Source of the DNA: Flavipsychrobacter stenotrophus
GTDB taxonomy: Bacteria; Bacteroidota; Bacteroidia; Chitinophagales; Chitinophagaceae
Reading direction: 5' to 3'
Length of the DNA stretch: 64,000 nucleotides
NCBI RefSeq assembly: GCF_002954265.1
Contig: NZ_PPSL01000002.1
Coordinates: 310,001-374,000 of the forward strand
In this document: in pieces, positions 1 through 64,000 of the stretch
How positions within the stretch are numbered: the stretch's first letter is position 1
How the letters are laid out: every line of letters begins with the position of its first letter
Notes under the pieces: model-generated
The model's input: the letters and a program-made list of their open reading frames with translations, nothing else
Databases searched by the model: none
What the model was told of the DNA's origin: nothing
Program-made: the position numbers and the translations under genes

Positions 1-967
1 GCTGCTGATACCTACTTTGATCACTGTTATTATCATCCTGATACACCATGCCATGCTTGGATTCAGGTTTGAGAAGGTGCAGCGGTCGCTGGCTTTCCTG
101 GGGCAGAGTTTATATTACAACCACGTAGATTATTCCTCTGTTACGTCAATGCTGTTTCCGCTGATACTGGTGGCGTATTCATTGACGAAGAAACGTAGCT
201 GGGCTACGAGAGGAGGCTTGCTACTGATCATAGCCATATTTATAGCAGGCATCATCTTCGCGCAGACACGTGCTGCATATATAGCAGTATTCTTTGGTAT
301 TGCCGTAGGTATAGCCATCAGAATGAAGCTGGTGAACTTTATTATGCCGGCCATTTATGCGTGCATCATCTTGCTGTTTTGCTACATGGTGCCGAACAAT
401 AAGTACATGGCCTTCCGCCCCGACTATAACAAGACCTACATGCATAAGGAGTTTACGGACCACCTTATAGCTACGTTCAGGGGTAAGGATATGTCGAGCA
501 TGGAGCGTGTGTATAGGTGGATAGCCACAGTGCGCATGAGTACAGATTATCCATGGACGGGTGTCGGGCCGCGTGCGTTTTACTTTTATTACAAACCATA
601 TGCGGTAAGCTCATTCCAGACGTATGTGAGCCGCAACAAAGAACAGTCTACTACACACAACTATTACCTGTATATGCTGGCAGAACAGGGTTACCCTGCT
701 ATGCTGTTGTATGCCCTGCTGATACCGGTGTTATTTGCCAAAGCGCAGAAAGTGTATCATAGATTCAAAGACAAATTCTGGCGGGCAGTAACAATTGGCC
801 TTGCCATGACGATAGCCGCGGGCTTTATCAACAACTTCTTCTCTGAGTTGATAGAGACCCATAAGGTGGGCGCACTGTTCTATATTCCGGTAGCCTTGCT
901 GATCATCCTGGATCAGAAGAGTAAGGTGATGGAAAAGGAAGATGTGGGTGATGTGGTGATTGGGTGA
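1..967 (+). CDS. O-antigen ligase/polymerase family membrane protein (5' truncated)
   Basis: Polytopic inner-membrane protein of the O-antigen ligase (Wzy_C) type, expected to polymerise or attach surface polysaccharide chains on the periplasmic side. The frame is open to the left edge of the window, so the true start is outside; the TTG at 17 is just an internal start-like codon. The visible ~320 residues are mostly membrane helices. They include the family hallmark TRAAYIA at a helix end (near residue 85) and a long soluble loop of roughly 80 residues that ends in TGVGPRAF, the usual G-V-G-P loop motif. A charged tail closes the protein. Family assignment is good; ligase versus polymerase cannot be decided from this part. 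Confidence 0.8.
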   Translation, partial: LLIPTLITVIIILIHHAMLGFRFEKVQRSLAFLGQSLYYNHVDYSSVTSMLFPLILVAYSLTKKRSWATRGGLLLIIAIFIAGIIFAQTRAAYIAVFFGIAVGIAIRMKLVNFIMPAIYACIILLFCYMVPNNKYMAFRPDYNKTYMHKEFTDHLIATFRGKDMSSMERVYRWIATVRMSTDYPWTGVGPRAFYFYYKPYAVSSFQTYVSRNKEQSTTHNYYLYMLAEQGYPAMLLYALLIPVLFAKAQKVYHRFKDKFWRAVTIGLAMTIAAGFINNFFSELIETHKVGALFYIPVALLIILDQKSKVMEKEDVGDVVIG

Positions 968-1135
968 ATCAAAGATTCACGATACCTTTGTCTGAACCTT
1001 GATTCGCCTGATTAAATGATAGGCTATGATCCCCGAAGAAAGCGATTCTTGCACATTTTATTAATACAAAGTGATAGGCTAACTCACTCTACAGCTTTTA
1101 CATTCGCGTCTGACGGTGTTATTCACCCAGTCGCT

Positions 1136-1163
1136 GTGGAGACGCAAAATCTTGCGTCTCTAC
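1136..1163. repeat. Palindromic dispersed repeat, GAGACGCAA family, copy 1
   Basis: Hairpin with 9-bp perfect arms GAGACGCAA / TTGCGTCTC and a 4-base loop, flanked by GTG and TAC. An identical 28-bp copy lies at 9956-9983 and a decayed inverted copy at 63510-63534. The rest of the 968-1221 gap shows no gene. Confidence 0.85.
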
Positions 1164-1221
1164 AAACGTATAAAGGGCGAGTTCGAAAGGTGTAACTGCT
1201 GTAGAATAGGGTATTTTTGGG

Positions 1222-2121
1222 TTAGCTATTCAATGCTCTCAATTGTTCAAACAACTCCTTTTGTTTATCAGCAAGGTTGGTAGGTAGTAATACTTTTAAT
1301 GTTACGTAGAGATCGCCGAAAGTTTCGGCTTTGCCATATACGGGCATACCTTTGCTTTTGATGCGGATGGTTTTGGTGGCTTGAGTACCGGCTGCTATCT
1401 GCACCTTTACCTGGCCGGTAAGTGTTTCTACCAATGTTTCGCCGCCCAGTACTGCTGTATACAGGTCTATCTCGTGGTTGGTCTTAAGGTTATCTCCTTC
1501 GCGGGTGAACCTGTGGTGCGGACGTACTCTTACATTAACGAACAGATCGCCTGCTGTGGCGGGTGTGCTGCCTGCACCACCCTTTCCTTTTATGCGTAGT
1601 TGCTGTTCATCGTAAGCGCCGGGTTTGGTGCTTATTCGAAGCTTTTCATTTTCCAGTTGTATTACACGGGTAGTGCCATAGTAGGCCTCTTCCTGGGATA
1701 TTTCAAATTCGGTCTGCAGGTCCTGGCCTTTGCGGGCTCTTTGCCTGCCACCACCACGGGCACCACCTCCCCCTCCGAAGAACTGCTCGAAGAAGTCGGA
1801 GAAGTCGCCACCACCACCGCCGAAGCCGCCGCTAAATCCGCCGCCGCCACCAAATGGATTACCGCCACCACCTGGCTGTCCGCCCATGTTCTCGTATTGT
1901 TTCCAGTTAGAACCCAGTTCGTCGTATTTCTTTCTCTTTACGGGGTCGCCGACAACGTCATTGGCCTCGTTAATTTCTTTGAATTTCGCTTCAGCGTCTT
2001 TGTTGTCGGGATTTTTATCGGGGTGGAATTTCAGGGCGAGTTTGCGGTATGCCTTCTTGATCTCTTCCTGAGTTGCCTTTTTATCTACGCCTAGTGTTTT
2101 ATAATAATCTTTGTATTCCAT
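1222..2121 (-). CDS. DnaJ-class co-chaperone, CbpA-like (no zinc finger)
   Basis: J-domain co-chaperone that stimulates the ATPase of DnaK and delivers clients. The J-domain occupies residues 4-70 with the HPD signature at 33-35. It is followed by a very glycine/phenylalanine-rich linker (about 80-130) and then the two beta-barrel substrate-binding domains (about 135-295). The CxxCxGxG zinc-finger repeats of DnaJ proper are absent, so this is a class B protein like CbpA. At 299 residues the length is normal for that class. It is a single gene, with no partner chaperone next to it. The low-complexity G/F segment creates long false frames on the other strand. Confidence 0.93.
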
Positions 2122-2197
2122 GGGTAATCTATTTCTTTATGTGGCCCGTTATGGGCTTATTGTCGCGTATCATCAGAGTAATACATGCTTATTAAAA

Positions 2198-2267
2198 CAT
2201 GCGATACCTTCGGCATCGTTTCTATGATGATTGATATTAACTATAGACATGTGATGCTTTCGGCATC
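2198..2267 (-). repeat. Paired GATGCC hairpin element, copy 1
   Basis: Read on the minus strand, two small hairpins (GATGC-CGAAA-GCATC and GATGCC-GAA-GGTATC) start 50 bases apart; the first is followed by CATGTCTATAG. The same arrangement (49-base spacing, same trailing motif) occurs at 44917-44985. It lies in the 414-bp gap between dnaJ and the thioredoxin gene. Confidence 0.75.
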
Positions 2268-2375
2268 ATTACCGTTGCTAGCTCAATAATTATTCTATCA
2301 CCATAAAATTACTCTATTCACGGCAATCATGCATGATGATAGTCATTATTAAAACTGTACCGCCGTTCTGTGTAG

Positions 2376-2409
2376 CCTAACCCCCAGCCCTCTCAAAGGG
2401 AGAGGGAGA
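2376..2409. repeat. CCCTCTC/GGAGAGGG hairpin repeat
   Basis: Short inverted repeat CCCTCTCaaaGGGAGAGGG preceded by CCTAACCCCCAG. A related, more diverged form (CCCTCTCC ... GGAGAGGGCCGGGG) is at 46608-46657. No gene is visible here. Confidence 0.6.
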
Positions 2410-2480
2410 ATAATGTCCACGCTATTGCGTGGCGTTAAAGCAAAATTCATTTGTGTCAATTTGAATACACCGTAATAGCA

Positions 2481-2509
2481 AAGCGGGTATCTCATAGAGA
2501 CACCCGCTT
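2481..2509 (-). terminator. Stem-loop behind the TlpA-like gene
   Basis: Imperfect stem AAGCGGGT / ACCCGCTT with an extended inner stem (GTCTC/GAGAT), 26 bases past the stop of the minus-strand thioredoxin gene. The T-tract after it is weak, so it may act in part as a transcript-end stabiliser. Confidence 0.55.
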
Positions 2510-2534
2510 GTATTATTTAATGATATCCGGCTGA

Positions 2535-3029
2535 TTATTTTGCAGCAGCCAGTTCTTTTACCTTCTTGAAAACTTCGGCTTCGCCACCTTCTTCATAACC
2601 GATATGGCTGAAAGCGATCTTACCATTCTTGTCTATAATAACGGTAAACGGTACAGACTGGAAGTTAAGGGAACGCTTAAGGTCTGAGTTCACATCGATA
2701 TAGAAAGAGAAGGTCCAACCCTGAGATACTGCATATGTGCGGGCAATACCTTCTGCACGAACTTCATCTATAGATACGGTCACATAATTGAAGTCTGCTT
2801 CCTTCTTCCATGCAGGCAATGCTGCGGAAATGTTCTTGATCTCTTTCTTGCACGGGATACACCATGTAGCCCAGAAACTGATAACAGTTACCTTTCCTTT
2901 TTCCACTACATCATTGAACGCGAGCTTCTTTCCTGAGTTAAGATCTTTGATCTGAGTCTTAGGAAGATCCTGCGCGTGGAGATTGATAGCTAAGAAGAGA
3001 CCGGCCACTGCCAAAAGTAATTTTTTCAT
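2535..3029 (-). CDS. TlpA/ResA-family periplasmic thioredoxin
   Basis: Secreted thiol-disulfide oxidoreductase of the TlpA type. A signal peptide covers residues 1-19 (cut likely after HAQ). The thioredoxin fold follows with the active site WCIPC (Cys57 and Cys60), the TlpA insertion, and the cis-proline segment VPFT near residue 126. It would reduce or rearrange disulfides of exported proteins. It is transcribed divergently from the DUF6029 outer-membrane gene with 94 bp between the starts, which suggests the two may serve the same envelope process. The length of 164 residues is normal. Confidence 0.92.
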   Translation of the reverse strand: MKKLLLAVAGLFLAINLHAQDLPKTQIKDLNSGKKLAFNDVVEKGKVTVISFWATWCIPCKKEIKNISAALPAWKKEADFNYVTVSIDEVRAEGIARTYAVSQGWTFSFYIDVNSDLKRSLNFQSVPFTVIIDKNGKIAFSHIGYEEGGEAEVFKKVKELAAAK

Positions 3030-3123
3030 AAATACCTGATTTTAATTGATTGTAAGCGAAAACTCTGCCAAATTTGTAAATTGCATACAATTTCCGAAAA
3101 AAATTAACAATTCAACGTAAATA

Positions 3124-4710
3124 ATGAACAAAGCGCTCTATTTATTTCTGTTGACCTGCCTACCGGCAGGTTTATTTGCACAAGGCACCCTTTCGGGCGA
3201 CTTGCAGACCAATCTCAACCTCTTTCAGAAGGATGAAAAGATAGGCGCATCTAACAACCCGCTATACGACAACTACCTGACGGGTAGTGAAGCGTGGCTG
3301 AGTACCCGTTACAACGTTAATGACTGGACCTTCAACCTAAGACTGGATGCCTTCAGCAATTCTAATTTGGCCAATCCTACACAGGCGCTTACAGGCTACG
3401 GTGTGGGTGCTTTCAGCGTAACTAAAGAAATGGATGATGTTACCGTAACAGTTGGTAATATATATGACCAGATAGGTAGCGGCCTTTTATTCCGCTCTTA
3501 TGAAGACAGAGGGCTGCTGATAGACAACGCACTGATAGGATTGGAGATCAAGTACAAGCTGGGTAAGGACATTCAGCTGAAAGGTTTTGGCGGACAGCAA
3601 AAGTTCAGGTTTGAACGATATGCGCCGATAATAAAGGGCTTTAATGCCGAGGGTAGCTATGCAGTGGGCAAAGCCAACTTCATGCCGGGTATTGGCATTG
3701 TGAACCGTACCCTGGATGAGACATCAATGCTGAAGATAGCATCCAACATCAATACCTATGATCTGTCTAAGCGTTTTGAACCAAGGTGGAACAACTACCT
3801 GATGAGTGTTTACAACACCATTAACTACAAAAGCTTTTCATGGTACATAGAGGGTGCGTACAAGACCCACGAAGCCATACCTGATACCAATGCAGCTGGA
3901 GCACTGGTAGACAGAGCAGGTAATGTGGTGTTTACTACCATCAACTATGGTAAGAAAGGGTTTGCAGTGAATGTATCTGCAAAGCGCACTGAAAATTTCT
4001 TTAACCGCACTTCTCCCAATGAGTCTTTGCTCAATGGCATGGTGAACTGGCAGCCGGTTGTAGCCCGCCAGAGACCAGAAAGGCTGATGAGTCGTTATAC
4101 ACCTGCATCTCAGGACTTGTCTGAAATGGCGACCACAGTAGATGTATTGTATACACCTAGCGATAAAACCAGCTATACATTTACCTACACTAATATAGAC
4201 AAGCTGGACAAAAGCAAACTGTACAGAGAGCTGTTTGGCGAGATAGTATATGAAGGGGTAAAGAACTGGAAATTTGAAGGTGGTATTCAGTACATGGAGT
4301 ACAACATGACCGTGTACCGCACCAAACCACAACCATTCCTGTTTGCTGTTACTCCTTTTGCAGAGGTTACTTACCTGATCAATGATCATAAATCGCTCCG
4401 CTTTGAGGCGCAGTATATGAACACCAAGCAGGATTACGGATCATGGGTGTTTTTCCTTTTGGAATATAACCTGGCTCCTAAGTTCTCTATCTCGGCATCA
4501 GACATGTATAATTTCGACCCTAACTACAGCAACAGCGATGTTAAGGGTGCATACCACTACCCTACTATATATGGCGCATTTACCAAGGGACCTTCGCGCT
4601 TCTCAATTGCCTACGTAAAGCAGGTGGCAGGTATCAATTGCACCGGTGGTGTATGTCGTTATGAGCCGGCGTTCAGCGGTGTGAGAACTACGTTCTCTAC
4701 AAGGTTCTAG
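3124..4710 (+). CDS. DUF6029 family outer-membrane protein
   Basis: A 528-residue envelope protein with a signal peptide (residues 1-19, cut after LFA-Q) and then long alternating beta-strand patterns rich in aromatic residues, ending in a terminal Phe (TRF). This is typical of an outer-membrane beta-barrel. Sequence style and the head-to-head TlpA neighbour match the Bacteroidota family DUF6029, whose function is not known. The region around residues 65-130 (RYNVNDWTFNLRLDAF, GNIYDQIGSGLLFRSYEDRG) is the recognisable conserved part. No catalytic motif is seen. A rho-independent terminator follows at 4762-4792. Confidence 0.8.
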   Translation: MNKALYLFLLTCLPAGLFAQGTLSGDLQTNLNLFQKDEKIGASNNPLYDNYLTGSEAWLSTRYNVNDWTFNLRLDAFSNSNLANPTQALTGYGVGAFSVTKEMDDVTVTVGNIYDQIGSGLLFRSYEDRGLLIDNALIGLEIKYKLGKDIQLKGFGGQQKFRFERYAPIIKGFNAEGSYAVGKANFMPGIGIVNRTLDETSMLKIASNINTYDLSKRFEPRWNNYLMSVYNTINYKSFSWYIEGAYKTHEAIPDTNAAGALVDRAGNVVFTTINYGKKGFAVNVSAKRTENFFNRTSPNESLLNGMVNWQPVVARQRPERLMSRYTPASQDLSEMATTVDVLYTPSDKTSYTFTYTNIDKLDKSKLYRELFGEIVYEGVKNWKFEGGIQYMEYNMTVYRTKPQPFLFAVTPFAEVTYLINDHKSLRFEAQYMNTKQDYGSWVFFLLEYNLAPKFSISASDMYNFDPNYSNSDVKGAYHYPTIYGAFTKGPSRFSIAYVKQVAGINCTGGVCRYEPAFSGVRTTFSTRF

Positions 4711-4740
4711 TTTAAGTGAAAAGTCAAAAGTTAAAAGTGG
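4711..4740. repeat. AAAAGTCAAAAGTTAAAAGT repeat, copy 1
   Basis: Directly after the DUF6029 stop codon. The same A/G-rich (or C/T-rich) run recurs at 45502-45540, 50828-50851, 57559-57589 and 61942-61972, mostly at gene ends. Confidence 0.6.
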
Positions 4741-4761
4741 TTCTTCAATAGCATAATATTT

Positions 4762-4792
4762 ATGCCCTCGCTGATGCGGGGGCATTTTTTTT
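4762..4792 (+). terminator. Rho-independent terminator after DUF6029 gene
   Basis: Stem ATGCCCTCG / CGGGGGCAT (one mismatch) with a 6-base loop and an 8-T run. Confidence 0.85.
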
Positions 4793-4860
4793 GTGCTTGG
4801 GGACACGTTTGTTGCTGAACAGGGGTGAACCCAGCCCCTAGATTGGTCTGTTTATTCACC

Positions 4861-4904
4861 TCTAAGAGAACCGGCGCGATGTGCCGGTCGGGAGACCGGC
4901 GGCC
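4861..4904 (-). repeat. GGTCTC...CCGGTTCTCTT repeat, copy 1
   Basis: On the minus strand it reads CCGGTCTCCCGACCGG, then CACATCG, then CGCCGGTTCTCTTAGAG. Related copies are at 36611-36632, 46545-46591, 61621-61660 and 63305-63352, with fragments at 7881-7970. The 4711-5062 gap otherwise holds only the terminator. Confidence 0.7.
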
Positions 4905-5062
4905 ACTCGAACGTAGACAGAGTCTACGCTCAGCGCTTATGTGTAAATAATACCGCCAACAGGACGTTAAAATAAGTATTGGATATGGTGCAATAGAAAA
5001 ATGTATTATGAGGGAATGAGGGAAAGGAGGTAATTTTCCGGCCTTAATTGAAATTACAATTG

Positions 5063-5563
5063 ATGACAACAATTATAGCAGGCACCAACAGGGCTGACAG
5101 CATGACCTTAAGAACTGCCAGGCTCTACTTTGACATACTGAAGGAACTGGGAGAAAATGTGAAGCTGCTATCGCTGGAAGGAAAGGAAGTGTGGGAACGA
5201 GGTGCATCTATGCTGGCACTGGAGCAGGAATATCTGATTCCGGCTGAAAAGTTCATTTTTATCATGCCTGAGTACAATGCAAGTTTCCCCGGCATATTAA
5301 AGGTAATGATGGACAACACCGATATAAAGAAGGTATGGTGGTACAAAAAAGCGCTGTTAACGGGCATATCTGATGGCCGGGCAGGTAATCTCCGCGGAAT
5401 AGAGCACATGACCAGCATACTGCACTATATGAAAGTAAACGTACATTACAACAAATTGGTACTTTCGCGCATAAAAGAAGAGATTGGCAAAGACGGCAGC
5501 GTTATGAAACCGGAAACGGAAAATAATATCCGCCAGCAGATCGCCGACTTCATTAAATTCTAA
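5063..5563 (+). CDS. NAD(P)H-dependent FMN reductase family protein
   Basis: Flavodoxin-fold FMN reductase of about 166 residues that would use NAD(P)H to reduce FMN, azo compounds or quinones. The start at ATG 5063 gives MTTIIAGTNR, where IIAGTNR is the usual first strand and phosphate-binding loop of the family. An upstream TTG (5048) would add five unneeded residues. The PEYNASFPGILKVMMDNT segment (about 75-92) is the characteristic flavin-binding and dimer motif, and GRAGNLRGIEHM follows. It is the first gene of a pair, 22 bp before the metallophosphoesterase. Substrate unknown. Confidence 0.87.
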   Translation: MTTIIAGTNRADSMTLRTARLYFDILKELGENVKLLSLEGKEVWERGASMLALEQEYLIPAEKFIFIMPEYNASFPGILKVMMDNTDIKKVWWYKKALLTGISDGRAGNLRGIEHMTSILHYMKVNVHYNKLVLSRIKEEIGKDGSVMKPETENNIRQQIADFIKF

Positions 5564-5585
5564 GCATCCACTTACAGTATAGTTT

Positions 5586-6836
5586 ATGGCCACTCGTTTT
5601 ATTATTATCCTTTGCCTGCTTGGCCTTGCCGAGTTTTACAGTTATATACTGGTACGCTCTATAGTAAAGGATCTTTCCCCTGCATGGCGCACAGGTATCA
5701 CCATAGCGTATGTTACGTTTACCCTGGTATGCTGGCTGGGTTTTGTATTCATCCGCCAATTACAATCATCGAGCACGCCGCACCTACTGCGCAATATTTA
5801 TACAGCAGTGGCACTGGGCATGCTGGTAGCCAAGATACTGGTGCTGCTGGTAATGCTGATAGATGACCTGAGAAGATTGATCACCTCATTGATAGCGGCT
5901 GTAGCTTTTCACAACTCACCAACATCTGAAGGCATATCGCAGCCTATAGAGCGCTCTGCTTTCCTGAAGAATACGGCTATTGTGTTGGCTGGCCTTACAC
6001 TGGGCGGTTTTACACTGGGCATCCGCAACAGGTATAACTACAGGGTACGTAAAATAAAGCTGAGTTTCGCCAATTTGCCTGCCGCATTTAAGGGCATGAA
6101 GATCGTGCAGATATCAGACATCCACACGGGTAGTTTTGATAACCACGCAGCTGTAGCACATGGTATAGAAAGGGTAATGGACCAGAAGGCGGACATCATA
6201 TTGTTTACCGGCGACCTGGTAAATAATGTATCGACCGAGGTAGATGAAAAGTACCATGAAATATTCTCGCGCCTTAAAGCGCCAATGGGCGTATACTCTA
6301 CCCTGGGCAATCACGACTATGGCGACTATGTACAGTGGCCTACACCCGAAGCGAAAGTAGCTAACCTGGATACGCTGAAACAGATACATGCAAGCATGGG
6401 CTGGAAGCTGATGATGAATGAGCATGTGGTGTTTGAACGTGGTGCAGACAAAATAGCATTGGTAGGTATAGAGAACTGGGGTGCTAAAGCCAACTTCCCT
6501 AAGTATGGCGATATGACCAAAGCGTATGCCGGGCTGAAAGAAAAGAATGTACCGTTTAAGATACTGATGTCTCACGACCCATCGCACTGGGAGGCACAGG
6601 TAAGAAAGGAATATAAAGATGTAGACCTTACCCTGAGCGGACATACACATGGTATGCAGTTTGGTATAGACAGCAAGATATTTAAATGGAGCCCTGTACA
6701 ATACATCTACAAGCAGTGGGCGGGCATATACCAGGAGGACAATCAGTACCTGTATGTGAACCGCGGCTTCGGCTTCCTGGGCTACCCTGGCAGGTTGGGC
6801 ATATTGCCGGAGATCACGGTTATTGAGCTTGCATAA
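5586..6836 (+). CDS. Membrane-anchored metallophosphoesterase (YkuE/YaeI-like)
   Basis: Calcineurin-like phosphoesterase of 416 residues. The first ~150 residues carry membrane helices (about 4-24, 35-55, 72-95, 130-147). The catalytic domain has all dimetal motifs in order: DIHTG (DxH), TGDLVNN, GNHDYGD, MSHDPSHW and SGHTHGMQ. By family knowledge such proteins act at the membrane face on phospholipid-type or pyrophosphate substrates. The orientation of the catalytic domain is not certain. It follows the FMN reductase by 22 bp and is probably co-transcribed. Confidence 0.9.
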   Translation: MATRFIIILCLLGLAEFYSYILVRSIVKDLSPAWRTGITIAYVTFTLVCWLGFVFIRQLQSSSTPHLLRNIYTAVALGMLVAKILVLLVMLIDDLRRLITSLIAAVAFHNSPTSEGISQPIERSAFLKNTAIVLAGLTLGGFTLGIRNRYNYRVRKIKLSFANLPAAFKGMKIVQISDIHTGSFDNHAAVAHGIERVMDQKADIILFTGDLVNNVSTEVDEKYHEIFSRLKAPMGVYSTLGNHDYGDYVQWPTPEAKVANLDTLKQIHASMGWKLMMNEHVVFERGADKIALVGIENWGAKANFPKYGDMTKAYAGLKEKNVPFKILMSHDPSHWEAQVRKEYKDVDLTLSGHTHGMQFGIDSKIFKWSPVQYIYKQWAGIYQEDNQYLYVNRGFGFLGYPGRLGILPEITVIELA

Positions 6837-6837
6837 T

Positions 6838-6915
6838 TAATGGCTCAATGGCTTAATTGCTCAATGGCTCAATTATCTAATGTGGAAATGTGCTAGTGTG
6901 GGAATGTGAAAATGA
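6838..6915. repeat. 8-bp-period array (left side of small gene)
   Basis: Degenerate tandem 8-mers: ATGGCTCA ATGGCTTA ATTGCTCA ATGGCTCA, then ATGTGGAA ATGTGCTA GTGTGGGA ATGTGAAA. The complementary array at 7236-7286 lies on the other side of the 73-residue gene. Confidence 0.75.
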
Positions 6916-6939
6916 CGTTTGTTGCACCGAAGATAAAAC

Positions 6940-7161
6940 TTACTCGTCAGTTTCTTTTATTTCGTCTTCTGTAAAACCAGCCAATTTCAAAGCCCTTTTT
7001 GAATAGCCTCCGGCTCTCATTTCCCGGGCTGTATATCCCATGGCTTTTACAGCCCACGCAGGATATTTACCATTTTTAAATTCTGCTGGTGACACATTAT
7101 CACTTTTAAATCCACTTGCGATTTTTGTAAATCCCTCTTTAAATTTCTCATTTGGCTCCAT
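6940..7161 (-). CDS. Small protein with short GY/GF helical repeats
   Basis: A 73-residue protein with no recognised function. Residues 35-70 form three short repeats of ten to twelve residues around a G-[YF]-[ST] turn (AMGYTAREM, AGGYSKRAL, LAGFTEDEI). This pattern of tandem helix-turn units also occurs in some repeat proteins. There is no signal peptide or membrane helix. The gene is isolated and enclosed by two inverted 8-mer arrays (6838-6915 and 7236-7286). Coding status is supported by the protein-level repeat being kept while the DNA differs. Confidence 0.5.
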   Translation of the reverse strand: MEPNEKFKEGFTKIASGFKSDNVSPAEFKNGKYPAWAVKAMGYTAREMRAGGYSKRALKLAGFTEDEIKETDE

Positions 7162-7235
7162 GAATATCTATATCTTTCTATTTAAAAATACTCAACATTT
7201 TTTATTTGATATACTTCGAGATTATCTCAATCAAA

Positions 7236-7286
7236 TAGAGCATTAAACCATTGAGCCATTAAGCCATTTTCAGATTGAGCCATTCT
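7236..7286. repeat. 8-bp-period array (right side of small gene)
   Basis: AGCATTAAACCATTGAGCC and ATTAAGCCATTTTCAGATTG blocks, the reverse complement style of the array at 6838-6915. Confidence 0.65.
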
Positions 7287-7341
7287 AAAAAATTTTATGG
7301 AATAGTTTGTGCATCTGCATCTTATATGCAAACACACTACT

Positions 7342-7857
7342 ATGGCTGAGATGATACTGCCGCAAAAGAGTGGCAAACGTAAATTACATTCCCTGAAGGT
7401 AGATCTTACTCCTATGGTGGATCTGGGATTTTTGCTCATTACTTTTTTCATGCTCACCACTACTCTGGCAAGACCCAATGCCATGGAGCTGAACATGCCT
7501 TATGATGGGCCGGTTGACAATCCACCTATCTTTGTGGACGAAGCAACAATTACGCTCATCCCATCCAAAGATCATTCACTGCACTATTACAATGGCTTGT
7601 TGAAAAGTCCTGCAGATATGCATGTCGCTACAATGAAAAATGCACGAGCAATTATACTTCGCAAGAAGAGTGAGGTAGCTGCATTACCTTCTTCATTTTC
7701 TGCTGACGCACATAAGCTGCATGTGCTTATTAAGCCCGACAAGACCTGCAAGTATGAGGATGTTGTGAGCCTGCTTGATGAGATGAATATCAATGATGTG
7801 AGGTACTATGCTATTGTGGATATAACTGCAGAAGATGTGAGTGCGATGGCTCAATGA
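7342..7857 (+). CDS. ExbD/TolR-family biopolymer transport protein
   Basis: ExbD-like component of a proton-driven envelope motor. The start at ATG 7342 (MAEMILPQ) is preferred over an upstream frame extension. One membrane helix lies at about residues 25-42, preceded by VDLTPMVDLGFLLITFF; its Asp (MVD) is the conserved proton-carrying residue of the family. A periplasmic domain of about 120 residues follows. The partner ExbB is not in the window, but a TonB gene follows at 8192, so this is probably an accessory ExbD-TonB unit. The length of 171 residues is normal. Confidence 0.9.
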   Translation: MAEMILPQKSGKRKLHSLKVDLTPMVDLGFLLITFFMLTTTLARPNAMELNMPYDGPVDNPPIFVDEATITLIPSKDHSLHYYNGLLKSPADMHVATMKNARAIILRKKSEVAALPSSFSADAHKLHVLIKPDKTCKYEDVVSLLDEMNINDVRYYAIVDITAEDVSAMAQ

Positions 7858-7880
7858 GGTTGATGCAAGTCGCATAATAA

Positions 7881-8030
7881 ATCTCAAAGAGAACCTGCCC
7901 GACACTAGATTGCTTCGTGCCTCGCAATGACGGCATAATTAGTCTCAAAGAGAACCGACCTGATACCCAATGTCGTGGTTCGTCCTTCGACGCAGCTCAG
8001 GATGACAGGGCTCACCATGACATTGGGATC
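7881..8030. repeat. Cluster of dispersed repeats between exbD-like and tonB-like genes
   Basis: The 334-bp gap holds no gene. It contains two TCTCAAAGAGAAC fragments (7881-7905, 7941-7957), an AGATTGCTTCGTGCCTCGCA fragment, and an inverted repeat. The arms of that repeat are GATACCCAATGTCGTGG (7962-7978) and CCATGACATTGGGATC (8015-8030), enclosing CGTCCTTCGACGCAGCTCAG-type sequence that is common as a dispersed repeat in many bacteria. Confidence 0.65.
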
Positions 8031-8191
8031 AAGAGAAAATCTCCCTGCATGCTTTTTCTATAGCGGACTTCAGCCAATACAACACTAATAAATAAACCTA
8101 AAAATATTTTTATGAATTTCTTGTGGAATTGTTTTTCTGCCGCTTCTTATTAATGAACAACAAACACATAAACCTTTTAAAACTAAATTTT

Positions 8192-8986
8192 ATGGACGCG
8201 AAAAAATTGCTTGAAGCAGACTATCTCGACATTATTTATGACCACCGCAACAAAGGATATGGCGGATACGAATTGCGTAAAAATTACAGCAGCAGAGTAA
8301 GGAAAGGTGTAGGGTTTCTGATGCTGGGACTGAGTGCTATTGTGAGCTTTTCATTTGTTAGAATGGAAAAACCGATTACATCTATAACTGTCACTACTAC
8401 AGTTACCCCACACATCATTGAGGTTGAGCGCAAAGAAAAACCACCTGTAGTACCGCCTAAAAAAGCAGAGACTCCTCCTCCTGCAAAGAGCAAAATAATT
8501 ACCCCACCGGTAATAACTGATAAGGAAATAGAACCCGACAAACAGATGACAAGGAATGAAGACATGAAGAATTTCAACCCGGGAAAAGCAAACGTAGATA
8601 GTGGTGCAGATGGATTGAATCCACCGATAGCAGGCAATAATCCTGGCGGACCGGTAGTAGTAGCCGCGGCCAATGTGCCTGCAATACCTGTATTTGTGGA
8701 GCAGATGCCTGCATTTCCCGGCGACATGCAGAGCTACTTATCTAAGAACATCAACTACCCACCTAATGCGCGGGAAGCAGGTATACAGGGAAGAGTAGCC
8801 ATAACATTCGTAGTGAATGAAGATGGCAGTATTACTAATGCCAAAGTAACACACAGTTTAGGTGCAGGCTGCGATGAAGAAGCGCTAAGGGTAATAAAGG
8901 CAATGCCTAAATGGAAGGCAGGTAAGAACAATGGTGTAGCTACAAAGGTGATGTTTACACAGGCAATAAGTTTTAAGCTGGAGTAA
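8192..8986 (+). CDS. Energy transducer TonB
   Basis: TonB-family protein of 264 residues linking the inner-membrane proton motor to outer-membrane TonB-dependent receptors. The start at ATG 8192 (MDAKKLLEADYLDIIYDHRN) is chosen because the DYLDIIYDHRNKGYGGYELR segment is the usual Bacteroidota TonB amino end; the upstream extension is not conserved-looking. A membrane helix lies at about residues 38-56, then a Pro/Lys-rich spacer (about 75-110), and the TonB C-terminal domain covers about 185-264 (INYPPNAREAGIQGRV, KAMPKWKAGK). It is paired with the ExbD-like gene upstream. Confidence 0.93.
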   Translation: MDAKKLLEADYLDIIYDHRNKGYGGYELRKNYSSRVRKGVGFLMLGLSAIVSFSFVRMEKPITSITVTTTVTPHIIEVERKEKPPVVPPKKAETPPPAKSKIITPPVITDKEIEPDKQMTRNEDMKNFNPGKANVDSGADGLNPPIAGNNPGGPVVVAAANVPAIPVFVEQMPAFPGDMQSYLSKNINYPPNAREAGIQGRVAITFVVNEDGSITNAKVTHSLGAGCDEEALRVIKAMPKWKAGKNNGVATKVMFTQAISFKLE

Positions 8987-9061
8987 TGTTAATAATGGCT
9001 CAATGAGAAAATGTGGAAATTGAGAATTGAGAATTGATTCGTTGTTAATAGTGTTATTCAT

Positions 9062-9095
9062 AGATTTGACAACTTTGAAAAAAGTTGTCAAATCT
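9062..9095. repeat. Perfect 15-bp-arm hairpin repeat, copy 1
   Basis: Arms AGATTTGACAACTTT / AAAGTTGTCAAATCT with loop GAAA. The same arms with loop CTAA occur at 57451-57484. Confidence 0.9.
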
Positions 9096-9154
9096 GGTTC
9101 TCGCAACACAAAAGACACTTGCGCTAAATTACTAATGGAGTTTAATTTAATCTA

Positions 9155-9199
9155 CAAAAAAGACCCGCTGCTACAGTGTAACAGCGGGTCTCCATTTTT
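9155..9199. terminator. Bidirectional terminator between tonB-like and psd genes
   Basis: Stem AGACCCGCTG / CAGCGGGTCT (perfect, 11-base loop) with A-run before and T-run after. It can end both the rightward tonB transcript and the leftward psd transcript. Confidence 0.85.
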
Positions 9200-9213
9200 G
9201 AGTATTGTATGTT

Positions 9214-9876
9214 TTAGTTGTGGCCGATAACGGTAACAGCACTCTGCACTACATCTCCTATTTTCACATCAAGCTTAGTGCCCAATGGCAGGTAAAGATC
9301 TACGCGTGAGCCGAAGCGGATAAAACCGAATTCGTTGTTCTGTTCTACTTTGTCGCCTTCCTTTACATAATAGCAGATACGGCGGGCCAAGGCACCAGCT
9401 ACCTGGCGCATAAGTATCTCCTGCTTGTCGTTACCGATAACAATGGTGGTACGCTCGTTTTCAGTAGATGATTTTGGGTGCCATGCTACCAGATATTTGC
9501 CCGGGTGATACTTCATGTACTTAACAATACCGCTGATAGGATTGCGGTTAACGTGTACATTGAGTGGCGACATAAATACAGACACCTGCAGGCGCTTGTC
9601 TTTAAAGTATTCGTTCTCCATTGTCTCTTCTATTACTACCACTTTACCATCGGCAGGACACATGATCTTGTCAACACCGGCAGTATGAACGCGTGATGGC
9701 ATACGGAAGAAAGAAACGATCCAGAGCCACAGCAAGAAGATGACCAGGTTGACCAACCCTATCAAACCTACCAGTATAGGCGACTGCGGGAAGTACATGT
9801 AAGAGGCTATGCCTGTTATCAGCATGATAACGGTAGCCAGGGTAATATATTTGTATCCTTCGCGATGAAGTGTCAT
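9214..9876 (-). CDS. psd: Phosphatidylserine decarboxylase family protein
   Basis: Makes phosphatidylethanolamine from phosphatidylserine. At 220 residues it is the short class of the enzyme. An amino-terminal membrane hairpin (about 10-55) precedes the catalytic domain with CPADGKV (about 73), NVHVNRNPISG (about 112) and the self-cleavage site FGS (Gly189/Ser190). There the chain breaks and Ser190 becomes the pyruvoyl cofactor of the small alpha subunit. A promoter-like TACTTTTG lies 20 bases before the start. No phosphatidylserine synthase gene is adjacent. Confidence 0.92.
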   Translation of the reverse strand: MTLHREGYKYITLATVIMLITGIASYMYFPQSPILVGLIGLVNLVIFLLWLWIVSFFRMPSRVHTAGVDKIMCPADGKVVVIEETMENEYFKDKRLQVSVFMSPLNVHVNRNPISGIVKYMKYHPGKYLVAWHPKSSTENERTTIVIGNDKQEILMRQVAGALARRICYYVKEGDKVEQNNEFGFIRFGSRVDLYLPLGTKLDVKIGDVVQSAVTVIGHN

Positions 9877-9896
9877 GTTCGTTTATTTTAAAGGGG

Positions 9897-9904
9897 CAAA
9901 AGTA
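9897..9904 (-). promoter_or_regulatory. Bacteroidota -7 element of psd
   Basis: TACTTTTG on the minus strand fits TAnnTTTG. No good -33 TTTG is visible at the standard spacing. Confidence 0.45.
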
Positions 9905-9955
9905 AATTAATTCGGGTTAATAAAGTTTATTTGGTTCATTGGTAGATCGTGTTGT

Positions 9956-9983
9956 GTGGAGACGCAAAATCTTGCGTCTCTAC
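9956..9983. repeat. GAGACGCAA palindrome, copy 2
   Basis: Identical over 28 bp to the copy at 1136-1163, here between psd and the convergent-side end of the binding-protein-like gene. Confidence 0.85.
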
Positions 9984-10002
9984 GAACGAATATCTATCGG
10001 AC

Positions 10003-11547
10003 TTATTTATTGGTATTAAATCCGGCGCTTTCGTACTTGTGCACGAAGATGTGTTTGTTCTCCATGTAGAGCACGTTTCCTGCAGCATCCCATTGTGGCG
10101 CTATCTCGAAATGGGTGAAAGGTGCGATCTCATTATCGTTGTACTGCTTGTTGAAGATAGTACCATGGCGCATGAGCATGTTGGCGTACCAGAACATTGT
10201 TTCATAACCACGATAGACCATTTCCTGCGGGCGGCCGCCATACTCCTTCTTAAACACCTTATCTATGTATTGTACAGATGGATTAGCAGGATCAAAGTTA
10301 AATGGCTGGGTAACATTGATGCTGAGATTGGGATACATACCAGGCTTACCAATATTAGCCATTGTGCCCCATGAAGGCATACCATACACCTCGAAACGCA
10401 CATTAGGGAAATCCCTTTTGAATATACGCAGAATGCTATCGGCATACACATTGTCTAACACAGACACTACAATAGTATTAACCCTGGATGTATCGATCAT
10501 TACAGCAATGTTTTCTTTCTTAGGCAGAGAGTTGCATAAGAGCGGGTTGAACAACTTACGGTTAGCGGTATCGTCGGTGAAGTACTTATACGCGTTGAGA
10601 TCAGCCGGCAGATAAGTGCGATAAAGCATCAAAGCCTTTCTACCAGCATATCTTTTTTCGAGGTCGGCCGCTATCCATTCGCAATGACTCTTAAGTGAGG
10701 GCTGTAGCAGGGTGAAGTATTGATTGTCTTTTATTCCACCATCGGCAGGCGATAAAGCGGAGATGAAATTTACTTGCTTTGCTTTCGCATAAGCAGCAAG
10801 CACAGGCACATCTTTAGCCTGTACCGCACCAAGTATCAGATCGGAAGAGTCGAGCATATTTTTGCGCACCAGCATATCGGTCGATTCGAAAAGCGATGAT
10901 ACGTCGTGCACAAAAATATCAATATCGAAATTGGCTTTCTTTAGTGAATCGGCAGCTATCTGTACCCCCTTGTAGAAGTTAAGTCCGGCAACCGCTTTTT
11001 CAGGAATATCCTTTACTGCATAGCCATTCTTTACCAGTTCATCAAGGAATAGCGGCGCAAGCACATCTATACGGAAATGCGTCTTTCTCTGAGATGGTGC
11101 ATATTCAATGTCCGCCCATTTCCTGATGACCATAACAGGCTCCCTGGTTGCTGTAGCAGCAGACTTCCGACTTTTTTTGCCCCCCTTCTTCGACTTGACT
11201 TTCTTTTCTTTTGCTGCCTGTTCCTTCTTCTCTTTCTTTTCCTTCTTTTCCTTTTGTTCTTTCTCTCTCTTTTCTTTCTTCTCTCTTTCTTTGCGCTCGT
11301 GTTTTTCTTTCTTCTTTAGCTCCTTACGTTCTTTTTTTGTGAGCTCGTGAGATGCATTGCTATCCTGATCTGCACGCAGGTCTTCTTCATTGGTGGCCTC
11401 ATCTGTATTTTCTACAGACTTCTTTTTGTGGCTTTTGCTTTTATGAGTATGCTTCTTCCGTTTCCAGAATTGTGCTTCAGCATCACCCGCATAGCCCACG
11501 GCAAATACGGTCAACAATAAGACGGCAATGAATTTAGACTTTGTCAT
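10003..11547 (-). CDS. Periplasmic-binding-protein-like (type 1 fold) protein with Lys/Glu-rich region
   Basis: Exported 514-residue protein: signal peptide (1-25, cut near AEA-Q), then a striking charged stretch (about 30-130) made almost only of Lys, Glu and Arg. This is followed by a domain resembling the amino-acid ABC-type binding-protein fold used in Bacteroidota LysM-type envelope proteins: GLNFYKGVQIAADSLKK, ALSPADGGIKDNQYFTLLQP, RGYETMFWYANML. No LysM motif is visible, so the charged stretch may replace it in binding the cell wall or acidic polymers. The actual ligand is unknown. It is upstream-adjacent to psd and separate from guaA (89 bp). Confidence 0.7.
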   Translation of the reverse strand: MTKSKFIAVLLLTVFAVGYAGDAEAQFWKRKKHTHKSKSHKKKSVENTDEATNEEDLRADQDSNASHELTKKERKELKKKEKHERKEREKKEKREKEQKEKKEKKEKKEQAAKEKKVKSKKGGKKSRKSAATATREPVMVIRKWADIEYAPSQRKTHFRIDVLAPLFLDELVKNGYAVKDIPEKAVAGLNFYKGVQIAADSLKKANFDIDIFVHDVSSLFESTDMLVRKNMLDSSDLILGAVQAKDVPVLAAYAKAKQVNFISALSPADGGIKDNQYFTLLQPSLKSHCEWIAADLEKRYAGRKALMLYRTYLPADLNAYKYFTDDTANRKLFNPLLCNSLPKKENIAVMIDTSRVNTIVVSVLDNVYADSILRIFKRDFPNVRFEVYGMPSWGTMANIGKPGMYPNLSINVTQPFNFDPANPSVQYIDKVFKKEYGGRPQEMVYRGYETMFWYANMLMRHGTIFNKQYNDNEIAPFTHFEIAPQWDAAGNVLYMENKHIFVHKYESAGFNTNK

Positions 11548-11636
11548 TAAATAGCTTTTTATAAAACGGACGGACGTTATACACGCCCATCCGTTTGATC
11601 CTCATTACACATAAGGACGAGTTATTGAATCAAAAT

Positions 11637-13178
11637 TTATTCCCACTCAATAGTAGCAGGCGGCTTAGAGCTGATGTCATACACCACCCTATTGATCCCT
11701 CTTACTTTATTGATGATGTCATTAGATATCTTAGCTAACAGATCATAAGGCAAATGCGACCAGTCGGCAGTCATACCGTCTACAGAAGTTACTGCACGCA
11801 GGGCGCAGGTAAATTCATAAGTACGCTCATCGCCCATGACACCCACACTCTGTACAGGCAGCAGTATTGCACCAGCCTGCCATACTTTATGATACCAGCC
11901 ACTATCGCGCAGGTGCTGAATGTAGATAGCATCTGCTTCCTGCAGCATCTTTACCTTGCTTTCTTCAACTGCACCCAATATGCGGATACCTAAGCCCGGA
12001 CCAGGGAATGGGTGACGACCAATGAATATCTCATCGATACCTAGTTCGCGACCAACGCGACGAACCTCATCCTTAAACAAAGCACGCAATGGCTCTACCA
12101 GAGACAGATTCATGATCTCGGGCAAGCCGCCTACATTGTGGTGGGACTTGATGGTGGCAGACGGACCATGTACAGACATCGACTCAATAACATCGGGGTA
12201 AATAGTACCCTGTCCAAGGAAGTTGACATCTTTTATTTTTACGCCTTCTTCATGGAATACTTCAATGAATAAGCGCCCTATTATCTTTCTCTTTTTCTCG
12301 GGATCAGAAACACCGGCCAATTCGCGGTAAAAACGCTCGTGAGCATCTATACCCTGCGTATTCAATCCAAGATGTTTGTAACCGTCCAATACCTGCTGGA
12401 ATTCGTCTTTACGGAGCAAGCCATTATCAACGAATATGCAGTATAGGTTATCACCGATTGCCCTATTAATGAGCATAGCCGCTACCGTAGAATCTACTCC
12501 ACCGCTGAGGGCCATTACCACTTTGTTATTGCCTACCTGTGCTTTGATACGGGCAACAGTTTCGCCAATGAATGCAGCAGGCGTCCAATCTTGTTTACAA
12601 CCACAAATATCAACAATGAAGTTCTTCAGTAATTGCCCCCCATCGGTACTGTGCGTTACCTCGGGGTGAAACTGTATACCATACACATCATGTTTGGCGA
12701 AATCGGCACCCGACCTGAATGCCGCTACCGGAATATTGTCGGTAGTTGCAATGATATCGAAACCTGCAGGCAGGCTTTTGATGGTATCACTATGGCTCAT
12801 CCATACCTGAGACTCATCTGCAATGGTAGCAAACAAAGGCGTATGCTTTACATCGCGTAAGTGCGCACGACCATATTCGCGGGTTGAGGACTTACCCACT
12901 TCACCGCCATAAAGATGAGCGATAAATTGAGCACCATAGCAAACCGCCAAAACAGGGTAACGCTCAGCCATAGCCTTTACATCGGGCTTTGGTGCTTTAG
13001 GGTCATTTACAGAAAAAGGGCTACCCGAAAGGATAATCCCCTTTAAAGTCGCATCGTTCTCAGGGATCGGCTTAGTGCAAGGCTGAATCTCGCAATACAC
13101 ATTGAGCTCACGCAGACGGCGGGCGATCAACTGAGTAAACTGAGATCCAAAATCTAATATTAATATCTTATCGTTCAT
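11637..13178 (-). CDS. guaA: GMP synthase (glutamine-hydrolysing)
   Basis: Converts XMP to GMP with ATP and glutamine, the last step of guanine nucleotide synthesis. The glutamine amidotransferase domain comes first, with nucleophile Cys80 in AVCYGAQF and the His/Glu pair in GIQFHPEV. The ATP pyrophosphatase domain has the PP-loop ALSGGVDST near residue 225, and the dimerisation domain ends in the invariant KPPATIEWE. At 513 residues it is full length. Single gene, no guaB nearby. Confidence 0.98.
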
Positions 13179-13286
13179 ACAAAAGGAAAAAAGTGCATAA
13201 AAAATAAAAGTAGAAATGCTTTGTTTGTCACTGTTTGAATAGGATACAACCGCACATTTCTACTTTTACTTCAAATTTTGTTGGAA

Positions 13287-13601
13287 TTAAGCTTGAGCTG
13301 TAGGTGGACCAAAGTTGAACGGCATGTTCTGCTGCTCTTGTTCCTTGATGTTACCATTCTGCGCTTCATAGCGTTTTACGTTATCAATAAGTGCCTTCAT
13401 CAGCCTCTTAGCGTGCTGCGGAGTCATTACGATACGAGATTTTACTTTTGCCTTAGGCACATTAGGCATTACATTCACGAAGTCTATTACAAACTCAGCG
13501 AAAGAATGAGTAATGATAGCCAGGTTAGCATACGTACCATCCGCCATTTCTTCTGTTAATTCGATGTTCAACTGCTGCTCAGGAACTTGTTGATCTTGCA
13601 T
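13287..13601 (-). CDS. DUF3467 family protein
   Basis: Small (104 residues) soluble protein of the widespread DUF3467 family, function unknown. The conserved core is ANLAIITHSFAEFVIDFVNVMP (about 25-46) followed by KAKVKSRIVMTPQHAKRLMKAL (about 50-71). The tail is Gln/Asn-rich. It lies 108 bp upstream of guaA on the same strand. A TAAATTCG element (one mismatch to the Bacteroidota -7 box) lies about 30 bases before its start. Confidence 0.85.
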   Translation of the reverse strand: MQDQQVPEQQLNIELTEEMADGTYANLAIITHSFAEFVIDFVNVMPNVPKAKVKSRIVMTPQHAKRLMKALIDNVKRYEAQNGNIKEQEQQNMPFNFGPPTAQA

Positions 13602-13725
13602 GAAATTTATTGTTTTATATCAGGATGCGAATTTACGTTGTTATCCTGAGACCAGAAAGCGGCCATACATGTGGTTTATTTTAATTGAAATGCGCGAAAT
13701 TCAAATTAATCAGCAAAAACAATCC

Positions 13726-13769
13726 TGTCAGCTGTCTGACAATTGGAAAAAGCGAATCACTTACTTTTG
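13726..13769 (+). promoter_or_regulatory. Promoter with operator-like dyad before AhpD-like gene
   Basis: A -7 box TACTTTTG (13762-13769) lies 26 bases before the ATG. Just upstream is a perfect dyad TGTCAG-CTGT-CTGACA (13726-13741) at the position where a repressor or activator would sit. The regulator is unknown. Confidence 0.5.
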
Positions 13770-13795
13770 ATCATCTGAAATAAAATCTACAACAT

Positions 13796-14149
13796 ATGTC
13801 TTTAGTAAAAGAATTTGATGAATACAGGGGTAAAATGAATGAAGTGATCCTGGGCAAGCAGAACAAGGTGATCAACCGCCTGTTCAATCTGGATACCAAC
13901 ACCTATGCAGAGGGTGCATTAAGCACAAAAACGAAGGAAATGCTGGGACTGGTGTCGAGCATGGTGCTGCGTTGCGATGACTGCATCAAGTATCATCTGG
14001 GCAAGTGCTACGAACAGGGTATTAATACAGAAGAGATCTATGAGATATTTGCAGTGGCCAATATTGTTGGTGGAACTATAGTGATACCGCATACACGCAG
14101 GGCGGCCGAGTTTTGGGAAGAGCTGATTGCTAATGGTCCAATGGCTTAA
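13796..14149 (+). CDS. Carboxymuconolactone decarboxylase / AhpD-like protein
   Basis: All-helical 117-residue protein of the CMD family. It has the redox pair CDDC (Cys60, Cys63) followed by a His three residues later (CIKYH), the signature of AhpD-type peroxidase partners rather than true decarboxylases, so a thiol-dependent antioxidant role is likely. It is a single gene with its own promoter and a TGTCAG dyad upstream, which suggests regulation by a stress sensor. The start at ATG 13796 is the only good one. Confidence 0.87.
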   Translation: MSLVKEFDEYRGKMNEVILGKQNKVINRLFNLDTNTYAEGALSTKTKEMLGLVSSMVLRCDDCIKYHLGKCYEQGINTEEIYEIFAVANIVGGTIVIPHTRRAAEFWEELIANGPMA

Positions 14150-14168
14150 TTACTCAATGGCTCAATTG

Positions 14169-14302
14169 AATTCGACAATTCGACAATTTGGCAACTTGGC
14201 AATGCTCATTAATAGTTGTGCTGTTAAAGGGAACGCAATCCTTGATAACACGTGTATCGTTTCCACCATTGCCAAATTGTCAAATTGCCGAATTGTCGAA
14301 TT
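14169..14302. repeat. 8-bp-period inverted-repeat element, copy 1
   Basis: Left arm 14169-14204 (CAATTCGA-type 8-mers) pairs with right arm 14267-14302 with about 3 mismatches in 36, around a 62-base centre. It ends 4 bases from the murF-alr stop. Similar elements lie at 38948-39093 and 59233-59345. Confidence 0.85.
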
Positions 14303-14306
14303 GAGA

Positions 14307-16796
14307 CTACTCTTCATTAATGTACACGCGCTTTACGCGCTGCGATATGCTGGTCATGATCTCGTAAGAGATGGTATTGGCCCACTGGCCTAGCAAGGTT
14401 ACAGGCAGATCATTACCAAAGACTGTTACTTCGTCGCCTTCTTTTGCCTCGGGGATGTTGGTGATGTCTACCATGCACATATCCATACAGATAGAACCTA
14501 TGGTACGTGCCTGCTGACCATGAATAAGTACGTAAGCGTTGCCATTACCCAAGTCGCGGAGGTAACCATCGGCATAGCCAATACAGATGACCGCAATGCG
14601 GCGGTCATGATCGGCCATGGCTTTATGACCATACCCTACACTATCGCCTGCAGGCACATCGCGCACCTGCGCTATCATTGTTTTTAGTGTGCTTATCTGT
14701 TGCAGTTTTCCTTCCAGGCTGTGGCTGCCATCTACTCCGTACAAGCCAAGACCCAGGCGCACCATATCATAGTGTAATGAATGGTGCCGGACTATGGCCG
14801 CAGAGTTACACAGGTGACGCAAAGGACTATTAGGTAGTTCCCTCATCAGCTGGCTGCTCATATCATCAAATCGTTTTGCCTGCAGTGCTGTAAAATCATC
14901 TTCCTTCGGGTCTTCACTGGCAGACAAATGGCTGAATATAGACGCTACCTGCAGCATGGGATTGTCCTTCAAAAGAGTTATCAACTGCTCCATGTCATGC
15001 GCTTCAAAGCCCAGCCTGTGCATGCCTGTATCCAGCTTTATATGCACAGGGTAATTCTTTACCTGCAATGTCTGCGCTATTTGCACAAACATACCCAGTG
15101 AGCGGAAGTTGAATATTTCCGGCTCCAGATTCCAGGCTATCATACGGTCGAATGATGAAGCATCGGGGCTCATGACCATAATAGGCAACGTGATGCCCGA
15201 CTTGCGGAGTGATATCCCTTCGTCGGTATAAGCAACCGTAAGGTAATCTATACCCGCATGCTGTAACAGGCTGGCTATCTCATAGCTACCGCTGCCATAG
15301 GCAAAGGCCTTGACCATGGCCATGGTCTTTACTCCGGGCGATAGTTCGGCACGGAATACATCAAGGTTTTGCTTGAGCGCAGCCAGGTTAATAGACATCA
15401 CCGTCTGGTGTACTTGCTGTTCCAGCAATAAACCTATCTTCTCGAAAGCAAACACACGTGCACCTTTCAGCAGTATGGCTTCTTTATTAAAAGTAAGCTG
15501 ATGGAAATTCTTCAAAAAATCTTCGGTAGACCTAAAGAAGATACTCCGCAGCTTTTTATACTTCCTGAACGCAGCTTTGTTTTTATACAGCGCCGGACCT
15601 ATACCTATGAACCGCTGTATACCACGGCGGCTTATCTGTGCTGCAACTTCTTCATATAAGTCTATATCGGCCTTACCCATCTGCAGCATATCAGACATGA
15701 TGACCGTGTGCATGAGGTGTTGCTTCTGCTGATCGAGATAACCCAATGCGAGTTGTAGTGAAGTAAGGTCAGAATTATAAGCATCATTGATGACTGTGCA
15801 ATCATTTAATCCGTGCCTTAGCTCCAGTCGCATAGACACAGATTGCAGCGACATCATGCCTTCGGCAATCTCTGCCTGGCTAAGGCCCAGCAACAGTGCC
15901 ACACACCAGCAGTGCATAGCATTTTCTACCGACGCGCCATCGCCAAAAGGAATAGTAACAGTAGCCTCTTCTCCTTTGTATGATGCTGTTATCTGGGTTT
16001 TGTTTCCCTGCTTGTTTATTTTGGTTACTCTCAGATCAGCATCTTGTTTGGCCGACCATGAGAATAGCTTTACATCCTGCACATGGTGCACGTAATTCAC
16101 AATGCACTCATTGAGTTGGGCATGATCATGACAATAGACCAGGTGTTGTGCATGGCGGAATAAGATCAGCTTCTCATTGATCTTCTGACGGATATTTAGA
16201 AAGCCCTCGCTATGTGCTTCTCCTATGTTGGTGAATACACCTATAGTTGGCGCAATGATCTTTTCCAGTTGCTCCATCTCTCCGGGCTGGGAGATACCTG
16301 CTTCAAAAATACCCAACTGATGTTCCGGCTCCATTAACCATACCGAGAGTGGTACACCCACCTGCGAGTTATAACTCTTAGGGCTGCGTGCTATGCTGAA
16401 CCTGCCGCCCAGCAATTGATACAGCCATTCCTTCACAACTGTTTTACCGTTGCTACCTGTGATGCCAATTACGGGCAGCTTATATTGTTTTCTATGTCCG
16501 GCAGCTATCTGCTGCAAAGCAAGAAGTGTATCTTTTACAAGGATAATGTTTGCACCTTGCAACTCACCAGCTTCTACGTGTCTGGATACAAGAAAATTCC
16601 TCACACCTGCTACATAAGCATCAGCAATGTATAAGTGTCCGTCTCGCAGGTTTGTTTTTATAGCTATAAATAATGCTGTTTCAGGGTGCTCAATATTACG
16701 ACTGTCGGTAGCCAGTTCGTCTATCTCTGCGTTTATGTCAACATCAACGGCCAGAGCGCCGTTGCACCACTTTACTATTTGCGCTATCTTATTCAT
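14307..16796 (-). CDS. Bifunctional MurF ligase / alanine racemase
   Basis: Fusion of two cell-wall enzymes, usual in Bacteroidota. The amino half is UDP-MurNAc-tripeptide:D-Ala-D-Ala ligase (MurF) with the P-loop GITGSNGKT (about 111-119) and the adenylate/cap motifs SYNSQVGVP and EAGIS. The carboxy half (about 455-829) is PLP-dependent alanine racemase with the Schiff-base Lys in MVKAFAYGSG and the substrate-side GYADGYLRDLG. The start at ATG 16796 (MNKIAQIVKW) is preferred over a non-ATG extension of 14 residues. The fusion couples D-alanine production to its use in the peptidoglycan precursor. Confidence 0.95.
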   Translation of the reverse strand: MNKIAQIVKWCNGALAVDVDINAEIDELATDSRNIEHPETALFIAIKTNLRDGHLYIADAYVAGVRNFLVSRHVEAGELQGANIILVKDTLLALQQIAAGHRKQYKLPVIGITGSNGKTVVKEWLYQLLGGRFSIARSPKSYNSQVGVPLSVWLMEPEHQLGIFEAGISQPGEMEQLEKIIAPTIGVFTNIGEAHSEGFLNIRQKINEKLILFRHAQHLVYCHDHAQLNECIVNYVHHVQDVKLFSWSAKQDADLRVTKINKQGNKTQITASYKGEEATVTIPFGDGASVENAMHCWCVALLLGLSQAEIAEGMMSLQSVSMRLELRHGLNDCTVINDAYNSDLTSLQLALGYLDQQKQHLMHTVIMSDMLQMGKADIDLYEEVAAQISRRGIQRFIGIGPALYKNKAAFRKYKKLRSIFFRSTEDFLKNFHQLTFNKEAILLKGARVFAFEKIGLLLEQQVHQTVMSINLAALKQNLDVFRAELSPGVKTMAMVKAFAYGSGSYEIASLLQHAGIDYLTVAYTDEGISLRKSGITLPIMVMSPDASSFDRMIAWNLEPEIFNFRSLGMFVQIAQTLQVKNYPVHIKLDTGMHRLGFEAHDMEQLITLLKDNPMLQVASIFSHLSASEDPKEDDFTALQAKRFDDMSSQLMRELPNSPLRHLCNSAAIVRHHSLHYDMVRLGLGLYGVDGSHSLEGKLQQISTLKTMIAQVRDVPAGDSVGYGHKAMADHDRRIAVICIGYADGYLRDLGNGNAYVLIHGQQARTIGSICMDMCMVDITNIPEAKEGDEVTVFGNDLPVTLLGQWANTISYEIMTSISQRVKRVYINEE

Positions 16797-16896
16797 ATTC
16801 AATATACCAACGGCCGGGAGAATACCCGGATAGTACATCCGCTATTTAAAGCAAATATCATAAATTGCGGGTACAATAATTCTAAAAATACCCTAA

Positions 16897-17232
16897 ATGA
16901 CCAAAGCCGAAGAATTATACCACTCCATAGCTGCGGATATACCCGACACCACCAAAAGTAAAATGTTTGGGGCACTCTGCTTAAAGGCACCCAATGGCAA
17001 AGCCGGGGTAATGTTCTGGAAAGAATACATGGTATTTAAGCTGCCTGATACAGAGCAGGCAGAAGCGTTGCAACTAAAAAATGCTAAAATGTTCACACCA
17101 ATGGATGGCCGCGCAATGAATGGCTGGGTGCAGCTATCAGAAGCTCATTCCGCAAAATGGAAACAGCTGGCAGAGACGTCAATGGAGCACGTGAAAAAGA
17201 TAGAGGTAAAATCTAAGAAAGCGAAGAAGTAG
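16897..17232 (+). CDS. TfoX N-terminal domain-like protein
   Basis: A 111-residue protein resembling the N-terminal domain of TfoX/Sxy: KMFGALCLKAPNGKAGVMFWKEYMVFKLP (about 22-50) is the family-type two-strand core. There is a Lys-rich tail and no C-terminal TfoX domain. Such short proteins are common, and a competence role should not be assumed. Divergent from murF-alr with 100 bp between the starts. Confidence 0.65.
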   Translation: MTKAEELYHSIAADIPDTTKSKMFGALCLKAPNGKAGVMFWKEYMVFKLPDTEQAEALQLKNAKMFTPMDGRAMNGWVQLSEAHSAKWKQLAETSMEHVKKIEVKSKKAKK

Positions 17233-17313
17233 AATGCAATTATCTCACGAATATATTGAACCGAACTGAGCCAATAATAGGTAAATACAATAATCTTGCC
17301 TTCTCAGTCTCAC

Positions 17314-17321
17314 TACCTTTG
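17314..17321 (+). promoter_or_regulatory. -7 element before unknown membrane protein gene
   Basis: TACCTTTG followed by CAAT, 39 bases before ATG 17361. A TTG lies 15 bases upstream, shorter than the usual 19. Confidence 0.4.
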
Positions 17322-17360
17322 CAATAGCTATCGCAATAAATACTGCATACAGCCTTCTCT

Positions 17361-18521
17361 ATGAGCAACTCTGCTTCGCAACGACAACGCAAATATCCAA
17401 TCGATCTTGTTGTAAGAGTATTTCCCATTACTATAGCGGCAGTAGTACTGACAGCATTTTCGCATGTTGCACTCACAATATTTTTGGCTATAAAATTCGG
17501 CCTACCCGCAGAAGCTGCTTTCGCCTGGATATTTGTAGTTGGCATACCATTATGTTACTATGTTTATTTCATTTCAATCATTAAGTGGCAGATATGGGCG
17601 TACAATTCGGTCGAAGATATCCGTGAGCTCGACTCCATGCAATGCCTGCTGCATCAATTGTGTATTGAAGACTATAACGATAAGGAATTCTGGATGTCGA
17701 AAAAAGATATTGCGGAACGAAAGGCAATACTGGAGCGCTATTACGGACCATACCAATTCAAAGACGATGTCAATGTACCAAACGAAACTGTTGTAACAGA
17801 TGTGTGGATGGGGAGCCTCTTCAATAAGGGCGGTAATCTCATTTTGAACGATCAGGGTATCGAATCTCCTAACGGCACTTATTACACATGGGAGAACATA
17901 TGGGATGAAGAAGTAATTGTGGAAAATGTCATGTCAAATCAAAAACGCCATTTCCTTTCTTACAAGGTACAAGGAGAACGTATACGCTTGCCACTAAACA
18001 GACTAGGAATAGACTATATTCAACTCAAGCATGCACTTTATGTTTATAGAGTCAGGTATGATGTATATACCCAAAAAGTTGCTAACCCAGAGATTGAAAA
18101 TACCAAACCGCAATACATAAACAAACCCGTTCCTTATAATGTAGGCAGCACACTCAGCTACGTGCTAGTAATAACAGTCTACAAATTTCTGAAATTGCCG
18201 CAAATAGCACGGGTTTTAATGGCATTTATGCTATTCGTTACTTGTGTCGGTGAATTTATGTCAATTGCCGGCAATCACTTTTACCATCAAAAACTGAACG
18301 AACATTATTCAGGTATTGTTACCGAAAAAAAATATTACCAGGAAGCCCATGGCGCCAAATATATAACCGTTGAAGGGCACTCTGGCGATATAAACATAAG
18401 CAACACCGCCATTTACGATACAATATCCGTTGGTGATTACATTAGCAAGAAAGAAGGCGAATTAAAACAAATTATTGTGAAAGAAAAGGATACGCTGATA
18501 TTTGACGACGAGGATAATTAG
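17361..18521 (+). CDS. Membrane protein of unknown function
   Basis: 386 residues, not recognised. Two helices near the start (about 18-42 and 52-75), a cytoplasm-like domain of about 180 residues, and one or two helices at about 265-312. The carboxy end (YSGIVTEKKYYQEAHGAKYITVEG) resembles small beta domains that describe a signal or salt-bridge-rich fold in Bacteroidota membrane proteins. There is no catalytic motif and no operon partner. The segment LILNDQGIESPNGTYYTWENIWDEE looks like a PH-like (YcxB/bPH) strand pattern, which is only a suggestion. Confidence 0.75.
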   Translation: MSNSASQRQRKYPIDLVVRVFPITIAAVVLTAFSHVALTIFLAIKFGLPAEAAFAWIFVVGIPLCYYVYFISIIKWQIWAYNSVEDIRELDSMQCLLHQLCIEDYNDKEFWMSKKDIAERKAILERYYGPYQFKDDVNVPNETVVTDVWMGSLFNKGGNLILNDQGIESPNGTYYTWENIWDEEVIVENVMSNQKRHFLSYKVQGERIRLPLNRLGIDYIQLKHALYVYRVRYDVYTQKVANPEIENTKPQYINKPVPYNVGSTLSYVLVITVYKFLKLPQIARVLMAFMLFVTCVGEFMSIAGNHFYHQKLNEHYSGIVTEKKYYQEAHGAKYITVEGHSGDINISNTAIYDTISVGDYISKKEGELKQIIVKEKDTLIFDDEDN

Positions 18522-18641
18522 TGCAATAAATATAAACTGCTGATTAGAAACCCTTCAACCATACCCTTTATATTTATCTATTTACACACCCAAGAACACC
18601 AACTAAAATGCCGTCTTTTATAGTAACCAAACATTAATGCT

Positions 18642-19631
18642 ATGAAATCGCTCCTTACTTTGGCTGCTACAGCCTTACTGCTCACATCAGTTGCGTCTTG
18701 CAAAAAAGATAAAACAACCGCTCTACCCACACCAACCACCCCTGAGTGTTCCGCTACTATCTACGGTTACTTCGGCCCTAACAATGATTCCTACTATGGT
18801 TCCACAGGCACGTATTCTTTCGGAACATTTAACTTCTCTACGGCCGCAAGTACAGGTATTGCCACTATCAATACCCACATAAGAATTGGTGGCGGTGCAT
18901 ACAACACGTCAGACAACTGCTACTATACAATAGTTGGCGGATCAAATAGCCCAACGCTCTGCAAAGTAAGCACAGCTGGTGTGGTTACGTATTACAGCCG
19001 ACCATCGGGCACTTATACGTACATTGGCAGCCTTATCTACAACGTTGCCACCAATAAGCTATTGGTCATTCAAAATGACAGTTCCATCAACAAGCTATCA
19101 GAAATTATTATAGGCTCAGGTACCACCTATTCAGTATCACCCGGCGTCACCATACCGGTTGCGGGATACGTTACAGAAATAACCTGCAATCCGGCAACAG
19201 GGGATGTATACGCCGTGGGTATTTCCACTGGTGTCCCCTATGACTATACTTTGTCGAGGATCACTGCAACAGGCGCTACACTTGTAGACTCGGGCAGCGG
19301 TGCAATAAGATGCTTAAGGTATAACACTACAGATAACATGATATATGGATTACACTATTCATCTACACTACCGTATGCATTGGTAAAGATAAACCCAACA
19401 GGAGGCCACACTAACCTGGCCGACCTGGCCATCAACTTCAATTCAGATTACTACTCCACTTGCCTTAATGAATGTAATGGCAGGTACATTGTATCTACGC
19501 TAAAGTACGATACCGCCGGATCGATATGGGATGAAACCCATGGTAAGATATACCAGTTTGACCTATCTGGAACACTCTTACAGCAAGATAATACACCCGG
19601 GATGTTTCAGGGGCTTGTAGTGAAATACTAG
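18642..19631 (+). CDS. Lipoprotein with repeat-propeller-like domain (paralogue 1)
   Basis: Exported lipoprotein, lipobox SVASC with lipid Cys20 followed by KKDK. The body is a series of Gly/Ser/Thr-rich beta segments such as GAYNTSDNCYYT, NVATNKLLVIQND and NPATGDVYAVG, which resemble the blades of a propeller fold. Function unknown. The gene at 20074 is a clear paralogue: same length (329 versus 332), the same GAYNTSDNCYYT start of the body and a similar end (FQGLVVKY versus FLGIAVKP). The pair arose by duplication. A terminator follows at 19657. Confidence 0.8.
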   Translation: MKSLLTLAATALLLTSVASCKKDKTTALPTPTTPECSATIYGYFGPNNDSYYGSTGTYSFGTFNFSTAASTGIATINTHIRIGGGAYNTSDNCYYTIVGGSNSPTLCKVSTAGVVTYYSRPSGTYTYIGSLIYNVATNKLLVIQNDSSINKLSEIIIGSGTTYSVSPGVTIPVAGYVTEITCNPATGDVYAVGISTGVPYDYTLSRITATGATLVDSGSGAIRCLRYNTTDNMIYGLHYSSTLPYALVKINPTGGHTNLADLAINFNSDYYSTCLNECNGRYIVSTLKYDTAGSIWDETHGKIYQFDLSGTLLQQDNTPGMFQGLVVKY

Positions 19632-19656
19632 CGCATAATTCCGTTTAGATTTTTGT

Positions 19657-19690
19657 ACCCGGGTCGTTTTTGCGATCCGGGTTATTTTTT
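19657..19690 (+). terminator. Terminator after lipoprotein paralogue 1
   Basis: Stem ACCCGGGTCG / CGATCCGGGT (one mismatch) with a 6-base loop, then TATTTTTT. It lies right against the end of the small convergent gene. Confidence 0.8.
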
Positions 19691-19694
19691 GCCC

Positions 19695-19907
19695 TTACAC
19701 CAACCAGATCAACAAACCGGTAGTAACCAGGGCGAAAAATCCAAACCCGACAAGACTACTTGTAGCTGTATCCTGATGGTATAGCTCTGTGTATTTTTTC
19801 CTGCATCTCCCCGCTACCCAACGGATAGCAGCACCTGTGGCTTTAAATGCGATCTTCACCGCAACTTCAATAAATCCAACCAAAAATTCTCCCAGAACCT
19901 CAAACAT
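19695..19907 (-). CDS. Small two-helix membrane protein
   Basis: 70 residues from ATG 19907. The frame is open further upstream, but that part runs into the start of the neighbouring lipoprotein and looks non-coding. An amphipathic helix FLVGFIEVAVKIAFKATGAA (about 8-27) and a terminal membrane helix (about 51-70) frame a short basic loop. Not recognised. It lies between two lipoprotein paralogues, convergent with the first. Confidence 0.55.
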   Translation of the reverse strand: MFEVLGEFLVGFIEVAVKIAFKATGAAIRWVAGRCRKKYTELYHQDTATSSLVGFGFFALVTTGLLIWLV

Positions 19908-20073
19908 AACAGCATAGCACGTGTAACAATAAATATAGTAAAGCCTTAAGTTACCGAAGAACCCTCTTAAATAATTTCTAATTTGTTTAACACTTTTTCT
20001 ATTAAAGCAAGTCAGGCCATATAAGAAAAATCGGTTCTCTGCGTTAGTATAAAATACAATCACTAACCGCACT

Positions 20074-21072
20074 ATGAAGTACGCCGTTATTATTCCTGTT
20101 TTACTCCTGTTAACGTTATCTTGTAAGAAACACCGACCCACAACACCTGTTTGTCCCGTTACATTGATTGGCTACAATGCGCTACCCGATACCGGCACTG
20201 CTTATCCGGCATTATTCAGCACGTATGGAATAGGCACAATAGATCTTCCGGGTGGGGTTACCGGCAACCTTGCATCTTTATCCCGATCGATAAACAGAAA
20301 AACATCAGGAGAGCACTATCAGGGCGCATACAACACTTCCGACAATTGTTATTATACATTTATAGACTCGGGGTCACATCCCAGGCTATGTAAAATTACA
20401 TCGAGCGGGGTAGTTTCTATTTATCAATGCATCACAGATTCTGTAGTATTTGAAAGCCTTGTTTATAATGCAGTGACCAACAAATTACTGGCACTAAATC
20501 ATGGACTGGCAGATACCCTGGTAGAAATAACAACATCTGGAAGTAGTTTTTCATACACACCAATTGCCCAGCTTGCTAATGAAGAGGTTAGATATAGCTC
20601 TGCAACGGTAGACCAAACAACCGGCACCTTGTATGTCGCGGCCAACTTCTATACACCATCTTGTTACAGAGTGCTGAAAATTGCGCCCGGGGCGGCTACG
20701 TTTAGTATGGTCGACTCCCAGTCGTCGCAACTACTAGATGCCATTGAATACAGCAATACAGACCATATGCTTTATGCATTCAGACACCTCCTTAACCCTG
20801 CGCAAACACTGCTCTATTTTGTCCGGATAGATCCTGCCGGCGGATCATCAACTGTGAGTACTTCCCCAATAACCATCGGCAGATATTTTTCATCAACCTT
20901 CGATCAATGTAATAACCGGTATATTGCTTCAAATCAAAAATACACTGTTACCGGAAGTTCCATTACGTGGTCTTCCGACAGCAGCGCAGTACTGCAAATC
21001 GATCCGTCTGGTAGTCTCGTTCAAACAAATTATCTATCAGGACTGTTTCTGGGCATTGCAGTAAAACCCTGA
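20074..21072 (+). CDS. Lipoprotein with repeat-propeller-like domain (paralogue 2)
   Basis: 332-residue lipoprotein, lipobox LTLSC (lipid Cys17) followed by KKHR. The body is the same type as the 18642 gene: GAYNTSDNCYYTFID, NAVTNKLLALNH, DQTTGTLYVAANF, CNNRYIASNQKY. The two differ strongly in sequence outside these anchors, so the duplication is old. No active-site motif. It ends in a bidirectional terminator shared with the convergent asparaginase-family gene. Confidence 0.8.
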   Translation: MKYAVIIPVLLLLTLSCKKHRPTTPVCPVTLIGYNALPDTGTAYPALFSTYGIGTIDLPGGVTGNLASLSRSINRKTSGEHYQGAYNTSDNCYYTFIDSGSHPRLCKITSSGVVSIYQCITDSVVFESLVYNAVTNKLLALNHGLADTLVEITTSGSSFSYTPIAQLANEEVRYSSATVDQTTGTLYVAANFYTPSCYRVLKIAPGAATFSMVDSQSSQLLDAIEYSNTDHMLYAFRHLLNPAQTLLYFVRIDPAGGSSTVSTSPITIGRYFSSTFDQCNNRYIASNQKYTVTGSSITWSSDSSAVLQIDPSGSLVQTNYLSGLFLGIAVKP

Positions 21073-21087
21073 CGCGGATCAAAAAGA

Positions 21088-21123
21088 AATGCCTGCTGTT
21101 GGCAAAGACCGACAGCAGGCATT
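21088..21123. terminator. Bidirectional terminator
   Basis: Perfect 12-bp stem AATGCCTGCTGT / ACAGCAGGCATT with a 12-base loop. A/T-rich on both sides (TTTCTTTTT on the minus strand), between the convergent lipoprotein and asparaginase-family genes. Confidence 0.85.
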
Positions 21124-21147
21124 GTATAATTGTTATTACTTTATTTT

Positions 21148-22104
21148 TTACATCCCATAATATGCCACTATCTCCTTCACCTCACTATTGCGCATACCAC
21201 GATACATGCCGGCTGAGTTGAAACAGAATTCGTATTCGCCCTTCGCATTTACAGCTATCAGTCCACCTTCACCACCCATCTTTACCAGCTTATCTTTGAT
21301 CACCACATTACATGCTTCCTGCAATGAAAGACCGCGATACTCCATAAGACAGCTGATATCATGAGCAACTACCGCACGCTGAAAAAACTCACCATGACCT
21401 GTGCATGATATAGCGCAGGTAGCATTGTTGGCATAAGTACCGGCACCAATTACCGGGCTGTCACCAATACGACCAAAACGCTTGTTGGTCATACCACCGG
21501 TAGAGGTACCACCGGCTATGTTACCATACATATCGCAGGCCACTGCACCAACCGTACCAAACTTATGTCCTGTATTAGGTACTGCACTACCTTTCAGGTT
21601 GTCACCCTTATGATCCAGCTGAGTAAAGTCGGTATCGCGTATCTCTACCCACTGGTCGTAGCGGCTTTGGTTAAAGAAGTAACTATCTGGTTCCATCTGT
21701 ATACCCTGGTTGCGGGCAAAGTCTGATGCACCGGCGCCACTAAGGAATACGTGACCGCTATGCAGCATCACTTCCTTAGCCAGCATTATAGGATTCTTTA
21801 CATGGCGCACACCTGCTATTGCACCTGCAGCCAGGTTACTGCCATCCATTATGGCAGCATCCATTTCATTCAGTCCCTTCTTAGTAAATACCGATCCGCG
21901 ACCTGCATTAAATATCGGGTTGTCTTCCATCACTGCTATAGATGCAGCAACTGCATCCAGCGCTGTGCCATTGCTTTTCAGCACATCATAACCGGCATCC
22001 AGAGCGGCTTTCAGGCCTTCGGTGTACTGCTGTTCCTGTTCCGCATTCATAATAGCCGGGGTTATGTTGCCCGCGCCGCCATGTATAACTAGTGTAAAAG
22101 ACAT
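21148..22104 (-). CDS. Isoaspartyl peptidase / L-asparaginase (Ntn hydrolase)
   Basis: Plant-type asparaginase family. Self-cleavage exposes Thr184 in HKFGTVGAV, which becomes the nucleophile. It hydrolyses isoaspartyl dipeptides and asparagine. The start at ATG 22104 (MSFTLVIHGGAG) places the conserved IHGGAG at the usual site; an upstream frame extension is not conserved-like. Other motifs: NAGRGSVF, MDAAIMDG, GGTSTGGMTNK and CTGHGE. There is no signal peptide, so it is cytoplasmic. The length of 318 residues is normal. Confidence 0.93.
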   Translation of the reverse strand: MSFTLVIHGGAGNITPAIMNAEQEQQYTEGLKAALDAGYDVLKSNGTALDAVAASIAVMEDNPIFNAGRGSVFTKKGLNEMDAAIMDGSNLAAGAIAGVRHVKNPIMLAKEVMLHSGHVFLSGAGASDFARNQGIQMEPDSYFFNQSRYDQWVEIRDTDFTQLDHKGDNLKGSAVPNTGHKFGTVGAVACDMYGNIAGGTSTGGMTNKRFGRIGDSPVIGAGTYANNATCAISCTGHGEFFQRAVVAHDISCLMEYRGLSLQEACNVVIKDKLVKMGGEGGLIAVNAKGEYEFCFNSAGMYRGMRNSEVKEIVAYYGM

Positions 22105-22197
22105 TCGTGTGTTGTTTGTGTGTTTAGCCTCACGCCGCATCTCCAAACCAGCCAGTCGGCAATCATGGTAAAGCGAGGTGTTATTCTATATTGTTAT

Positions 22198-22280
22198 GTC
22201 GCCCTTTCAGGGCTACCCCTTTTTCGTTTGTTCTGCGAGGGGTTGAAACCCCTCGCTATTTATGTCGCCCTTTCAGGGCT
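22198..22280 (-). repeat. Compound repeat (AGCCCTGAAAGGGC + GAGGGGTTTCAACCCCTC), copy 1
   Basis: On the minus strand: AGCCCTGAAAGGGCGACATA, then GCGAGGGGTTTCAACCCCTC, then spacer, then AGCCCTGAAAGGGCGAC. The same order occurs at 48664-48748 on the plus strand. Confidence 0.85.
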
Positions 22281-22304
22281 AATTTGTGTTAGTATATTTA
22301 TTTG

Positions 22305-22805
22305 TTATTGCAGATAAACAGACGTTACCTGTCCATCTTCTATTTCCACTTCTATATGCTCTTGTAATGTAGTGGCTATAGAAAGTCCTACAATATCAGA
22401 AGCTATAGGGAATGATTTATGACGGCGGTCTACAAGCACAGCTACCATCACTTTCTTTAGATCATAAGAGAGGATGGCGTGTAGCGAGTAAGTGACCGTT
22501 TTACCAGAGTTGGCCACATCGTCTACCAATATTACAGACTTGCCGGTAAGATCTTTGTCTATCTCCAGTGCGTGATTAAGCGGCTTCTTTTTATTAATAG
22601 TAACAGAGATCACTTCTACCTTCAGCGGGCTGATCTCGCGAAGCAATACGGCAAGATTATCCGCAATAACTTTACCACCGCTTTCTATACCTACCAATGT
22701 CAGATCCTGCTCGTCGCTGTTATGCTCCCATATCTCATAGGCCATTCTGCGCAGCTTATGCGCTATCCTTTCTTTATCCAGTATTTCTACCTTTTTCTTC
22801 TTCAT
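22305..22805 (-). CDS. PyrR-like phosphoribosyltransferase
   Basis: Type I phosphoribosyltransferase of 166 residues with the PRPP loop VILVDDVANSGKT (about 92-104). The downstream LVDRRHKSFPIASDIVGLSI resembles the LVDRGHRELPI/DYVG segment of PyrR, the pyrimidine regulator and uracil transferase, so uracil or another base is the likely substrate. No pyr operon or attenuator is seen, so a regulatory role is not supported here. It starts at ATG 22805, 10 bases after the upstream permease gene, so the two are co-transcribed. Confidence 0.8.
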   Translation of the reverse strand: MKKKKVEILDKERIAHKLRRMAYEIWEHNSDEQDLTLVGIESGGKVIADNLAVLLREISPLKVEVISVTINKKKPLNHALEIDKDLTGKSVILVDDVANSGKTVTYSLHAILSYDLKKVMVAVLVDRRHKSFPIASDIVGLSIATTLQEHIEVEIEDGQVTSVYLQ

Positions 22806-22815
22806 AATAATCAAA

Positions 22816-24075
22816 TCAATTTGACCGTATCGCTACAACAGGATCCAGATCAGAGGCTCTGATAGCCGGAATAATGCCTGATATAACACCAACTATGATA
22901 GATATACCTACCCCTATTGAAAAATTAACTATCGACAAAACAACATCAATATCCGCCAGCTTCGATACCAGCAAACTTAATAAAAGAACGATCAATATTC
23001 CAATCAGTCCGCCTATAAGGCACAACACTATCGACTCCAATAGAAACTCAGTCAATATAGAAGCCCTGCGGGCGCCAATGGCTTTCTTCAATCCTATTAT
23101 TTTGGTCCGCTCCTTTACGGTTACGAACATGATATTGGCTATGCCAAAGGCACCTACCAACAGGGAAAATCCGCCTATCACATATCCTACTATGTTGATC
23201 TTATCAAACATGCTGTTGAGCAACTTAGATATCCCACTCAGTTGATTGACCGTAAAATCATTGGGCTGATCGGGTTTTATCTTATGCAGGCGCCGAATGA
23301 CTCCTGTCACCTCATCTTTAACCTCGGCAAGATTGGCTTTGTTATAGGGTTTCACCATCAGGCGCGGCTCATACTGCAGCGACTTTACATCAATAAGAGC
23401 AGAAACGGTATTGTAAGAGAACAACATGCCATTGTCAAAGTCAAAGTCGGCCATGTTCTGCCCTACCTTCTTCATCACGCCAATTACAGTAAACTTACGC
23501 CCCATAACAGTAATAGACTTACCAAGTGGACTCACCCCTCTTTGAAACAACCCAAGCGCGACTTCACTACCCAGCACAATTGAGTTATTACCACCCTCCA
23601 GTTCTGACGCAGTAAAATACCTGCCCTGTGCCAATTCTATATTCTGGATCTTATCAAAATCTGTATTGATAGTATAAGCTCTTATGCTGCTCAGCTCGGC
23701 ATCGTTATATTTTACTGTAAGGTTCCTTACCGGCAGGCATAGTGTGGTTATTGCCAGGTTGCGTATCTGCCCGTTTATAGCATATACTTCGGTCTTTGTC
23801 ATGCTTGGGCGGCGCCAGTACTCCCACCATTTATATTCCCCGTCTTCCATACCCGGCCATGGCCAGCGGCCCACGTAGAGCACATCGCTGCCCAGGGTTT
23901 CTACATTCTTCTGTATCATGCCCCTGGCACTATCCAGTGCGGTAAGCACAGCAATAATGCAGAAGATACCAATAGTGATCCCCAGCAGAGATAAAAAAGT
24001 ACGCAATTTATTTACCCTCAGTTCCTGTAGGGCCTGTACTATGCTGGTTATTACTATTTGTCCAATATTGTTCAT
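22816..24075 (-). CDS. ABC transporter permease (MacB/FtsX family)
   Basis: 419-residue permease with the MacB layout: membrane helix 1 (about 25-47), a periplasmic MacB_PCD domain (about 50-265) and three carboxy-terminal helices (about 285-310, 335-365, 380-405). The conserved KERTKIIGLKKAIGARRASIL coupling loop for the ATPase is present. MacB-type systems move substrates or force across the envelope with an ATPase partner. That ATPase is not adjacent. It is followed by the PyrR-like gene (10 bp) in one transcript. Confidence 0.92.
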   Translation of the reverse strand: MNNIGQIVITSIVQALQELRVNKLRTFLSLLGITIGIFCIIAVLTALDSARGMIQKNVETLGSDVLYVGRWPWPGMEDGEYKWWEYWRRPSMTKTEVYAINGQIRNLAITTLCLPVRNLTVKYNDAELSSIRAYTINTDFDKIQNIELAQGRYFTASELEGGNNSIVLGSEVALGLFQRGVSPLGKSITVMGRKFTVIGVMKKVGQNMADFDFDNGMLFSYNTVSALIDVKSLQYEPRLMVKPYNKANLAEVKDEVTGVIRRLHKIKPDQPNDFTVNQLSGISKLLNSMFDKINIVGYVIGGFSLLVGAFGIANIMFVTVKERTKIIGLKKAIGARRASILTEFLLESIVLCLIGGLIGILIVLLLSLLVSKLADIDVVLSIVNFSIGVGISIIVGVISGIIPAIRASDLDPVVAIRSN

Positions 24076-24150
24076 CGGGGAGAAACAAAAATAGCGGTTA
24101 ATATCTGATTATCGTTCCTAAGCAATAAATTTGCCGCAACAAAATTCTCC

Positions 24151-25560
24151 TTGTTGAAGCCGGTAATCAAGAGACTGACCAGAAGAAAAGCGATCACAAA
24201 CCCCATACAGGAGAAAACATACTTCCTCTCTTTACTACTATTATTAAGAAACAAGGCCCTCAGATTTCAACTTTTCCGCCGCTACCTGCTCCTCAGATTC
24301 ACCATAATACTGGCGCTGAATATGCAGAGCACCATAGTCAGCTACTTTGTTTACCAGCTTACCTACAACCCTGTTACAAAAAAAGGAGATGCACTGGTAC
24401 TTGGCCTTATGGGTTTATGGGAGGTGATACCCGCCATAGGCTTTTCACTATTCTCCGGCCACTTTGTAGACCTGCTGGAAAAAAAGGGGCTCATATTAAA
24501 ATGTATCATCGGCTACCTTTTACTTACTGTCTTCTTCATGTCGCTCGCTTGGCCGGGGGCACATACAGTTATCTCCAGGCACTATATCATCTGGCTCATT
24601 TATGCGGGCATATTTGTTGGTGGCGCGCTGAGAGCCTTTCTTAGCCCGGCGTCATTTGCCCTCATGGGTATGATACTTCCCCGCAAACTATATGCAAATG
24701 CGACGACCTGGAGCAGTACTGCATGGCAGTCAGGCTTTGTCATTGGGCCGCTGCTGGGTGGGTTTCTTATCGCCGCGTCAGGTTTTCATGGTAGTCTTAT
24801 TAGTGTGGGGGCAATTGAACTGATCTCCCTTTTCGCCATTATTACTATACCTGTGCAGGCCATACTAAAGAAAGAAAAAGAACCGATCCTAAAAAGCCTT
24901 GGTGAAGGCCTGCGCTTTGTTTTCAGTACACAGCTAATACTGGCAGCCTTGTCGCTCGATATGTTTGCGGTATTGTTTGGCGGCGCTGTGGCACTGCTCC
25001 CCGTATTCTCTAATGAAATATTAAAGACAGGCGAAGTTGGTTTTGGCTGGATGCGCGCTGCGCCGGGCATTGGTTCAATAGCCATGCTGATGCTGCTATC
25101 GTTCATGCCGCTGAAAAAGAAACCGGGCATAAAACTATTGTTATCTATAGCCGGATTTGGCATTACTACTATATTATTTGGCCTGTGCGGCAATATCGCC
25201 GATACTACTATATTGGGCACTGTATTCGGCTGTAATATATCGTGGGCCTTCCTGCTCGCATTCTTTATGTTGTTACTCGGTGGCATGTTCGATGCGGTTA
25301 GTGTGGTCATTCGCAGTACCGTACTACAGCTGTATACCCCCGACAATATGCGTGGCCGGGTAGCTGCTGTAAATACCATGTTCATCAGTTCTTCTAATGA
25401 ACTGGGCGCTATGGAAAGCGGCATTACCGCCAGGTGGATGGGTACGGTACCGGCTGTGGTCTTTGGTGGATGTATGACGCTGGCAGTTGTAGGGTTCACA
25501 TACTTAGCCGCTCCAATGATGAGAACATTAAAACTGACTCCGCCTAAAGAGAAAGCATAA
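24151..25560 (+). CDS. MFS transporter (EntS/MFS_3-like)
   Basis: Twelve-helix major facilitator of about 469 residues, of the MFS_3 exporter type (enterobactin exporter-like). Features: MGLWEVIPAIGFSLFSGHFVD (motif-A-like), GALRAFLSPASFALMG, WQSGFVIGPLLGGFL, and a late DNMRGRVAAVNTMFISSSNELG that matches the family's RGRV motif. The start is uncertain: no ATG exists between the in-frame stop at 24106 and residue ~58. TTG 24151 is used here and GTG/ATT-type starts cannot be ruled out. Divergent from the MacB-type permease. Confidence 0.88.
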   Translation: MLKPVIKRLTRRKAITNPIQEKTYFLSLLLLLRNKALRFQLFRRYLLLRFTIILALNMQSTIVSYFVYQLTYNPVTKKGDALVLGLMGLWEVIPAIGFSLFSGHFVDLLEKKGLILKCIIGYLLLTVFFMSLAWPGAHTVISRHYIIWLIYAGIFVGGALRAFLSPASFALMGMILPRKLYANATTWSSTAWQSGFVIGPLLGGFLIAASGFHGSLISVGAIELISLFAIITIPVQAILKKEKEPILKSLGEGLRFVFSTQLILAALSLDMFAVLFGGAVALLPVFSNEILKTGEVGFGWMRAAPGIGSIAMLMLLSFMPLKKKPGIKLLLSIAGFGITTILFGLCGNIADTTILGTVFGCNISWAFLLAFFMLLLGGMFDAVSVVIRSTVLQLYTPDNMRGRVAAVNTMFISSSNELGAMESGITARWMGTVPAVVFGGCMTLAVVGFTYLAAPMMRTLKLTPPKEKA

Positions 25561-25639
25561 ACCCGCACCTACTATTCGATCCTTTCAACATTTCTTTTGC
25601 TTCCATTGATCATTTCTCTTTCTATTTCATTTTTTAGAT

Positions 25640-25647
25640 TAACTTTG
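25640..25647 (+). promoter_or_regulatory. -7 element of DUF2809 gene
   Basis: TAACTTTG followed by AAAT, 17 bases before ATG 25665. Confidence 0.45.
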
Positions 25648-25664
25648 AAATACAAAGTACTTTT

Positions 25665-26048
25665 ATGACTTTCAATTTGAAATATTTCCTTTGGGCAACA
25701 GTCCTGTTTATTACCGAAGTATTTATAGCAGCATTTATGCACGACGACTTCATTCGCCCCACATTTGGCGATTTCCTGGTGGTGATGCTAATGTATTGCG
25801 GCTTGAAAAGCTTTATAAAAGCCGGTTACCGTATTATGGCTATTGCCGTGCTGTTCATTGCTTATATAATAGAGGTAACACAGTACTTTCATCTCATAGT
25901 GCACTTTGGCTTGCAGCACTCCCGCCCCGCCCAATGGATACTTGGGAGCGGCTTTTCGTGGGGCGATATGCTGGCTTACACGCTGGGTGTTGGTTGCATA
26001 TGGCTTATTGAAAGCAGGAGGAAAACAACGCTGGTTCAGGCCGGATAA
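25665..26048 (+). CDS. DUF2809 family membrane protein
   Basis: 127-residue inner-membrane protein with four predicted helices (about 7-27, 35-50, 57-77, 100-118). Family DUF2809, recognised by the HDDFIRPTFGDFLVVMLMYCGLK start (about 26-48) and GFSWGDMLAYTLG (about 96-108). Function unknown. Has its own promoter and is not joined to its neighbours. Confidence 0.85.
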   Translation: MTFNLKYFLWATVLFITEVFIAAFMHDDFIRPTFGDFLVVMLMYCGLKSFIKAGYRIMAIAVLFIAYIIEVTQYFHLIVHFGLQHSRPAQWILGSGFSWGDMLAYTLGVGCIWLIESRRKTTLVQAG

Positions 26049-26054
26049 CCAAAG

Positions 26055-26215
26055 TATATTTGCACCGTTGCCGGTTCTTTTTGCCCTTTCTGAATTTCAT
26101 TGATGGTTATTGAATATTTTTCTTACATTTGCATCCCGTTCAACCATATATAGCGGAGAATAAAATTTTATTTTTCATGGTTGCGGTTTTATTGATATTT
26201 TTTTACTTACCTTTG
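26055..26215 (+). promoter_or_regulatory. Candidate tandem promoters of the rpmB operon
   Basis: Three TAnnTTTG boxes precede rpmB: TATATTTG (26055-26062), TACATTTG (26124-26131) and TACCTTTG (26208-26215). All are followed by CA. The last lies 23 bases before ATG and is the most likely main promoter. None has the ideal TTTG at 19 bases upstream. Confidence 0.5.
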
Positions 26216-26238
26216 CAGTCCTAAAAAAATTAAAAATC

Positions 26239-26475
26239 ATGGCACGTGTTTGTCAGGTAACGGGTAGAAAACCTGTTGTAGGTCATAAAGTTTCTTTCTC
26301 TAATAAAAAGGCGAAACGTCGTTTCTTCCCTAATTTGCAGACTAAGCGTTTCTTCATAGCTGAAGAAGACCGTTGGATCACCTTAAAATTAACTACAGAT
26401 GCTATCCGCACTATCAACAAGAACGGATTGAATGTAGTGTTGAGCGAACTTCGCGAAAAAGGTATTAAACTATAA
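26239..26475 (+). CDS. rpmB: Ribosomal protein bL28
   Basis: 78-residue 50S subunit protein. MARVCQVTGRKPVVGHKVSFSNKK is the standard L28 start, with one Cys kept, and RRFFPNLQTKRFF follows. First gene of the rpmB-rpmG-DUF4295 operon, 33 bp before rpmG. Confidence 0.97.
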   Translation: MARVCQVTGRKPVVGHKVSFSNKKAKRRFFPNLQTKRFFIAEEDRWITLKLTTDAIRTINKNGLNVVLSELREKGIKL

Positions 26476-26508
26476 TTTTGTTACGTTAAATAATTCAAAG
26501 CTTAAAAA

Positions 26509-26691
26509 ATGGCTAAAAAAGGAAACCGCGTTCAAGTTATAATGGAGTGCACCGAGCATAAAAACAGCGGAATGCCCGGAACCAGCCGTTATATTACTAC
26601 TAAGAATAAGAAAACAACTACAGAACGCCTGGAGTTGAAGAAATACAATCCTATTCTTAAGAAAGTAACAGTACACAAAGAAATTAAGTAA
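26509..26691 (+). CDS. rpmG: Ribosomal protein bL33
   Basis: 60-residue 50S subunit protein. The [11 protein letters not shown] start has only one Cys of the zinc-type CxxC pairs, so this is the zinc-free form. [22 protein letters not shown] is typical. Middle gene of the operon. Confidence 0.97.
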
Positions 26692-26712
26692 TCAATTTAA
26701 AATATTTAAGCG

Positions 26713-26886
26713 ATGGCAAAAGCAGCTAAAACCGCGATAAAGAAAGACCCGAAAGCGGCAGCAGAAGCTAAAAATTACACTAAAGTAATTAAGGCAGTAC
26801 GCAGCCCTAAGACCGGAGCATATACTTTTAAAGAAGGTATGGTGCATAAAGATAAGGTGAAAGACTATTTAGATCAAGTAAAATAG
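26713..26886 (+). CDS. DUF4295 family protein (Bacteroidota-specific, ribosome-linked)
   Basis: 57-residue basic protein starting MAKAAKTAIKKDPKAAAEAK and ending VKDYLDQVK, 21 bp after rpmG. Family DUF4295 is found in Bacteroidota directly behind rpmG. From memory it was seen as an extra large-subunit protein (called bL38) in a flavobacterial ribosome structure, which I could not check. The operon context supports a ribosomal role. Terminator at 26944. Confidence 0.88.
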   Translation: MAKAAKTAIKKDPKAAAEAKNYTKVIKAVRSPKTGAYTFKEGMVHKDKVKDYLDQVK

Positions 26887-26943
26887 CCGCCCCTCTAAGC
26901 CCAAGGGAACATCTATAGCCCCCAGGACTTATAAACTATATTT

Positions 26944-26974
26944 AAAAGCCACCCTTACAGGTGGCTTTTGTTTG
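26944..26974 (+). terminator. Terminator of the rpmB operon
   Basis: Perfect 10-bp stem AAAAGCCACC / GGTGGCTTTT with a 6-base loop, then GTTTG. Preceded by 58 bases without any gene. Confidence 0.85.
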
Positions 26975-27022
26975 TTGGTCTATTACCAGGCAATGTTTAT
27001 TATCAGATAACATAGCTGCATA

Positions 27023-27355
27023 TCAGGCGCGCTCATCTGCTTCCGCCTGGTCGTCGTCACTCATGGTGTCTTCTTCGTCCCAATCGTCATCTTCTTCAAG
27101 TGTCTCATCCATTTCTTCATCGGCAGTTTCACCTTCTTCGTTCCGGTTAGAGATCTCCTCGTTATTTTCGCCCGCTCCTGCCGATTTAATCACACTGCTG
27201 CCACGGGTGGTTCTTTCCCGGTAGTCGGTCTGTGTACCACTAGGCACCCTATCCCTGTCAGGCTGTTGATTCGCGCCCTGTTGCTGCGGCACATAGCCTG
27301 TTTCAGTCGTCCCTTGCTTATTCAGCTGTTCTTTGTTTTCTGTTTGCGTTTTCAT
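27023..27355 (-). CDS. Acidic disordered protein of unknown function
   Basis: 110 residues: first half Gln/Thr/Asn-rich, second half almost entirely Glu/Asp (about 65-105). No signal peptide, helix or fold motif. Such acidic low-complexity proteins are common and not assignable. The frame has no stop for its whole length and a start at ATG 27355, but biased composition alone can keep a frame open, so coding status is moderate. Confidence 0.5.
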   Translation of the reverse strand: MKTQTENKEQLNKQGTTETGYVPQQQGANQQPDRDRVPSGTQTDYRERTTRGSSVIKSAGAGENNEEISNRNEEGETADEEMDETLEEDDDWDEEDTMSDDDQAEADERA

Positions 27356-27606
27356 GATTGTTCTTTTTAAAATACAATCCCAAAGCAGCTAACATCATGC
27401 CGTGGCACACCTATAGCCCGTAACGGTCAGTGCCACATTCACTGATCCTGGCCTCTCTTTTTTACGTTCATAATTATCCGGCCTCGGATAAATTTCTGTA
27501 ACAGAGATATTTGCGGGAACAAATGTTTAAAACGACCAACAACATGGCCAATAATACACGTTGAAACAATATTTTTATATACCTTTATTTAACAGCAGTA
27601 AAGCCA

Positions 27607-28032
27607 ATGGAAGAGATATTTATCCTGATTGCAGAAGATGACGCGGATGACCGGTTTTTGTTGCAAACTGCATTTGAGGAAAATGGGTATAAAGACAAGC
27701 TACATTTCGTAGAAAATGGGGTAGAGGTGCTGGAGTATCTGCATACGCAATCCCAAAACGGGCAAGCCGATAAAATGCCGAATTTTATTCTTCTTGATTT
27801 AAATATGCCTAAGAAGGACGGCAGGGAAGTATTAAAAGAATTAAAAAGCAATCCCCTTTACAAGAAAATTCCCGTGATTATTTTCAGCACCACTAATAAT
27901 GAGCAGGAAATGAGGCGGTGTTATGAACTGGGAGCTAATTCTTATATAACCAAACCAAATAGTTTTGAGAATTTGATCAAGACAGTTGCCGTACTAAGAA
28001 GCTACTGGATACACACTTCCATCTCTCCTTAG
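27607..28032 (+). CDS. Single-domain response regulator (receiver)
   Basis: 141-residue lone receiver of the Rcp1-like type, with acidic pocket EDD (10-12), phosphate acceptor Asp64 (ILLDLNMPKKDG), Thr switch (STTN) and Lys (TKP). No output domain, so it is a phosphate relay or protein-binding switch. It faces the kinase cluster convergently and may take phosphate from the PAS kinases at 28.5-31.5 kb. Start at ATG 27607. Confidence 0.93.
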   Translation: MEEIFILIAEDDADDRFLLQTAFEENGYKDKLHFVENGVEVLEYLHTQSQNGQADKMPNFILLDLNMPKKDGREVLKELKSNPLYKKIPVIIFSTTNNEQEMRRCYELGANSYITKPNSFENLIKTVAVLRSYWIHTSISP

Positions 28033-28185
28033 TGTAATGGCATTGTTTTTGAACACAAATAGTTACTCTAACAACTACGAAAGAAAATTATCAGATAATA
28101 TAAAAATAGAACTACCTGAAAATCATTATTTTAAAGTGTTGTGAAATTGGGCAGTGAATGATAATCTGGTTTTAACAGCAATAAT

Positions 28186-28539
28186 ATGTCAGTTGAGAAA
28201 AAAATACTAATAATAGATGATGAAACGGATCTGTGTCTTTTACTAAAAGATTACTTTATACGAAAACATTATAATGTCTTCCTCTCACATACCTTGTCTG
28301 AAGGCAAGAAAATATTGAATGAAGTAAGGCCCGATATACTTTTCCTTGATAATAATTTACCCGATGGTATCGGCTGGAGCAATGCCGCAAGCTTTGCTAC
28401 TTCTTACCCCTCTACTTACATAGTACTAATAAGTGCCTTTCACCCTGAGATACCTGTTATGCCGGAGCATACAAGATATAAAGTACTGGAAAAGCCCATT
28501 AGCCTCAACGATCTTGATATGCAACTGGCATTGGTATAA
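28186..28539 (+). CDS. Single-domain response regulator (receiver)
   Basis: 117-residue lone receiver: pocket DDE (11-13), acceptor Asp55 (FLDNNLPDGIG), Ser switch (LISAF) and Lys in VLEKP. It ends 31 bases from the convergent receiver-PAS-kinase gene. The second of two tandem output-less receivers; likely partner of the nearby kinases. Confidence 0.92.
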   Translation: MSVEKKILIIDDETDLCLLLKDYFIRKHYNVFLSHTLSEGKKILNEVRPDILFLDNNLPDGIGWSNAASFATSYPSTYIVLISAFHPEIPVMPEHTRYKVLEKPISLNDLDMQLALV

Positions 28540-28570
28540 GGTATGGTAATGCACATAACTAAAAGAACAT

Positions 28571-30016
28571 TTACCCGGCCAGCGGAAAGCTGATAGTAAA
28601 CACTGTTCCTTTACCCAATTCTGATGTAACCTCTATAATAGCTTTATGCGCCTGTAGTATATTCAGGGTAAACGTCAGCCCCAGACCTACCCCATTCCTC
28701 TTTTGGGTAAAGTAAGGCTCAAATAGCCTGGATATATTCTCCTCGCTTATGCCCGCACCATTATCTGTAATAGTAAGAATAGCATATTTATCGTTGTGGT
28801 CAATATTGATCACCAACATACCTTCCCCTTCAGCCATTGCCTCTATTGCATTGATAACAATATTCAATAGCGCCAGTTTCAGCTTTTCTCGGTCGGCCAT
28901 TATCTCCTGCATCTCGTCAGGATAGTTCACATGCAGCTTCATGTTTTTAAGCGTAATGCGGTCTATCGATGCTGAGATCACATCATCAAGCACATTCTGC
29001 AATACCTCGCGCTGTAGCGTATTTTCAGCCGGGCGAGATGTGTATAGCAACTCACTGATGAGATCACTTATGCGCTTGCTGTTGCGCTGTATGATACTCA
29101 TATATAGCTCCATACTTTCATCTTTAATATAATGCTGCATTTGCTCTATAGACAGGGTAATGTTATTGAGCGGGTTGCGCACCTCATGCGCTATGGTGCG
29201 CACAAGCCTGCCTGCTGCAGCCAATTTTTCTCCCTGCAGGTTTGCTTTCTCTATCTTTTTAAGATTGGTAATGTCGTGTATGATACCTTGCACATAGCCG
29301 CTTTCCGTCTCATTCTGCTCCATTGTCACAGACAAAGTACATTGCTTCTTTTCGCCGTCTTTGGTGTTCAGCAATACTTCCCAGTCATTAACACTGTGTC
29401 GGTGTGGCAGAGATTGCAGCAGAAATTTTTTATGCTGAGACTGATCGATAATATCTCCCAGGTTGGTACCTAACATCTCTTCTTTTGTAAAACCCAGAAG
29501 ATTGTAAATAGCCGAATTGACATCAATGAAATTAAGGTGAATATCAGTTACGAATACCACATCTTTCGACTTCTCAAAAATGGTTCTGTACTTACGCTCA
29601 TTTGCCCGCAGTGCCTGCAGGGTAGCCGCACGCTCCACCGCATATCTTATGCAGCGTTCCATCTTCTCTACCGTAAGCTCCGTTTTTATAAGGTAGTCTA
29701 TAGCACCATATTCCATGGCTTGTATATCTACCGCATAATTACCTTTACCGGTAAGTAATACTATAGGGTTGTCGCAATTATTTTGCTTGGCTTCTTTTAA
29801 GAAATCAACTCCCGATTTGGCCCCCAACCTGTAGTCAACAAAGAAAAGATCGTGCACACCACTCAGCAGCTTTTTTATTCCTTCGTTGTAATTTGGGCAC
29901 CAATCAATAATAAAAGTATTACCCGGTATAGACCGTATAAAATCGCTGGTGATAATGAAATCATCCTCATCGTCATCAACAATAAGTATACGGGCAGTTT
30001 TGTGTTTCACGTTCAT
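28571..30016 (-). CDS. Receiver-PAS-histidine kinase (soluble hybrid)
   Basis: 481-residue cytoplasmic kinase: receiver domain (about 9-125, acceptor Asp61), PAS domain (about 140-255), dimerisation/phosphoacceptor helices with H-box IAHEVRNPLNN (about 270), then the ATPase with N-box NIVINAIEAM, G1 DNGAGI and G2 NGVGLGL. No membrane helix. An amino-terminal receiver means its own activity is likely set by another kinase. Its ATG overlaps the stop of the upstream kinase by four bases, so the two are translationally coupled. Confidence 0.93.
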   Translation of the reverse strand: MNVKHKTARILIVDDDEDDFIITSDFIRSIPGNTFIIDWCPNYNEGIKKLLSGVHDLFFVDYRLGAKSGVDFLKEAKQNNCDNPIVLLTGKGNYAVDIQAMEYGAIDYLIKTELTVEKMERCIRYAVERAATLQALRANERKYRTIFEKSKDVVFVTDIHLNFIDVNSAIYNLLGFTKEEMLGTNLGDIIDQSQHKKFLLQSLPHRHSVNDWEVLLNTKDGEKKQCTLSVTMEQNETESGYVQGIIHDITNLKKIEKANLQGEKLAAAGRLVRTIAHEVRNPLNNITLSIEQMQHYIKDESMELYMSIIQRNSKRISDLISELLYTSRPAENTLQREVLQNVLDDVISASIDRITLKNMKLHVNYPDEMQEIMADREKLKLALLNIVINAIEAMAEGEGMLVINIDHNDKYAILTITDNGAGISEENISRLFEPYFTQKRNGVGLGLTFTLNILQAHKAIIEVTSELGKGTVFTISFPLAG

Positions 30017-31566
30017 AATAGAGCTTTCCTTTTTTCAGGGATAATAAAAACAAATTTCGACCCTACATCAAGGGTACTTTCGGCATAAATAACACCATTA
30101 TGGTGCTCTGCAATTTTCTTACAAATAGCCAGCCCTATACCCGACCCCGGATATTCCGATTTGCCATGTAACCGCTGAAACACATTGAATATCCTATTCG
30201 CATATTCTTGTTCAAACCCAATACCGTTATCTGTGATCTCTATTTTATAGTATACCTCATCTTTATTCAATTCATACTTTGCTTTGGTCACCAGGTTAGC
30301 TTCCGTAGCCTCTATGGTTATAACGGGCGATGCATCTGACTTACGGAATTTGATGGCATTGCTAATAATATTGGTCAGTAATTGCTTCATCTGGGTAGGA
30401 ATAGCATCCAGCACCGGTAGCTTACCAAACCTCAGGTGTGTGCTTGTTTCCTCCACAACCAGTTCCAGATCCATTTTCACTTGCCTGGCTACAACATTCA
30501 GATCCACCTCAGAGAAGGGCTGCTGTGCATTCGAAATACGGGAGAATTCCAGCAGGTCGTTAATGAGCATACGCATGTTTTCTGCCGATGCTGTCATTCT
30601 TGACAGGTATAAAGCACCCTCACCTGTCAGTACATCTTTATATTTTTCAGATAGCCTGCTGCTGAACGTAGTAATTTTTCTCAGCGGCTCCTGCATGTCA
30701 TGACTGGCCACATAGGCAAACTCTTCCAACTCCTTATTTGAATTATAAAGCATTTCCACTTTACTTTTCAACTCATCCTCTATGTTGCGCTGGCGCGTTA
30801 CATCACGAAGGCTACCAATGAATTTCACCGGTTCACCGGCTTCATCTTTAACCAGGCGACCGAGGCTATGTACTATTTTTACATTTTTATTCTCAGTTAC
30901 TATCCTGAATTCTATATCCAGCTTCCCCTCGCCTTCTAAAACTGCTGAAGTGGCCTTCGCCACCCATTCCCGGTCATCGGGATGGATGAATGATCCTGCA
31001 TATAGCTTATTGATATCACCTACAGAAGGATCAACTTCGTAGATACGATATACGCCTACCGACCAAAATGCTTTATCCACACCTATCAGCCATTCGAAAG
31101 TGCCGAAATCTTCACTCTGAAAATGCTCGAAAAACAACTCGCGTGTTTCAAAAGAAGTAAACGGCAGATCCCATTTTGAAAGATCCGGCTGTATAAGTAT
31201 TTTATATAGATTACCATATTTGCCATCTACGTCGGCAATTGGCGACACAAATAAGTAGTAAGATTTTAGTCCTTTCAACCTGCCATTTAACTTATAAATG
31301 GTGTAGGCTGTGCTTGTATACACATTTTTTACAGATTGCATATGGTATTTCAGCCTGTCTTGCTGATAGATATCCATAAGGTCTGCAAAGTAAATATCAT
31401 TCTTGCTGATGTCGTCGTTCGAATAACCCAACTCGTGCTCGAACAGGTTATTGACGAAAACGATCTTTAGATCGTTTTCCTGCACTATGGCAACATATCC
31501 CGGACCGGCGGCCATGATATGCTGCATAAAATTAAGATCTTGTATGATCGGTACTGTAGGGGTCAT
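30013..31566 (-). CDS. PAS-PAS histidine kinase (soluble)
   Basis: 517-residue cytoplasmic sensor: two PAS folds (about 15-125 and 150-265; the second ends in the PAC-type FIGSLRDVTRQR), H-box ASHDMQEPLRKI (about 290), then the ATPase with N-box NIISNAIKFR, DNGIGF and GSGIGLAICKK. The ASHDMQEPLRKI H-box matches the phytochrome-like family of HisKA kinases. It is coupled to the hybrid kinase by a 4-bp overlap and preceded 41 bp upstream by the NtrC-type activator, forming one operon with rpoN. Confidence 0.93.
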   Translation of the reverse strand: MTPTVPIIQDLNFMQHIMAAGPGYVAIVQENDLKIVFVNNLFEHELGYSNDDISKNDIYFADLMDIYQQDRLKYHMQSVKNVYTSTAYTIYKLNGRLKGLKSYYLFVSPIADVDGKYGNLYKILIQPDLSKWDLPFTSFETRELFFEHFQSEDFGTFEWLIGVDKAFWSVGVYRIYEVDPSVGDINKLYAGSFIHPDDREWVAKATSAVLEGEGKLDIEFRIVTENKNVKIVHSLGRLVKDEAGEPVKFIGSLRDVTRQRNIEDELKSKVEMLYNSNKELEEFAYVASHDMQEPLRKITTFSSRLSEKYKDVLTGEGALYLSRMTASAENMRMLINDLLEFSRISNAQQPFSEVDLNVVARQVKMDLELVVEETSTHLRFGKLPVLDAIPTQMKQLLTNIISNAIKFRKSDASPVITIEATEANLVTKAKYELNKDEVYYKIEITDNGIGFEQEYANRIFNVFQRLHGKSEYPGSGIGLAICKKIAEHHNGVIYAESTLDVGSKFVFIIPEKRKALL

Positions 31567-31607
31567 GACTACTATTTATTAGTTCAACTAAAAGAAACAT
31601 AACCTGG

Positions 31608-33047
31608 TTATTCCACGTTAAATTCTTTGAATTGTTTCATCTTATTATATAGTGTCTTCCTGTCTACATTCAGCAGCTTTGCCGCCTTACTCTTATTGAA
31701 ATTCACCTGTTTCAGGGCATTCAGTATCACTTCATACTCTGCATCCATATTGGCAGACTTCAGCTTATTTTCAAATGATCCCTGGTTATTGGTTCCCGGT
31801 TGGGTATTGTCCTTTTTTACCGCCGGCGCCGGCAATTCAAACTGTAGCTTACTGAAATTACTTATCTCAAACGGCAGTGACTTTGCCTCTACCAGATCTC
31901 CATCTGTAAGCAATGTAGATCGCTTAACCACATTCTTCAGTTCACGCAGATTACCGTACCAAATGTAGTTGTTGAATATATTGGTAACCTCAGCAGAAAA
32001 GCCCTTTACATTTTTACCCAACTCGGCATTAGTAACGTTAAGGAAGTGGTGAGCAAACAACATAATATCATTGGTACGATCACGTAGTGCTGGCACATCT
32101 ATACTGAACTCATTAAACCTATGATACAGATCTTCTCTGAACTTGCCTGCCCGCGCAGCATCCCAAAGGCGCTCATTACTGGCCACTAGTATACGCACAT
32201 CAAGATCTATATCTTTTATACCACCAACACGCCTTATTTTACGCTCTTGCACTACTCTTAGCAGCGATACCTGTATGTCATAAGACAGGTTACCTATTTC
32301 ATCCAGAAATATAGTTCCTTCATTGGCCAACTCAAGGCTGCCTATCTTCTGATTCAACGCACCCGTAAATGCACCTTTCTCATGGCCAAACAGTTCACTA
32401 CCGGCAAGCTCTTTAGATAAGGCACCACAATCTATTGCCACAAACGGCTTGTTAGATCGTTTGCTCTTCTGGTGTATCTGTTGCGCTATTGCCTCCTTAC
32501 CACTTCCACTCTCACCGTATATAATAACGCTGAAGTTGGTAGGCGCAACAAGGTCTATCTGCTTAATGATAACAGCAAACTCAGGACTATCGCCCATTAT
32601 GTATTGACCGGAGTTTGTATTCTTTGCCTTGGCACTGCTGGTAGTTGTACCTGCTGCCGATGGCTTAGCCACCACTTTATCTTTAGGCTCATCCGAAAGA
32701 GCTTTCTTAATGGTCAGCAATATCTCATCGGGGAAGAGCGGCTTGGTCACGTAATCAAACGCGCCCAGTTTCATTACTTCCACAGCATCTTTTACATCGC
32801 TGTAGCCCGTTATTATGATCACTGATGCCGCGGGATGTGCTTCTTTTATCTTTCCCAGCAGTTCAGTACCGGTCATATCATCCAGCCTGAAATCACACAA
32901 CACCAGCGATGGTGTGTTCTTCTTCATCCAGGCTATCGCATCCTGCCCACTATTGGCCGTAGCAACAGTATATCCGTTACGTGACAAGAACCTGCTCAAC
33001 AGCAGGCACATGTCATTATCATCATCTACTACAAGTATATTGTGCAT
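31608..33047 (-). CDS. Sigma-54-dependent response regulator (NtrC family)
   Basis: 479-residue bacterial enhancer-binding protein: receiver (1-118, acceptor Asp52), AAA+ ATPase with Walker A GESGSGKE (178-185), the sigma-54-contacting GAFTGA loop (225-230) and Walker B GTIFLDEIGN. The C-terminal Fis-type helix-turn-helix contains NKSKAAKLLNVDRKTLYNKM. All residues for opening sigma-54 promoters are present. It lies 65 bp downstream of rpoN on the same strand and is followed by two kinases, so sensor, regulator and sigma factor are neighbours. Confidence 0.96.
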   Translation of the reverse strand: MHNILVVDDDNDMCLLLSRFLSRNGYTVATANSGQDAIAWMKKNTPSLVLCDFRLDDMTGTELLGKIKEAHPAASVIIITGYSDVKDAVEVMKLGAFDYVTKPLFPDEILLTIKKALSDEPKDKVVAKPSAAGTTTSSAKAKNTNSGQYIMGDSPEFAVIIKQIDLVAPTNFSVIIYGESGSGKEAIAQQIHQKSKRSNKPFVAIDCGALSKELAGSELFGHEKGAFTGALNQKIGSLELANEGTIFLDEIGNLSYDIQVSLLRVVQERKIRRVGGIKDIDLDVRILVASNERLWDAARAGKFREDLYHRFNEFSIDVPALRDRTNDIMLFAHHFLNVTNAELGKNVKGFSAEVTNIFNNYIWYGNLRELKNVVKRSTLLTDGDLVEAKSLPFEISNFSKLQFELPAPAVKKDNTQPGTNNQGSFENKLKSANMDAEYEVILNALKQVNFNKSKAAKLLNVDRKTLYNKMKQFKEFNVE

Positions 33048-33112
33048 TGTTCTTTATTGGTTATAGCTAGCTTAAATGTAATGAAAAAATTTGTCTTATT
33101 CTTATATGGATA

Positions 33113-34525
33113 CTATGCCCATACTGCTCTTATCTGCGCAATAGGTATCTGCAACTGCTCTCTGTATTTGGCTATAGTACGCCTTGCAATATTATACCCA
33201 CTTGCCGACAATATTGTAACTAATTGCTGATCTGTATATGGCTTCTTTTTATCCTCTTTACTTATAGCTTCTTCTATTACAGATCTGATCACCTTATTAC
33301 TGATCACTTCTCCCTTTTGGTCTGCTATACCTTCGCTGAATAGCTTCTTCAGGTATATCAATCCAAAATGTGTTTCCGCATATTTGTTACTGGTGATGCG
33401 GGATATGGTAGAGATGTCCATATTCAGCATGTCTGCCAGGTTGCGCAGTACCATTGGCTTCAGGTACCGGATATCTCCCTCCTGAAAATATTCAGGCTGC
33501 AACGCTACAATTCCTTTCATTATGCGCAGCATGGTGTCCTCGCGTTGCTTCACTGCATTTACAAACCATTGCGCAGAGCTCAGTTTACTTTTTACATATT
33601 GGTTGGCACCTTTGTCTTTACTGGTTATCTGGCTGGCCAGTTCATCATGCAATGACTGGTTGACAAAAACAGATCCTGAACGGCTTGAATACAGATTCAC
33701 CTGTATGTTACCACCGTAGTTGGTAATGATATAATCCGGTATAATGGTATTCTTAGGGTCAAAAGCAGATGTTTCTGTAACAGGATGAAACTTCAATCCG
33801 CTGATCAGGTTCAGAACAGTCCTCAACTCATCATCATCTATCTTCAGTGCATGATGTAGTTTTTCAAATTGACGGTGCATCAGGTCGTTATAATGGTGCT
33901 GCAGCAGGTTAATAGCACACTTCACATCAGGCCTTCTCACGTCCATTGCATGTAGCTGCAGCAGCAGGCACTCTTGTATACTGCATGAACCTATGCCTAT
34001 AGGGTCAAGCGACTGCACTACCTTCAATGCCTTTCTTACTCTTTCGGGCTCTACTACCTTCTGAAAGTAGAATGACATGTCTTCAGCCACTTCATCTATC
34101 GGCCTGTCCATAAAACCCTCTCCGTTCAGTATATCTATTATATACTCGGCAGCTACACGGTCCTCGTCAGAAAGTGTCAACATCTGCAATTGCTGATGGG
34201 TTTCTTCCTTGAAAGTATTGACGTTAACTATTGGCGTGTTAGGCGCCACTTCCGAATCAAAATAATTCTGGTAATCAGATTTGTAATTGGGCGCATCATC
34301 ATACATTACTTCCTCCCAATCCTGATAATCCTGCATTTCATCTTTAGACAACTTCGTATCTTCTTCATCTTTCTTCTCTGCAGTTTCAAGAAACGGATTT
34401 TCTTCCAGTTCATTCTTGATACGCTGTTCCAGTTCTAGGGAATTAAGAAAATACAGGTTAAGCAGTTGTATCTGCTGTGGCAGGATTTTAAAATTTTGTC
34501 TCTGGCTCTGGTTCTGGCTGATCAT
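33113..34525 (-). CDS. rpoN: RNA polymerase sigma-54 factor
   Basis: 470-residue sigma-54. Region I is Gln-rich with LPQQIQLLNLYFLNSLELEQRI (binds the activator), then an acidic region II (about 45-100, many Asp/Glu/Tyr), the core-binding region and the C-terminal RpoN box ARRTIAKYRE that reads the -24 element. Start ATG 34525. First gene of the operon rpoN-ntrC-type-kinase-kinase. In most genomes rpoN sits near yhbH or a phosphotransfer gene; neither is here. Confidence 0.96.
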   Translation of the reverse strand: MISQNQSQRQNFKILPQQIQLLNLYFLNSLELEQRIKNELEENPFLETAEKKDEEDTKLSKDEMQDYQDWEEVMYDDAPNYKSDYQNYFDSEVAPNTPIVNVNTFKEETHQQLQMLTLSDEDRVAAEYIIDILNGEGFMDRPIDEVAEDMSFYFQKVVEPERVRKALKVVQSLDPIGIGSCSIQECLLLQLHAMDVRRPDVKCAINLLQHHYNDLMHRQFEKLHHALKIDDDELRTVLNLISGLKFHPVTETSAFDPKNTIIPDYIITNYGGNIQVNLYSSRSGSVFVNQSLHDELASQITSKDKGANQYVKSKLSSAQWFVNAVKQREDTMLRIMKGIVALQPEYFQEGDIRYLKPMVLRNLADMLNMDISTISRITSNKYAETHFGLIYLKKLFSEGIADQKGEVISNKVIRSVIEEAISKEDKKKPYTDQQLVTILSASGYNIARRTIAKYREQLQIPIAQIRAVWA

Positions 34526-34720
34526 GGTCTTCTGACATTTAACTACCTTCCTTAAAGCAAGGTTAAAGCCACATTCTCCACAACATGAAATTAATTATGT
34601 ACAACATCTATATCATTGGTTATCAAATACAATTGAATAACACAATATAATATCAATTCATTTTGCATTATTTCATATAAGACATCCCATATTTTCATGA
34701 GGAATTTGTTCCACAAACTG

Positions 34721-34728
34721 TAGATTTG
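34721..34728 (+). promoter_or_regulatory. -7 element of CHASE3 kinase gene
   Basis: TAGATTTG, 7 bases before ATG 34736, so the transcript has almost no leader. Confidence 0.45.
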
Positions 34729-34735
34729 AACACTG

Positions 34736-36130
34736 ATGAAAAAGCGACTGATCATTATTGCGGGTGCTTTTAGCATTTCATTTCTTATAATGGGTGCATT
34801 ATCACTGTTTTCTATCGAGCGACTAAACAAATACACTTACTTTTCACGACTTACAGATAAATCAGGATTTGTACTGGAAAAGATATTTGGTGCGGAAAAA
34901 AGCATTCGCGATATAGACCGCACAGAGCGCGGATATATGATCACCAAAGACACCATGTATGTAAGGTTTCTCTACAACTCCTTCGACAGTCTTAGAAATA
35001 ATATCCGTGATCTTAAAGAGATTACCACAGACAATGCTGAATTACAGCGCACAATAACACTTATTAATGCCACCGCAAGCACCAGAATAGCCGCGGCTAA
35101 AGACAACGTAGCCTATGTGGATAGTAATAAAACATCTACGCTATCTAAATACTATTTCGATAGCAGACAATTGATGATCGATTGTTCTAAGCTACTTCGC
35201 AAAATTCATGACTCAGAGAACATACTTAAAGACAAGAGATTAAGAGAGGAGCAGCTATATGAAACCCTTACTACGCGTACTATAAAATGGCTGCTACTGT
35301 TATTCTGTCTCATTACCCTATTCCTGCTGATATTGCTTATAATAGAGTTGAAAAACAGGATGAAGTTCCAGGAGCAACTACAGGCGAAAGTAATTGACCT
35401 GAGGCGCTCACATGAAGAGCTACAGGAAATAGCGTTTGTGGCTGCACACGACCTGCAGGAACCACTTAGAAAAATACAGATCTTCAGCAACATGTTGCTG
35501 TATCAGAAAACTGATTTTATTGACGAGACCAACCGCGAGAACCTGCAGCGTATCAATAATTCGGCACTGCGCATGCAATCACTCATCACAGATCTGTCAT
35601 CATTAACCAGCCTCACCAAGGTAGACGAGGTAAAGAAAGAAGTGGATCTCAACAGGATGCTGCAATTCATATTGCTCGATATTGATGAGAAAGTGGTCGA
35701 CAAGGGAGCTACAGTAACCGTCAGCTACCTGCCGTTCATTAATGGGTTCGAGAACCAGCTGAAGATCCTCTTTAACGCCCTGCTGGATAATGCACTCAAA
35801 TTTAGCCGTACCGACGCTAAACCGGCAATATCTATCACAAGTGATGTAACCAATGGTATGGAACTCTTCGATATCAACCCCAATCTGAAACAGCAAAAAT
35901 TTAACCGTATTATTATTACAGATAATGGTATCGGTTTCGAAAAACAGTTTATTGCAAAAATGTTCCAGATCTTTCAGCGCCTCCACCAACAAGAGTCGGG
36001 CTATGATGGCAAGGGTATAGGACTGGCGCTATGCCTCCGCATTATGGCCAATCATGAGGGCTATATAGTTGCCGACGGCCACTCACAGCAAGGCGCCTGT
36101 TTTAAGCTGTTCTTCCCTATCGAATCTTAA
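34736..36130 (+). CDS. CHASE3-domain sensor histidine kinase
   Basis: 464-residue membrane kinase: helix 1 (about 5-25), CHASE3-type extracellular sensor (about 28-180, with the RTERGYMIT signature), helix 2 (about 183-205), a short coiled coil, H-box AAHDLQEPLRKI (about 242), then the ATPase with N-box ALLDNALKFS, DNGIGF and GKGIGLAL. The H-box resembles that of the soluble PAS kinase at 30.0 kb, so they may share an ancestor and partner receivers. Divergent from rpoN. Confidence 0.93.
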   Translation: MKKRLIIIAGAFSISFLIMGALSLFSIERLNKYTYFSRLTDKSGFVLEKIFGAEKSIRDIDRTERGYMITKDTMYVRFLYNSFDSLRNNIRDLKEITTDNAELQRTITLINATASTRIAAAKDNVAYVDSNKTSTLSKYYFDSRQLMIDCSKLLRKIHDSENILKDKRLREEQLYETLTTRTIKWLLLLFCLITLFLLILLIIELKNRMKFQEQLQAKVIDLRRSHEELQEIAFVAAHDLQEPLRKIQIFSNMLLYQKTDFIDETNRENLQRINNSALRMQSLITDLSSLTSLTKVDEVKKEVDLNRMLQFILLDIDEKVVDKGATVTVSYLPFINGFENQLKILFNALLDNALKFSRTDAKPAISITSDVTNGMELFDINPNLKQQKFNRIIITDNGIGFEKQFIAKMFQIFQRLHQQESGYDGKGIGLALCLRIMANHEGYIVADGHSQQGACFKLFFPIES

Positions 36131-36224
36131 TAATCAACCGGCTATAAACCACTTGTTGTCTCCAACTGAATAAGACGTGTCCATCACTAGAAAGAGATTG
36201 TCAATTTTGAATAGAGAGAAATAA

Positions 36225-36470
36225 TTATTTTTTAGGACGCTTTCTTAAAAGAAGAACGGTAAGCACTATAATAACTACAAACTCAACCGCAGCTATAGTT
36301 AAAAACTTATTGGCTTGGTGCTGAGCTATCGCTTCAAAATCTCTCATCGCGGTCAGTTCCGTTATCAATGAGTACTTATCTCTTGTGGTGTCGGCAAAAT
36401 CGGGCAGATGAGAAGCTGAGGCTTGACACGATAGAAGTAACAGATACAAACTGATTTTCAGCTTTTTCAT
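36225..36470 (-). CDS. Small exported single-helix membrane protein
   Basis: 81 residues: signal peptide (1-19), a short periplasmic part with several acidic residues, a membrane helix (about 55-77) and a basic tail (RKRPKK). Not recognised. It lies 245 bp downstream of atpA, where atpG would be expected, but has no similarity to the gamma subunit. Confidence 0.6.
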   Translation of the reverse strand: MKKLKISLYLLLLSCQASASHLPDFADTTRDKYSLITELTAMRDFEAIAQHQANKFLTIAAVEFVVIIVLTVLLLRKRPKK

Positions 36471-36610
36471 GATATTTGAATTTTATAGCACTCTAATCTA
36501 TTACTTCTAAACGTATTTGTGCCCATGTTCTTCATTCTCTTTTTACAAATGCATCGGGGCACACACCCTCTCATTCCTTTAATCCTATAAATCCTGGTTC
36601 AGACAAGCAC

Positions 36611-36632
36611 AATCCAGCCGGTTCTCTTTGAG
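36611..36632 (+). repeat. GCCGGTTCTCTTTGAG repeat fragment
   Basis: Right end of the repeat family seen at 4861-4904, 46545-46591 and 61621-61660. Confidence 0.5.
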
Positions 36633-36661
36633 ATACAAGGGGTGAAGGCACCCAATAACGT

Positions 36662-36687
36662 AAAAGCCCCCGATGAACGGGGGCTTT
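36662..36687 (-). terminator. Stem-loop after atpA
   Basis: Perfect stem AAAGCCCCCG / CGGGGGCTTT with a 5-base loop, 28 bases past the atpA stop. This marks the end of the operon, so a missing atpG is not simply further along this transcript. Confidence 0.75.
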
Positions 36688-36714
36688 ACTTTTATCACTC
36701 AAACTATTTCAATA

Positions 36715-38295
36715 TTACTTCTTGAACTGAGGAATCAGATCCTGAGCCAGTTTCACCATTTTAGCGATACCATCTTCAGGCAGGTTACCCTTCTTGAATT
36801 CCTTCAATACATCAGACAACTTCTGCTCCATCTGCTGTAAGAACATTTCTTCAAATGCTTTGATGTTCTTAACAGGAACTTCACGCAACAGGTTGTTAGT
36901 ACCCAGGTAGATAATAGCTACCTGCTTTTCAACGCTGTACGGGTTGTACTGCAATTGCTTCAACAGTTCCACGTTACGGCTACCCTTGTCGATAACTGTC
37001 TTCGTAGCAGCATCCAGATCACCACCAAACTTAGAGAACGCTTCCATTTCACGGAAAAGAGCCTGGTCAAGTTTCAAAGTACCTGCTACCTTCTTCATCG
37101 CCTTGATCTGAGCGTTACCACCCACACGGCTTACAGAGATACCTACGTTGATCGCAGGACGGATACCGGAGTTGAACAAGTTATTCTCAAGGAATATCTG
37201 TCCGTCGGTGATAGAGATAACGTTAGTTGGTATGTAAGCAGATACGTCACCGGCCTGTGTTTCAATGATCGGCAATGCGGTCAGAGAACCACCACCTTTC
37301 ACCATATGACGGATGCTTTCCGGAAGATCGTTCATTGTCTTCACGATCTCATTGTTGTTGATCACCTTAGCGGCACGCTCCAACAAACGACTATGAAGAT
37401 AGAATACGTCACCAGGGTATGCTTCACGGCCCGGAGGACGACGGAGCAACAATGACACCTCACGGTAAGCCACAGCCTGCTTAGAAAGATCATCATAAAC
37501 AACCAATGCCGGACGACCTGTATCACGGAAGAACTCACCTATAGCCGCACCGGAGAATGGAGCGTAGAACTGTAGTGGAGCCGGATCAGCGGCAGATGCA
37601 CAGACAATGATAGTATACGCCATAGCACCTGCATCTTCCAATGTCTTCATAACACCGGCAACTGTAGATGCTTTCTGACCGATAGCAACATATATGCAAT
37701 AAACAGGCTTGCCTGCTTCAAAAAATTCTTTCTGGTTGATGATCGCATCTATACAGATAGCGGTCTTACCGGTACCACGGTCACCGATAACCAACTCACG
37801 CTGGCCACGGCCGATAGGGATCATCGCATCGATAGCTTTGATACCAGTCTGCAATGGTTCCTTAACCGGCTCACGGAAGATAACACCCGGTGCTTTACGC
37901 TCCAATGGCATTTCATACAGATCACCTGTTATTGGTCCTTTACCATCAATTGGCTCACCAAGTGTGTTCACAACACGGCCTACCATTCCCTCTCCTACCT
38001 TGATAGAAGCGATCTTGTTAGTACGGCGTACCCTGTCACCCTCGCGGATAGACATGTAGTCACCCATCAATACCACACCCACGTTATCTTCTTCAAGATT
38101 CAGGGCGATAGCTTTAACACCATTGTCGAACTCAACAAGTTCACCCTGGCGTACGCTTGTAAGACCATACACACGGGCGATACCATCACCTATTTGTAGT
38201 ACAGTACCTACTTCTTCCAGGCTTGCAGCTCCGTCAACATTGCTTAACTGCTGGCGCAATATCGCCGATATTTCATCCGGTTTAATGTCAACCAT
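36715..38295 (-). CDS. atpA: F-type ATP synthase subunit alpha
   Basis: 526-residue regulatory subunit of F1, with Walker A GDRGTGKT (171-178) and the alpha-type [14 protein letters not shown] and [22 protein letters not shown] segments. Non-catalytic nucleotide site in the alpha3beta3 head. Last gene of the visible atpB-E-F-H-A operon (minus strand); a terminator follows. Start ATG 38295 is the first in frame. The usual next gene, atpG, is missing. Confidence 0.98.
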
Positions 38296-38382
38296 ATTAT
38301 TATAGATTCAAAAGTTAAATATTCTGTTTATTATTTCATTCTAATTGAGCCATTCAGCAATTAAGCCATTGCGCAATTATAT

Positions 38383-38943
38383 TTACATCTTGCTGACGTA
38401 GCTGTTGTCAACTATGCTCGATTTAATGTCATTCAATTTCTTCTTCACACTCGCATCAAACAACTTACCCTCAATTTCCAATACAAAGCCACCGATCAGA
38501 CTTGCATCGATCTTAGTCTTCATGTCAACAGTATCTGTAGGCATAAATCCTGCTATCTTAGCCAGCATTGCATTCTTCATCTTATCATCCATTGCAGTTG
38601 CTGTAGTCAGGTTAACTGTGCGGATGTTCTTCAATTTGTTATACTGCTCAATAAATACCGTTACTATCTCAGGCATATTGCTTTCGCGACCCTTAACACC
38701 CAACAAAGCAATAAATTTCTTCGTCAGCTCATGCAGACTGTCTTTTACAACCGCATTGATCACAGCAAGCTTCTTGTCGCCTCTGATAACCGGGCTACGT
38801 AGCATAACAGTAAACTCAGGGCTAACCCGGCAAACATTATCCAACAGCTGAATATCCTTCAGTGTGTCTTCAAGCTTGTTTGTTTCTATAGCCAGATCAA
38901 GCAATGATTTTGCATATCGTGAGGCAAGACGGGGATTCTGCAT
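38383..38943 (-). CDS. atpH: F-type ATP synthase subunit delta
   Basis: 186-residue stator subunit joining the F1 head to the b-stalk. Recognisable by ASRYAKSLLDLAIE at the start, FVALLGVKGRE-type middle (KKFIALLGVKGRES) and the late IDASLIGGFVLEIEGKLFDASVKKKLNDIK. It is 87 bp upstream of atpA; the gap holds a fragment of 8-mer repeat (38340-38375). Confidence 0.93.
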   Translation of the reverse strand: MQNPRLASRYAKSLLDLAIETNKLEDTLKDIQLLDNVCRVSPEFTVMLRSPVIRGDKKLAVINAVVKDSLHELTKKFIALLGVKGRESNMPEIVTVFIEQYNKLKNIRTVNLTTATAMDDKMKNAMLAKIAGFMPTDTVDMKTKIDASLIGGFVLEIEGKLFDASVKKKLNDIKSSIVDNSYVSKM

Positions 38944-38947
38944 AGTT

Positions 38948-39093
38948 TAATTTGACAATTTGACAATTTGACAATTTGACAATTCGGCAATGGTATGATC
39001 CAAAACACCTTCGTCTTTTTAATCTTATTAAAACGTTTCCTTGCAACCCGATTAATTGGCTAATTGCCGAATTGTCGAATTGCCGAATTGACT
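38948..39093. repeat. 8-bp-period inverted-repeat element, copy 2 (inside atp operon)
   Basis: Left arm 38948-38992 is CAATTTGA x4 then CAATTCGG; right arm 39050-39093 is the complementary CCGAATTG type, with about 57 unrelated bases between. It fills the atpF-atpH spacer from start codon to stop codon. Confidence 0.85.
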
Positions 39094-39586
39094 AATTCAG
39101 TTTGATATCGTTAGCCAACATATTCATGTAAGCTTCCTGACCTTCGTTTGAATTCAACTGCTTGCGCAATATTTTCTCAGCAACTTCAAGAGCCAATGTA
39201 CCAATTTCATTCTTCACTTCAGTCATAGCAGCGTTCTTCTGCTGGTTGATCTGTGCCTGAGCTTCAATGATGATCTTGTTCGCTTCGGTCTTAGCTATTT
39301 CCTTAGCCTCGCCAATGATACGATCTTTAATGTCTTTAGCTTCCTTAAGCATAGCAGTTCGCTCTTCGTGTGCTTGGGCCATCAGTTTTTCGTTCTCTGA
39401 TTTCATCTGGCTCATTTCACCCTTCATTTTCTCTGCAGATGCTATTGCTTCTGTGATACCTTTTTCACGCTCGCTGAGGATACCAAGAATTGGTTTCCAT
39501 GCAAATTTGCCAAGGATAAAGAATACAACAAGGAACGCTATGAGCGTCCAAAAGAATAAACCGAGTTCCGGGGTCAGCAAATCCAT
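39092..39586 (-). CDS. atpF: F-type ATP synthase subunit b
   Basis: 164-residue stator stalk: one membrane helix (about 8-28, LFFWTLIAFLVVFFILGKF) and a long charged coiled coil (about 35-150). FAWKPILGILSEREKGI is the usual junction. Dimerises and ends near the delta subunit. It is 148 bp upstream of atpH, an unusually large gap for this operon because of the inserted repeat element. Confidence 0.95.
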   Translation of the reverse strand: MDLLTPELGLFFWTLIAFLVVFFILGKFAWKPILGILSEREKGITEAIASAEKMKGEMSQMKSENEKLMAQAHEERTAMLKEAKDIKDRIIGEAKEIAKTEANKIIIEAQAQINQQKNAAMTEVKNEIGTLALEVAEKILRKQLNSNEGQEAYMNMLANDIKLN

Positions 39587-39722
39587 TTTATAATACTATT
39601 AAATTAGTTAAAAAGTAAATTGGTAAAAGGTATTATTATTTCTTTCTTTCAAAATCTTCAAAAGGTAAAAATAACCGCATCCGCTGCCCTCTGCGTTGGA
39701 TGCGGTTAATTGTCTTTGGCTA

Positions 39723-41166
<1,444 letters not shown>

Positions 41167-41186
41167 TACTGCCTTGAAATTTTGTG

Positions 41187-41194
41187 CAAATGTA
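41187..41194 (-). promoter_or_regulatory. -7 element of the atp operon
   Basis: TACATTTG on the minus strand, followed by CAC, 20 bases before the atpB ATG. Confidence 0.55.
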
Positions 41195-41419
41195 TAAGTT
41201 AATGTTCAAAAAACGAGCATTTTTCGCCCAAAAAATTCATTTATTTAATAAAAAAGTATGTTTTTGATACAAGCCGGCCTATAAAAAATGTATTACACCT
41301 ATAATGCATTAGATCATTGGGTTCAAATCTTGTATTTGCGCACTACAGCTAACAGCATGTCTAAGTCTAGTCGTTCGGCAATACGGGCAACACCAATAGG
41401 TATAATTAACCCTTTTGTA

Positions 41420-41427
41420 TAGATTTG
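41420..41427 (+). promoter_or_regulatory. -7 element of lipoprotein gene 41451
   Basis: TAGATTTG followed by CGACC, 23 bases before ATG 41451. Confidence 0.5.
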
Positions 41428-41450
41428 CGACCAAATTATCAACTACACTT

Positions 41451-42104
41451 ATGAAAAGAGCGCTTATACTCTTATCCACCTGCACGCTCGTGGCGTGCGG
41501 AACCGGCAGAATTAAGAATACAGAGCAGGTAAAACCTACAGAAGCCATTGTCTTCGGCAAACTATCTGTGCTTACAAACAAGCCTATCAGGAAAAAGTCA
41601 CTTGAATTTCTATTTAACGAGACATTCTCGGGCAAATACCACATAAAACCCGATGACAGCGGCTACTTCTACATGAAATTACCCCTACAGAAGAACAATA
41701 TGGTGAGGATCGGTTATAGCCAGAACACCAACCATATCATTAATATCGTGAAGGGGTATCTTTCCTCCACCCCCACTTCGCCCGATACCATATACTATGC
41801 CGGCGATATTACGCTAGATCTCCGCGGCATAAAACACACTACATCGGGCGCGGCCACAGGTGGCGCGGCGGGAGGTGCAGTGGGTGGCATTATTGGCGCT
41901 ATAGCAGATAACAATAAGAAACCACAGAAACCAGCTGTTACTATAGTTGAAACTACTGCCACAGTAAATTTTTTCCGGGCTAAATTCCCGAAGAACAAAA
42001 GGCCTGTAACTACCCGGCTGGCAATTGCCAACCCATTGGCAACTCCCCCAACTAAGAAGAAAGATCACATAAGAACTGAAGATATAGATCGGAGCTTCGA
42101 CTAG
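41451..42104 (+). CDS. Lipoprotein of unknown function with glycine-zipper segment
   Basis: 217 residues from ATG 41451. Lipobox LVACG with lipid Cys16. A carboxypeptidase-regulatory-like beta region (about 30-110: GKLSVLTNKPIRKKSLEFLF, PDDSGYFYMKLP) is followed by a Gly/Ala-rich helix-like stretch GAATGGAAGGAVGGIIGAIA (about 134-153) of glycine-zipper type, which may insert in a membrane, and a basic tail. Function unknown. The upstream TTG 41415 frame is not needed for the signal peptide. Confidence 0.75.
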   Translation: MKRALILLSTCTLVACGTGRIKNTEQVKPTEAIVFGKLSVLTNKPIRKKSLEFLFNETFSGKYHIKPDDSGYFYMKLPLQKNNMVRIGYSQNTNHIINIVKGYLSSTPTSPDTIYYAGDITLDLRGIKHTTSGAATGGAAGGAVGGIIGAIADNNKKPQKPAVTIVETTATVNFFRAKFPKNKRPVTTRLAIANPLATPPTKKKDHIRTEDIDRSFD

Positions 42105-42139
42105 TCAATAAAAAGCGACGACAGCAGATGCTCAAAACA

Positions 42140-42176
42140 AAAACGGGTCACCACTTGTGGAGACCCGTTTTCTTTT
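42140..42176. terminator. Bidirectional terminator
   Basis: Stem AAAACGGGTC / GACCCGTTTT (perfect, 12-base loop) then CTTTT; A-rich on the other side. Ends the lipoprotein gene and the convergent dxr-rseP transcript. Confidence 0.85.
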
Positions 42177-42192
42177 AAGTGCTTTTTTTACT

Positions 42193-43569
42193 TTAGAACT
42201 TCACTCCAAATATTTTCAGAATATCAAGTCCATTTACATACACCATCAGCGCCAGTAAGATAACCAGCCCTACAGTAGTAGCCTTTTCCATCACCTTCTC
42301 ACTTACCTGCTTGCCGGTTATCATCTCGAACAACAGGAAGATCACATAACCACCATCCAGACCCGGAATAGGCAACAGATTCATAAATGCCAATGCGATA
42401 GAAATAAAAGCTGTAAGGCTCAAAAATGCATGCCAGTCAAATTCATCAGGATACATTTTACCCATAGAATAAAAGCCACCCACACTTTGGTTGATCTTTA
42501 CTTCGGGAGATACGAACAACTTAAACTGGATCATATACAACCTCAGCTTATCAAAAGCTTCCCTAAAGCCCTTGCCTACTGCTGCACCGGGGGTATAGGT
42601 CTCATGCACCATGTATTTATCTCTGGCACCCACCAGCATACCAAGCATAGAGTCCTTCGGACACATAGTATGTATGGTATCAATGCGGCCACCGCGAGAA
42701 TACGCTACCGCCAACGGCTGACCTTCATGCTCACTTCTGTATTTAATAAAGTCTCCACCCCATTGCATAAGATCATTGTTCACAGATATAATACTATCCC
42801 CTTCCTTAAATCCTGCTTTTATGGCTATAGAGTTGGGCAGCACAGTATCTATAATTGCGTGTGCGCGCGGTGCAAGCAATGGCGTTCTGCGTTTGATCAA
42901 TCTTGTAATAGTACCCTTCGGTATTGGCAATGTCACATCTTTACCATCACGCACCACTACCATAGTACCACCTGTATTGTGAAACAGCAATGCCATTACC
43001 ACATTTTCAAGCCTGTCTATTGGTTGGCCATCAATTGATTTAGGAATATCACCATCACGGAATCCTATAAAGCGACCAGTACTATCTGTTGTAATACCAA
43101 ATTCAGCTTTGGCTGTTGGCGTATATCTTTCGCCCCACACACCAAATATCACCATGTACAGAACAATAGCTATTATCACATTCACAATAATACCACCTAG
43201 CATGATGAGCATACGCTGCCAGGCCTTCTTAGAGCGGTATTCCCACGGTTCAGGCGGCTTTGCAAGCGCTTCCTTATCCATGCTCTCATCAACCATACCT
43301 GCTATCTTCACATAGCCACCCAGCGGGAACCAACCAATTCCATACTCAGTACCGCCCGATGTCTTCTTGAACAAAGAAAAATTCAACAGGCCTGAAAAAG
43401 GAAATAAAAAGTCGAAAAAGAGGTAAAACTTCTCAACGCGGGTCTTGAACAAACGGGCAAAAAAGAAATGGCCGAACTCGTGCAATACAATAAGGAATGA
43501 CAGGCCCGCCAGTAGCTGTAATGCCTGTATAAGGCCGCCTGACATCAATAAAAGGGAATTTAATGGCAT
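42193..43569 (-). CDS. rseP: Site-2 protease RseP (regulated intramembrane proteolysis)
   Basis: 458-residue membrane zinc protease. The zinc site HEFGH (His30, Glu31, His34) is in helix 1. Two PDZ-like domains (about 185-345) follow, and the second metal motif LLPIPGLDGG lies in the late helices. Cuts membrane-bound anti-sigma factors or signal peptide remnants. 18 bp after dxr, so co-transcribed, which is the usual order in Bacteroidota. Confidence 0.96.
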   Translation of the reverse strand: MPLNSLLLMSGGLIQALQLLAGLSFLIVLHEFGHFFFARLFKTRVEKFYLFFDFLFPFSGLLNFSLFKKTSGGTEYGIGWFPLGGYVKIAGMVDESMDKEALAKPPEPWEYRSKKAWQRMLIMLGGIIVNVIIAIVLYMVIFGVWGERYTPTAKAEFGITTDSTGRFIGFRDGDIPKSIDGQPIDRLENVVMALLFHNTGGTMVVVRDGKDVTLPIPKGTITRLIKRRTPLLAPRAHAIIDTVLPNSIAIKAGFKEGDSIISVNNDLMQWGGDFIKYRSEHEGQPLAVAYSRGGRIDTIHTMCPKDSMLGMLVGARDKYMVHETYTPGAAVGKGFREAFDKLRLYMIQFKLFVSPEVKINQSVGGFYSMGKMYPDEFDWHAFLSLTAFISIALAFMNLLPIPGLDGGYVIFLLFEMITGKQVSEKVMEKATTVGLVILLALMVYVNGLDILKIFGVKF

Positions 43570-43587
43570 GATGCTTTTTCGTGTAGC

Positions 43588-44757
43588 TTAATAAATAGAT
43601 AATTGACTTTTCTTAAGGAATTCGGTTACCTGTATGCGGGCTTCCTTGTCGGTTTCTACATACTCTTCAATGGTCGGGTGCTCTATGAATGTCATACAGT
43701 CAAGCGTCTTCTCAATCATCTCACTCATCTCCAGGAAACCTACTTTATTCTGCAGGAATGCATGTACCACTACTTCATTGGCAGCATTCAGCACACAAGG
43801 CGCGTTGCCACCTTTCTTCATAGCATCTATTGCCAGCGCCAGGTTGCGGAACGTCTTATAATCAGGCGCCTCAAACGACAGCTTCGGGAAGTCTTTAAAA
43901 TCCAGCCTTTTGTAATCGTTGTGTATGCGCTCAGGGTAAGCTATAGCATACTGTATGGGCAGCTTCATATCCGGCAATCCCATCTGAGATTTTACCGAAC
44001 CATCTGTAAACTGTACCATAGAGTGTATTACAGACTGCGGATGTATCACCACATCTATCTGGTCATTGTTCAATGCAAACAACCACTTAGCCTCTATTAT
44101 TTCCAGGCCCTTGTTCATAAGGGTGGCACTGTCTATGGTTATTTTCGCACCCATCACCCAGTTAGGATGCTGCAATGCATGAGATGCCTTTACGTTAACA
44201 AGATAATTAGGCTTACGACCCAGAAACGGACCACCCGATGCTGTCAATATTACCTTCTCCACCTTGTTCAGGTCTTCACCTGCAAGGCACTGAAATATCG
44301 CCGAATGTTCACTATCAACCGGTATGATCACCGCACCTTTTTCCCTGGCACGCGCCATCACCAGTTCACCTGCCACTACCAGTGTTTCTTTATTAGCCAA
44401 TGCTATACGCTTACCTGCATCAATAGCCGCGAGTATAGAGTGTAACCCTGCAAAGCCCAGCACAGCGCCAAGCACAGTATCAACAGTATCCCACTGGACC
44501 ACTTCTGCCAATGCCTTATGACCTGTGAATACCTTTATAGGCAACATCATCAGGGCATCCTTTACTTCTTTGTATTTTGTTTCGTCGGTTACTACTACGG
44601 CATTAGGCTTAAACCTTCTTGCCTGCTCTATGAGTAATGTCGCATTGCTATGCGCACTGAGCACTTCCACTTCAAATAAGCCGGGGTGAGCCGCTACTAC
44701 ATCAAGTGCCTGTGTACCTATCGAACCGGTACTTCCTAATATGGCTAAACGCTTCAT
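43588..44757 (-). CDS. dxr: 1-deoxy-D-xylulose 5-phosphate reductoisomerase
   Basis: Second step of the MEP isoprenoid pathway: DXP to MEP with NADPH. 389 residues from ATG 44757 (MKRLAILGSTGSIG); GSTGSIG is the NADPH loop. Metal and substrate motifs are present: PVDSEHSAIFQCL, TASGGPF, HPNWVMGAKITIDSATLMNKGLE and HPQSVIHSMV. The start is chosen because a non-ATG extension adds only four residues. Confidence 0.97.
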   Translation of the reverse strand: MKRLAILGSTGSIGTQALDVVAAHPGLFEVEVLSAHSNATLLIEQARRFKPNAVVVTDETKYKEVKDALMMLPIKVFTGHKALAEVVQWDTVDTVLGAVLGFAGLHSILAAIDAGKRIALANKETLVVAGELVMARAREKGAVIIPVDSEHSAIFQCLAGEDLNKVEKVILTASGGPFLGRKPNYLVNVKASHALQHPNWVMGAKITIDSATLMNKGLEIIEAKWLFALNNDQIDVVIHPQSVIHSMVQFTDGSVKSQMGLPDMKLPIQYAIAYPERIHNDYKRLDFKDFPKLSFEAPDYKTFRNLALAIDAMKKGGNAPCVLNAANEVVVHAFLQNKVGFLEMSEMIEKTLDCMTFIEHPTIEEYVETDKEARIQVTEFLKKSQLSIY

Positions 44758-44916
44758 AATTGTATGCAATATTAACCGTTTTTACCCGTAAAGCCCATTT
44801 AGCGGTTTAAAATGTTGTGTGAAAGTGTGGGAGGAAATTCAAAATTCTGCACATTGCACATTATTGCCCGGTTATCTCAATGCAACCGATTTAACTATTT
44901 TTGAAAAGCAAGTAAT

Positions 44917-44985
44917 GATGCCGAAGGTATCAGATGTCTATAGAAAAAATAAAAATCTTGACTTCGATGCCGAAGGTATCGGATG
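44917..44985 (+). repeat. Paired GATGCC hairpin element, copy 2
   Basis: Two hairpins GATGCC-GAA-GGTATC starting 49 bases apart; the first is followed by AGATGTCTATAG as in copy 1 (2198-2267, minus strand). The 44758-45544 gap between dxr and gldA contains this, the element at 45011, the antitoxin-like remnant and a terminator. Confidence 0.75.
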
Positions 44986-45010
44986 TATAATTAAGCGCAT
45001 TCGTTAAAGA

Positions 45011-45100
45011 ACATGTCATTGCGCCGTAGGTGGCAAAAGGTTTGTAGCACATAATCCCCTCCCCTACACACGCGAGCCGTAGGTTCGCGCCCAATTGTAA
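45011..45100 (+). repeat. CATGTCATTG...CCGTAGG compound repeat, copy 1
   Basis: CATGTCATTGCGCCGTAGGT, then GGCAAAAGGTTTGTAGCA, then a hairpin CGCGAGCCGTAGGTTCGCG and TTGTAAC. Matching copies are at 56966-57054 and, more loosely, 63021-63100. Confidence 0.7.
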
Positions 45101-45119
45101 CTGCAACATATTTTTATTT

Positions 45120-45284
45120 ATGGTAAATTTGAGCAAATCAACACCTACGCAGGAGAAATTAGAAGAACAGGATTTTATAGAAAAAGTTGAAGTTGGTCTA
45201 AAAGAAATTGAATAAGGGAAGACGCTACCGCTTGACGATGTTAGTAAAATAATTGAAAGTTCGATAAGCCCAAATTCAATTTAA
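45120..45284 (+). pseudogene. Antitoxin-like remnant with in-frame stop
   Basis: Frame: ATG at 45120, DFIEKVEVGLKEIE, a TAA stop at 45213, then GKTLPLDDVSKIIE continuing in the same frame to a stop at 45282. The parts before and after the stop read like one short antitoxin-type protein (…GLKEIE-xGKTLPLDDV…), a pattern seen in small chromosomal antitoxins. Downstream (45285-45460) there is further coding-like text (RFCAIDDGTEKAPTSVVEEL) broken by stops, perhaps a decayed partner. Family assignment is by eye only. Confidence 0.45.
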
Positions 45285-45470
45285 CACGACCTAATCACGA
45301 CAACAATCCTACTCTTTTCGGCAAACCAATATCGAAATAAGATTTTGTGCAATAGATGATGGGACAGAAAAAGCACCCACCTCAGTTGTAGAAGAACTTT
45401 AAAAAGGAGTGGGTTGTAAATACGATGCAACTGTCGCACCAATCCAAGTAAGTAACCCCCATTAAAACAA

Positions 45471-45495
45471 AATGCCCAATCAACGATCAGGCATT
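45471..45495 (-). terminator. Terminator-like stem-loop downstream of gldA
   Basis: AATGCC ... GGCATT stem, followed on the minus strand by TTGTTTT. Confidence 0.6.
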
Positions 45496-45501
45496 CTCTA
45501 T

Positions 45502-45540
45502 ACACACTTTTAGGTTTTCACTTTTGAATTTTGACTTAAA
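45502..45540. repeat. CTTTTGACTT-type repeat, copy 2
   Basis: ACACTTTTAGGTTTTCAC then TTTTGAATTTTGACTTAAA, ending 5 bases from the gldA stop. Confidence 0.5.
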
Positions 45541-45544
45541 ATAA

Positions 45545-46453
45545 CTACTTCGTCAACTTCCTGAACACATCTTCCAAACTATTCACCTCAGCCTGCATAG
45601 ACGTTATGTTCACATGCTGATCTAATGCCCACTGCATCAGCTCACGAGGCAATTCTTCTGCACTCTTACTTACCAGCTTCCATTTGTTATCGCCCACACT
45701 CTCTGCGGATGCTACGTTCTTTAGTTGCTTCAACAGTTTAGCGTCAACGGCTTTGTCAAATGATACCATCATCACATCCTGTTGCGCACCGGCTTCACGC
45801 AGATTTTCAATTGAATCATCAGCCACTATCTGGCCATTGTTGATGATGATCACCCTGCTGCACATAGCCTGCACCTCCTGCATAATGTGTGTAGACAGCA
45901 GCACGGTCTTTTCAGCACCTATTTTGCGTATCAGGTCACGTATTTCCAGTATCTGGTTAGGGTCGAGTCCGGTCGTTGGTTCATCTAATATCAGTACCTC
46001 CGGATCGTGCAGCATTGCCTGTGCCAGGCCTACACGCTGTTTATAGCCTTTAGAGAGTGCACCTATCTTCTTATGCGCTTCCTTGCTCAGTCCGGTCATC
46101 TCTATCATTTCCTCTATGCGTTGCTTCGCACCCTTGCCCAGCTTATGTATGCCGGCTGTGAACTCCAGGTATTCGCGCACGTACATATCATAGTACAGTG
46201 GATTAGCTTCAGGCAGGTAGCCTACCCTGCTACGCACTTCCATAGGCTTTTCAGCTACATCAAAACCACATACCTCAGCCTTTCCGCCCGATGCAGGCAG
46301 ATAACCGGTAATGATCTTCATTGTAGTTGACTTACCCGCACCATTCGGCCCAAGAAATCCCACGATCTCTCCTTTCTTCAGTTCAAAAGAAATATTATCT
46401 ACTGCTTTCTGTGTATCGTATAATTTACTGAGGGAAGAGACCTTTATAGACAT
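45545..46453 (-). CDS. gldA: Gliding-motility-type ABC ATPase GldA
   Basis: 302-residue ABC ATPase: Walker A GPNGAGKST (35-43), signature LSKGYKQRVGLA, Walker B VLILDEPTTGLDP and the H-loop LSTHIMQEV. The C-terminal part (about 215-300) matches GldA of Bacteroidota, which with GldF and GldG forms an ABC transporter needed for gliding. GldF/GldG are not next to it, so whether this cell glides is open. A -7 box lies 4 bases before the ATG, so the mRNA is probably leaderless. Confidence 0.9.
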   Translation of the reverse strand: MSIKVSSLSKLYDTQKAVDNISFELKKGEIVGFLGPNGAGKSTTMKIITGYLPASGGKAEVCGFDVAEKPMEVRSRVGYLPEANPLYYDMYVREYLEFTAGIHKLGKGAKQRIEEMIEMTGLSKEAHKKIGALSKGYKQRVGLAQAMLHDPEVLILDEPTTGLDPNQILEIRDLIRKIGAEKTVLLSTHIMQEVQAMCSRVIIINNGQIVADDSIENLREAGAQQDVMMVSFDKAVDAKLLKQLKNVASAESVGDNKWKLVSKSAEELPRELMQWALDQHVNITSMQAEVNSLEDVFRKLTK

Positions 46454-46457
46454 AGGG

Positions 46458-46465
46458 CAAATTTA
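46458..46465 (-). promoter_or_regulatory. -7 element abutting the gldA start codon
   Basis: TAAATTTG ends 4 bases before the ATG, which puts the transcript start at or near the start codon. Confidence 0.5.
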
Positions 46466-46544
46466 AAGTAAAATGTAAAAATTAGAAACCTTCTGAAATG
46501 TTATTGTTTATCAGTGGAAGATGCCGATTTGCATTTTTGTCCGC

Positions 46545-46657
46545 CCGCTGTCGGTCTCTGACCGACGGCACATCGGGCCGGCTCTCTTTGAGTACGTAAA
46601 CACATCTCCCTCTCCACTGTCTGCCGACAGGAAGGTTTGGAGAGGGCCGGGGTGAGG
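46545..46657. repeat. Two adjacent dispersed repeats
   Basis: 46545-46591: TCGGTCTCTGACCGACGG, CACATCG, GGCCGGCTCTCTTTGAG (family of 4861 and 61621). 46608-46657: CCCTCTCC ... CTGCCGACAGG ... GGAGAGGGCCGGGG (family of 2376). Confidence 0.7.
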
Positions 46658-46668
46658 CTATCTTTAAC

Positions 46669-47109
46669 CTAATTCAAATACATATTCACATCAAATGCCC
46701 CGGCGGTCACCTGCACAGTACCTGCCAGAAACTGGAAAGTACCCTTTATGCCATTGCGATTAGTGCCATTAGTGGTATTGGACGTAATAACTATCTGTCC
46801 CGATGTGGCAACGTGAGTTTCACCATCACGGCTGATATAGCTCGCAGTATTACCTGAATCAGAAACAACATAAGTACCCGCACCTGTGTAATTACCAATA
46901 TCCAGCTTCATGTGTGTATTGGCAGAGTCAGCTGTAATGGTAATATGCACGCCTGTTGACTTGTCAAACTTAACCGCCGAATTGCCGGACACCCATGGCC
47001 TGTTATCTATTACAGCCGTCATTTGTGCCGGCACAGAAGAACTCTTCTTTTTGCAAGAGCCCAGCACAACAACAGTTACAGTAAGTATAAAGAATAAAAT
47101 ACGTTTCAT
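46669..47109 (-). CDS. Lipoprotein (DUF6252-like beta protein)
   Basis: 146-residue lipoprotein, lipobox VLGSC (lipid Cys19) followed by KKKS. The mature part is a small beta domain (MTAVIDNRPW, GAGTYVVSDSGNTASYI, GTFQFLAGTVQVTAGAFDVNM), in the style of the DUF6252 family of Bacteroidota lipoproteins. Function unknown. 12 bp downstream of the DUF5723 gene, so one transcript. Confidence 0.7.
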   Translation of the reverse strand: MKRILFFILTVTVVVLGSCKKKSSSVPAQMTAVIDNRPWVSGNSAVKFDKSTGVHITITADSANTHMKLDIGNYTGAGTYVVSDSGNTASYISRDGETHVATSGQIVITSNTTNGTNRNGIKGTFQFLAGTVQVTAGAFDVNMYLN

Positions 47110-47121
47110 ATAAAATAATAT

Positions 47122-48531
47122 TTACATCATCATGGCATCTCTTTCCTTTTGGCGCTTAGCCTTTATACGCAGGCTTGACCCAAGGAAGAGGTTGAGATTA
47201 TTAATACTGTTAGACGCTGTCATCTGGAATAATGATCCTGATCCAATATAAACAGGACCGGCAAACAAGATCACACCAAGATACCCTTGCTTCTGAATAT
47301 TGAACGAGAACGGAACAGACACTGCGAATTTACCCCTTATATACCGTGGCGTAACGGTTACTGTAGAGATGTAGTGGTTAGACAACTCGTTGGCATCTAC
47401 CTTACGCAGGTTGATCAGCACATTGGCATTCACCCAGAAACGCTCTTCTATTTTAAAGTCGCCATTCAGGTGCAAGGCAGTTGGCAATCCAAACTTCACC
47501 TTCTTTGTACTGCTCGTAGGCTTGGCAATAGTATCAACCAGGTAGTCATTGAAAATGCGCGTACCAAATGAAATATCGCTGTTGTTCTGTATGTTCTTGA
47601 AATCAATATTTTTATTGTCCACAGCATACTTGCCCGATACCGATGAGGCAGTGTAAGAATTATGACCTATGTCGGTGATCGATATCGCCAGGCGGGAGAT
47701 ATAACCCTTTCTCCTGAACAACGTTTCATTAGGATTCATGTAATACACCAACCCAAGATCTGCACCCACACTCATATTATTAGCAGGGTTGCGCAGCGCA
47801 TTGAAAGGATTGGTAGAAATAGCCCATTTATTGGCATATGGCGTCATAGCGACATTCACGTCGCCAGTAGCATTGTGAGCAAGGCCATCATTATTGTAAG
47901 TTTTGAATGATGCATTGCCAACTCCCAGCCCTGCTGCACCTATACCATTCAGTATTTTCAAACTCGCACCTGCTACCAATGTATGATCTTCACTCTGGAA
48001 GATGAAACCCGCATAAGTAAGATTCAGCTCACTGTATATCTGCGATGTCATCGCAAAATTCTTCACCTTGAACGAATCTACCAGGTTAGTGTCACGGGTG
48101 GCATTAACACCCATCATCCTAAACACATTATCGTCAAGGTTGTCTAGGTTCATCAGGTAGCGCATACCTGTAGTAACGGCAATAAAGTACTTTTTCTTTA
48201 CCAGGAAAGAAGCACCCGGACCTATCACTTCCATATTAGCCCACATGGTCTTACTATGCCTGTCATAACTACGGTAGTAGTCTTTATCCATAGTAGCCTG
48301 GCCTGTAGTAAAAGAATTATAGATCTTCTTTTTGAACATGAGCGCATTGCCGCCTATCTCACCTCCAACAGTAAGGAAATTGATCTGCGCACGATCTTCA
48401 TGCACGGCAAACGCCGGGTTATCCCTTATCTGGGTAACACAGTTTACGTCTCCGTTAAGTCCTAGAAATGTTTGCGCTGTACTTGTGAAGTACATACACA
48501 GACAAATAAGAGATAATATTAATCGGCTCAT
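47122..48531 (-). CDS. DUF5723 family outer-membrane protein
   Basis: 469-residue exported protein: signal peptide (1-19, cut after STA-Q) and a beta-rich body with a start typical of Bacteroidota outer-membrane DUF5723 (GLNGDVNCVTQIRDNPAFAV). The segment WANMEVIGPGASFLVKKKYFIAVTTGMRY and the final strands fit a barrel. Function unknown; the family is common in gliding or T9SS-containing species. Cotranscribed with the lipoprotein 46669. Confidence 0.72.
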   Translation of the reverse strand: MSRLILSLICLCMYFTSTAQTFLGLNGDVNCVTQIRDNPAFAVHEDRAQINFLTVGGEIGGNALMFKKKIYNSFTTGQATMDKDYYRSYDRHSKTMWANMEVIGPGASFLVKKKYFIAVTTGMRYLMNLDNLDDNVFRMMGVNATRDTNLVDSFKVKNFAMTSQIYSELNLTYAGFIFQSEDHTLVAGASLKILNGIGAAGLGVGNASFKTYNNDGLAHNATGDVNVAMTPYANKWAISTNPFNALRNPANNMSVGADLGLVYYMNPNETLFRRKGYISRLAISITDIGHNSYTASSVSGKYAVDNKNIDFKNIQNNSDISFGTRIFNDYLVDTIAKPTSSTKKVKFGLPTALHLNGDFKIEERFWVNANVLINLRKVDANELSNHYISTVTVTPRYIRGKFAVSVPFSFNIQKQGYLGVILFAGPVYIGSGSLFQMTASNSINNLNLFLGSSLRIKAKRQKERDAMMM

Positions 48532-48663
48532 GATGAGGTAAATATATGAAAAAATAGCTTTGCAAAGAAAGGATCAAGCCTGCCCGAGGCTAAAGTGAAC
48601 CAATTTGCATATTTCTAATAAACACTACAACTGCGGCAATACAACAGATTTAACCATTCGAGC

Positions 48664-48748
48664 AAGCCCTGAAAGGGCGAAATAAACAGCGAGGGGTTTC
48701 AACCCCTCGACCATACAACAAAAAACACAAGCCCTGAAGGGGCGGCAT
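48664..48748 (+). repeat. Compound repeat (AGCCCTGAAAGGGC + GAGGGGTTTCAACCCCTC), copy 2
   Basis: Same order and spacing as 22198-22280, opposite strand. Confidence 0.85.
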
Positions 48749-48828
48749 ACCTGTGTAAGCAACTGACAATAAATACTATTGGTATTCACAGACACATTTT
48801 GTGTTTTCATTTTGCCCGTTGGACTTTA

Positions 48829-49872
48829 CTACCCTACCATGTAGTTGCACAACTTGAACAATACCCTTGCGCCAACAATAGCGTCAATTCCATCCCCATG
48901 TGTAAACCCATTAGATACTTCATTCAGGTCAAACCCAATGATCTCCTTACCCGACTGATGCAGCATTTTAAATAAATAGAATATCTGCTCTGTTTCAAAG
49001 CCACCCGGCACAGGCGTACCGGTATTAGGGCATAACTTAGGGTCAAGGCCATCAATATCAAAACTGATGTATACTTTCTGCGGCAGCGAATCTATGATCT
49101 GGGTACAAATCTGTTTCCAGGTTGCACCTTCATACTGCTGCTCCTTTATGTCTTTGTCAAAAAATGTTCTTATCCTGCCATTACTCTGCTCTATCATCTC
49201 CAGTTCCTCATTGCAATAGTCGCGTATACCCACCTGTACCAGCTTCTTCACTTGTGGCACTTCCTTCAGCGTGTTGTACATGATTGAGGCATGTGAGTAC
49301 GTAAACCCTTCATAGGCTATGCGCAAGTCGGCATGTGCATCTATCTGCAGAATACCGAAATCGCTGTGTACATCACCCAAGGCTTTGATAAAACCAAGCG
49401 GCGTACTGTGGTCGCCGCCTATAAGTCCTACTTTCTTACCACGTTTCAGCAGGTTACTGGTCATTTCATATACCCAGTCACGCAGTATTTCGCCGTTATT
49501 ATTGATCTCAGTGAGTTTATGAGACAATTGTTCATTATCGGCAACATCTCCACCTTCTACCATATGAGACAGTATCAACTCTGCACACTGGCGCAGGTAA
49601 TCACTCTTTTTACGAATGTTCTTGTCTACCGGCATCATATAAAAACCCTTCTTCCACCCGTCTTTAACATCAGGGTCGAAAAGATCTACCTGCATCGCCG
49701 CTTCAAAAATATGGTCGGGGCCCTGTGCCGTTCCTACACGGTAAGAAACGGTCACTTCCCAGGGCACAGGAAGCAATACCAGTTGGGCCTGCTCTTCAGT
49801 GAATGGCAAGCCAAATATGTTGTTCGATTTAAGTCCTACGGAGTTAGGGTCAAAATTTGTCAGATCCTGCAT
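48829..49872 (-). CDS. Agmatinase / formimidoylglutamase family protein
   Basis: 347-residue ureohydrolase-fold enzyme with the two-manganese ligands: GGDHS (His155), DAHAD (about 176-180) and SFDIDGLDP (about 253). The amino third (1-140) is longer than in bacterial agmatinase, a pattern seen in Bacteroidota proteins annotated as agmatinase family or formimidoylglutamase. The substrate is not decided by sequence. A -7 box TATCTTTG lies five bases before ATG 49872. Confidence 0.85.
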   Translation of the reverse strand: MQDLTNFDPNSVGLKSNNIFGLPFTEEQAQLVLLPVPWEVTVSYRVGTAQGPDHIFEAAMQVDLFDPDVKDGWKKGFYMMPVDKNIRKKSDYLRQCAELILSHMVEGGDVADNEQLSHKLTEINNNGEILRDWVYEMTSNLLKRGKKVGLIGGDHSTPLGFIKALGDVHSDFGILQIDAHADLRIAYEGFTYSHASIMYNTLKEVPQVKKLVQVGIRDYCNEELEMIEQSNGRIRTFFDKDIKEQQYEGATWKQICTQIIDSLPQKVYISFDIDGLDPKLCPNTGTPVPGGFETEQIFYLFKMLHQSGKEIIGFDLNEVSNGFTHGDGIDAIVGARVLFKLCNYMVG

Positions 49873-49877
49873 GGGTG

Positions 49878-49885
49878 CAAAGATA
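49878..49885 (-). promoter_or_regulatory. -7 element abutting the agmatinase-family start codon
   Basis: TATCTTTG ends 5 bases before the ATG. A TTG lies 21 bases upstream, close to the 19 expected. Leaderless transcript likely. Confidence 0.55.
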
Positions 49886-50007
49886 ATATGGTATTGTATG
49901 ACGAAACAATTACTGTAAAAAAATAACGGATCTTTTAAGAATAGCAGTACTACAAGATACGCCTGATGGGTTTATCTCTTCAATTTAGGCAGCCATAAAA
50001 AATACTA

Positions 50008-50223
50008 TTAATAAATGGTGCAGTTCCATCTTTCACCAACTACAGTGGTATCGTACGACTCGCATTCTGTCGTCGCATCGTCTTTGGTCATAGAGCCAAG
50101 ATCTCTTATCAGCTTGATCTCGTTGTTATACGCACACTGGCAATGGTAATTCTTTTTACATGAAGAAAAACCTAAAATACCTAAAGCTGCAATGACTAAT
50201 GTGTAGCGAATATCCCTTTTCAT
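50008..50223 (-). CDS. Small Cys-containing lipoprotein
   Basis: 71 residues: signal peptide with lipobox FSSC (lipid Cys22), then KKNYHCQCAYNNEIK and, near the end, TECESYDTT and RWNCTIY. With Cys28, Cys30, Cys54 and Cys68 it probably forms two disulfides. Not recognised. Divergent from the thioredoxin-like gene at 50276, 52 bp between the starts. Confidence 0.6.
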   Translation of the reverse strand: MKRDIRYTLVIAALGILGFSSCKKNYHCQCAYNNEIKLIRDLGSMTKDDATTECESYDTTVVGERWNCTIY

Positions 50224-50263
50224 TTACGGCGGTTAATGACAGTTTAAACTAATTATTTTCTTA

Positions 50264-50271
50264 TAACTTTG
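50264..50271 (+). promoter_or_regulatory. -7 element abutting the thioredoxin-like start codon
   Basis: TAACTTTG, then four A/T bases, then ATG 50276. Confidence 0.55.
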
Positions 50272-50275
50272 AAAT

Positions 50276-50767
50276 ATGAAGCGTTTATTTTTCCTCATAT
50301 TCCTCTTTATAGTTCCATCAAAAATAAGTTTTTCACAGGAAGTAAAAAAGCCTATCGACAATAAATATCTGTTCAATCCTTATGCCGATGCACAAAAGGC
50401 TCTTAATGACGCTCTTATGGCTGCGCAAAAAGCACACAGGCACGTCCTTGTGGTAGTCGGCGGCGACTGGAGTTTTTGGTCAAGAAAAATGTACGGACAC
50501 CTAACCCGCAATCATCAATACTATAATAACTATGAACTTGTTTTCATCAACTTCAGCCCTGTCAATAAAAATGAAACGATACTTAACCAATTACATGTAC
50601 CCAAAGATCAGGGTTACCCCATACTCATTGTATTAGACGAAAATGGGAACCCTTTACTGACAACAGATACCGACGACTTAAAACTCAATCCCCGGGCATA
50701 TGACGATGATCTGTTAGCTACATTTACCGAAAAATGGTTGACCTATAAATCAAATGATAAGAAGTAA
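50276..50767 (+). CDS. Thioredoxin-fold protein lacking the active-site cysteines
   Basis: 163-residue exported protein: signal peptide (1-20, cut after SFS-Q) and a thioredoxin-like domain of the DUF255/thioredoxin_7 style. At the position of WCxWC it has WSFWS (Ser66 and Ser69), so it cannot do disulfide chemistry. The rest of the fold is kept: HVLVVVGGDW, the cis-Pro segment GYPILIVLDENGNPL. It may act as a binding or chaperone relative of the active form. Beside a Cys-containing lipoprotein (divergent), perhaps a partner. Confidence 0.75.
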   Translation: MKRLFFLIFLFIVPSKISFSQEVKKPIDNKYLFNPYADAQKALNDALMAAQKAHRHVLVVVGGDWSFWSRKMYGHLTRNHQYYNNYELVFINFSPVNKNETILNQLHVPKDQGYPILIVLDENGNPLLTTDTDDLKLNPRAYDDDLLATFTEKWLTYKSNDKK

Positions 50768-50857
50768 CCATGATCCAAGCCCATAAGGGCAAATTCACTA
50801 CCCTGCTTAATGATTCGGGTGGAACACTTTTTTGTTTTGACTTTTAACTTGATGCTG

Positions 50858-51364
50858 ATGCTTCACATAAAAAACGCTGCTCCAAAAGACATAGATCTCA
50901 TTCGTGAACTCACCATGCAGGTTTGGCCGCAAACATATACACCCATACTAGGCCCTGTGCAGGTACAGTATATGCTCAATAAGTTCTATCACCCCGAGGT
51001 GCTCGCACAGCAGATGCAGGATGGACAAAATTTTATTGTTTGCTATTCAGACGATATTCCGGCTGCATTTGCAGCATTTGAAGAGATAGAACAAGGCCTG
51101 TTCAAACTGCATAAAATATACATACTACCGGGCCACCAGGGCAAGGGGGTAGGAAAATATCTCGTGGATCATATTGCGGCTGTAATCTCCGGTAATGGCA
51201 CTACACAGCTAAGGCTGAACGTAAACCGCTATAATAAATCTGCAATAGGCTTTTATGAAAAGATCGGCTTCAAGAATATTGGCGATGAGGATATCGATAT
51301 TGGTGGTGGCTATTTTATGAATGACCACATATTGCAGTTAGCAGTGCCTTACGCCGATAAATGA
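50858..51364 (+). CDS. GNAT family N-acetyltransferase
   Basis: 168-residue acetyltransferase with the acetyl-CoA loop LPGHQGKGVGKYL (motif A) and NVNRYNKSAIGFYEKIGF (motif B). Substrate unknown, small amine or protein. The start is ATG 50858 (MLHIKNAAPKDI; 50852 is also possible). The frame upstream is filled by a dispersed repeat (50828-50851) and is not part of the protein. The tail overlaps the convergent dienelactone hydrolase gene by 16 bases. Confidence 0.87.
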   Translation: MLHIKNAAPKDIDLIRELTMQVWPQTYTPILGPVQVQYMLNKFYHPEVLAQQMQDGQNFIVCYSDDIPAAFAAFEEIEQGLFKLHKIYILPGHQGKGVGKYLVDHIAAVISGNGTTQLRLNVNRYNKSAIGFYEKIGFKNIGDEDIDIGGGYFMNDHILQLAVPYADK

Positions 51365-52050
51365 TGTTTCAAAAACTCCTTTATTACCCCCCATGCCTGC
51401 TTTGATGCCCCTGCATCATAAGAAGGGTGACCATCGAAAAAGAAACCATGACCCGCATGTGCAAATTCCAGGTTCACAAAGTCCCGGTTAGCACTCCTCA
51501 TTGCATCTATTACAGCTCCCGACTGTGTTGCCGGAATATACTCGTCTCTTCCGGCCCACACAAGCAATTGAGCACCTCGCAATTTTGAAACTCGGTCCAA
51601 CTCTTTATCCAACTGGCCACCGTATACGCTTACACTTGCGCCCAACTTTACAATGCTGTTGGCAATAAACGACAATCTGCCCCCTATCGAAAACCCAAGC
51701 GTCCCTATATTATTTTCATTTACATTTTCCTGAGAACTCAACCACTTTAAAGTGGCCTGCATATCATCAACTATCTGCTCATGGCGGGTTGCCGTTACAT
51801 GTGGCATAGCTATTGAATGTTGGTAATACCTCGCTTCAAATCCCGCTGGTGCCGTTCTGTGAAAAAGTTCAGGCACTACCGCCACAATGCCTTCCCGGCC
51901 CAGCTTATCAGCTACCCCTCTCATATCTGCATTCACTCCAAAAGCATCATGAAATATGATAACGGCAGGAAAAGGGCCGCCCCCATGAGGAACTGCCACA
52001 TAAGCATTCATTACTGAATCTTTTACGGTAAGCGAAATGGTGCGGGACAC
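51349..52050 (-). CDS. Dienelactone hydrolase family protein
   Basis: 233-residue alpha/beta hydrolase with the nucleophile in GFSIGG (Ser, not the Cys of true dienelactone hydrolases), acid Asp in WAGRDEYIP and His in AHAGHGFF. So a general esterase/peptidase-like role is more likely than chlorocatechol breakdown. No signal peptide. No catabolic operon nearby. Confidence 0.88.
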   Translation of the reverse strand: MSRTISLTVKDSVMNAYVAVPHGGGPFPAVIIFHDAFGVNADMRGVADKLGREGIVAVVPELFHRTAPAGFEARYYQHSIAMPHVTATRHEQIVDDMQATLKWLSSQENVNENNIGTLGFSIGGRLSFIANSIVKLGASVSVYGGQLDKELDRVSKLRGAQLLVWAGRDEYIPATQSGAVIDAMRSANRDFVNLEFAHAGHGFFFDGHPSYDAGASKQAWGVIKEFLKHHLSA

Positions 52051-52311
52051 AGCTTTTTTTTGTGAAAATACTCAAAACCCAACACAATATCAATACAATA
52101 CCCATGAATTTTAAATCAATAACAAATGCCTCATATAGGCATTGATTGAATTATCAGATTGCAGAAAATGTCAGAAATTCAGTAGATACACTTTCTTGAG
52201 ATTCAGTGCAAACCCATGTCATTAAGTAAATGACTACAATGCAAGAAAATACCTGGAAGAGATCCAAACTCTGGTTAACATCGCCACGAGCTAAATGGAT
52301 GAACTTTAGTT

Positions 52312-52608
52312 TTAATTAAGAAAAATGCCCGGCAGGCTGCTAGGCAGTGTGTTATGAAACAACAACGGGGTGCAGGTTACGTCAACAAAAAAAGGATACA
52401 AAGGAAACGCAATCACCTGCTCCATTGCCACCTGTTCATCTTCCGCATTGATCACACACCATATCATGTCCCTGTTCAGCGACACACTATATGACAGCAG
52501 CTTACCTTCAGAAAATAATTTATTCACATTGTGCCTGTGTTCAGGTACAACAGCCATCATCTCTGTGGTAAACACAGGTAATTCGATCTGGAAAAAATAA
52601 GCAGCCAT
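52312..52608 (-). CDS. Muconolactone isomerase-like small protein
   Basis: 98-residue ferredoxin-like-fold protein resembling muconolactone isomerase (AEDEQVAMEQVIAFPLYPFFVDVTCTPLL; the isomerase has a similar tail). The pathway genes are absent, so only the fold is supported. It ends 3 bases before the start of nothing else; the T9SS gene upstream on the same strand ends at 52615, 6 bp away, so it may be co-transcribed. Confidence 0.65.
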   Translation of the reverse strand: MAAYFFQIELPVFTTEMMAVVPEHRHNVNKLFSEGKLLSYSVSLNRDMIWCVINAEDEQVAMEQVIAFPLYPFFVDVTCTPLLFHNTLPSSLPGIFLN

Positions 52609-52614
52609 CAGCTA

Positions 52615-54678
52615 TTAACGTAATAAACTTACGTTTCCTTTCTTCTTTATTGGCTTTCCACTCACACAGAATCCATCAGCTTCCCATACATACACACCGG
52701 TTGGGCATGGTGTGCCATTGTACGTACCATCCCACATTTGCGTAGGCGTGCTGGTCTGGAATACCATTACACCCCAACGGTCAAATACCCGGAAGTAGTT
52801 AAGCTGAGACAATCCCTGATTAATAACACCAAACCTGTTCACCAGTGAGCTGGTGCTTGCAGGCGCAAATGCATTTGGCAGGTAGAAGTCGCCACAATTA
52901 GAATGAAGCGTCACTGTATCTCTTGCCTGGCAAGTCAGTCCCGATGAATGTTCTGTAACCTCGATCACATAAGTGAAATCAGATGGTGGATTAACTGTAG
53001 GGAATGGCACTGTTGTATCCTCTATATATTGGAAAGGAGTCCAGTGATAAGTTACAGCACCTTCCAGTGTCATATCCGGGCCGCCAAGTATGCTTGTAGC
53101 GCCATCAAGTATAGTACGGTCAGGTCCCGCATCTGCAGTTACCTTAACAACATTTACATGAATGAATGTATCTACAATGCAACCATCAGGGTAGAATATC
53201 TCTACATTATAGTTCATCGTATAGTCAGGCCATGCTTTCACTGTATCATCACCATCATACGCAGTATCTATATGGTAGATAGGCGACCATGCAAACGAAT
53301 CAGCGAAATTAGATATCACGTAAAGCTTTATAGAATCCCCTTTACAGATGGTAGGGTTAATGTTAATGAATATATTAGGTATAGGCAATACCACTATCGA
53401 TTTACACTCTACTGCCATATTTGGCTTACCCTGGTTGATCACATAATAGATATTATATGTGCCTGGTGCATTGTAATAATAAACAGGAGGAGTAACTTCT
53501 GTAAAAGAAGGTATAGAAGCATTGGTACACTGGGTAATGGTAACCTTTGTCAATGAGCTATCCGCTACATTGGTAATGAAAGCATACAGGTCATCTTTGT
53601 CGCGCAGTATCGTAGAAATAGATGATGGGAAGTTCATACCACCAACCACACTATAGTCTACAGCAGTGTATGGTCCTACCGCAGTAGCCATCTGTATAGA
53701 TACCAGCTGGCTTGTAGTACTGTCGGTTATATAGGCATAGATGCTACCACAATCTCTTGTAAGGCTAATAGACGATGGAATAGTTACGCGGAACAGGAAG
53801 TCACCGAGATTACTACCGGTCATTGCTGTCGTATTCAATACCGGGCCTACGTTTATACGGGCAATGGTACTGTTTCCTCTGTTAGCAACAAAGAAATAGT
53901 ATTGGCCATTATCAAGTATAGCAGCCATATCAGTAGGGTCATTCAGCACTCCGCCGGGGTTGCCTATTGTTACTACAGCTGGTGTATTAGATATGTTCGT
54001 ACCAAAATCCATTCGTACCAGGAAGTTATTGAACCTGTTTACTACATAGCCATACCATTTAAGATCAGCATCCTGCGCTACAAATATTCCTTTAGGGCCA
54101 ACAAATTCATTCACTGCCGGTGTAAGCGGATCATCAAGGTTACCAAAATTCGCAATATTAGGTGTAGGGTTACCCAACGTTGGTCCGAAATCAATACGAC
54201 CTACAGCCGATTCTGCTTTTGTATATCCACCTGTTACAAATACAAACCAGTTCTCTGCCAATGTATCATAAGCAATGAACATAGAAGTAGGATGGTGAGG
54301 CAAACCATTAGTAAGATTACCAAAATTGGTAACAGTAGGCACATTATTTAAGCTGGTTCCATAGTTAAGACGCAAAAATTCATCGGTACTTGCATTAAGC
54401 ACAAAGCCGTAATACTGTCCGTTCCTGTCTTGCTGTATCTCAATATTAGAGGGCTGGTGAAAGCCGAAACCATTGCCCATGTTCACGCCGGAAGGCGCGC
54501 TGGTTATGGCTCCTGAGCAAAAACCCCAGTAGTATGAAGCAGCATCAAATATGGTGCTGTTCAGGTGTACCGGCTGCCTTACACACACAGTGTCGGGTGC
54601 AGTAAACAAGGTCTGCGCTTTTAAAGCTTGCAGTTGCGATAATATTGATAAAACTACTAGTAGCAGATATTTTCTCAT
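52615..54678 (-). CDS. T9SS-exported protein with gliding-associated (type B) sorting domain
   Basis: 687 residues from ATG 54678. Signal peptide (1-21), a seven-bladed-like repeat region (about 25-380, with recurring NFGNL, GQYYFFV and LDNGQYYF units), a PKD-like middle (about 385-590), and a carboxy domain of about 90 residues. That domain has YLPNAFAP at its start, FDRWGVMVFQ and WDGTYNGTPCPTGVYVW, the hallmark of the type B (CHU_C) sorting signal. It is secreted by the type IX system and probably linked to the cell surface. Divergent from the S46 peptidase gene (101 bp). Confidence 0.9.
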   Translation of the reverse strand: MRKYLLLVVLSILSQLQALKAQTLFTAPDTVCVRQPVHLNSTIFDAASYYWGFCSGAITSAPSGVNMGNGFGFHQPSNIEIQQDRNGQYYGFVLNASTDEFLRLNYGTSLNNVPTVTNFGNLTNGLPHHPTSMFIAYDTLAENWFVFVTGGYTKAESAVGRIDFGPTLGNPTPNIANFGNLDDPLTPAVNEFVGPKGIFVAQDADLKWYGYVVNRFNNFLVRMDFGTNISNTPAVVTIGNPGGVLNDPTDMAAILDNGQYYFFVANRGNSTIARINVGPVLNTTAMTGSNLGDFLFRVTIPSSISLTRDCGSIYAYITDSTTSQLVSIQMATAVGPYTAVDYSVVGGMNFPSSISTILRDKDDLYAFITNVADSSLTKVTITQCTNASIPSFTEVTPPVYYYNAPGTYNIYYVINQGKPNMAVECKSIVVLPIPNIFININPTICKGDSIKLYVISNFADSFAWSPIYHIDTAYDGDDTVKAWPDYTMNYNVEIFYPDGCIVDTFIHVNVVKVTADAGPDRTILDGATSILGGPDMTLEGAVTYHWTPFQYIEDTTVPFPTVNPPSDFTYVIEVTEHSSGLTCQARDTVTLHSNCGDFYLPNAFAPASTSSLVNRFGVINQGLSQLNYFRVFDRWGVMVFQTSTPTQMWDGTYNGTPCPTGVYVWEADGFCVSGKPIKKKGNVSLLR

Positions 54679-54779
54679 AATCCAGAAAAAGAAATTCCGT
54701 AATAAACGGCTAATATAACAATAACTACAGACTTTTGTCGCAAAATTGTACATTTATTTCGGTAAATCAAAGCAAGTAT

Positions 54780-56954
54780 ATGTTTGAAAGTAAAAGATTA
54801 AGGTTAGCATTAGGTTTTATTTGTATTTTAAATATCACTCTTTGTGCCTTTTTTGAGGCCGGAGCCAAAGAAGGCATGTGGATACCTTCGACTATAAAAA
54901 AACATGAGAACCAGATGAAGGCTCTCGGCCTGGAGATTCCGGTAGAAATGATCTATAATGATGGTGGCACCGGTCTTAACAATGCAGTGGTGCTCTTTGG
55001 CAAGGGCTGCACCGGAGAAATAATTTCGTCAAAAGGTCTTGTACTCACTAACCACCATTGCGGATACGGCACCGTACAGGGACTCACCAGTCTGGAAAAA
55101 GATTACTTCGCAACCGGTTTTTTTGCCAAAAGTATAAAGGAAGAGATTCCTTGCCCCGGCCTTACAGTCACATTTATCCGTCGTATAGAAAATGTCACGT
55201 CTAAGATCACTACAGGCATTTCAGATACCCTCCGCGATGCAATTAGAGACACACTCATTGCCAACCGCATTAAAGTAGTGGAGAAAGATTACGCCAAAAT
55301 CACCGGCATGGATGCCACGATAAAATCATACTTCGAAGGCAACCAGTACTGGATAGCAATAACTGAAACATATAAAGATATACGCCTTACAGCTTTCCCA
55401 CCCAATGGCATCGGCACATTCGGCGGCGATGACGAGAACTGGGTTTGGCCACGCCACACCGGTGATTTCAGCGTATTCCGCGTATATGCAGGTGCCGACA
55501 ATAAACCCGCTCCTTATGCGGCAGGCAACAAACCTTACGATGCCTCCCAGTTTTTCAATATCAGCCTGAAAGGCTATAAAGAAGGCGACTTCAGCATGGT
55601 CTATGGCTTCCCGGGCACCACTATGGAGTACATTTCTTCAGGCGAACTGAACCAGGTATATTCGATCATCGACCCTATCAGCATAGAAGCAAGAACCCGC
55701 AGGCTCGATGTATGGACAGAACACATGACCGAGCATAGGGACGTGTTCCTGAAGTACACTTCTAAACGCGCCGGCGTAGCCAATGGCTGGAAAAAATGGC
55801 AGGGCGAAATTGAAGGACTGAGAGTAAATAATGCCATCGAAAAGAAAGAATTATATGAGAAGGGATTCCAGCAATGGGCAATGAATACAGCCACCGACCC
55901 ATATGTAAAAACGCTCCTCCCTCAACTAAAAACCGAGGTAGACAATATAGACGGTGTCCTGTTTCATGAGCAGCACATAAAGGAAGAACTATTGGCCATA
56001 GAGCTGATAGCCACGGGTGCAGCAATGGAAAAAATGCAGGCATGTTTCCGGGCAAAATTCACACAGGCCCAACTCACCGACACCCTGCAGAAACTCACCA
56101 AAGCGCTCGATGGTTTCTACAAGAATTACGACATGGAAACAGACAAAGATCTCTTTGCGTCATTGATGCCATTATATGTTAAGAACTGCAAAAAGGAAAT
56201 GCCGGCTTACTATAAAAAACAATATCACCGCAATCTGCGCAACAGCAACAGATGGGCACGTAAGGTATATAGGTCGTCTATGCTCGCATCTCAGGAAAAG
56301 ATGATGGCCTTCGCAAACACAGCTAAAGTAAATGACAGCAACAAACTAAAGAATGACCATGCTTACCTGCTTTACACCAGCATTGCAACATTGAGGAAAG
56401 AAAAGATAACACCTAAGATAGACGCTTATAGGGCGAAGAAACACTTCCTCAACAGACTGTACATCAATGCGCAGATGAACTACGAAACAGAAAGAGATTT
56501 CTACCCCGACGCTAACCTTTCATTACGTGTTATGTTCGGACAAGTGCAGGGCCTTGACCCTGATGGCGATGCTCCCTACTCTTACCAGACAAAGCTTGCA
56601 GATGTGGTAGCACTCGATGACTCCAACTCCCTTTCTTTCAAAGTGCCTGCCAAACTTAAAGACCTATACAACAAAAAAGACTTTGGCCGTTGGGCATTAA
56701 ATGGTGATGTGCCTGTTGCATTCATTGCCTCTAACCACACTTCAGGCGGCAATTCCGGCAGTCCTATACTCAACAGCAAAGGAGAGCTCATAGGCACCAA
56801 TTTCGATCGTGCATATGAAGGCACAATGAGCGATTATCTGTTTGATCCTAACCGTTGCAGAAACATCTCTGTCGATATCCGCTACACCCTCTTCATCCTC
56901 GAAAAGTTTGGCGGTGCCGGCTGGTTAATCGACGAAATGAAAATAGCGAAGTAG
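54780..56954 (+). CDS. S46 family dipeptidyl-peptidase (DPP11-like)
   Basis: 724-residue periplasmic serine peptidase: signal peptide (about 1-28), chymotrypsin-like double beta barrel with catalytic His93 (TNHHCGYG), Asp in TGDFSVFRVY and Ser in SGGNSGSPIL, and a large helical lid (about 270-560). Near the end, IGTNFDRAYEGTMSD has Arg where DPP7-type enzymes have Gly; by family knowledge this Arg makes the enzyme prefer Asp/Glu before the cut. It releases dipeptides from peptides for uptake. Start ATG 54780; an upstream ORF extension is not needed. The terminal domain (KFGGAGWLIDEM) is the usual end. Confidence 0.93.
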   Translation: MFESKRLRLALGFICILNITLCAFFEAGAKEGMWIPSTIKKHENQMKALGLEIPVEMIYNDGGTGLNNAVVLFGKGCTGEIISSKGLVLTNHHCGYGTVQGLTSLEKDYFATGFFAKSIKEEIPCPGLTVTFIRRIENVTSKITTGISDTLRDAIRDTLIANRIKVVEKDYAKITGMDATIKSYFEGNQYWIAITETYKDIRLTAFPPNGIGTFGGDDENWVWPRHTGDFSVFRVYAGADNKPAPYAAGNKPYDASQFFNISLKGYKEGDFSMVYGFPGTTMEYISSGELNQVYSIIDPISIEARTRRLDVWTEHMTEHRDVFLKYTSKRAGVANGWKKWQGEIEGLRVNNAIEKKELYEKGFQQWAMNTATDPYVKTLLPQLKTEVDNIDGVLFHEQHIKEELLAIELIATGAAMEKMQACFRAKFTQAQLTDTLQKLTKALDGFYKNYDMETDKDLFASLMPLYVKNCKKEMPAYYKKQYHRNLRNSNRWARKVYRSSMLASQEKMMAFANTAKVNDSNKLKNDHAYLLYTSIATLRKEKITPKIDAYRAKKHFLNRLYINAQMNYETERDFYPDANLSLRVMFGQVQGLDPDGDAPYSYQTKLADVVALDDSNSLSFKVPAKLKDLYNKKDFGRWALNGDVPVAFIASNHTSGGNSGSPILNSKGELIGTNFDRAYEGTMSDYLFDPNRCRNISVDIRYTLFILEKFGGAGWLIDEMKIAK

Positions 56955-56965
56955 GTAGGTTAAGT

Positions 56966-57054
56966 TCATGTCATTGCCCAGTTAGGTGGCAACCGGTTTG
57001 TAGCAAAAAAAGCACCAATTACACAGCGCCCCGTAGGGTCGCAACAATCGTAAC
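56966..57054 (+). repeat. CATGTCATTG...CCGTAGG compound repeat, copy 2
   Basis: Resembles 45011-45100 with the same order: CATGTCATTGC, AGGTGGCAACCGGTTTGTAG, then a GCGCCCCGTAGGGTCGC hairpin, then CGTAAC. It begins 12 bases after the peptidase stop. Confidence 0.7.
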
Positions 57055-57170
57055 AAGGTCTGTTAATAAGGATTATAAACTATACCTTTACTTACCTGAA
57101 CTTTCATAGTTGATAGGGTTTATGATCTGAACAAAATTTGATAGGGTTCAGGGTTTGCAGATTTTTTAGA

Positions 57171-57200
57171 AAAGAGCGCTCTTCGACGGCGCTCTTTTTT
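57171..57200 (+). terminator. Terminator of S46 peptidase gene
   Basis: Stem AAAGAGCGC / GCGCTCTTT with a 9-base loop, then T-run; 217 bases after the stop. The rest of 56955-57586 carries repeats and a possible sigma-54 site but no gene. Confidence 0.8.
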
Positions 57201-57450
57201 GTGCCGGGGTTTGTGGGGCTGGTGGTTTTTTAAGCAGTATTTTATGGGTATCCTTACGTAGGGGCAATAGAGGTTATTAACGCTGCAATAGTGCAGCAGT
57301 ATAGCGTCTTCATAGCTTTTGTCTTTTTGTGTGTTTGACTCTTGTGTAACAATATCTGTGCCAAAAGTTATAACAATGTGAAATTGATAAAATTTCCCCT
57401 ACCCCATTAAACCTTTTGAAAATCCAGATAAACTCTCCTCCTGAGGCAAT

Positions 57451-57484
57451 AGATTTGACAACTTTCTAAAAAGTTGTCAAATCT
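57451..57484. repeat. Perfect 15-bp-arm hairpin repeat, copy 2
   Basis: Arms identical to 9062-9095; only the loop (CTAA) differs. Confidence 0.9.
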
Positions 57485-57493
57485 GCCACAACC

Positions 57494-57536
57494 ACAAAAA
57501 GATAAAGCCCCCGAATCTCGGAGGCTTTATCTTTTA
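57494..57536 (-). terminator. Terminator of groEL
   Basis: On the minus strand GATAAAGCCTCCGAG / CGGGGGCTTTATC stem (imperfect) followed by TTTTTG. Confidence 0.8.
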
Positions 57537-57586
57537 TCTGATTTAAGTAAGAAGTAACTTTTTACTTTTCACTTTTAAGTTTTGAC

Positions 57587-59230
<1,644 letters not shown>

Positions 59231-59232
59231 TT

Positions 59233-59345
59233 AAATTTGTCAATTTGTCAATTTGGCAATTAGCCAATTGACGCGTATAAAAAAATGTTGTTTACTTGTT
59301 TAATTGCTGTTATCCGAAGGCAACAATTGGCTAATTGCCGAATTA
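59233..59345. repeat. 8-bp-period inverted-repeat element, copy 3 (inside gro operon)
   Basis: Left arm 59233-59270 (CAATTTGT CAATTTGG CAATTAGC CAATTG), right arm 59324-59345 (CAATTGG CTAATTGC CGAATT), with the centre unrelated to the other copies. It starts 9 bases before the groEL start and reaches into the groES stop codon. Confidence 0.8.
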
Positions 59346-59624
59346 AATTACCGCCAGGATATCGCTTTCACGCATGATCAGGTAGTCAGCACCTTCCAGT
59401 GAAATTTCTGTACCTGCATATTTACCATATAAAACGGTATCGCCTGCCTTCACAGTCATTGGTTCATCTTTCTTACCCGGACCAGCAGCAACTACTACAC
59501 CGCGTTGTGGCTTTTCCTTAGCAGTATCAGGTATAATGATACCACCGGCAGTCTTTTCTTCAGCAGCAGCCGATTTTACAATAACCCTGTCATGAAGGGG
59601 AGTAATGTTAACGTTGTTAGCCAT
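59343..59624 (-). CDS. groES: Co-chaperonin GroES
   Basis: 93-residue heptameric lid of Gro[27 protein letters not shown] includes the mobile loop, and [16 protein letters not shown] follows. First gene of the groES-groEL operon. No CIRCE (HrcA) element upstream. A small dyad TGCATAT/ATATGCA at 59766-59785 is the only operator-like feature and has no known regulator. Confidence 0.97.
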
Positions 59625-60072
59625 TTTTATAAATTTTTATGTTTGTGAACAGTTTTGTACTATCGGTTCATCATCTTTTATGCCAAACGGGTTTCAGCCA
59701 CTTTTTCGGTCATTTTTGCAGTGCAAGGCCTTTTCATTTTGTCATTTTAAGCCACAGCAAGCCAACTTTGCATATAACAATATGCATTATTGATATTTTG
59801 GCAGATAGTTACTTACGCTCATTTACACGATTTTCCGGTTCTTCTTTACCTAATAATAAGGTGGGCAGCTTGCTTGATCAGACGATCTTAAGTACTTGCT
59901 CTCAAATCGCTCCGGTATGATCAAAAACAAAATCAAATAAAATCAACAGAGATCATGCTCCTCATCAGCCCGCAAGAAAAAATATATAAGCAACGCCGCT
60001 GCAAATAAGGCTTTCAGACATTTCAAGGGTAACTTAGCGCTTTATCATCAAAAAGATTTTTTGAATACCTGA
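59625..60072. other. Upstream region between groES and csp genes
   Basis: About 450 bp without a gene. It contains the dyad TGCATAT-AACA-ATATGCA (59766-59785) and A/T-rich DNA. No promoter of the TAnnTTTG type was found facing groES. Confidence 0.5.
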
Positions 60073-60102
60073 TTGTATTTTGGTTTTTTGTTTATATCTT
60101 TG
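60073..60102 (+). promoter_or_regulatory. Bacteroidota promoter of the cold-shock gene
   Basis: TTG (60073-60075), 19 bases, then TATCTTTG (60095-60102): a match to the consensus TTTG-N19-TAnnTTTG. Transcription would start about 60108, giving a leader of about 25 bases. Confidence 0.8.
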
Positions 60103-60132
60103 GTCTTTATTAATCTTTTTATTTTAAAAACA

Positions 60133-60324
60133 ATGCAAGAAGGTACAGTTAAGTTTTTCAATGAGACAAAGGGTTTTGGTTTCATCACACCATCAAACGG
60201 TGGTCCGGACATTTTCGTTCACGTTTCAGGTCTTCATGATGAAATCCGTGAGAACAATAAAGTGTCTTACGAAGTTCAGAATGGCAAAAAAGGTTTGAAT
60301 GCAGTTAATGTAAGAGTTATCTAA
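60133..60324 (+). CDS. Cold-shock domain protein
   Basis: 63-residue CSD protein with both RNA-binding motifs, KGFGFI (RNP1) and DIFVHVS (RNP2). Start ATG 60133 (MQEGTVKFFNETK); the frame is open upstream but that part is promoter and leader. Probably an RNA chaperone. Strong promoter upstream and terminator downstream. Confidence 0.95.
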   Translation: MQEGTVKFFNETKGFGFITPSNGGPDIFVHVSGLHDEIRENNKVSYEVQNGKKGLNAVNVRVI

Positions 60325-60344
60325 TTCTATTCATATCCAACTTT

Positions 60345-60375
60345 GAAAGCCCTCGGTTTACCGAGGGCTTTTTTT
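60345..60375 (+). terminator. Terminator of the cold-shock gene
   Basis: Stem AAAGCCCTCGG / CCGAGGGCTTT, 4-base loop, then T-run. Confidence 0.9.
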
Positions 60376-60568
60376 GTGCGGTTAATGCTTCTTATGGGTT
60401 GGCATTGTCTCACATCTCATTTTTTCAACTTAACATTATTCTATGGAATACAGCGGCAATAGCGACATTTCAAAAGAACCAGACTACCAACAACCTCATC
60501 AGTCTTCAAAGAAGAGTATGAAACTGCGTATTTTCAATTCCTTTAAAGAAAAAACAAGTAAACTCCCC

Positions 60569-61381
60569 CTAAAATCGCATAAAATGTTCACTTGTAAACA
60601 CACATTCGGGTGTTCTTATCTCACCTTCTTTCAGTTCATACCACGGACTTAATCCGCTATTCATAGGATTGGCCAGTAGCTGCATTTGCTGCGCCGGCAT
60701 AAAGCCCTGTGCGAGTAAGTATATTTTATGGCCGCTTTTATCATGTGCCATATCCATCACCAGCTCCACGTGTCCGGGTGTACCACCCCTTACCAACAGG
60801 TCACCGGGTCGCACATCCCGCCACCCTATTTTCGTCAATTCCCTGCTCAGCGATAAAGATCCGCAGTAGCTATAGATCACATCCATATAAGTGCCTAGGG
60901 TTGCACTATCATCTCTTGCTGCCACACTCTTTACCCATTCCGTTTTATTACCCTTCACCGCTATCCTGTAGCCATGCGCCCATTTACTATATGCTGCCAC
61001 AAACCCATTAGTGAGTGTAAACCGTATACTGTCTTGCATGCCAACTTTATACAGGTAAGCCGCACGCATGTGCATAGCCACATCGGCACACTGCTGCAGG
61101 TCTTTATGCCCAATAGGCATATCAATTACCGCCACATACACATCCGGCTTATCTTTTACGCTTCCATCAAAATAATGCACCTTTTCGCCAGCAGCCAGCA
61201 GCGGAACATTCTGCAGATAGGTTGCAAAAGAAGTATCGACTCCTACAATACGCGTATATCCTTCAGGCAGTAGCACGCGCTCTTTTATCGTCCGCCCCAG
61301 CGGATTGAGGTAGCTCTTTTGCTGCAACGACTGGCAGGAATGGAGCAGAAAAACCGACAACAACAGCGACGTGTATTTCAT
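60569..61381 (-). CDS. DUF4846 lipoprotein
   Basis: 270-residue lipoprotein from ATG 61381, lipobox LLHSC (lipid Cys16). Body of the DUF4846 family, seen in Bacteroidota and others, with LPEGYTRI, YFDGSVK, DMPIGHKDLQQCADVAMHMRA, YSYCGSLSLSREL and GDLLVRGGTPGHVELVMDMA. The last segment (GG-PGHV) resembles an NlpC/P60-like or similar cysteine/His fold, so a wall-linked role is possible, but function is unknown. The upstream non-ATG extension is not used. Confidence 0.85.
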   Translation of the reverse strand: MKYTSLLLSVFLLHSCQSLQQKSYLNPLGRTIKERVLLPEGYTRIVGVDTSFATYLQNVPLLAAGEKVHYFDGSVKDKPDVYVAVIDMPIGHKDLQQCADVAMHMRAAYLYKVGMQDSIRFTLTNGFVAAYSKWAHGYRIAVKGNKTEWVKSVAARDDSATLGTYMDVIYSYCGSLSLSRELTKIGWRDVRPGDLLVRGGTPGHVELVMDMAHDKSGHKIYLLAQGFMPAQQMQLLANPMNSGLSPWYELKEGEIRTPECVFTSEHFMRF

Positions 61382-61454
61382 AATAACAGTTTGCGGCAAT
61401 TATAAACTATATTTTGAGGGAAATAGTATCGAGAGTGGGAATATAATTTAGGGG

Positions 61455-61560
61455 AAAGTCCTGTTTTGTGTAAATTTTTATCGGGCACGGAATCTTGATT
61501 ATTAATTGATTTTGAATGGGTTATGAAATAGTTGTATGCCCGATTATGCCCGACGAAGTG
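61455..61560 (-). repeat. ~106-bp repeat (TCGGGCAT...ATGCCCGA), copy A, inverted
   Basis: Inverted copy of 63195-63300; about 11 differences in the 100 aligned bases by eye. The inner part has ends ATCGGGCAT / TGCCCGAT type. Copy B is at 62770-62868. A and B enclose the helix-turn-helix gene. Confidence 0.85.
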
Positions 61561-61620
61561 AGAGCGGGATAAGGAAAACGCCCTATGTGCTGAGCGTATG
61601 TCTCTGACGACGCTCGTGCG

Positions 61621-61660
61621 GTCGCCGGTCTCTGACCGGCATATCGGGCCGGTTCTCTTT
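61621..61660 (+). repeat. GGTCTCTGACCGG...CCGGTTCTCTTTG repeat
   Basis: GCCGGTCTCTGACCGGC, ATATCG, GGCCGGTTCTCTTTG; same family as 4861-4904 and 46545-46591. Confidence 0.7.
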
Positions 61661-61811
61661 GTGGGCGCTGTGTCCATAACATCTACCCAATCACCCCTCA
61701 TACCTAAAATTTTCTCATGGACGCAAACATTTTTTCATAACTGCGAAAAACTAATACACACCAACCTCACTTTCAAAAATCTACTCTTAGTTATCCACAC
61801 AAAAAAGTTTT

Positions 61812-61860
61812 ATGGTGGTACGAAAAGCGTACCATCATGGTACGGAAAGTGTACCACCAT
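61812..61860. promoter_or_regulatory. Four-half-site dyad, candidate operator
   Basis: Nested palindrome: outer arms ATGGTGGTAC (61812-61821) / GTACCACCAT (61851-61860). Inside are two units GGTAC-GAAAAGC-GTACC and GGTAC-GGAAAGT-GTACC, so GGTAC/GTACC half-sites occur four times with the units 22 bases apart. It lies 124 bp before the start of the helix-turn-helix gene. Confidence 0.6.
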
Positions 61861-61941
61861 GACTTTTCATTCCATCCGTTTGTTTCCGGTTGCCCACCTT
61901 TACTACCCAAATTTCTGGACAGGAAAATTTCCCCGACCACT

Positions 61942-61972
61942 TTTTGGTTTTGACTTTTAACTTTTGACTTAA
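61942..61972. repeat. CTTTTAACTTTTGACTT repeat, copy 5
   Basis: TTTTGACTTTTAACTTTTGA, 12 bases before the GTG start of the next gene. Confidence 0.6.
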
Positions 61973-61983
61973 TCAATAATCCT

Positions 61984-62877
61984 GTGGAAGCAAACAACGA
62001 CAAAAAACAAGCCGCACGCAACCTCTTTCTCCACTCCGACAGAACCCGTGCCGAGATCGCCGACCTCATCGACATTAACACCAAAACACTCTACCTGTGG
62101 ATCAAACACGGCCGCTGGGAACAAATGAAGACCGCAGCAAGGCAAACACCCGCATCCCTGTTGCAGGATGTGTATGATCACATCGAGGCAGTCAACAATA
62201 AAATAAAAGCCCGCGAAGATCGGTGCCCCACCTGGCAGGAAGTAGAAATGCTGCGTAAACTATTCGCATCAACAAAACACATCCAGAAACTCAATATCGG
62301 CTCATACATCGAAGCATTTACCGAACTGACCTCCTTTATCAACGACCATGACAGCGAGCTGGGTAAGGCAGTAGTCACCCTAACAGACAAATACATAAAA
62401 GGCTTGGTTAGCCCGTTCCACCCCACAGCCTACAAAAACGTAAGTGATGTCAAGGACAACCTCGAAGCCATAGAACAAGAGGAAGAAAAAGACATGGCCG
62501 AACTTCAGCGGGAAGAAGTGGCTCTGGCAGATCATGAATCAAACAAAGCGGAAACCAATACAGCCATCATCATCCTGCTTACATCTAACCACGGATCTCA
62601 GGCAGACAATAACACACCCGCACAAGCAACACAACCCACACAAGATCTTACTCCCGACACAACAACAAAGTCACACACCCTTTCTTCACTCCCACTCTTA
62701 AAATGTACACCATCACTCTTTACCCGTCCTCCACTCACCCACCGCTATTTGGGAATGATTTTTCAGGTAGTCGGCAATCATCGGGCATTCTTTCTTTACA
62801 TAAACCATTCAAAACCAAACAATAATTCAAATTCTATGCCCGATGAAAATTTTCGCCAAACAGGGCATGATTGGTGA
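61984..62877 (+). CDS. Terminase gpP N-terminus-like helix-turn-helix protein
   Basis: 297 residues, GTG start at 61984. The first 50 residues form a homeodomain-like helix-turn-helix (SDRTRAEIADLIDINTKTLY, WIKHGRW) of the kind at the start of phage terminase gpP-like proteins. Residues about 50-165 are helical (LLQDVYDHIEAVNNKIKARE, EAFTELTSFINDHDSELGKAV). Then comes an acidic, Thr/Gln-rich tail (165-230), and the last ~36 residues are encoded inside repeat copy B, so the natural end of the protein may have been replaced. There is no ATPase or nuclease part and no phage gene nearby. C-rich codon use differs from its neighbours, which hints at transfer. Function unknown; DNA binding likely. 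Confidence 0.75.
   Translation: MEANNDKKQAARNLFLHSDRTRAEIADLIDINTKTLYLWIKHGRWEQMKTAARQTPASLLQDVYDHIEAVNNKIKAREDRCPTWQEVEMLRKLFASTKHIQKLNIGSYIEAFTELTSFINDHDSELGKAVVTLTDKYIKGLVSPFHPTAYKNVSDVKDNLEAIEQEEEKDMAELQREEVALADHESNKAETNTAIIILLTSNHGSQADNNTPAQATQPTQDLTPDTTTKSHTLSSLPLLKCTPSLFTRPPLTHRYLGMIFQVVGNHRAFFLYINHSKPNNNSNSMPDENFRQTGHDW
62770..62868 (+). repeat. ~100-bp repeat (TCGGGCAT...ATGCCCGA), copy B
   Basis: Direct relative of copy C (63195-63300), more diverged; overlaps the last 33 codons of the helix-turn-helix gene. Confidence 0.75.
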
Positions 62878-63020
62878 GATCAATTTGACATTTCTCTGAA
62901 GGGGCGAGGCACCTGTCGCAACTATCGCGAGAGTTAGCCCCGATCATCTCGGGGCTCTCGTGACGATATGATTTGACGGGTCTCTGACCCTAAGTGTTCG
63001 AAAAGAGTAAAACTGCTCGT

Positions 63021-63100
63021 GATATGTCCCGTAGGGACTACCGGTTTGTAGTAAAACGTAACAAAAAATGGGCATTGCCCCGTCAGGGGCAACCCTTTTC
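63021..63100 (+). repeat. CCGTAGGG...GGTTTGTAG compound repeat, copy 3
   Basis: ATGTCCCGTAGGGACTACCGG, then TTTGTAGTAAAACGTAAC, then TTGCCCCGTCAGGGGCAA hairpin. Similar order to 45011 and 56966. The 62878-63680 gap has no gene. Confidence 0.6.
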
Positions 63101-63194
63101 TAAGCACATTAATAACTTTCCTAACACTTCTGGCCTCTGACCCGACACACTACATAAGCAAGAAATTCCGCCCTTATCTTTCGCTCCCCATACC

Positions 63195-63300
63195 CACTTC
63201 GTCGGGCACGATCGGGCATACAACTATTTCATAACCCATTTAAAACCAATCAATAATCAAAATTCCATGCCCGATAAAAATTTGCACCAAACAGGGCATT
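63195..63300 (+). repeat. ~106-bp repeat (TCGGGCAT...ATGCCCGA), copy C
   Basis: Best conserved pair with copy A. Begins CACTTCGTCGGGCA and ends ACAGGGCATT. Confidence 0.85.
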
Positions 63301-63304
63301 TCCG

Positions 63305-63352
63305 CCGTTGTCGGTCTTCTCACCAACAACCATCAGGCCGGTTCTTTTTAGG
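63305..63352 (+). repeat. GTCGGTCT...GGCCGGTTCTTTTT repeat
   Basis: Diverged member of the 4861/46545/61621 family, again directly beside a copy of the 106-bp repeat. Confidence 0.5.
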
Positions 63353-63371
63353 ATAACCCAAAACGGCTTAT

Positions 63372-63457
63372 CACTGGTCGAAGCGTCCCGCTTGCGAAAA
63401 AATACGGAAGCGAGACGCTTCCATTAGATAGGACGAAGGGAGACCCTTCGACCAGTG
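63372..63457. repeat. Nested cloverleaf-like palindrome
   Basis: Outer arms CACTGGTCGAAG / CTTCGACCAGTG perfect over 12 bp. Inner stem GAAGCGTC / GACGCTTC extended with CGCTT / AAGCG, and a third hairpin CGAAGGGAGACCCTTCG, all within 86 bases. Confidence 0.8.
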
Positions 63458-63509
63458 GGAGTAATATCCTAGCTTTTCACCAAGATAGGACCAAAGACGA
63501 AGAAGAGCT

Positions 63510-63534
63510 TAGAGGCGCAAGATTGAGTCTCCAC
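63510..63534 (-). repeat. GAGACGCAA palindrome, decayed copy 3
   Basis: TAGAGGCGCAAGATTGAGTC then TCCAC, near-match to the inverse of the copies at 1136 and 9956. Confidence 0.5.
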
Positions 63535-63668
63535 AGCGGATGGACTCAGCGACCCGATACTAGATTGCTTTGTTCCCTGCCGGCAGGCAGGCTCACAAAG
63601 ACCGGCTAATGTATCAGCTTGTTACTAGCTGGCAATTGAGCCATTACGCAATTCAGCCATTATCAATG

Positions 63669-63676
63669 TACATTTG
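63669..63676 (+). promoter_or_regulatory. -7 element abutting the phosphopantetheinyl transferase start
   Basis: TACATTTG, four bases, then ATG 63681. Confidence 0.5.
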
Positions 63677-63680
63677 TGTT

Positions 63681-64000
63681 ATGCCGCTACTTAAAGAATG
63701 GAATATAGGGGATCATGGCCGGGGTGCTATATGGAAGGTGGAGGAAGATGAGGCTTTTTTTGCTGAAAAGACAGGGATAGTGTCTGATATAAAGAATGAG
63801 AAGCGTAGGATAGAGCACCTGGCAGGGCGCTATTTGCTCACTCATTTGGAAGAAGAATTTCCGCTGCACACCATTCAAAAGGATGAACATGACAAACCCC
63901 GTATACCCGATGACCAGTTTCATTTCTCTATTTCACACTCATGGCCTTATATAGCGGTGGCGGTAGACCCTGTAGACGCTGCAGGTATAGATATACAGAC
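63681..64000 (+). CDS. 4'-phosphopantetheinyl transferase family protein (3' truncated)
   Basis: Runs past the right edge of the window; 106 residues seen. MPLLKEWNIGDHGRGAIWKV start, REAGRYLLTHL-type middle (IEHLAGRYLLTHL), KPRIPDDQFHFSISHSWPYIAVAV and VDAAGIDIQ. FSISHS and GIDI are the signature of the Sfp-type enzyme that puts the phosphopantetheine arm on carrier proteins. Start ATG 63681, 5 bases after a TACATTTG box. Confidence 0.88.
   Translation, partial: MPLLKEWNIGDHGRGAIWKVEEDEAFFAEKTGIVSDIKNEKRRIEHLAGRYLLTHLEEEFPLHTIQKDEHDKPRIPDDQFHFSISHSWPYIAVAVDPVDAAGIDIQ

Follow-up and report, generated by a model that had tools for sequence, protein, structure and literature searches.

In the genome of Flavipsychrobacter stenotrophus a gene for a helix-turn-helix (HTH) protein lies among three copies of one repeat of about 100 bp, which raises the question whether protein and repeats belong together and what such a pair would be for. 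The window, meaning the whole stretch of 64,000 nucleotides that was analysed, covers C11:310001-374000 of this genome (G000; 5.43 Mb, 21 contigs). The following features are found in it:

61452-61560, minus strand: repeat copy A (family 1), left of the gene in opposite orientation; member of the gene-locus clade
61695-61861, plus strand: left block, sharing homology (167 bp, 81%) with the promoter of terS in this genome's phage cluster
61791-61799, plus strand: TTATCCACA box within the left block
61817-61855 (C11:371817-371855), no strand: double palindrome GGTAC-7-GTACCATCATGGTAC-7-GTACC in the left block
61984-62877, plus strand: solo TerS-like gene, 297 amino acids (an HTH, long helices and a disordered linker; repeat B encodes the tail)
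62770-62868, plus strand: repeat copy B (family 1), in frame with the 3' end of the gene
62781-62788, 62836-62844 and 62861-62868: iterons of repeat copy B
63195-63303, plus strand: repeat copy C (family 1), downstream of the gene

The repeats of the window and the protein beside them

Positions and orientations of the three repeats, as given in the original prediction, were confirmed by pairwise alignment and by a search of the own genome with copy C, which returned A (E 3e-35) and B (E 8e-19). Over 109 nt, copy A (61452-61560) is complementary to copy C (63195-63303) at 89% of positions, in agreement with the earlier count of about 11 differences per 100 positions; B (62770-62868) shares 80% identity with C over 99 nt and shows 75% complementarity to A across 102 nt. 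All three are genuine repeats, far beyond what chance would give. As had also been claimed, the gene at 61984-62877 (GTG start) overlaps repeat B, and approximately the last 33 residues of its product are encoded by this repeat, read in frame. The view of TCGGGCAT and ATGCCCGA as simple inverted ends proved wrong: the unit is instead an iteron array with a spacer and a further direct copy. The order in a full copy is TCGGGCAC-GATCGGGCAT, about 47 nt, ATGCCCGAT, about 15 nt and then an extra direct (T/A)CGGGCAT or AGGGCAT, giving the family-1 layout, in which iterons spaced by about 11 nt are followed by an AT-rich spacer and then a distal iteron. No structured RNA was found at the repeats by an Rfam search at E <= 0.1, and copy C had no match in phage or plasmid collections. 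Scans of viral sequences with the left-block pattern, A2 and three repeat patterns found none. The listed ORFs of the window, judged by eye, contain nothing transposase-like, as had been stated before. Elsewhere in the window, at 60113-60374, an Rfam match to the cspA thermoregulator under the gathering score (40.9 vs 78 bits) overlaps a small cold-shock-like ORF (60073-60324).

The protein had been labelled "terminase-gpP-like"; a Pfam match to Terminase_5 (gpP-like) agrees with this label, albeit barely above the cut-off (22.4 vs 20.3 bits). A full-length profile match was obtained with phrog_4151, covering both the HTH and the helical domain (residues 3-141 on positions 5-147 of 154, E 9e-22). 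The same profile matches the phage-cluster TerS of the same genome (E 3e-21), the hankyphage p00 TerS (E 5e-48) and all 18 rows of the homologue alignment A3. The best phage relatives of the window protein are found in Bacteroides phages (29% identity, E 2e-11). Judged by these matches, the gene product is a stand-alone relative of TerS from Mu-like Bacteroidota phages; neither this relation nor the late-type promoter region described below had been seen in the original prediction. No TerL-like frame was recognised by eye among the ORFs of 58000-64000, unlike the situation at the cluster TerS of the same genome, where TerL is present. Searches of Pfam, PHROG and NCBIfam and the AF2 model yielded no catalytic domain in the window protein; no Y1 match was obtained with Pfam or PHROG, and NCBIfam and PADLOC returned no family at E 0.01. 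The AF2 model was weak (mean pLDDT 57.3; residues 1-140 mostly 63-89). Foldseek found no PDB match under 0.001 and a single viral one, titled 'DDE transposase family protein', from which no fold was assigned; a search of solved structures gave matches at the HTH level only. Weak HTH-type matches among the 18 A3 rows were obtained with IS630 and IS3 transposases (five rows each) and with PADLOC mad1 (16 rows, best E 9e-7). We take all of these as HTH matches.

In the seven printed pairs of close genes the N-terminal part shows dN/dS values of 0.03-0.10, and the protein has therefore been kept. Synonymous divergence amounts to 0.27 in the repeat-coded tail vs 0.48 and 0.52 in the other gene parts, which points to selection on the DNA itself, with only about 18 synonymous sites per pair in this comparison.

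Pairing of gene and repeats

Close copies of the gene number four in the own genome (78-100% identity), three in G004 and one in G010, and a repeat copy lies at the 3' end of all eight. With copy C as the query (E <= 0.001), three genus genomes gave at least 43 (G000), 32 and 30 matches, and none was found among the candidates scored in the other eight of the 11; counts and absences are those of a search which scored part of the candidates (40 of 66 in G000). Close genes and repeats thereby occur in the same three genomes (G000, G004, G010), for which the chance is 1 in 165, with the reservation that the three may form one clade. The close genes of the own genome sit between different host-type frames, and by eye each close gene stands alone between such frames, with no island genes (integrase, replication, interference) beside it.

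A tree was calculated from 94 full-length copies, which came from 40 loci fetched for bearing repeats (27 in G000, 11 in G004, 2 in G010); hits below 35 bits or spanning fewer than 88 model positions were dropped, including the truncated copy at the C16 gene. All 12 gene-locus copies, which come from three genomes (seven at the 3' end, five nearby), group in a single exclusive clade (support 0.997), and the 82 orphans stand apart. It follows that the repeat travels together with the gene and that the orphans were not seeded by the genes now present. Iteron positions are mostly at least 90% conserved in gene-locus copies and orphans of this set alike; spacer positions vary widely. The expectation that the repeats cluster at homologues and are absent elsewhere failed in its second half, as 82 of the 94 scored copies lie far from any close homologue. 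Of the two observations named in advance as speaking against a link, repeats far from homologues were seen and homologues without repeats in related genomes were not seen for the close family.

Neighbouring family-1 pairs in the 40 fetched loci share the same orientation in 55 of 55 cases, a count limited to distances of up to 600 bp, which leaves out the inverted window copy A against B. Where a family-2 or family-3 copy is near a family-1 array, it is upstream of the array and points the same way in 14 of 14 cases. At the G000 loci L113, L120, L124-L128, L130, L132 and L133, a family-2 repeat is found 60-333 bp upstream of the family-1 array, mostly at 104-106 bp and always in like orientation.

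TerS-like genes were found in 22 of 244 family genomes, often several times per genome, and some other lineages of them carry repeats of their own. Behind the L035-type gene, whose product shares 25-29% identity with the window protein, stands a different repeat of about 145 bp (family 2) with at least 24 matches in G000 and 17 in G010, the only two of the 11 genus genomes where this type was found; in the other nine the repeat was not found. AAGTGGCAG iterons are found at L036 and L063; four more of the fetched G000 loci have copies as well. G129, a genome from another genus, has TATACC iterons at L189 and L207. Searching it with the 3' region of L207 gave 79 matches, a number that includes places counted on both strands because the iterons are palindromic; two sister genomes of G129 gave no match to this region. 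In the 170 nt past the stop codon, 8-mer multiplicity was significant at 8 of 51 TerS-like loci and at none of 57 control ORF ends. L054 and L229 pass through other repeats, which leaves six iteron-like loci. The 43 loci that fail include the L035 type with its degenerate iterons and five near-identical dispersed paralogues in G202.

We regard it as firmly established that solo TerS lineages are paired with their own dispersed repeats; such a pairing was not found in the literature searched. It recurs with different repeats in different gene lineages and also in another genus. The predicted element family tied to this protein is supported in part, as far as co-occurrence of gene and repeat goes (three of 11 genomes, all eight 3' ends, two further lineages).

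Phage-type promoter region and the packaging reading

Homology of the left block to phage promoters extends beyond the window. Upstream regions of five close genes resemble the terS promoters of the G000, G004 and G010 clusters over 163-190 bp (74-83%); upstream of the L035-type gene about 55 bp are common with the cluster terS promoters and 116 bp with the protease promoters. On this homology, the window gene is kept with a phage late-type promoter region. The TTATCCACA box of the left block is DnaA-box-like, and TATCCACA is found within 400 nt upstream of 21 of 59 TerS-like genes vs 2 of 81 control ORFs. Allowing up to three mismatches, the GGTAC double palindrome occurs at 10 places in G000, 10 in G004, 6 in G010 and 2 in G005; the remaining seven genomes of the genus have none. 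Within the phage clusters, the palindrome precedes both terS and the divergent protease-capsid operon.

Several related sites were observed in passing. The palindrome in G005 precedes an ORF (L303:3671-4348, G005:C68) resembling a TerS C-domain without the HTH (E 8e-7). At about 1390-1440 of L050 (G006), upstream of the TerS-like gene, tandem palindromes have the GGTAC-pair form with another sequence (TGATGC/GCATCA), and the G202 copies L238-L242 carry CATATGC/GCATA palindrome pairs. Ahead of a frame read as gcvP, one and the same intergenic site contains an orphan palindrome in one species (L299, G004:C8) and a TerS-like gene in another (L058, G010:C169), as though sites of this kind were reused.

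The phage cluster itself was located at the same locus in two species:

G000:C11:1105900-1143574 (L296/L330) and G004:C9:1-39800 (L298/L327): late Mu-like cluster

It comprises TerS, TerL, portal (G004), protease, capsid and tail genes and adjoins frames read as mreD, mreC, mreB and carB in both genomes. Portal (Portal_Mu), capsid (Phage_capsid_2), TerL (phrog_38) and protease (Mu-like_Pro, below the cut-off) were named by family search; mreB/C/D, carB, dnaX, gcvP, sheath, fibre and MuA-like are names given by eye. Between G000 and G004 synonymous sites are near saturation, with dN/dS values of 0.04 for TerL, 0.05 for the protease, 0.035 for the fibre and 0.12 for TerS. The right edge abuts host genes, with no early genes seen on that side; as the left side runs off the contigs, this absence applies to the right side. 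The cluster is possibly a gene transfer agent, and its two divergent operons are separated by very large secreted-type genes. A fuller Mu-like prophage, with a frame read by eye as MuA-like, is found at another place in G007, a genome without repeats.

Hankyphage p00 (BK010646.1) has TerL, portal and a Mu F-like gene behind TerS, with a ClpP-type protease divergent to TerS. Both p00 and a Porphyromonas phage (TerS 68% identical) carry TTTACAT motifs in a layout similar to that of the repeat iterons, 115-220 bp from the left end. The iteron test was applied to four left ends (a fifth phage record, L332, begins elsewhere). The TTTACAT set passed in the Porphyromonas phage (L331, p 0.001), where other repeats also pass; for p00 and L334, a near relative of it, the 8-mer that reached significance is a different repeat at 746-812, and the Elizabethkingia left end was not significant. 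Packaging of hankyphage is described as starting at the left end by a headful mechanism (PMC12135933).

Taken together, we favour, at a probability of roughly 40%, the reading that a TerS with dispersed, pac-like binding sites retains a packaging role. TerS homology, the homologous promoter region, the pairing in three lineages and the conservation of the iterons were computed here; binding, co-expression, packaging and the mode of dispersal are inferred. The solo TerS would derive from Mu-like Bacteroidota phages and be retained with its late-type promoter region, and the repeat of about 100 bp would be its recognition site, one of which remains at the 3' end of the gene while others form one-way arrays between host genes. 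Once phage late genes or a kept phage-like cluster are switched on, the solo TerS might be made too and bind the arrays, where the large terminase could then begin to package chromosomal DNA. This reading leads because the protein is a packaging protein, because of the layout of the unit and because a like motif lies near phage left ends. Against it, the family-1 model had no match in the cluster stretches searched, and neither the viral nor the plasmid collections searched contain the repeats. The TTTACAT cluster passed in only one of four left ends, eight of 51 loci passed downstream (two via other repeats), the three repeat-bearing genomes may be a single clade, and the copying of orphan arrays as units of up to about 1 kb is not explained by packaging alone. 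It is doubtful whether matters go further, such that several solo TerS proteins, each with its own dispersed packaging-start arrays on the chromosome and a common phage late promoter, feed a domesticated Mu-like cluster in a gene transfer with several addressable specificities, as opposed to packaging at random.

Alternative explanations and known systems

The copied arrays bear most directly on a mobile element without a packaging role, composed of left block, TerS-like gene and iteron repeat, whose protein would bind the ends. We consider this a close rival of the packaging reading, though on the unlikely side. Its main support comes from eight composite orphan loci with 0.26-0.99 kb in common (70-91%), five of which have the same left edge at AAAGATATCCACA; in three, homology stops at the last repeat. 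This looks like the copying of units with defined ends. Furthermore, three orphan arrays have the left block in place of the gene, the close genes lie between different host genes, and the five near-identical G202 copies lose homology within their last codons and 190-300 bp upstream. In this reading the orphan arrays would be gene-less, MITE-like derivatives with both ends, moved in trans by a separate enzyme. The protein, however, has no catalytic domain that was found, no target-site duplication was seen by eye, no terminal inverted repeats were recognised at the composite units, and with orphans and gene-locus copies in separate clades the present genes are not the seed of the arrays. A candidate empty site was seen in G009, where no TerS-like frame precedes a frame read as dnaX; the upstream neighbour of the latter differs as well.

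Many regulators are found among the HTH relatives, and the double palindrome near the promoter resembles an operator. Both speak for a domesticated HTH repressor or nucleoid-type protein, with the repeats as operators or decoys and no packaging role. Against it, the palindrome is common to proteins only 24% identical and is not the same as the repeat iterons, and the genes adjoining the arrays have no common theme by eye; we judge this explanation improbable.

That a Y1/RAYT transposase moves REP-type elements beside a bystander TerS-like gene is highly improbable despite five Y1 matches in the own genome, one of which (L045) has TCGGGCAT copies about 1.2 kb downstream, since Y1 occurs in 10 of 11 genus genomes vs three of 11 for the repeats, four of the five Y1 loci lack TCGGGCAT within about 1.5 kb and other TerS-like lineages have other repeats at the same place; as a server of the repeats it was set aside on its distribution. 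The predicted REP/RAYT-like organisation without a RAYT holds, Y1 genes not tracking the repeats. One Y1 match, L042 (G000:C14:600439-600777), has an in-frame TGA, with two intact relatives in the same genome.

With respect to known systems, the packaging reading may be compared with phages first. In lambda cosB (R3-IHF-R2-R1) and in Mu pac, several TerS sites are arranged around a spacer. The repeats described here lie outside phage and are unrelated in sequence; any likeness would be in the layout of candidate sites. Phage TerS (p00, BK010646.1; phrog_4151) is similar in its full-length profile match and in a late promoter homologous to that of the same-genome clusters; unlike it, the window gene has no terL, portal or other phage gene beside it, and the solo gene occurs in several copies per genome with dispersed lineage-specific repeats at its 3' end. 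PICIs redirect packaging via TerS or Rpp (PMC6739421), and an extra-phage packaging protein could do likewise; unlike in PICIs, no island genes (integrase, replication, capsid interference) were recognised beside the gene, which is multicopy, and the candidate sites are dispersed. A point of likeness to RcGTA is the late phage cluster of G000 and G004, which sits at one locus and evolves under purifying selection. RcGTA TerS is reported to bind without specificity, with no start sites found (PMC7947584); here, unlike in RcGTA, both TerS genes and candidate sites occur in multiple copies.

Were the repeats packaging starts, the chromosome itself would provide addresses for phage-like particles, which would make directed transduction or the loading of gene transfer agents testable via sequencing of particle DNA. 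If they are mobile ends, a mobile family would be built on a DNA-binding protein without a recognised transposase. In either reading the dispersed intergenic repeats of Chitinophagaceae gain a candidate partner protein. An organisational parallel is REPIN/RAYT (PMC3116915), in which a lineage-specific gene likewise lies beside its own repeat, with orphan clusters between genes of the same genomes. Unlike there, the unit measures 100-170 bp with iterons, and Y1 genes do not follow the repeats. Bacterial pairs of a gene and dispersed repeats are known from such Y1-transposase systems; here, the partner is a relative of TerS, a phage packaging protein.
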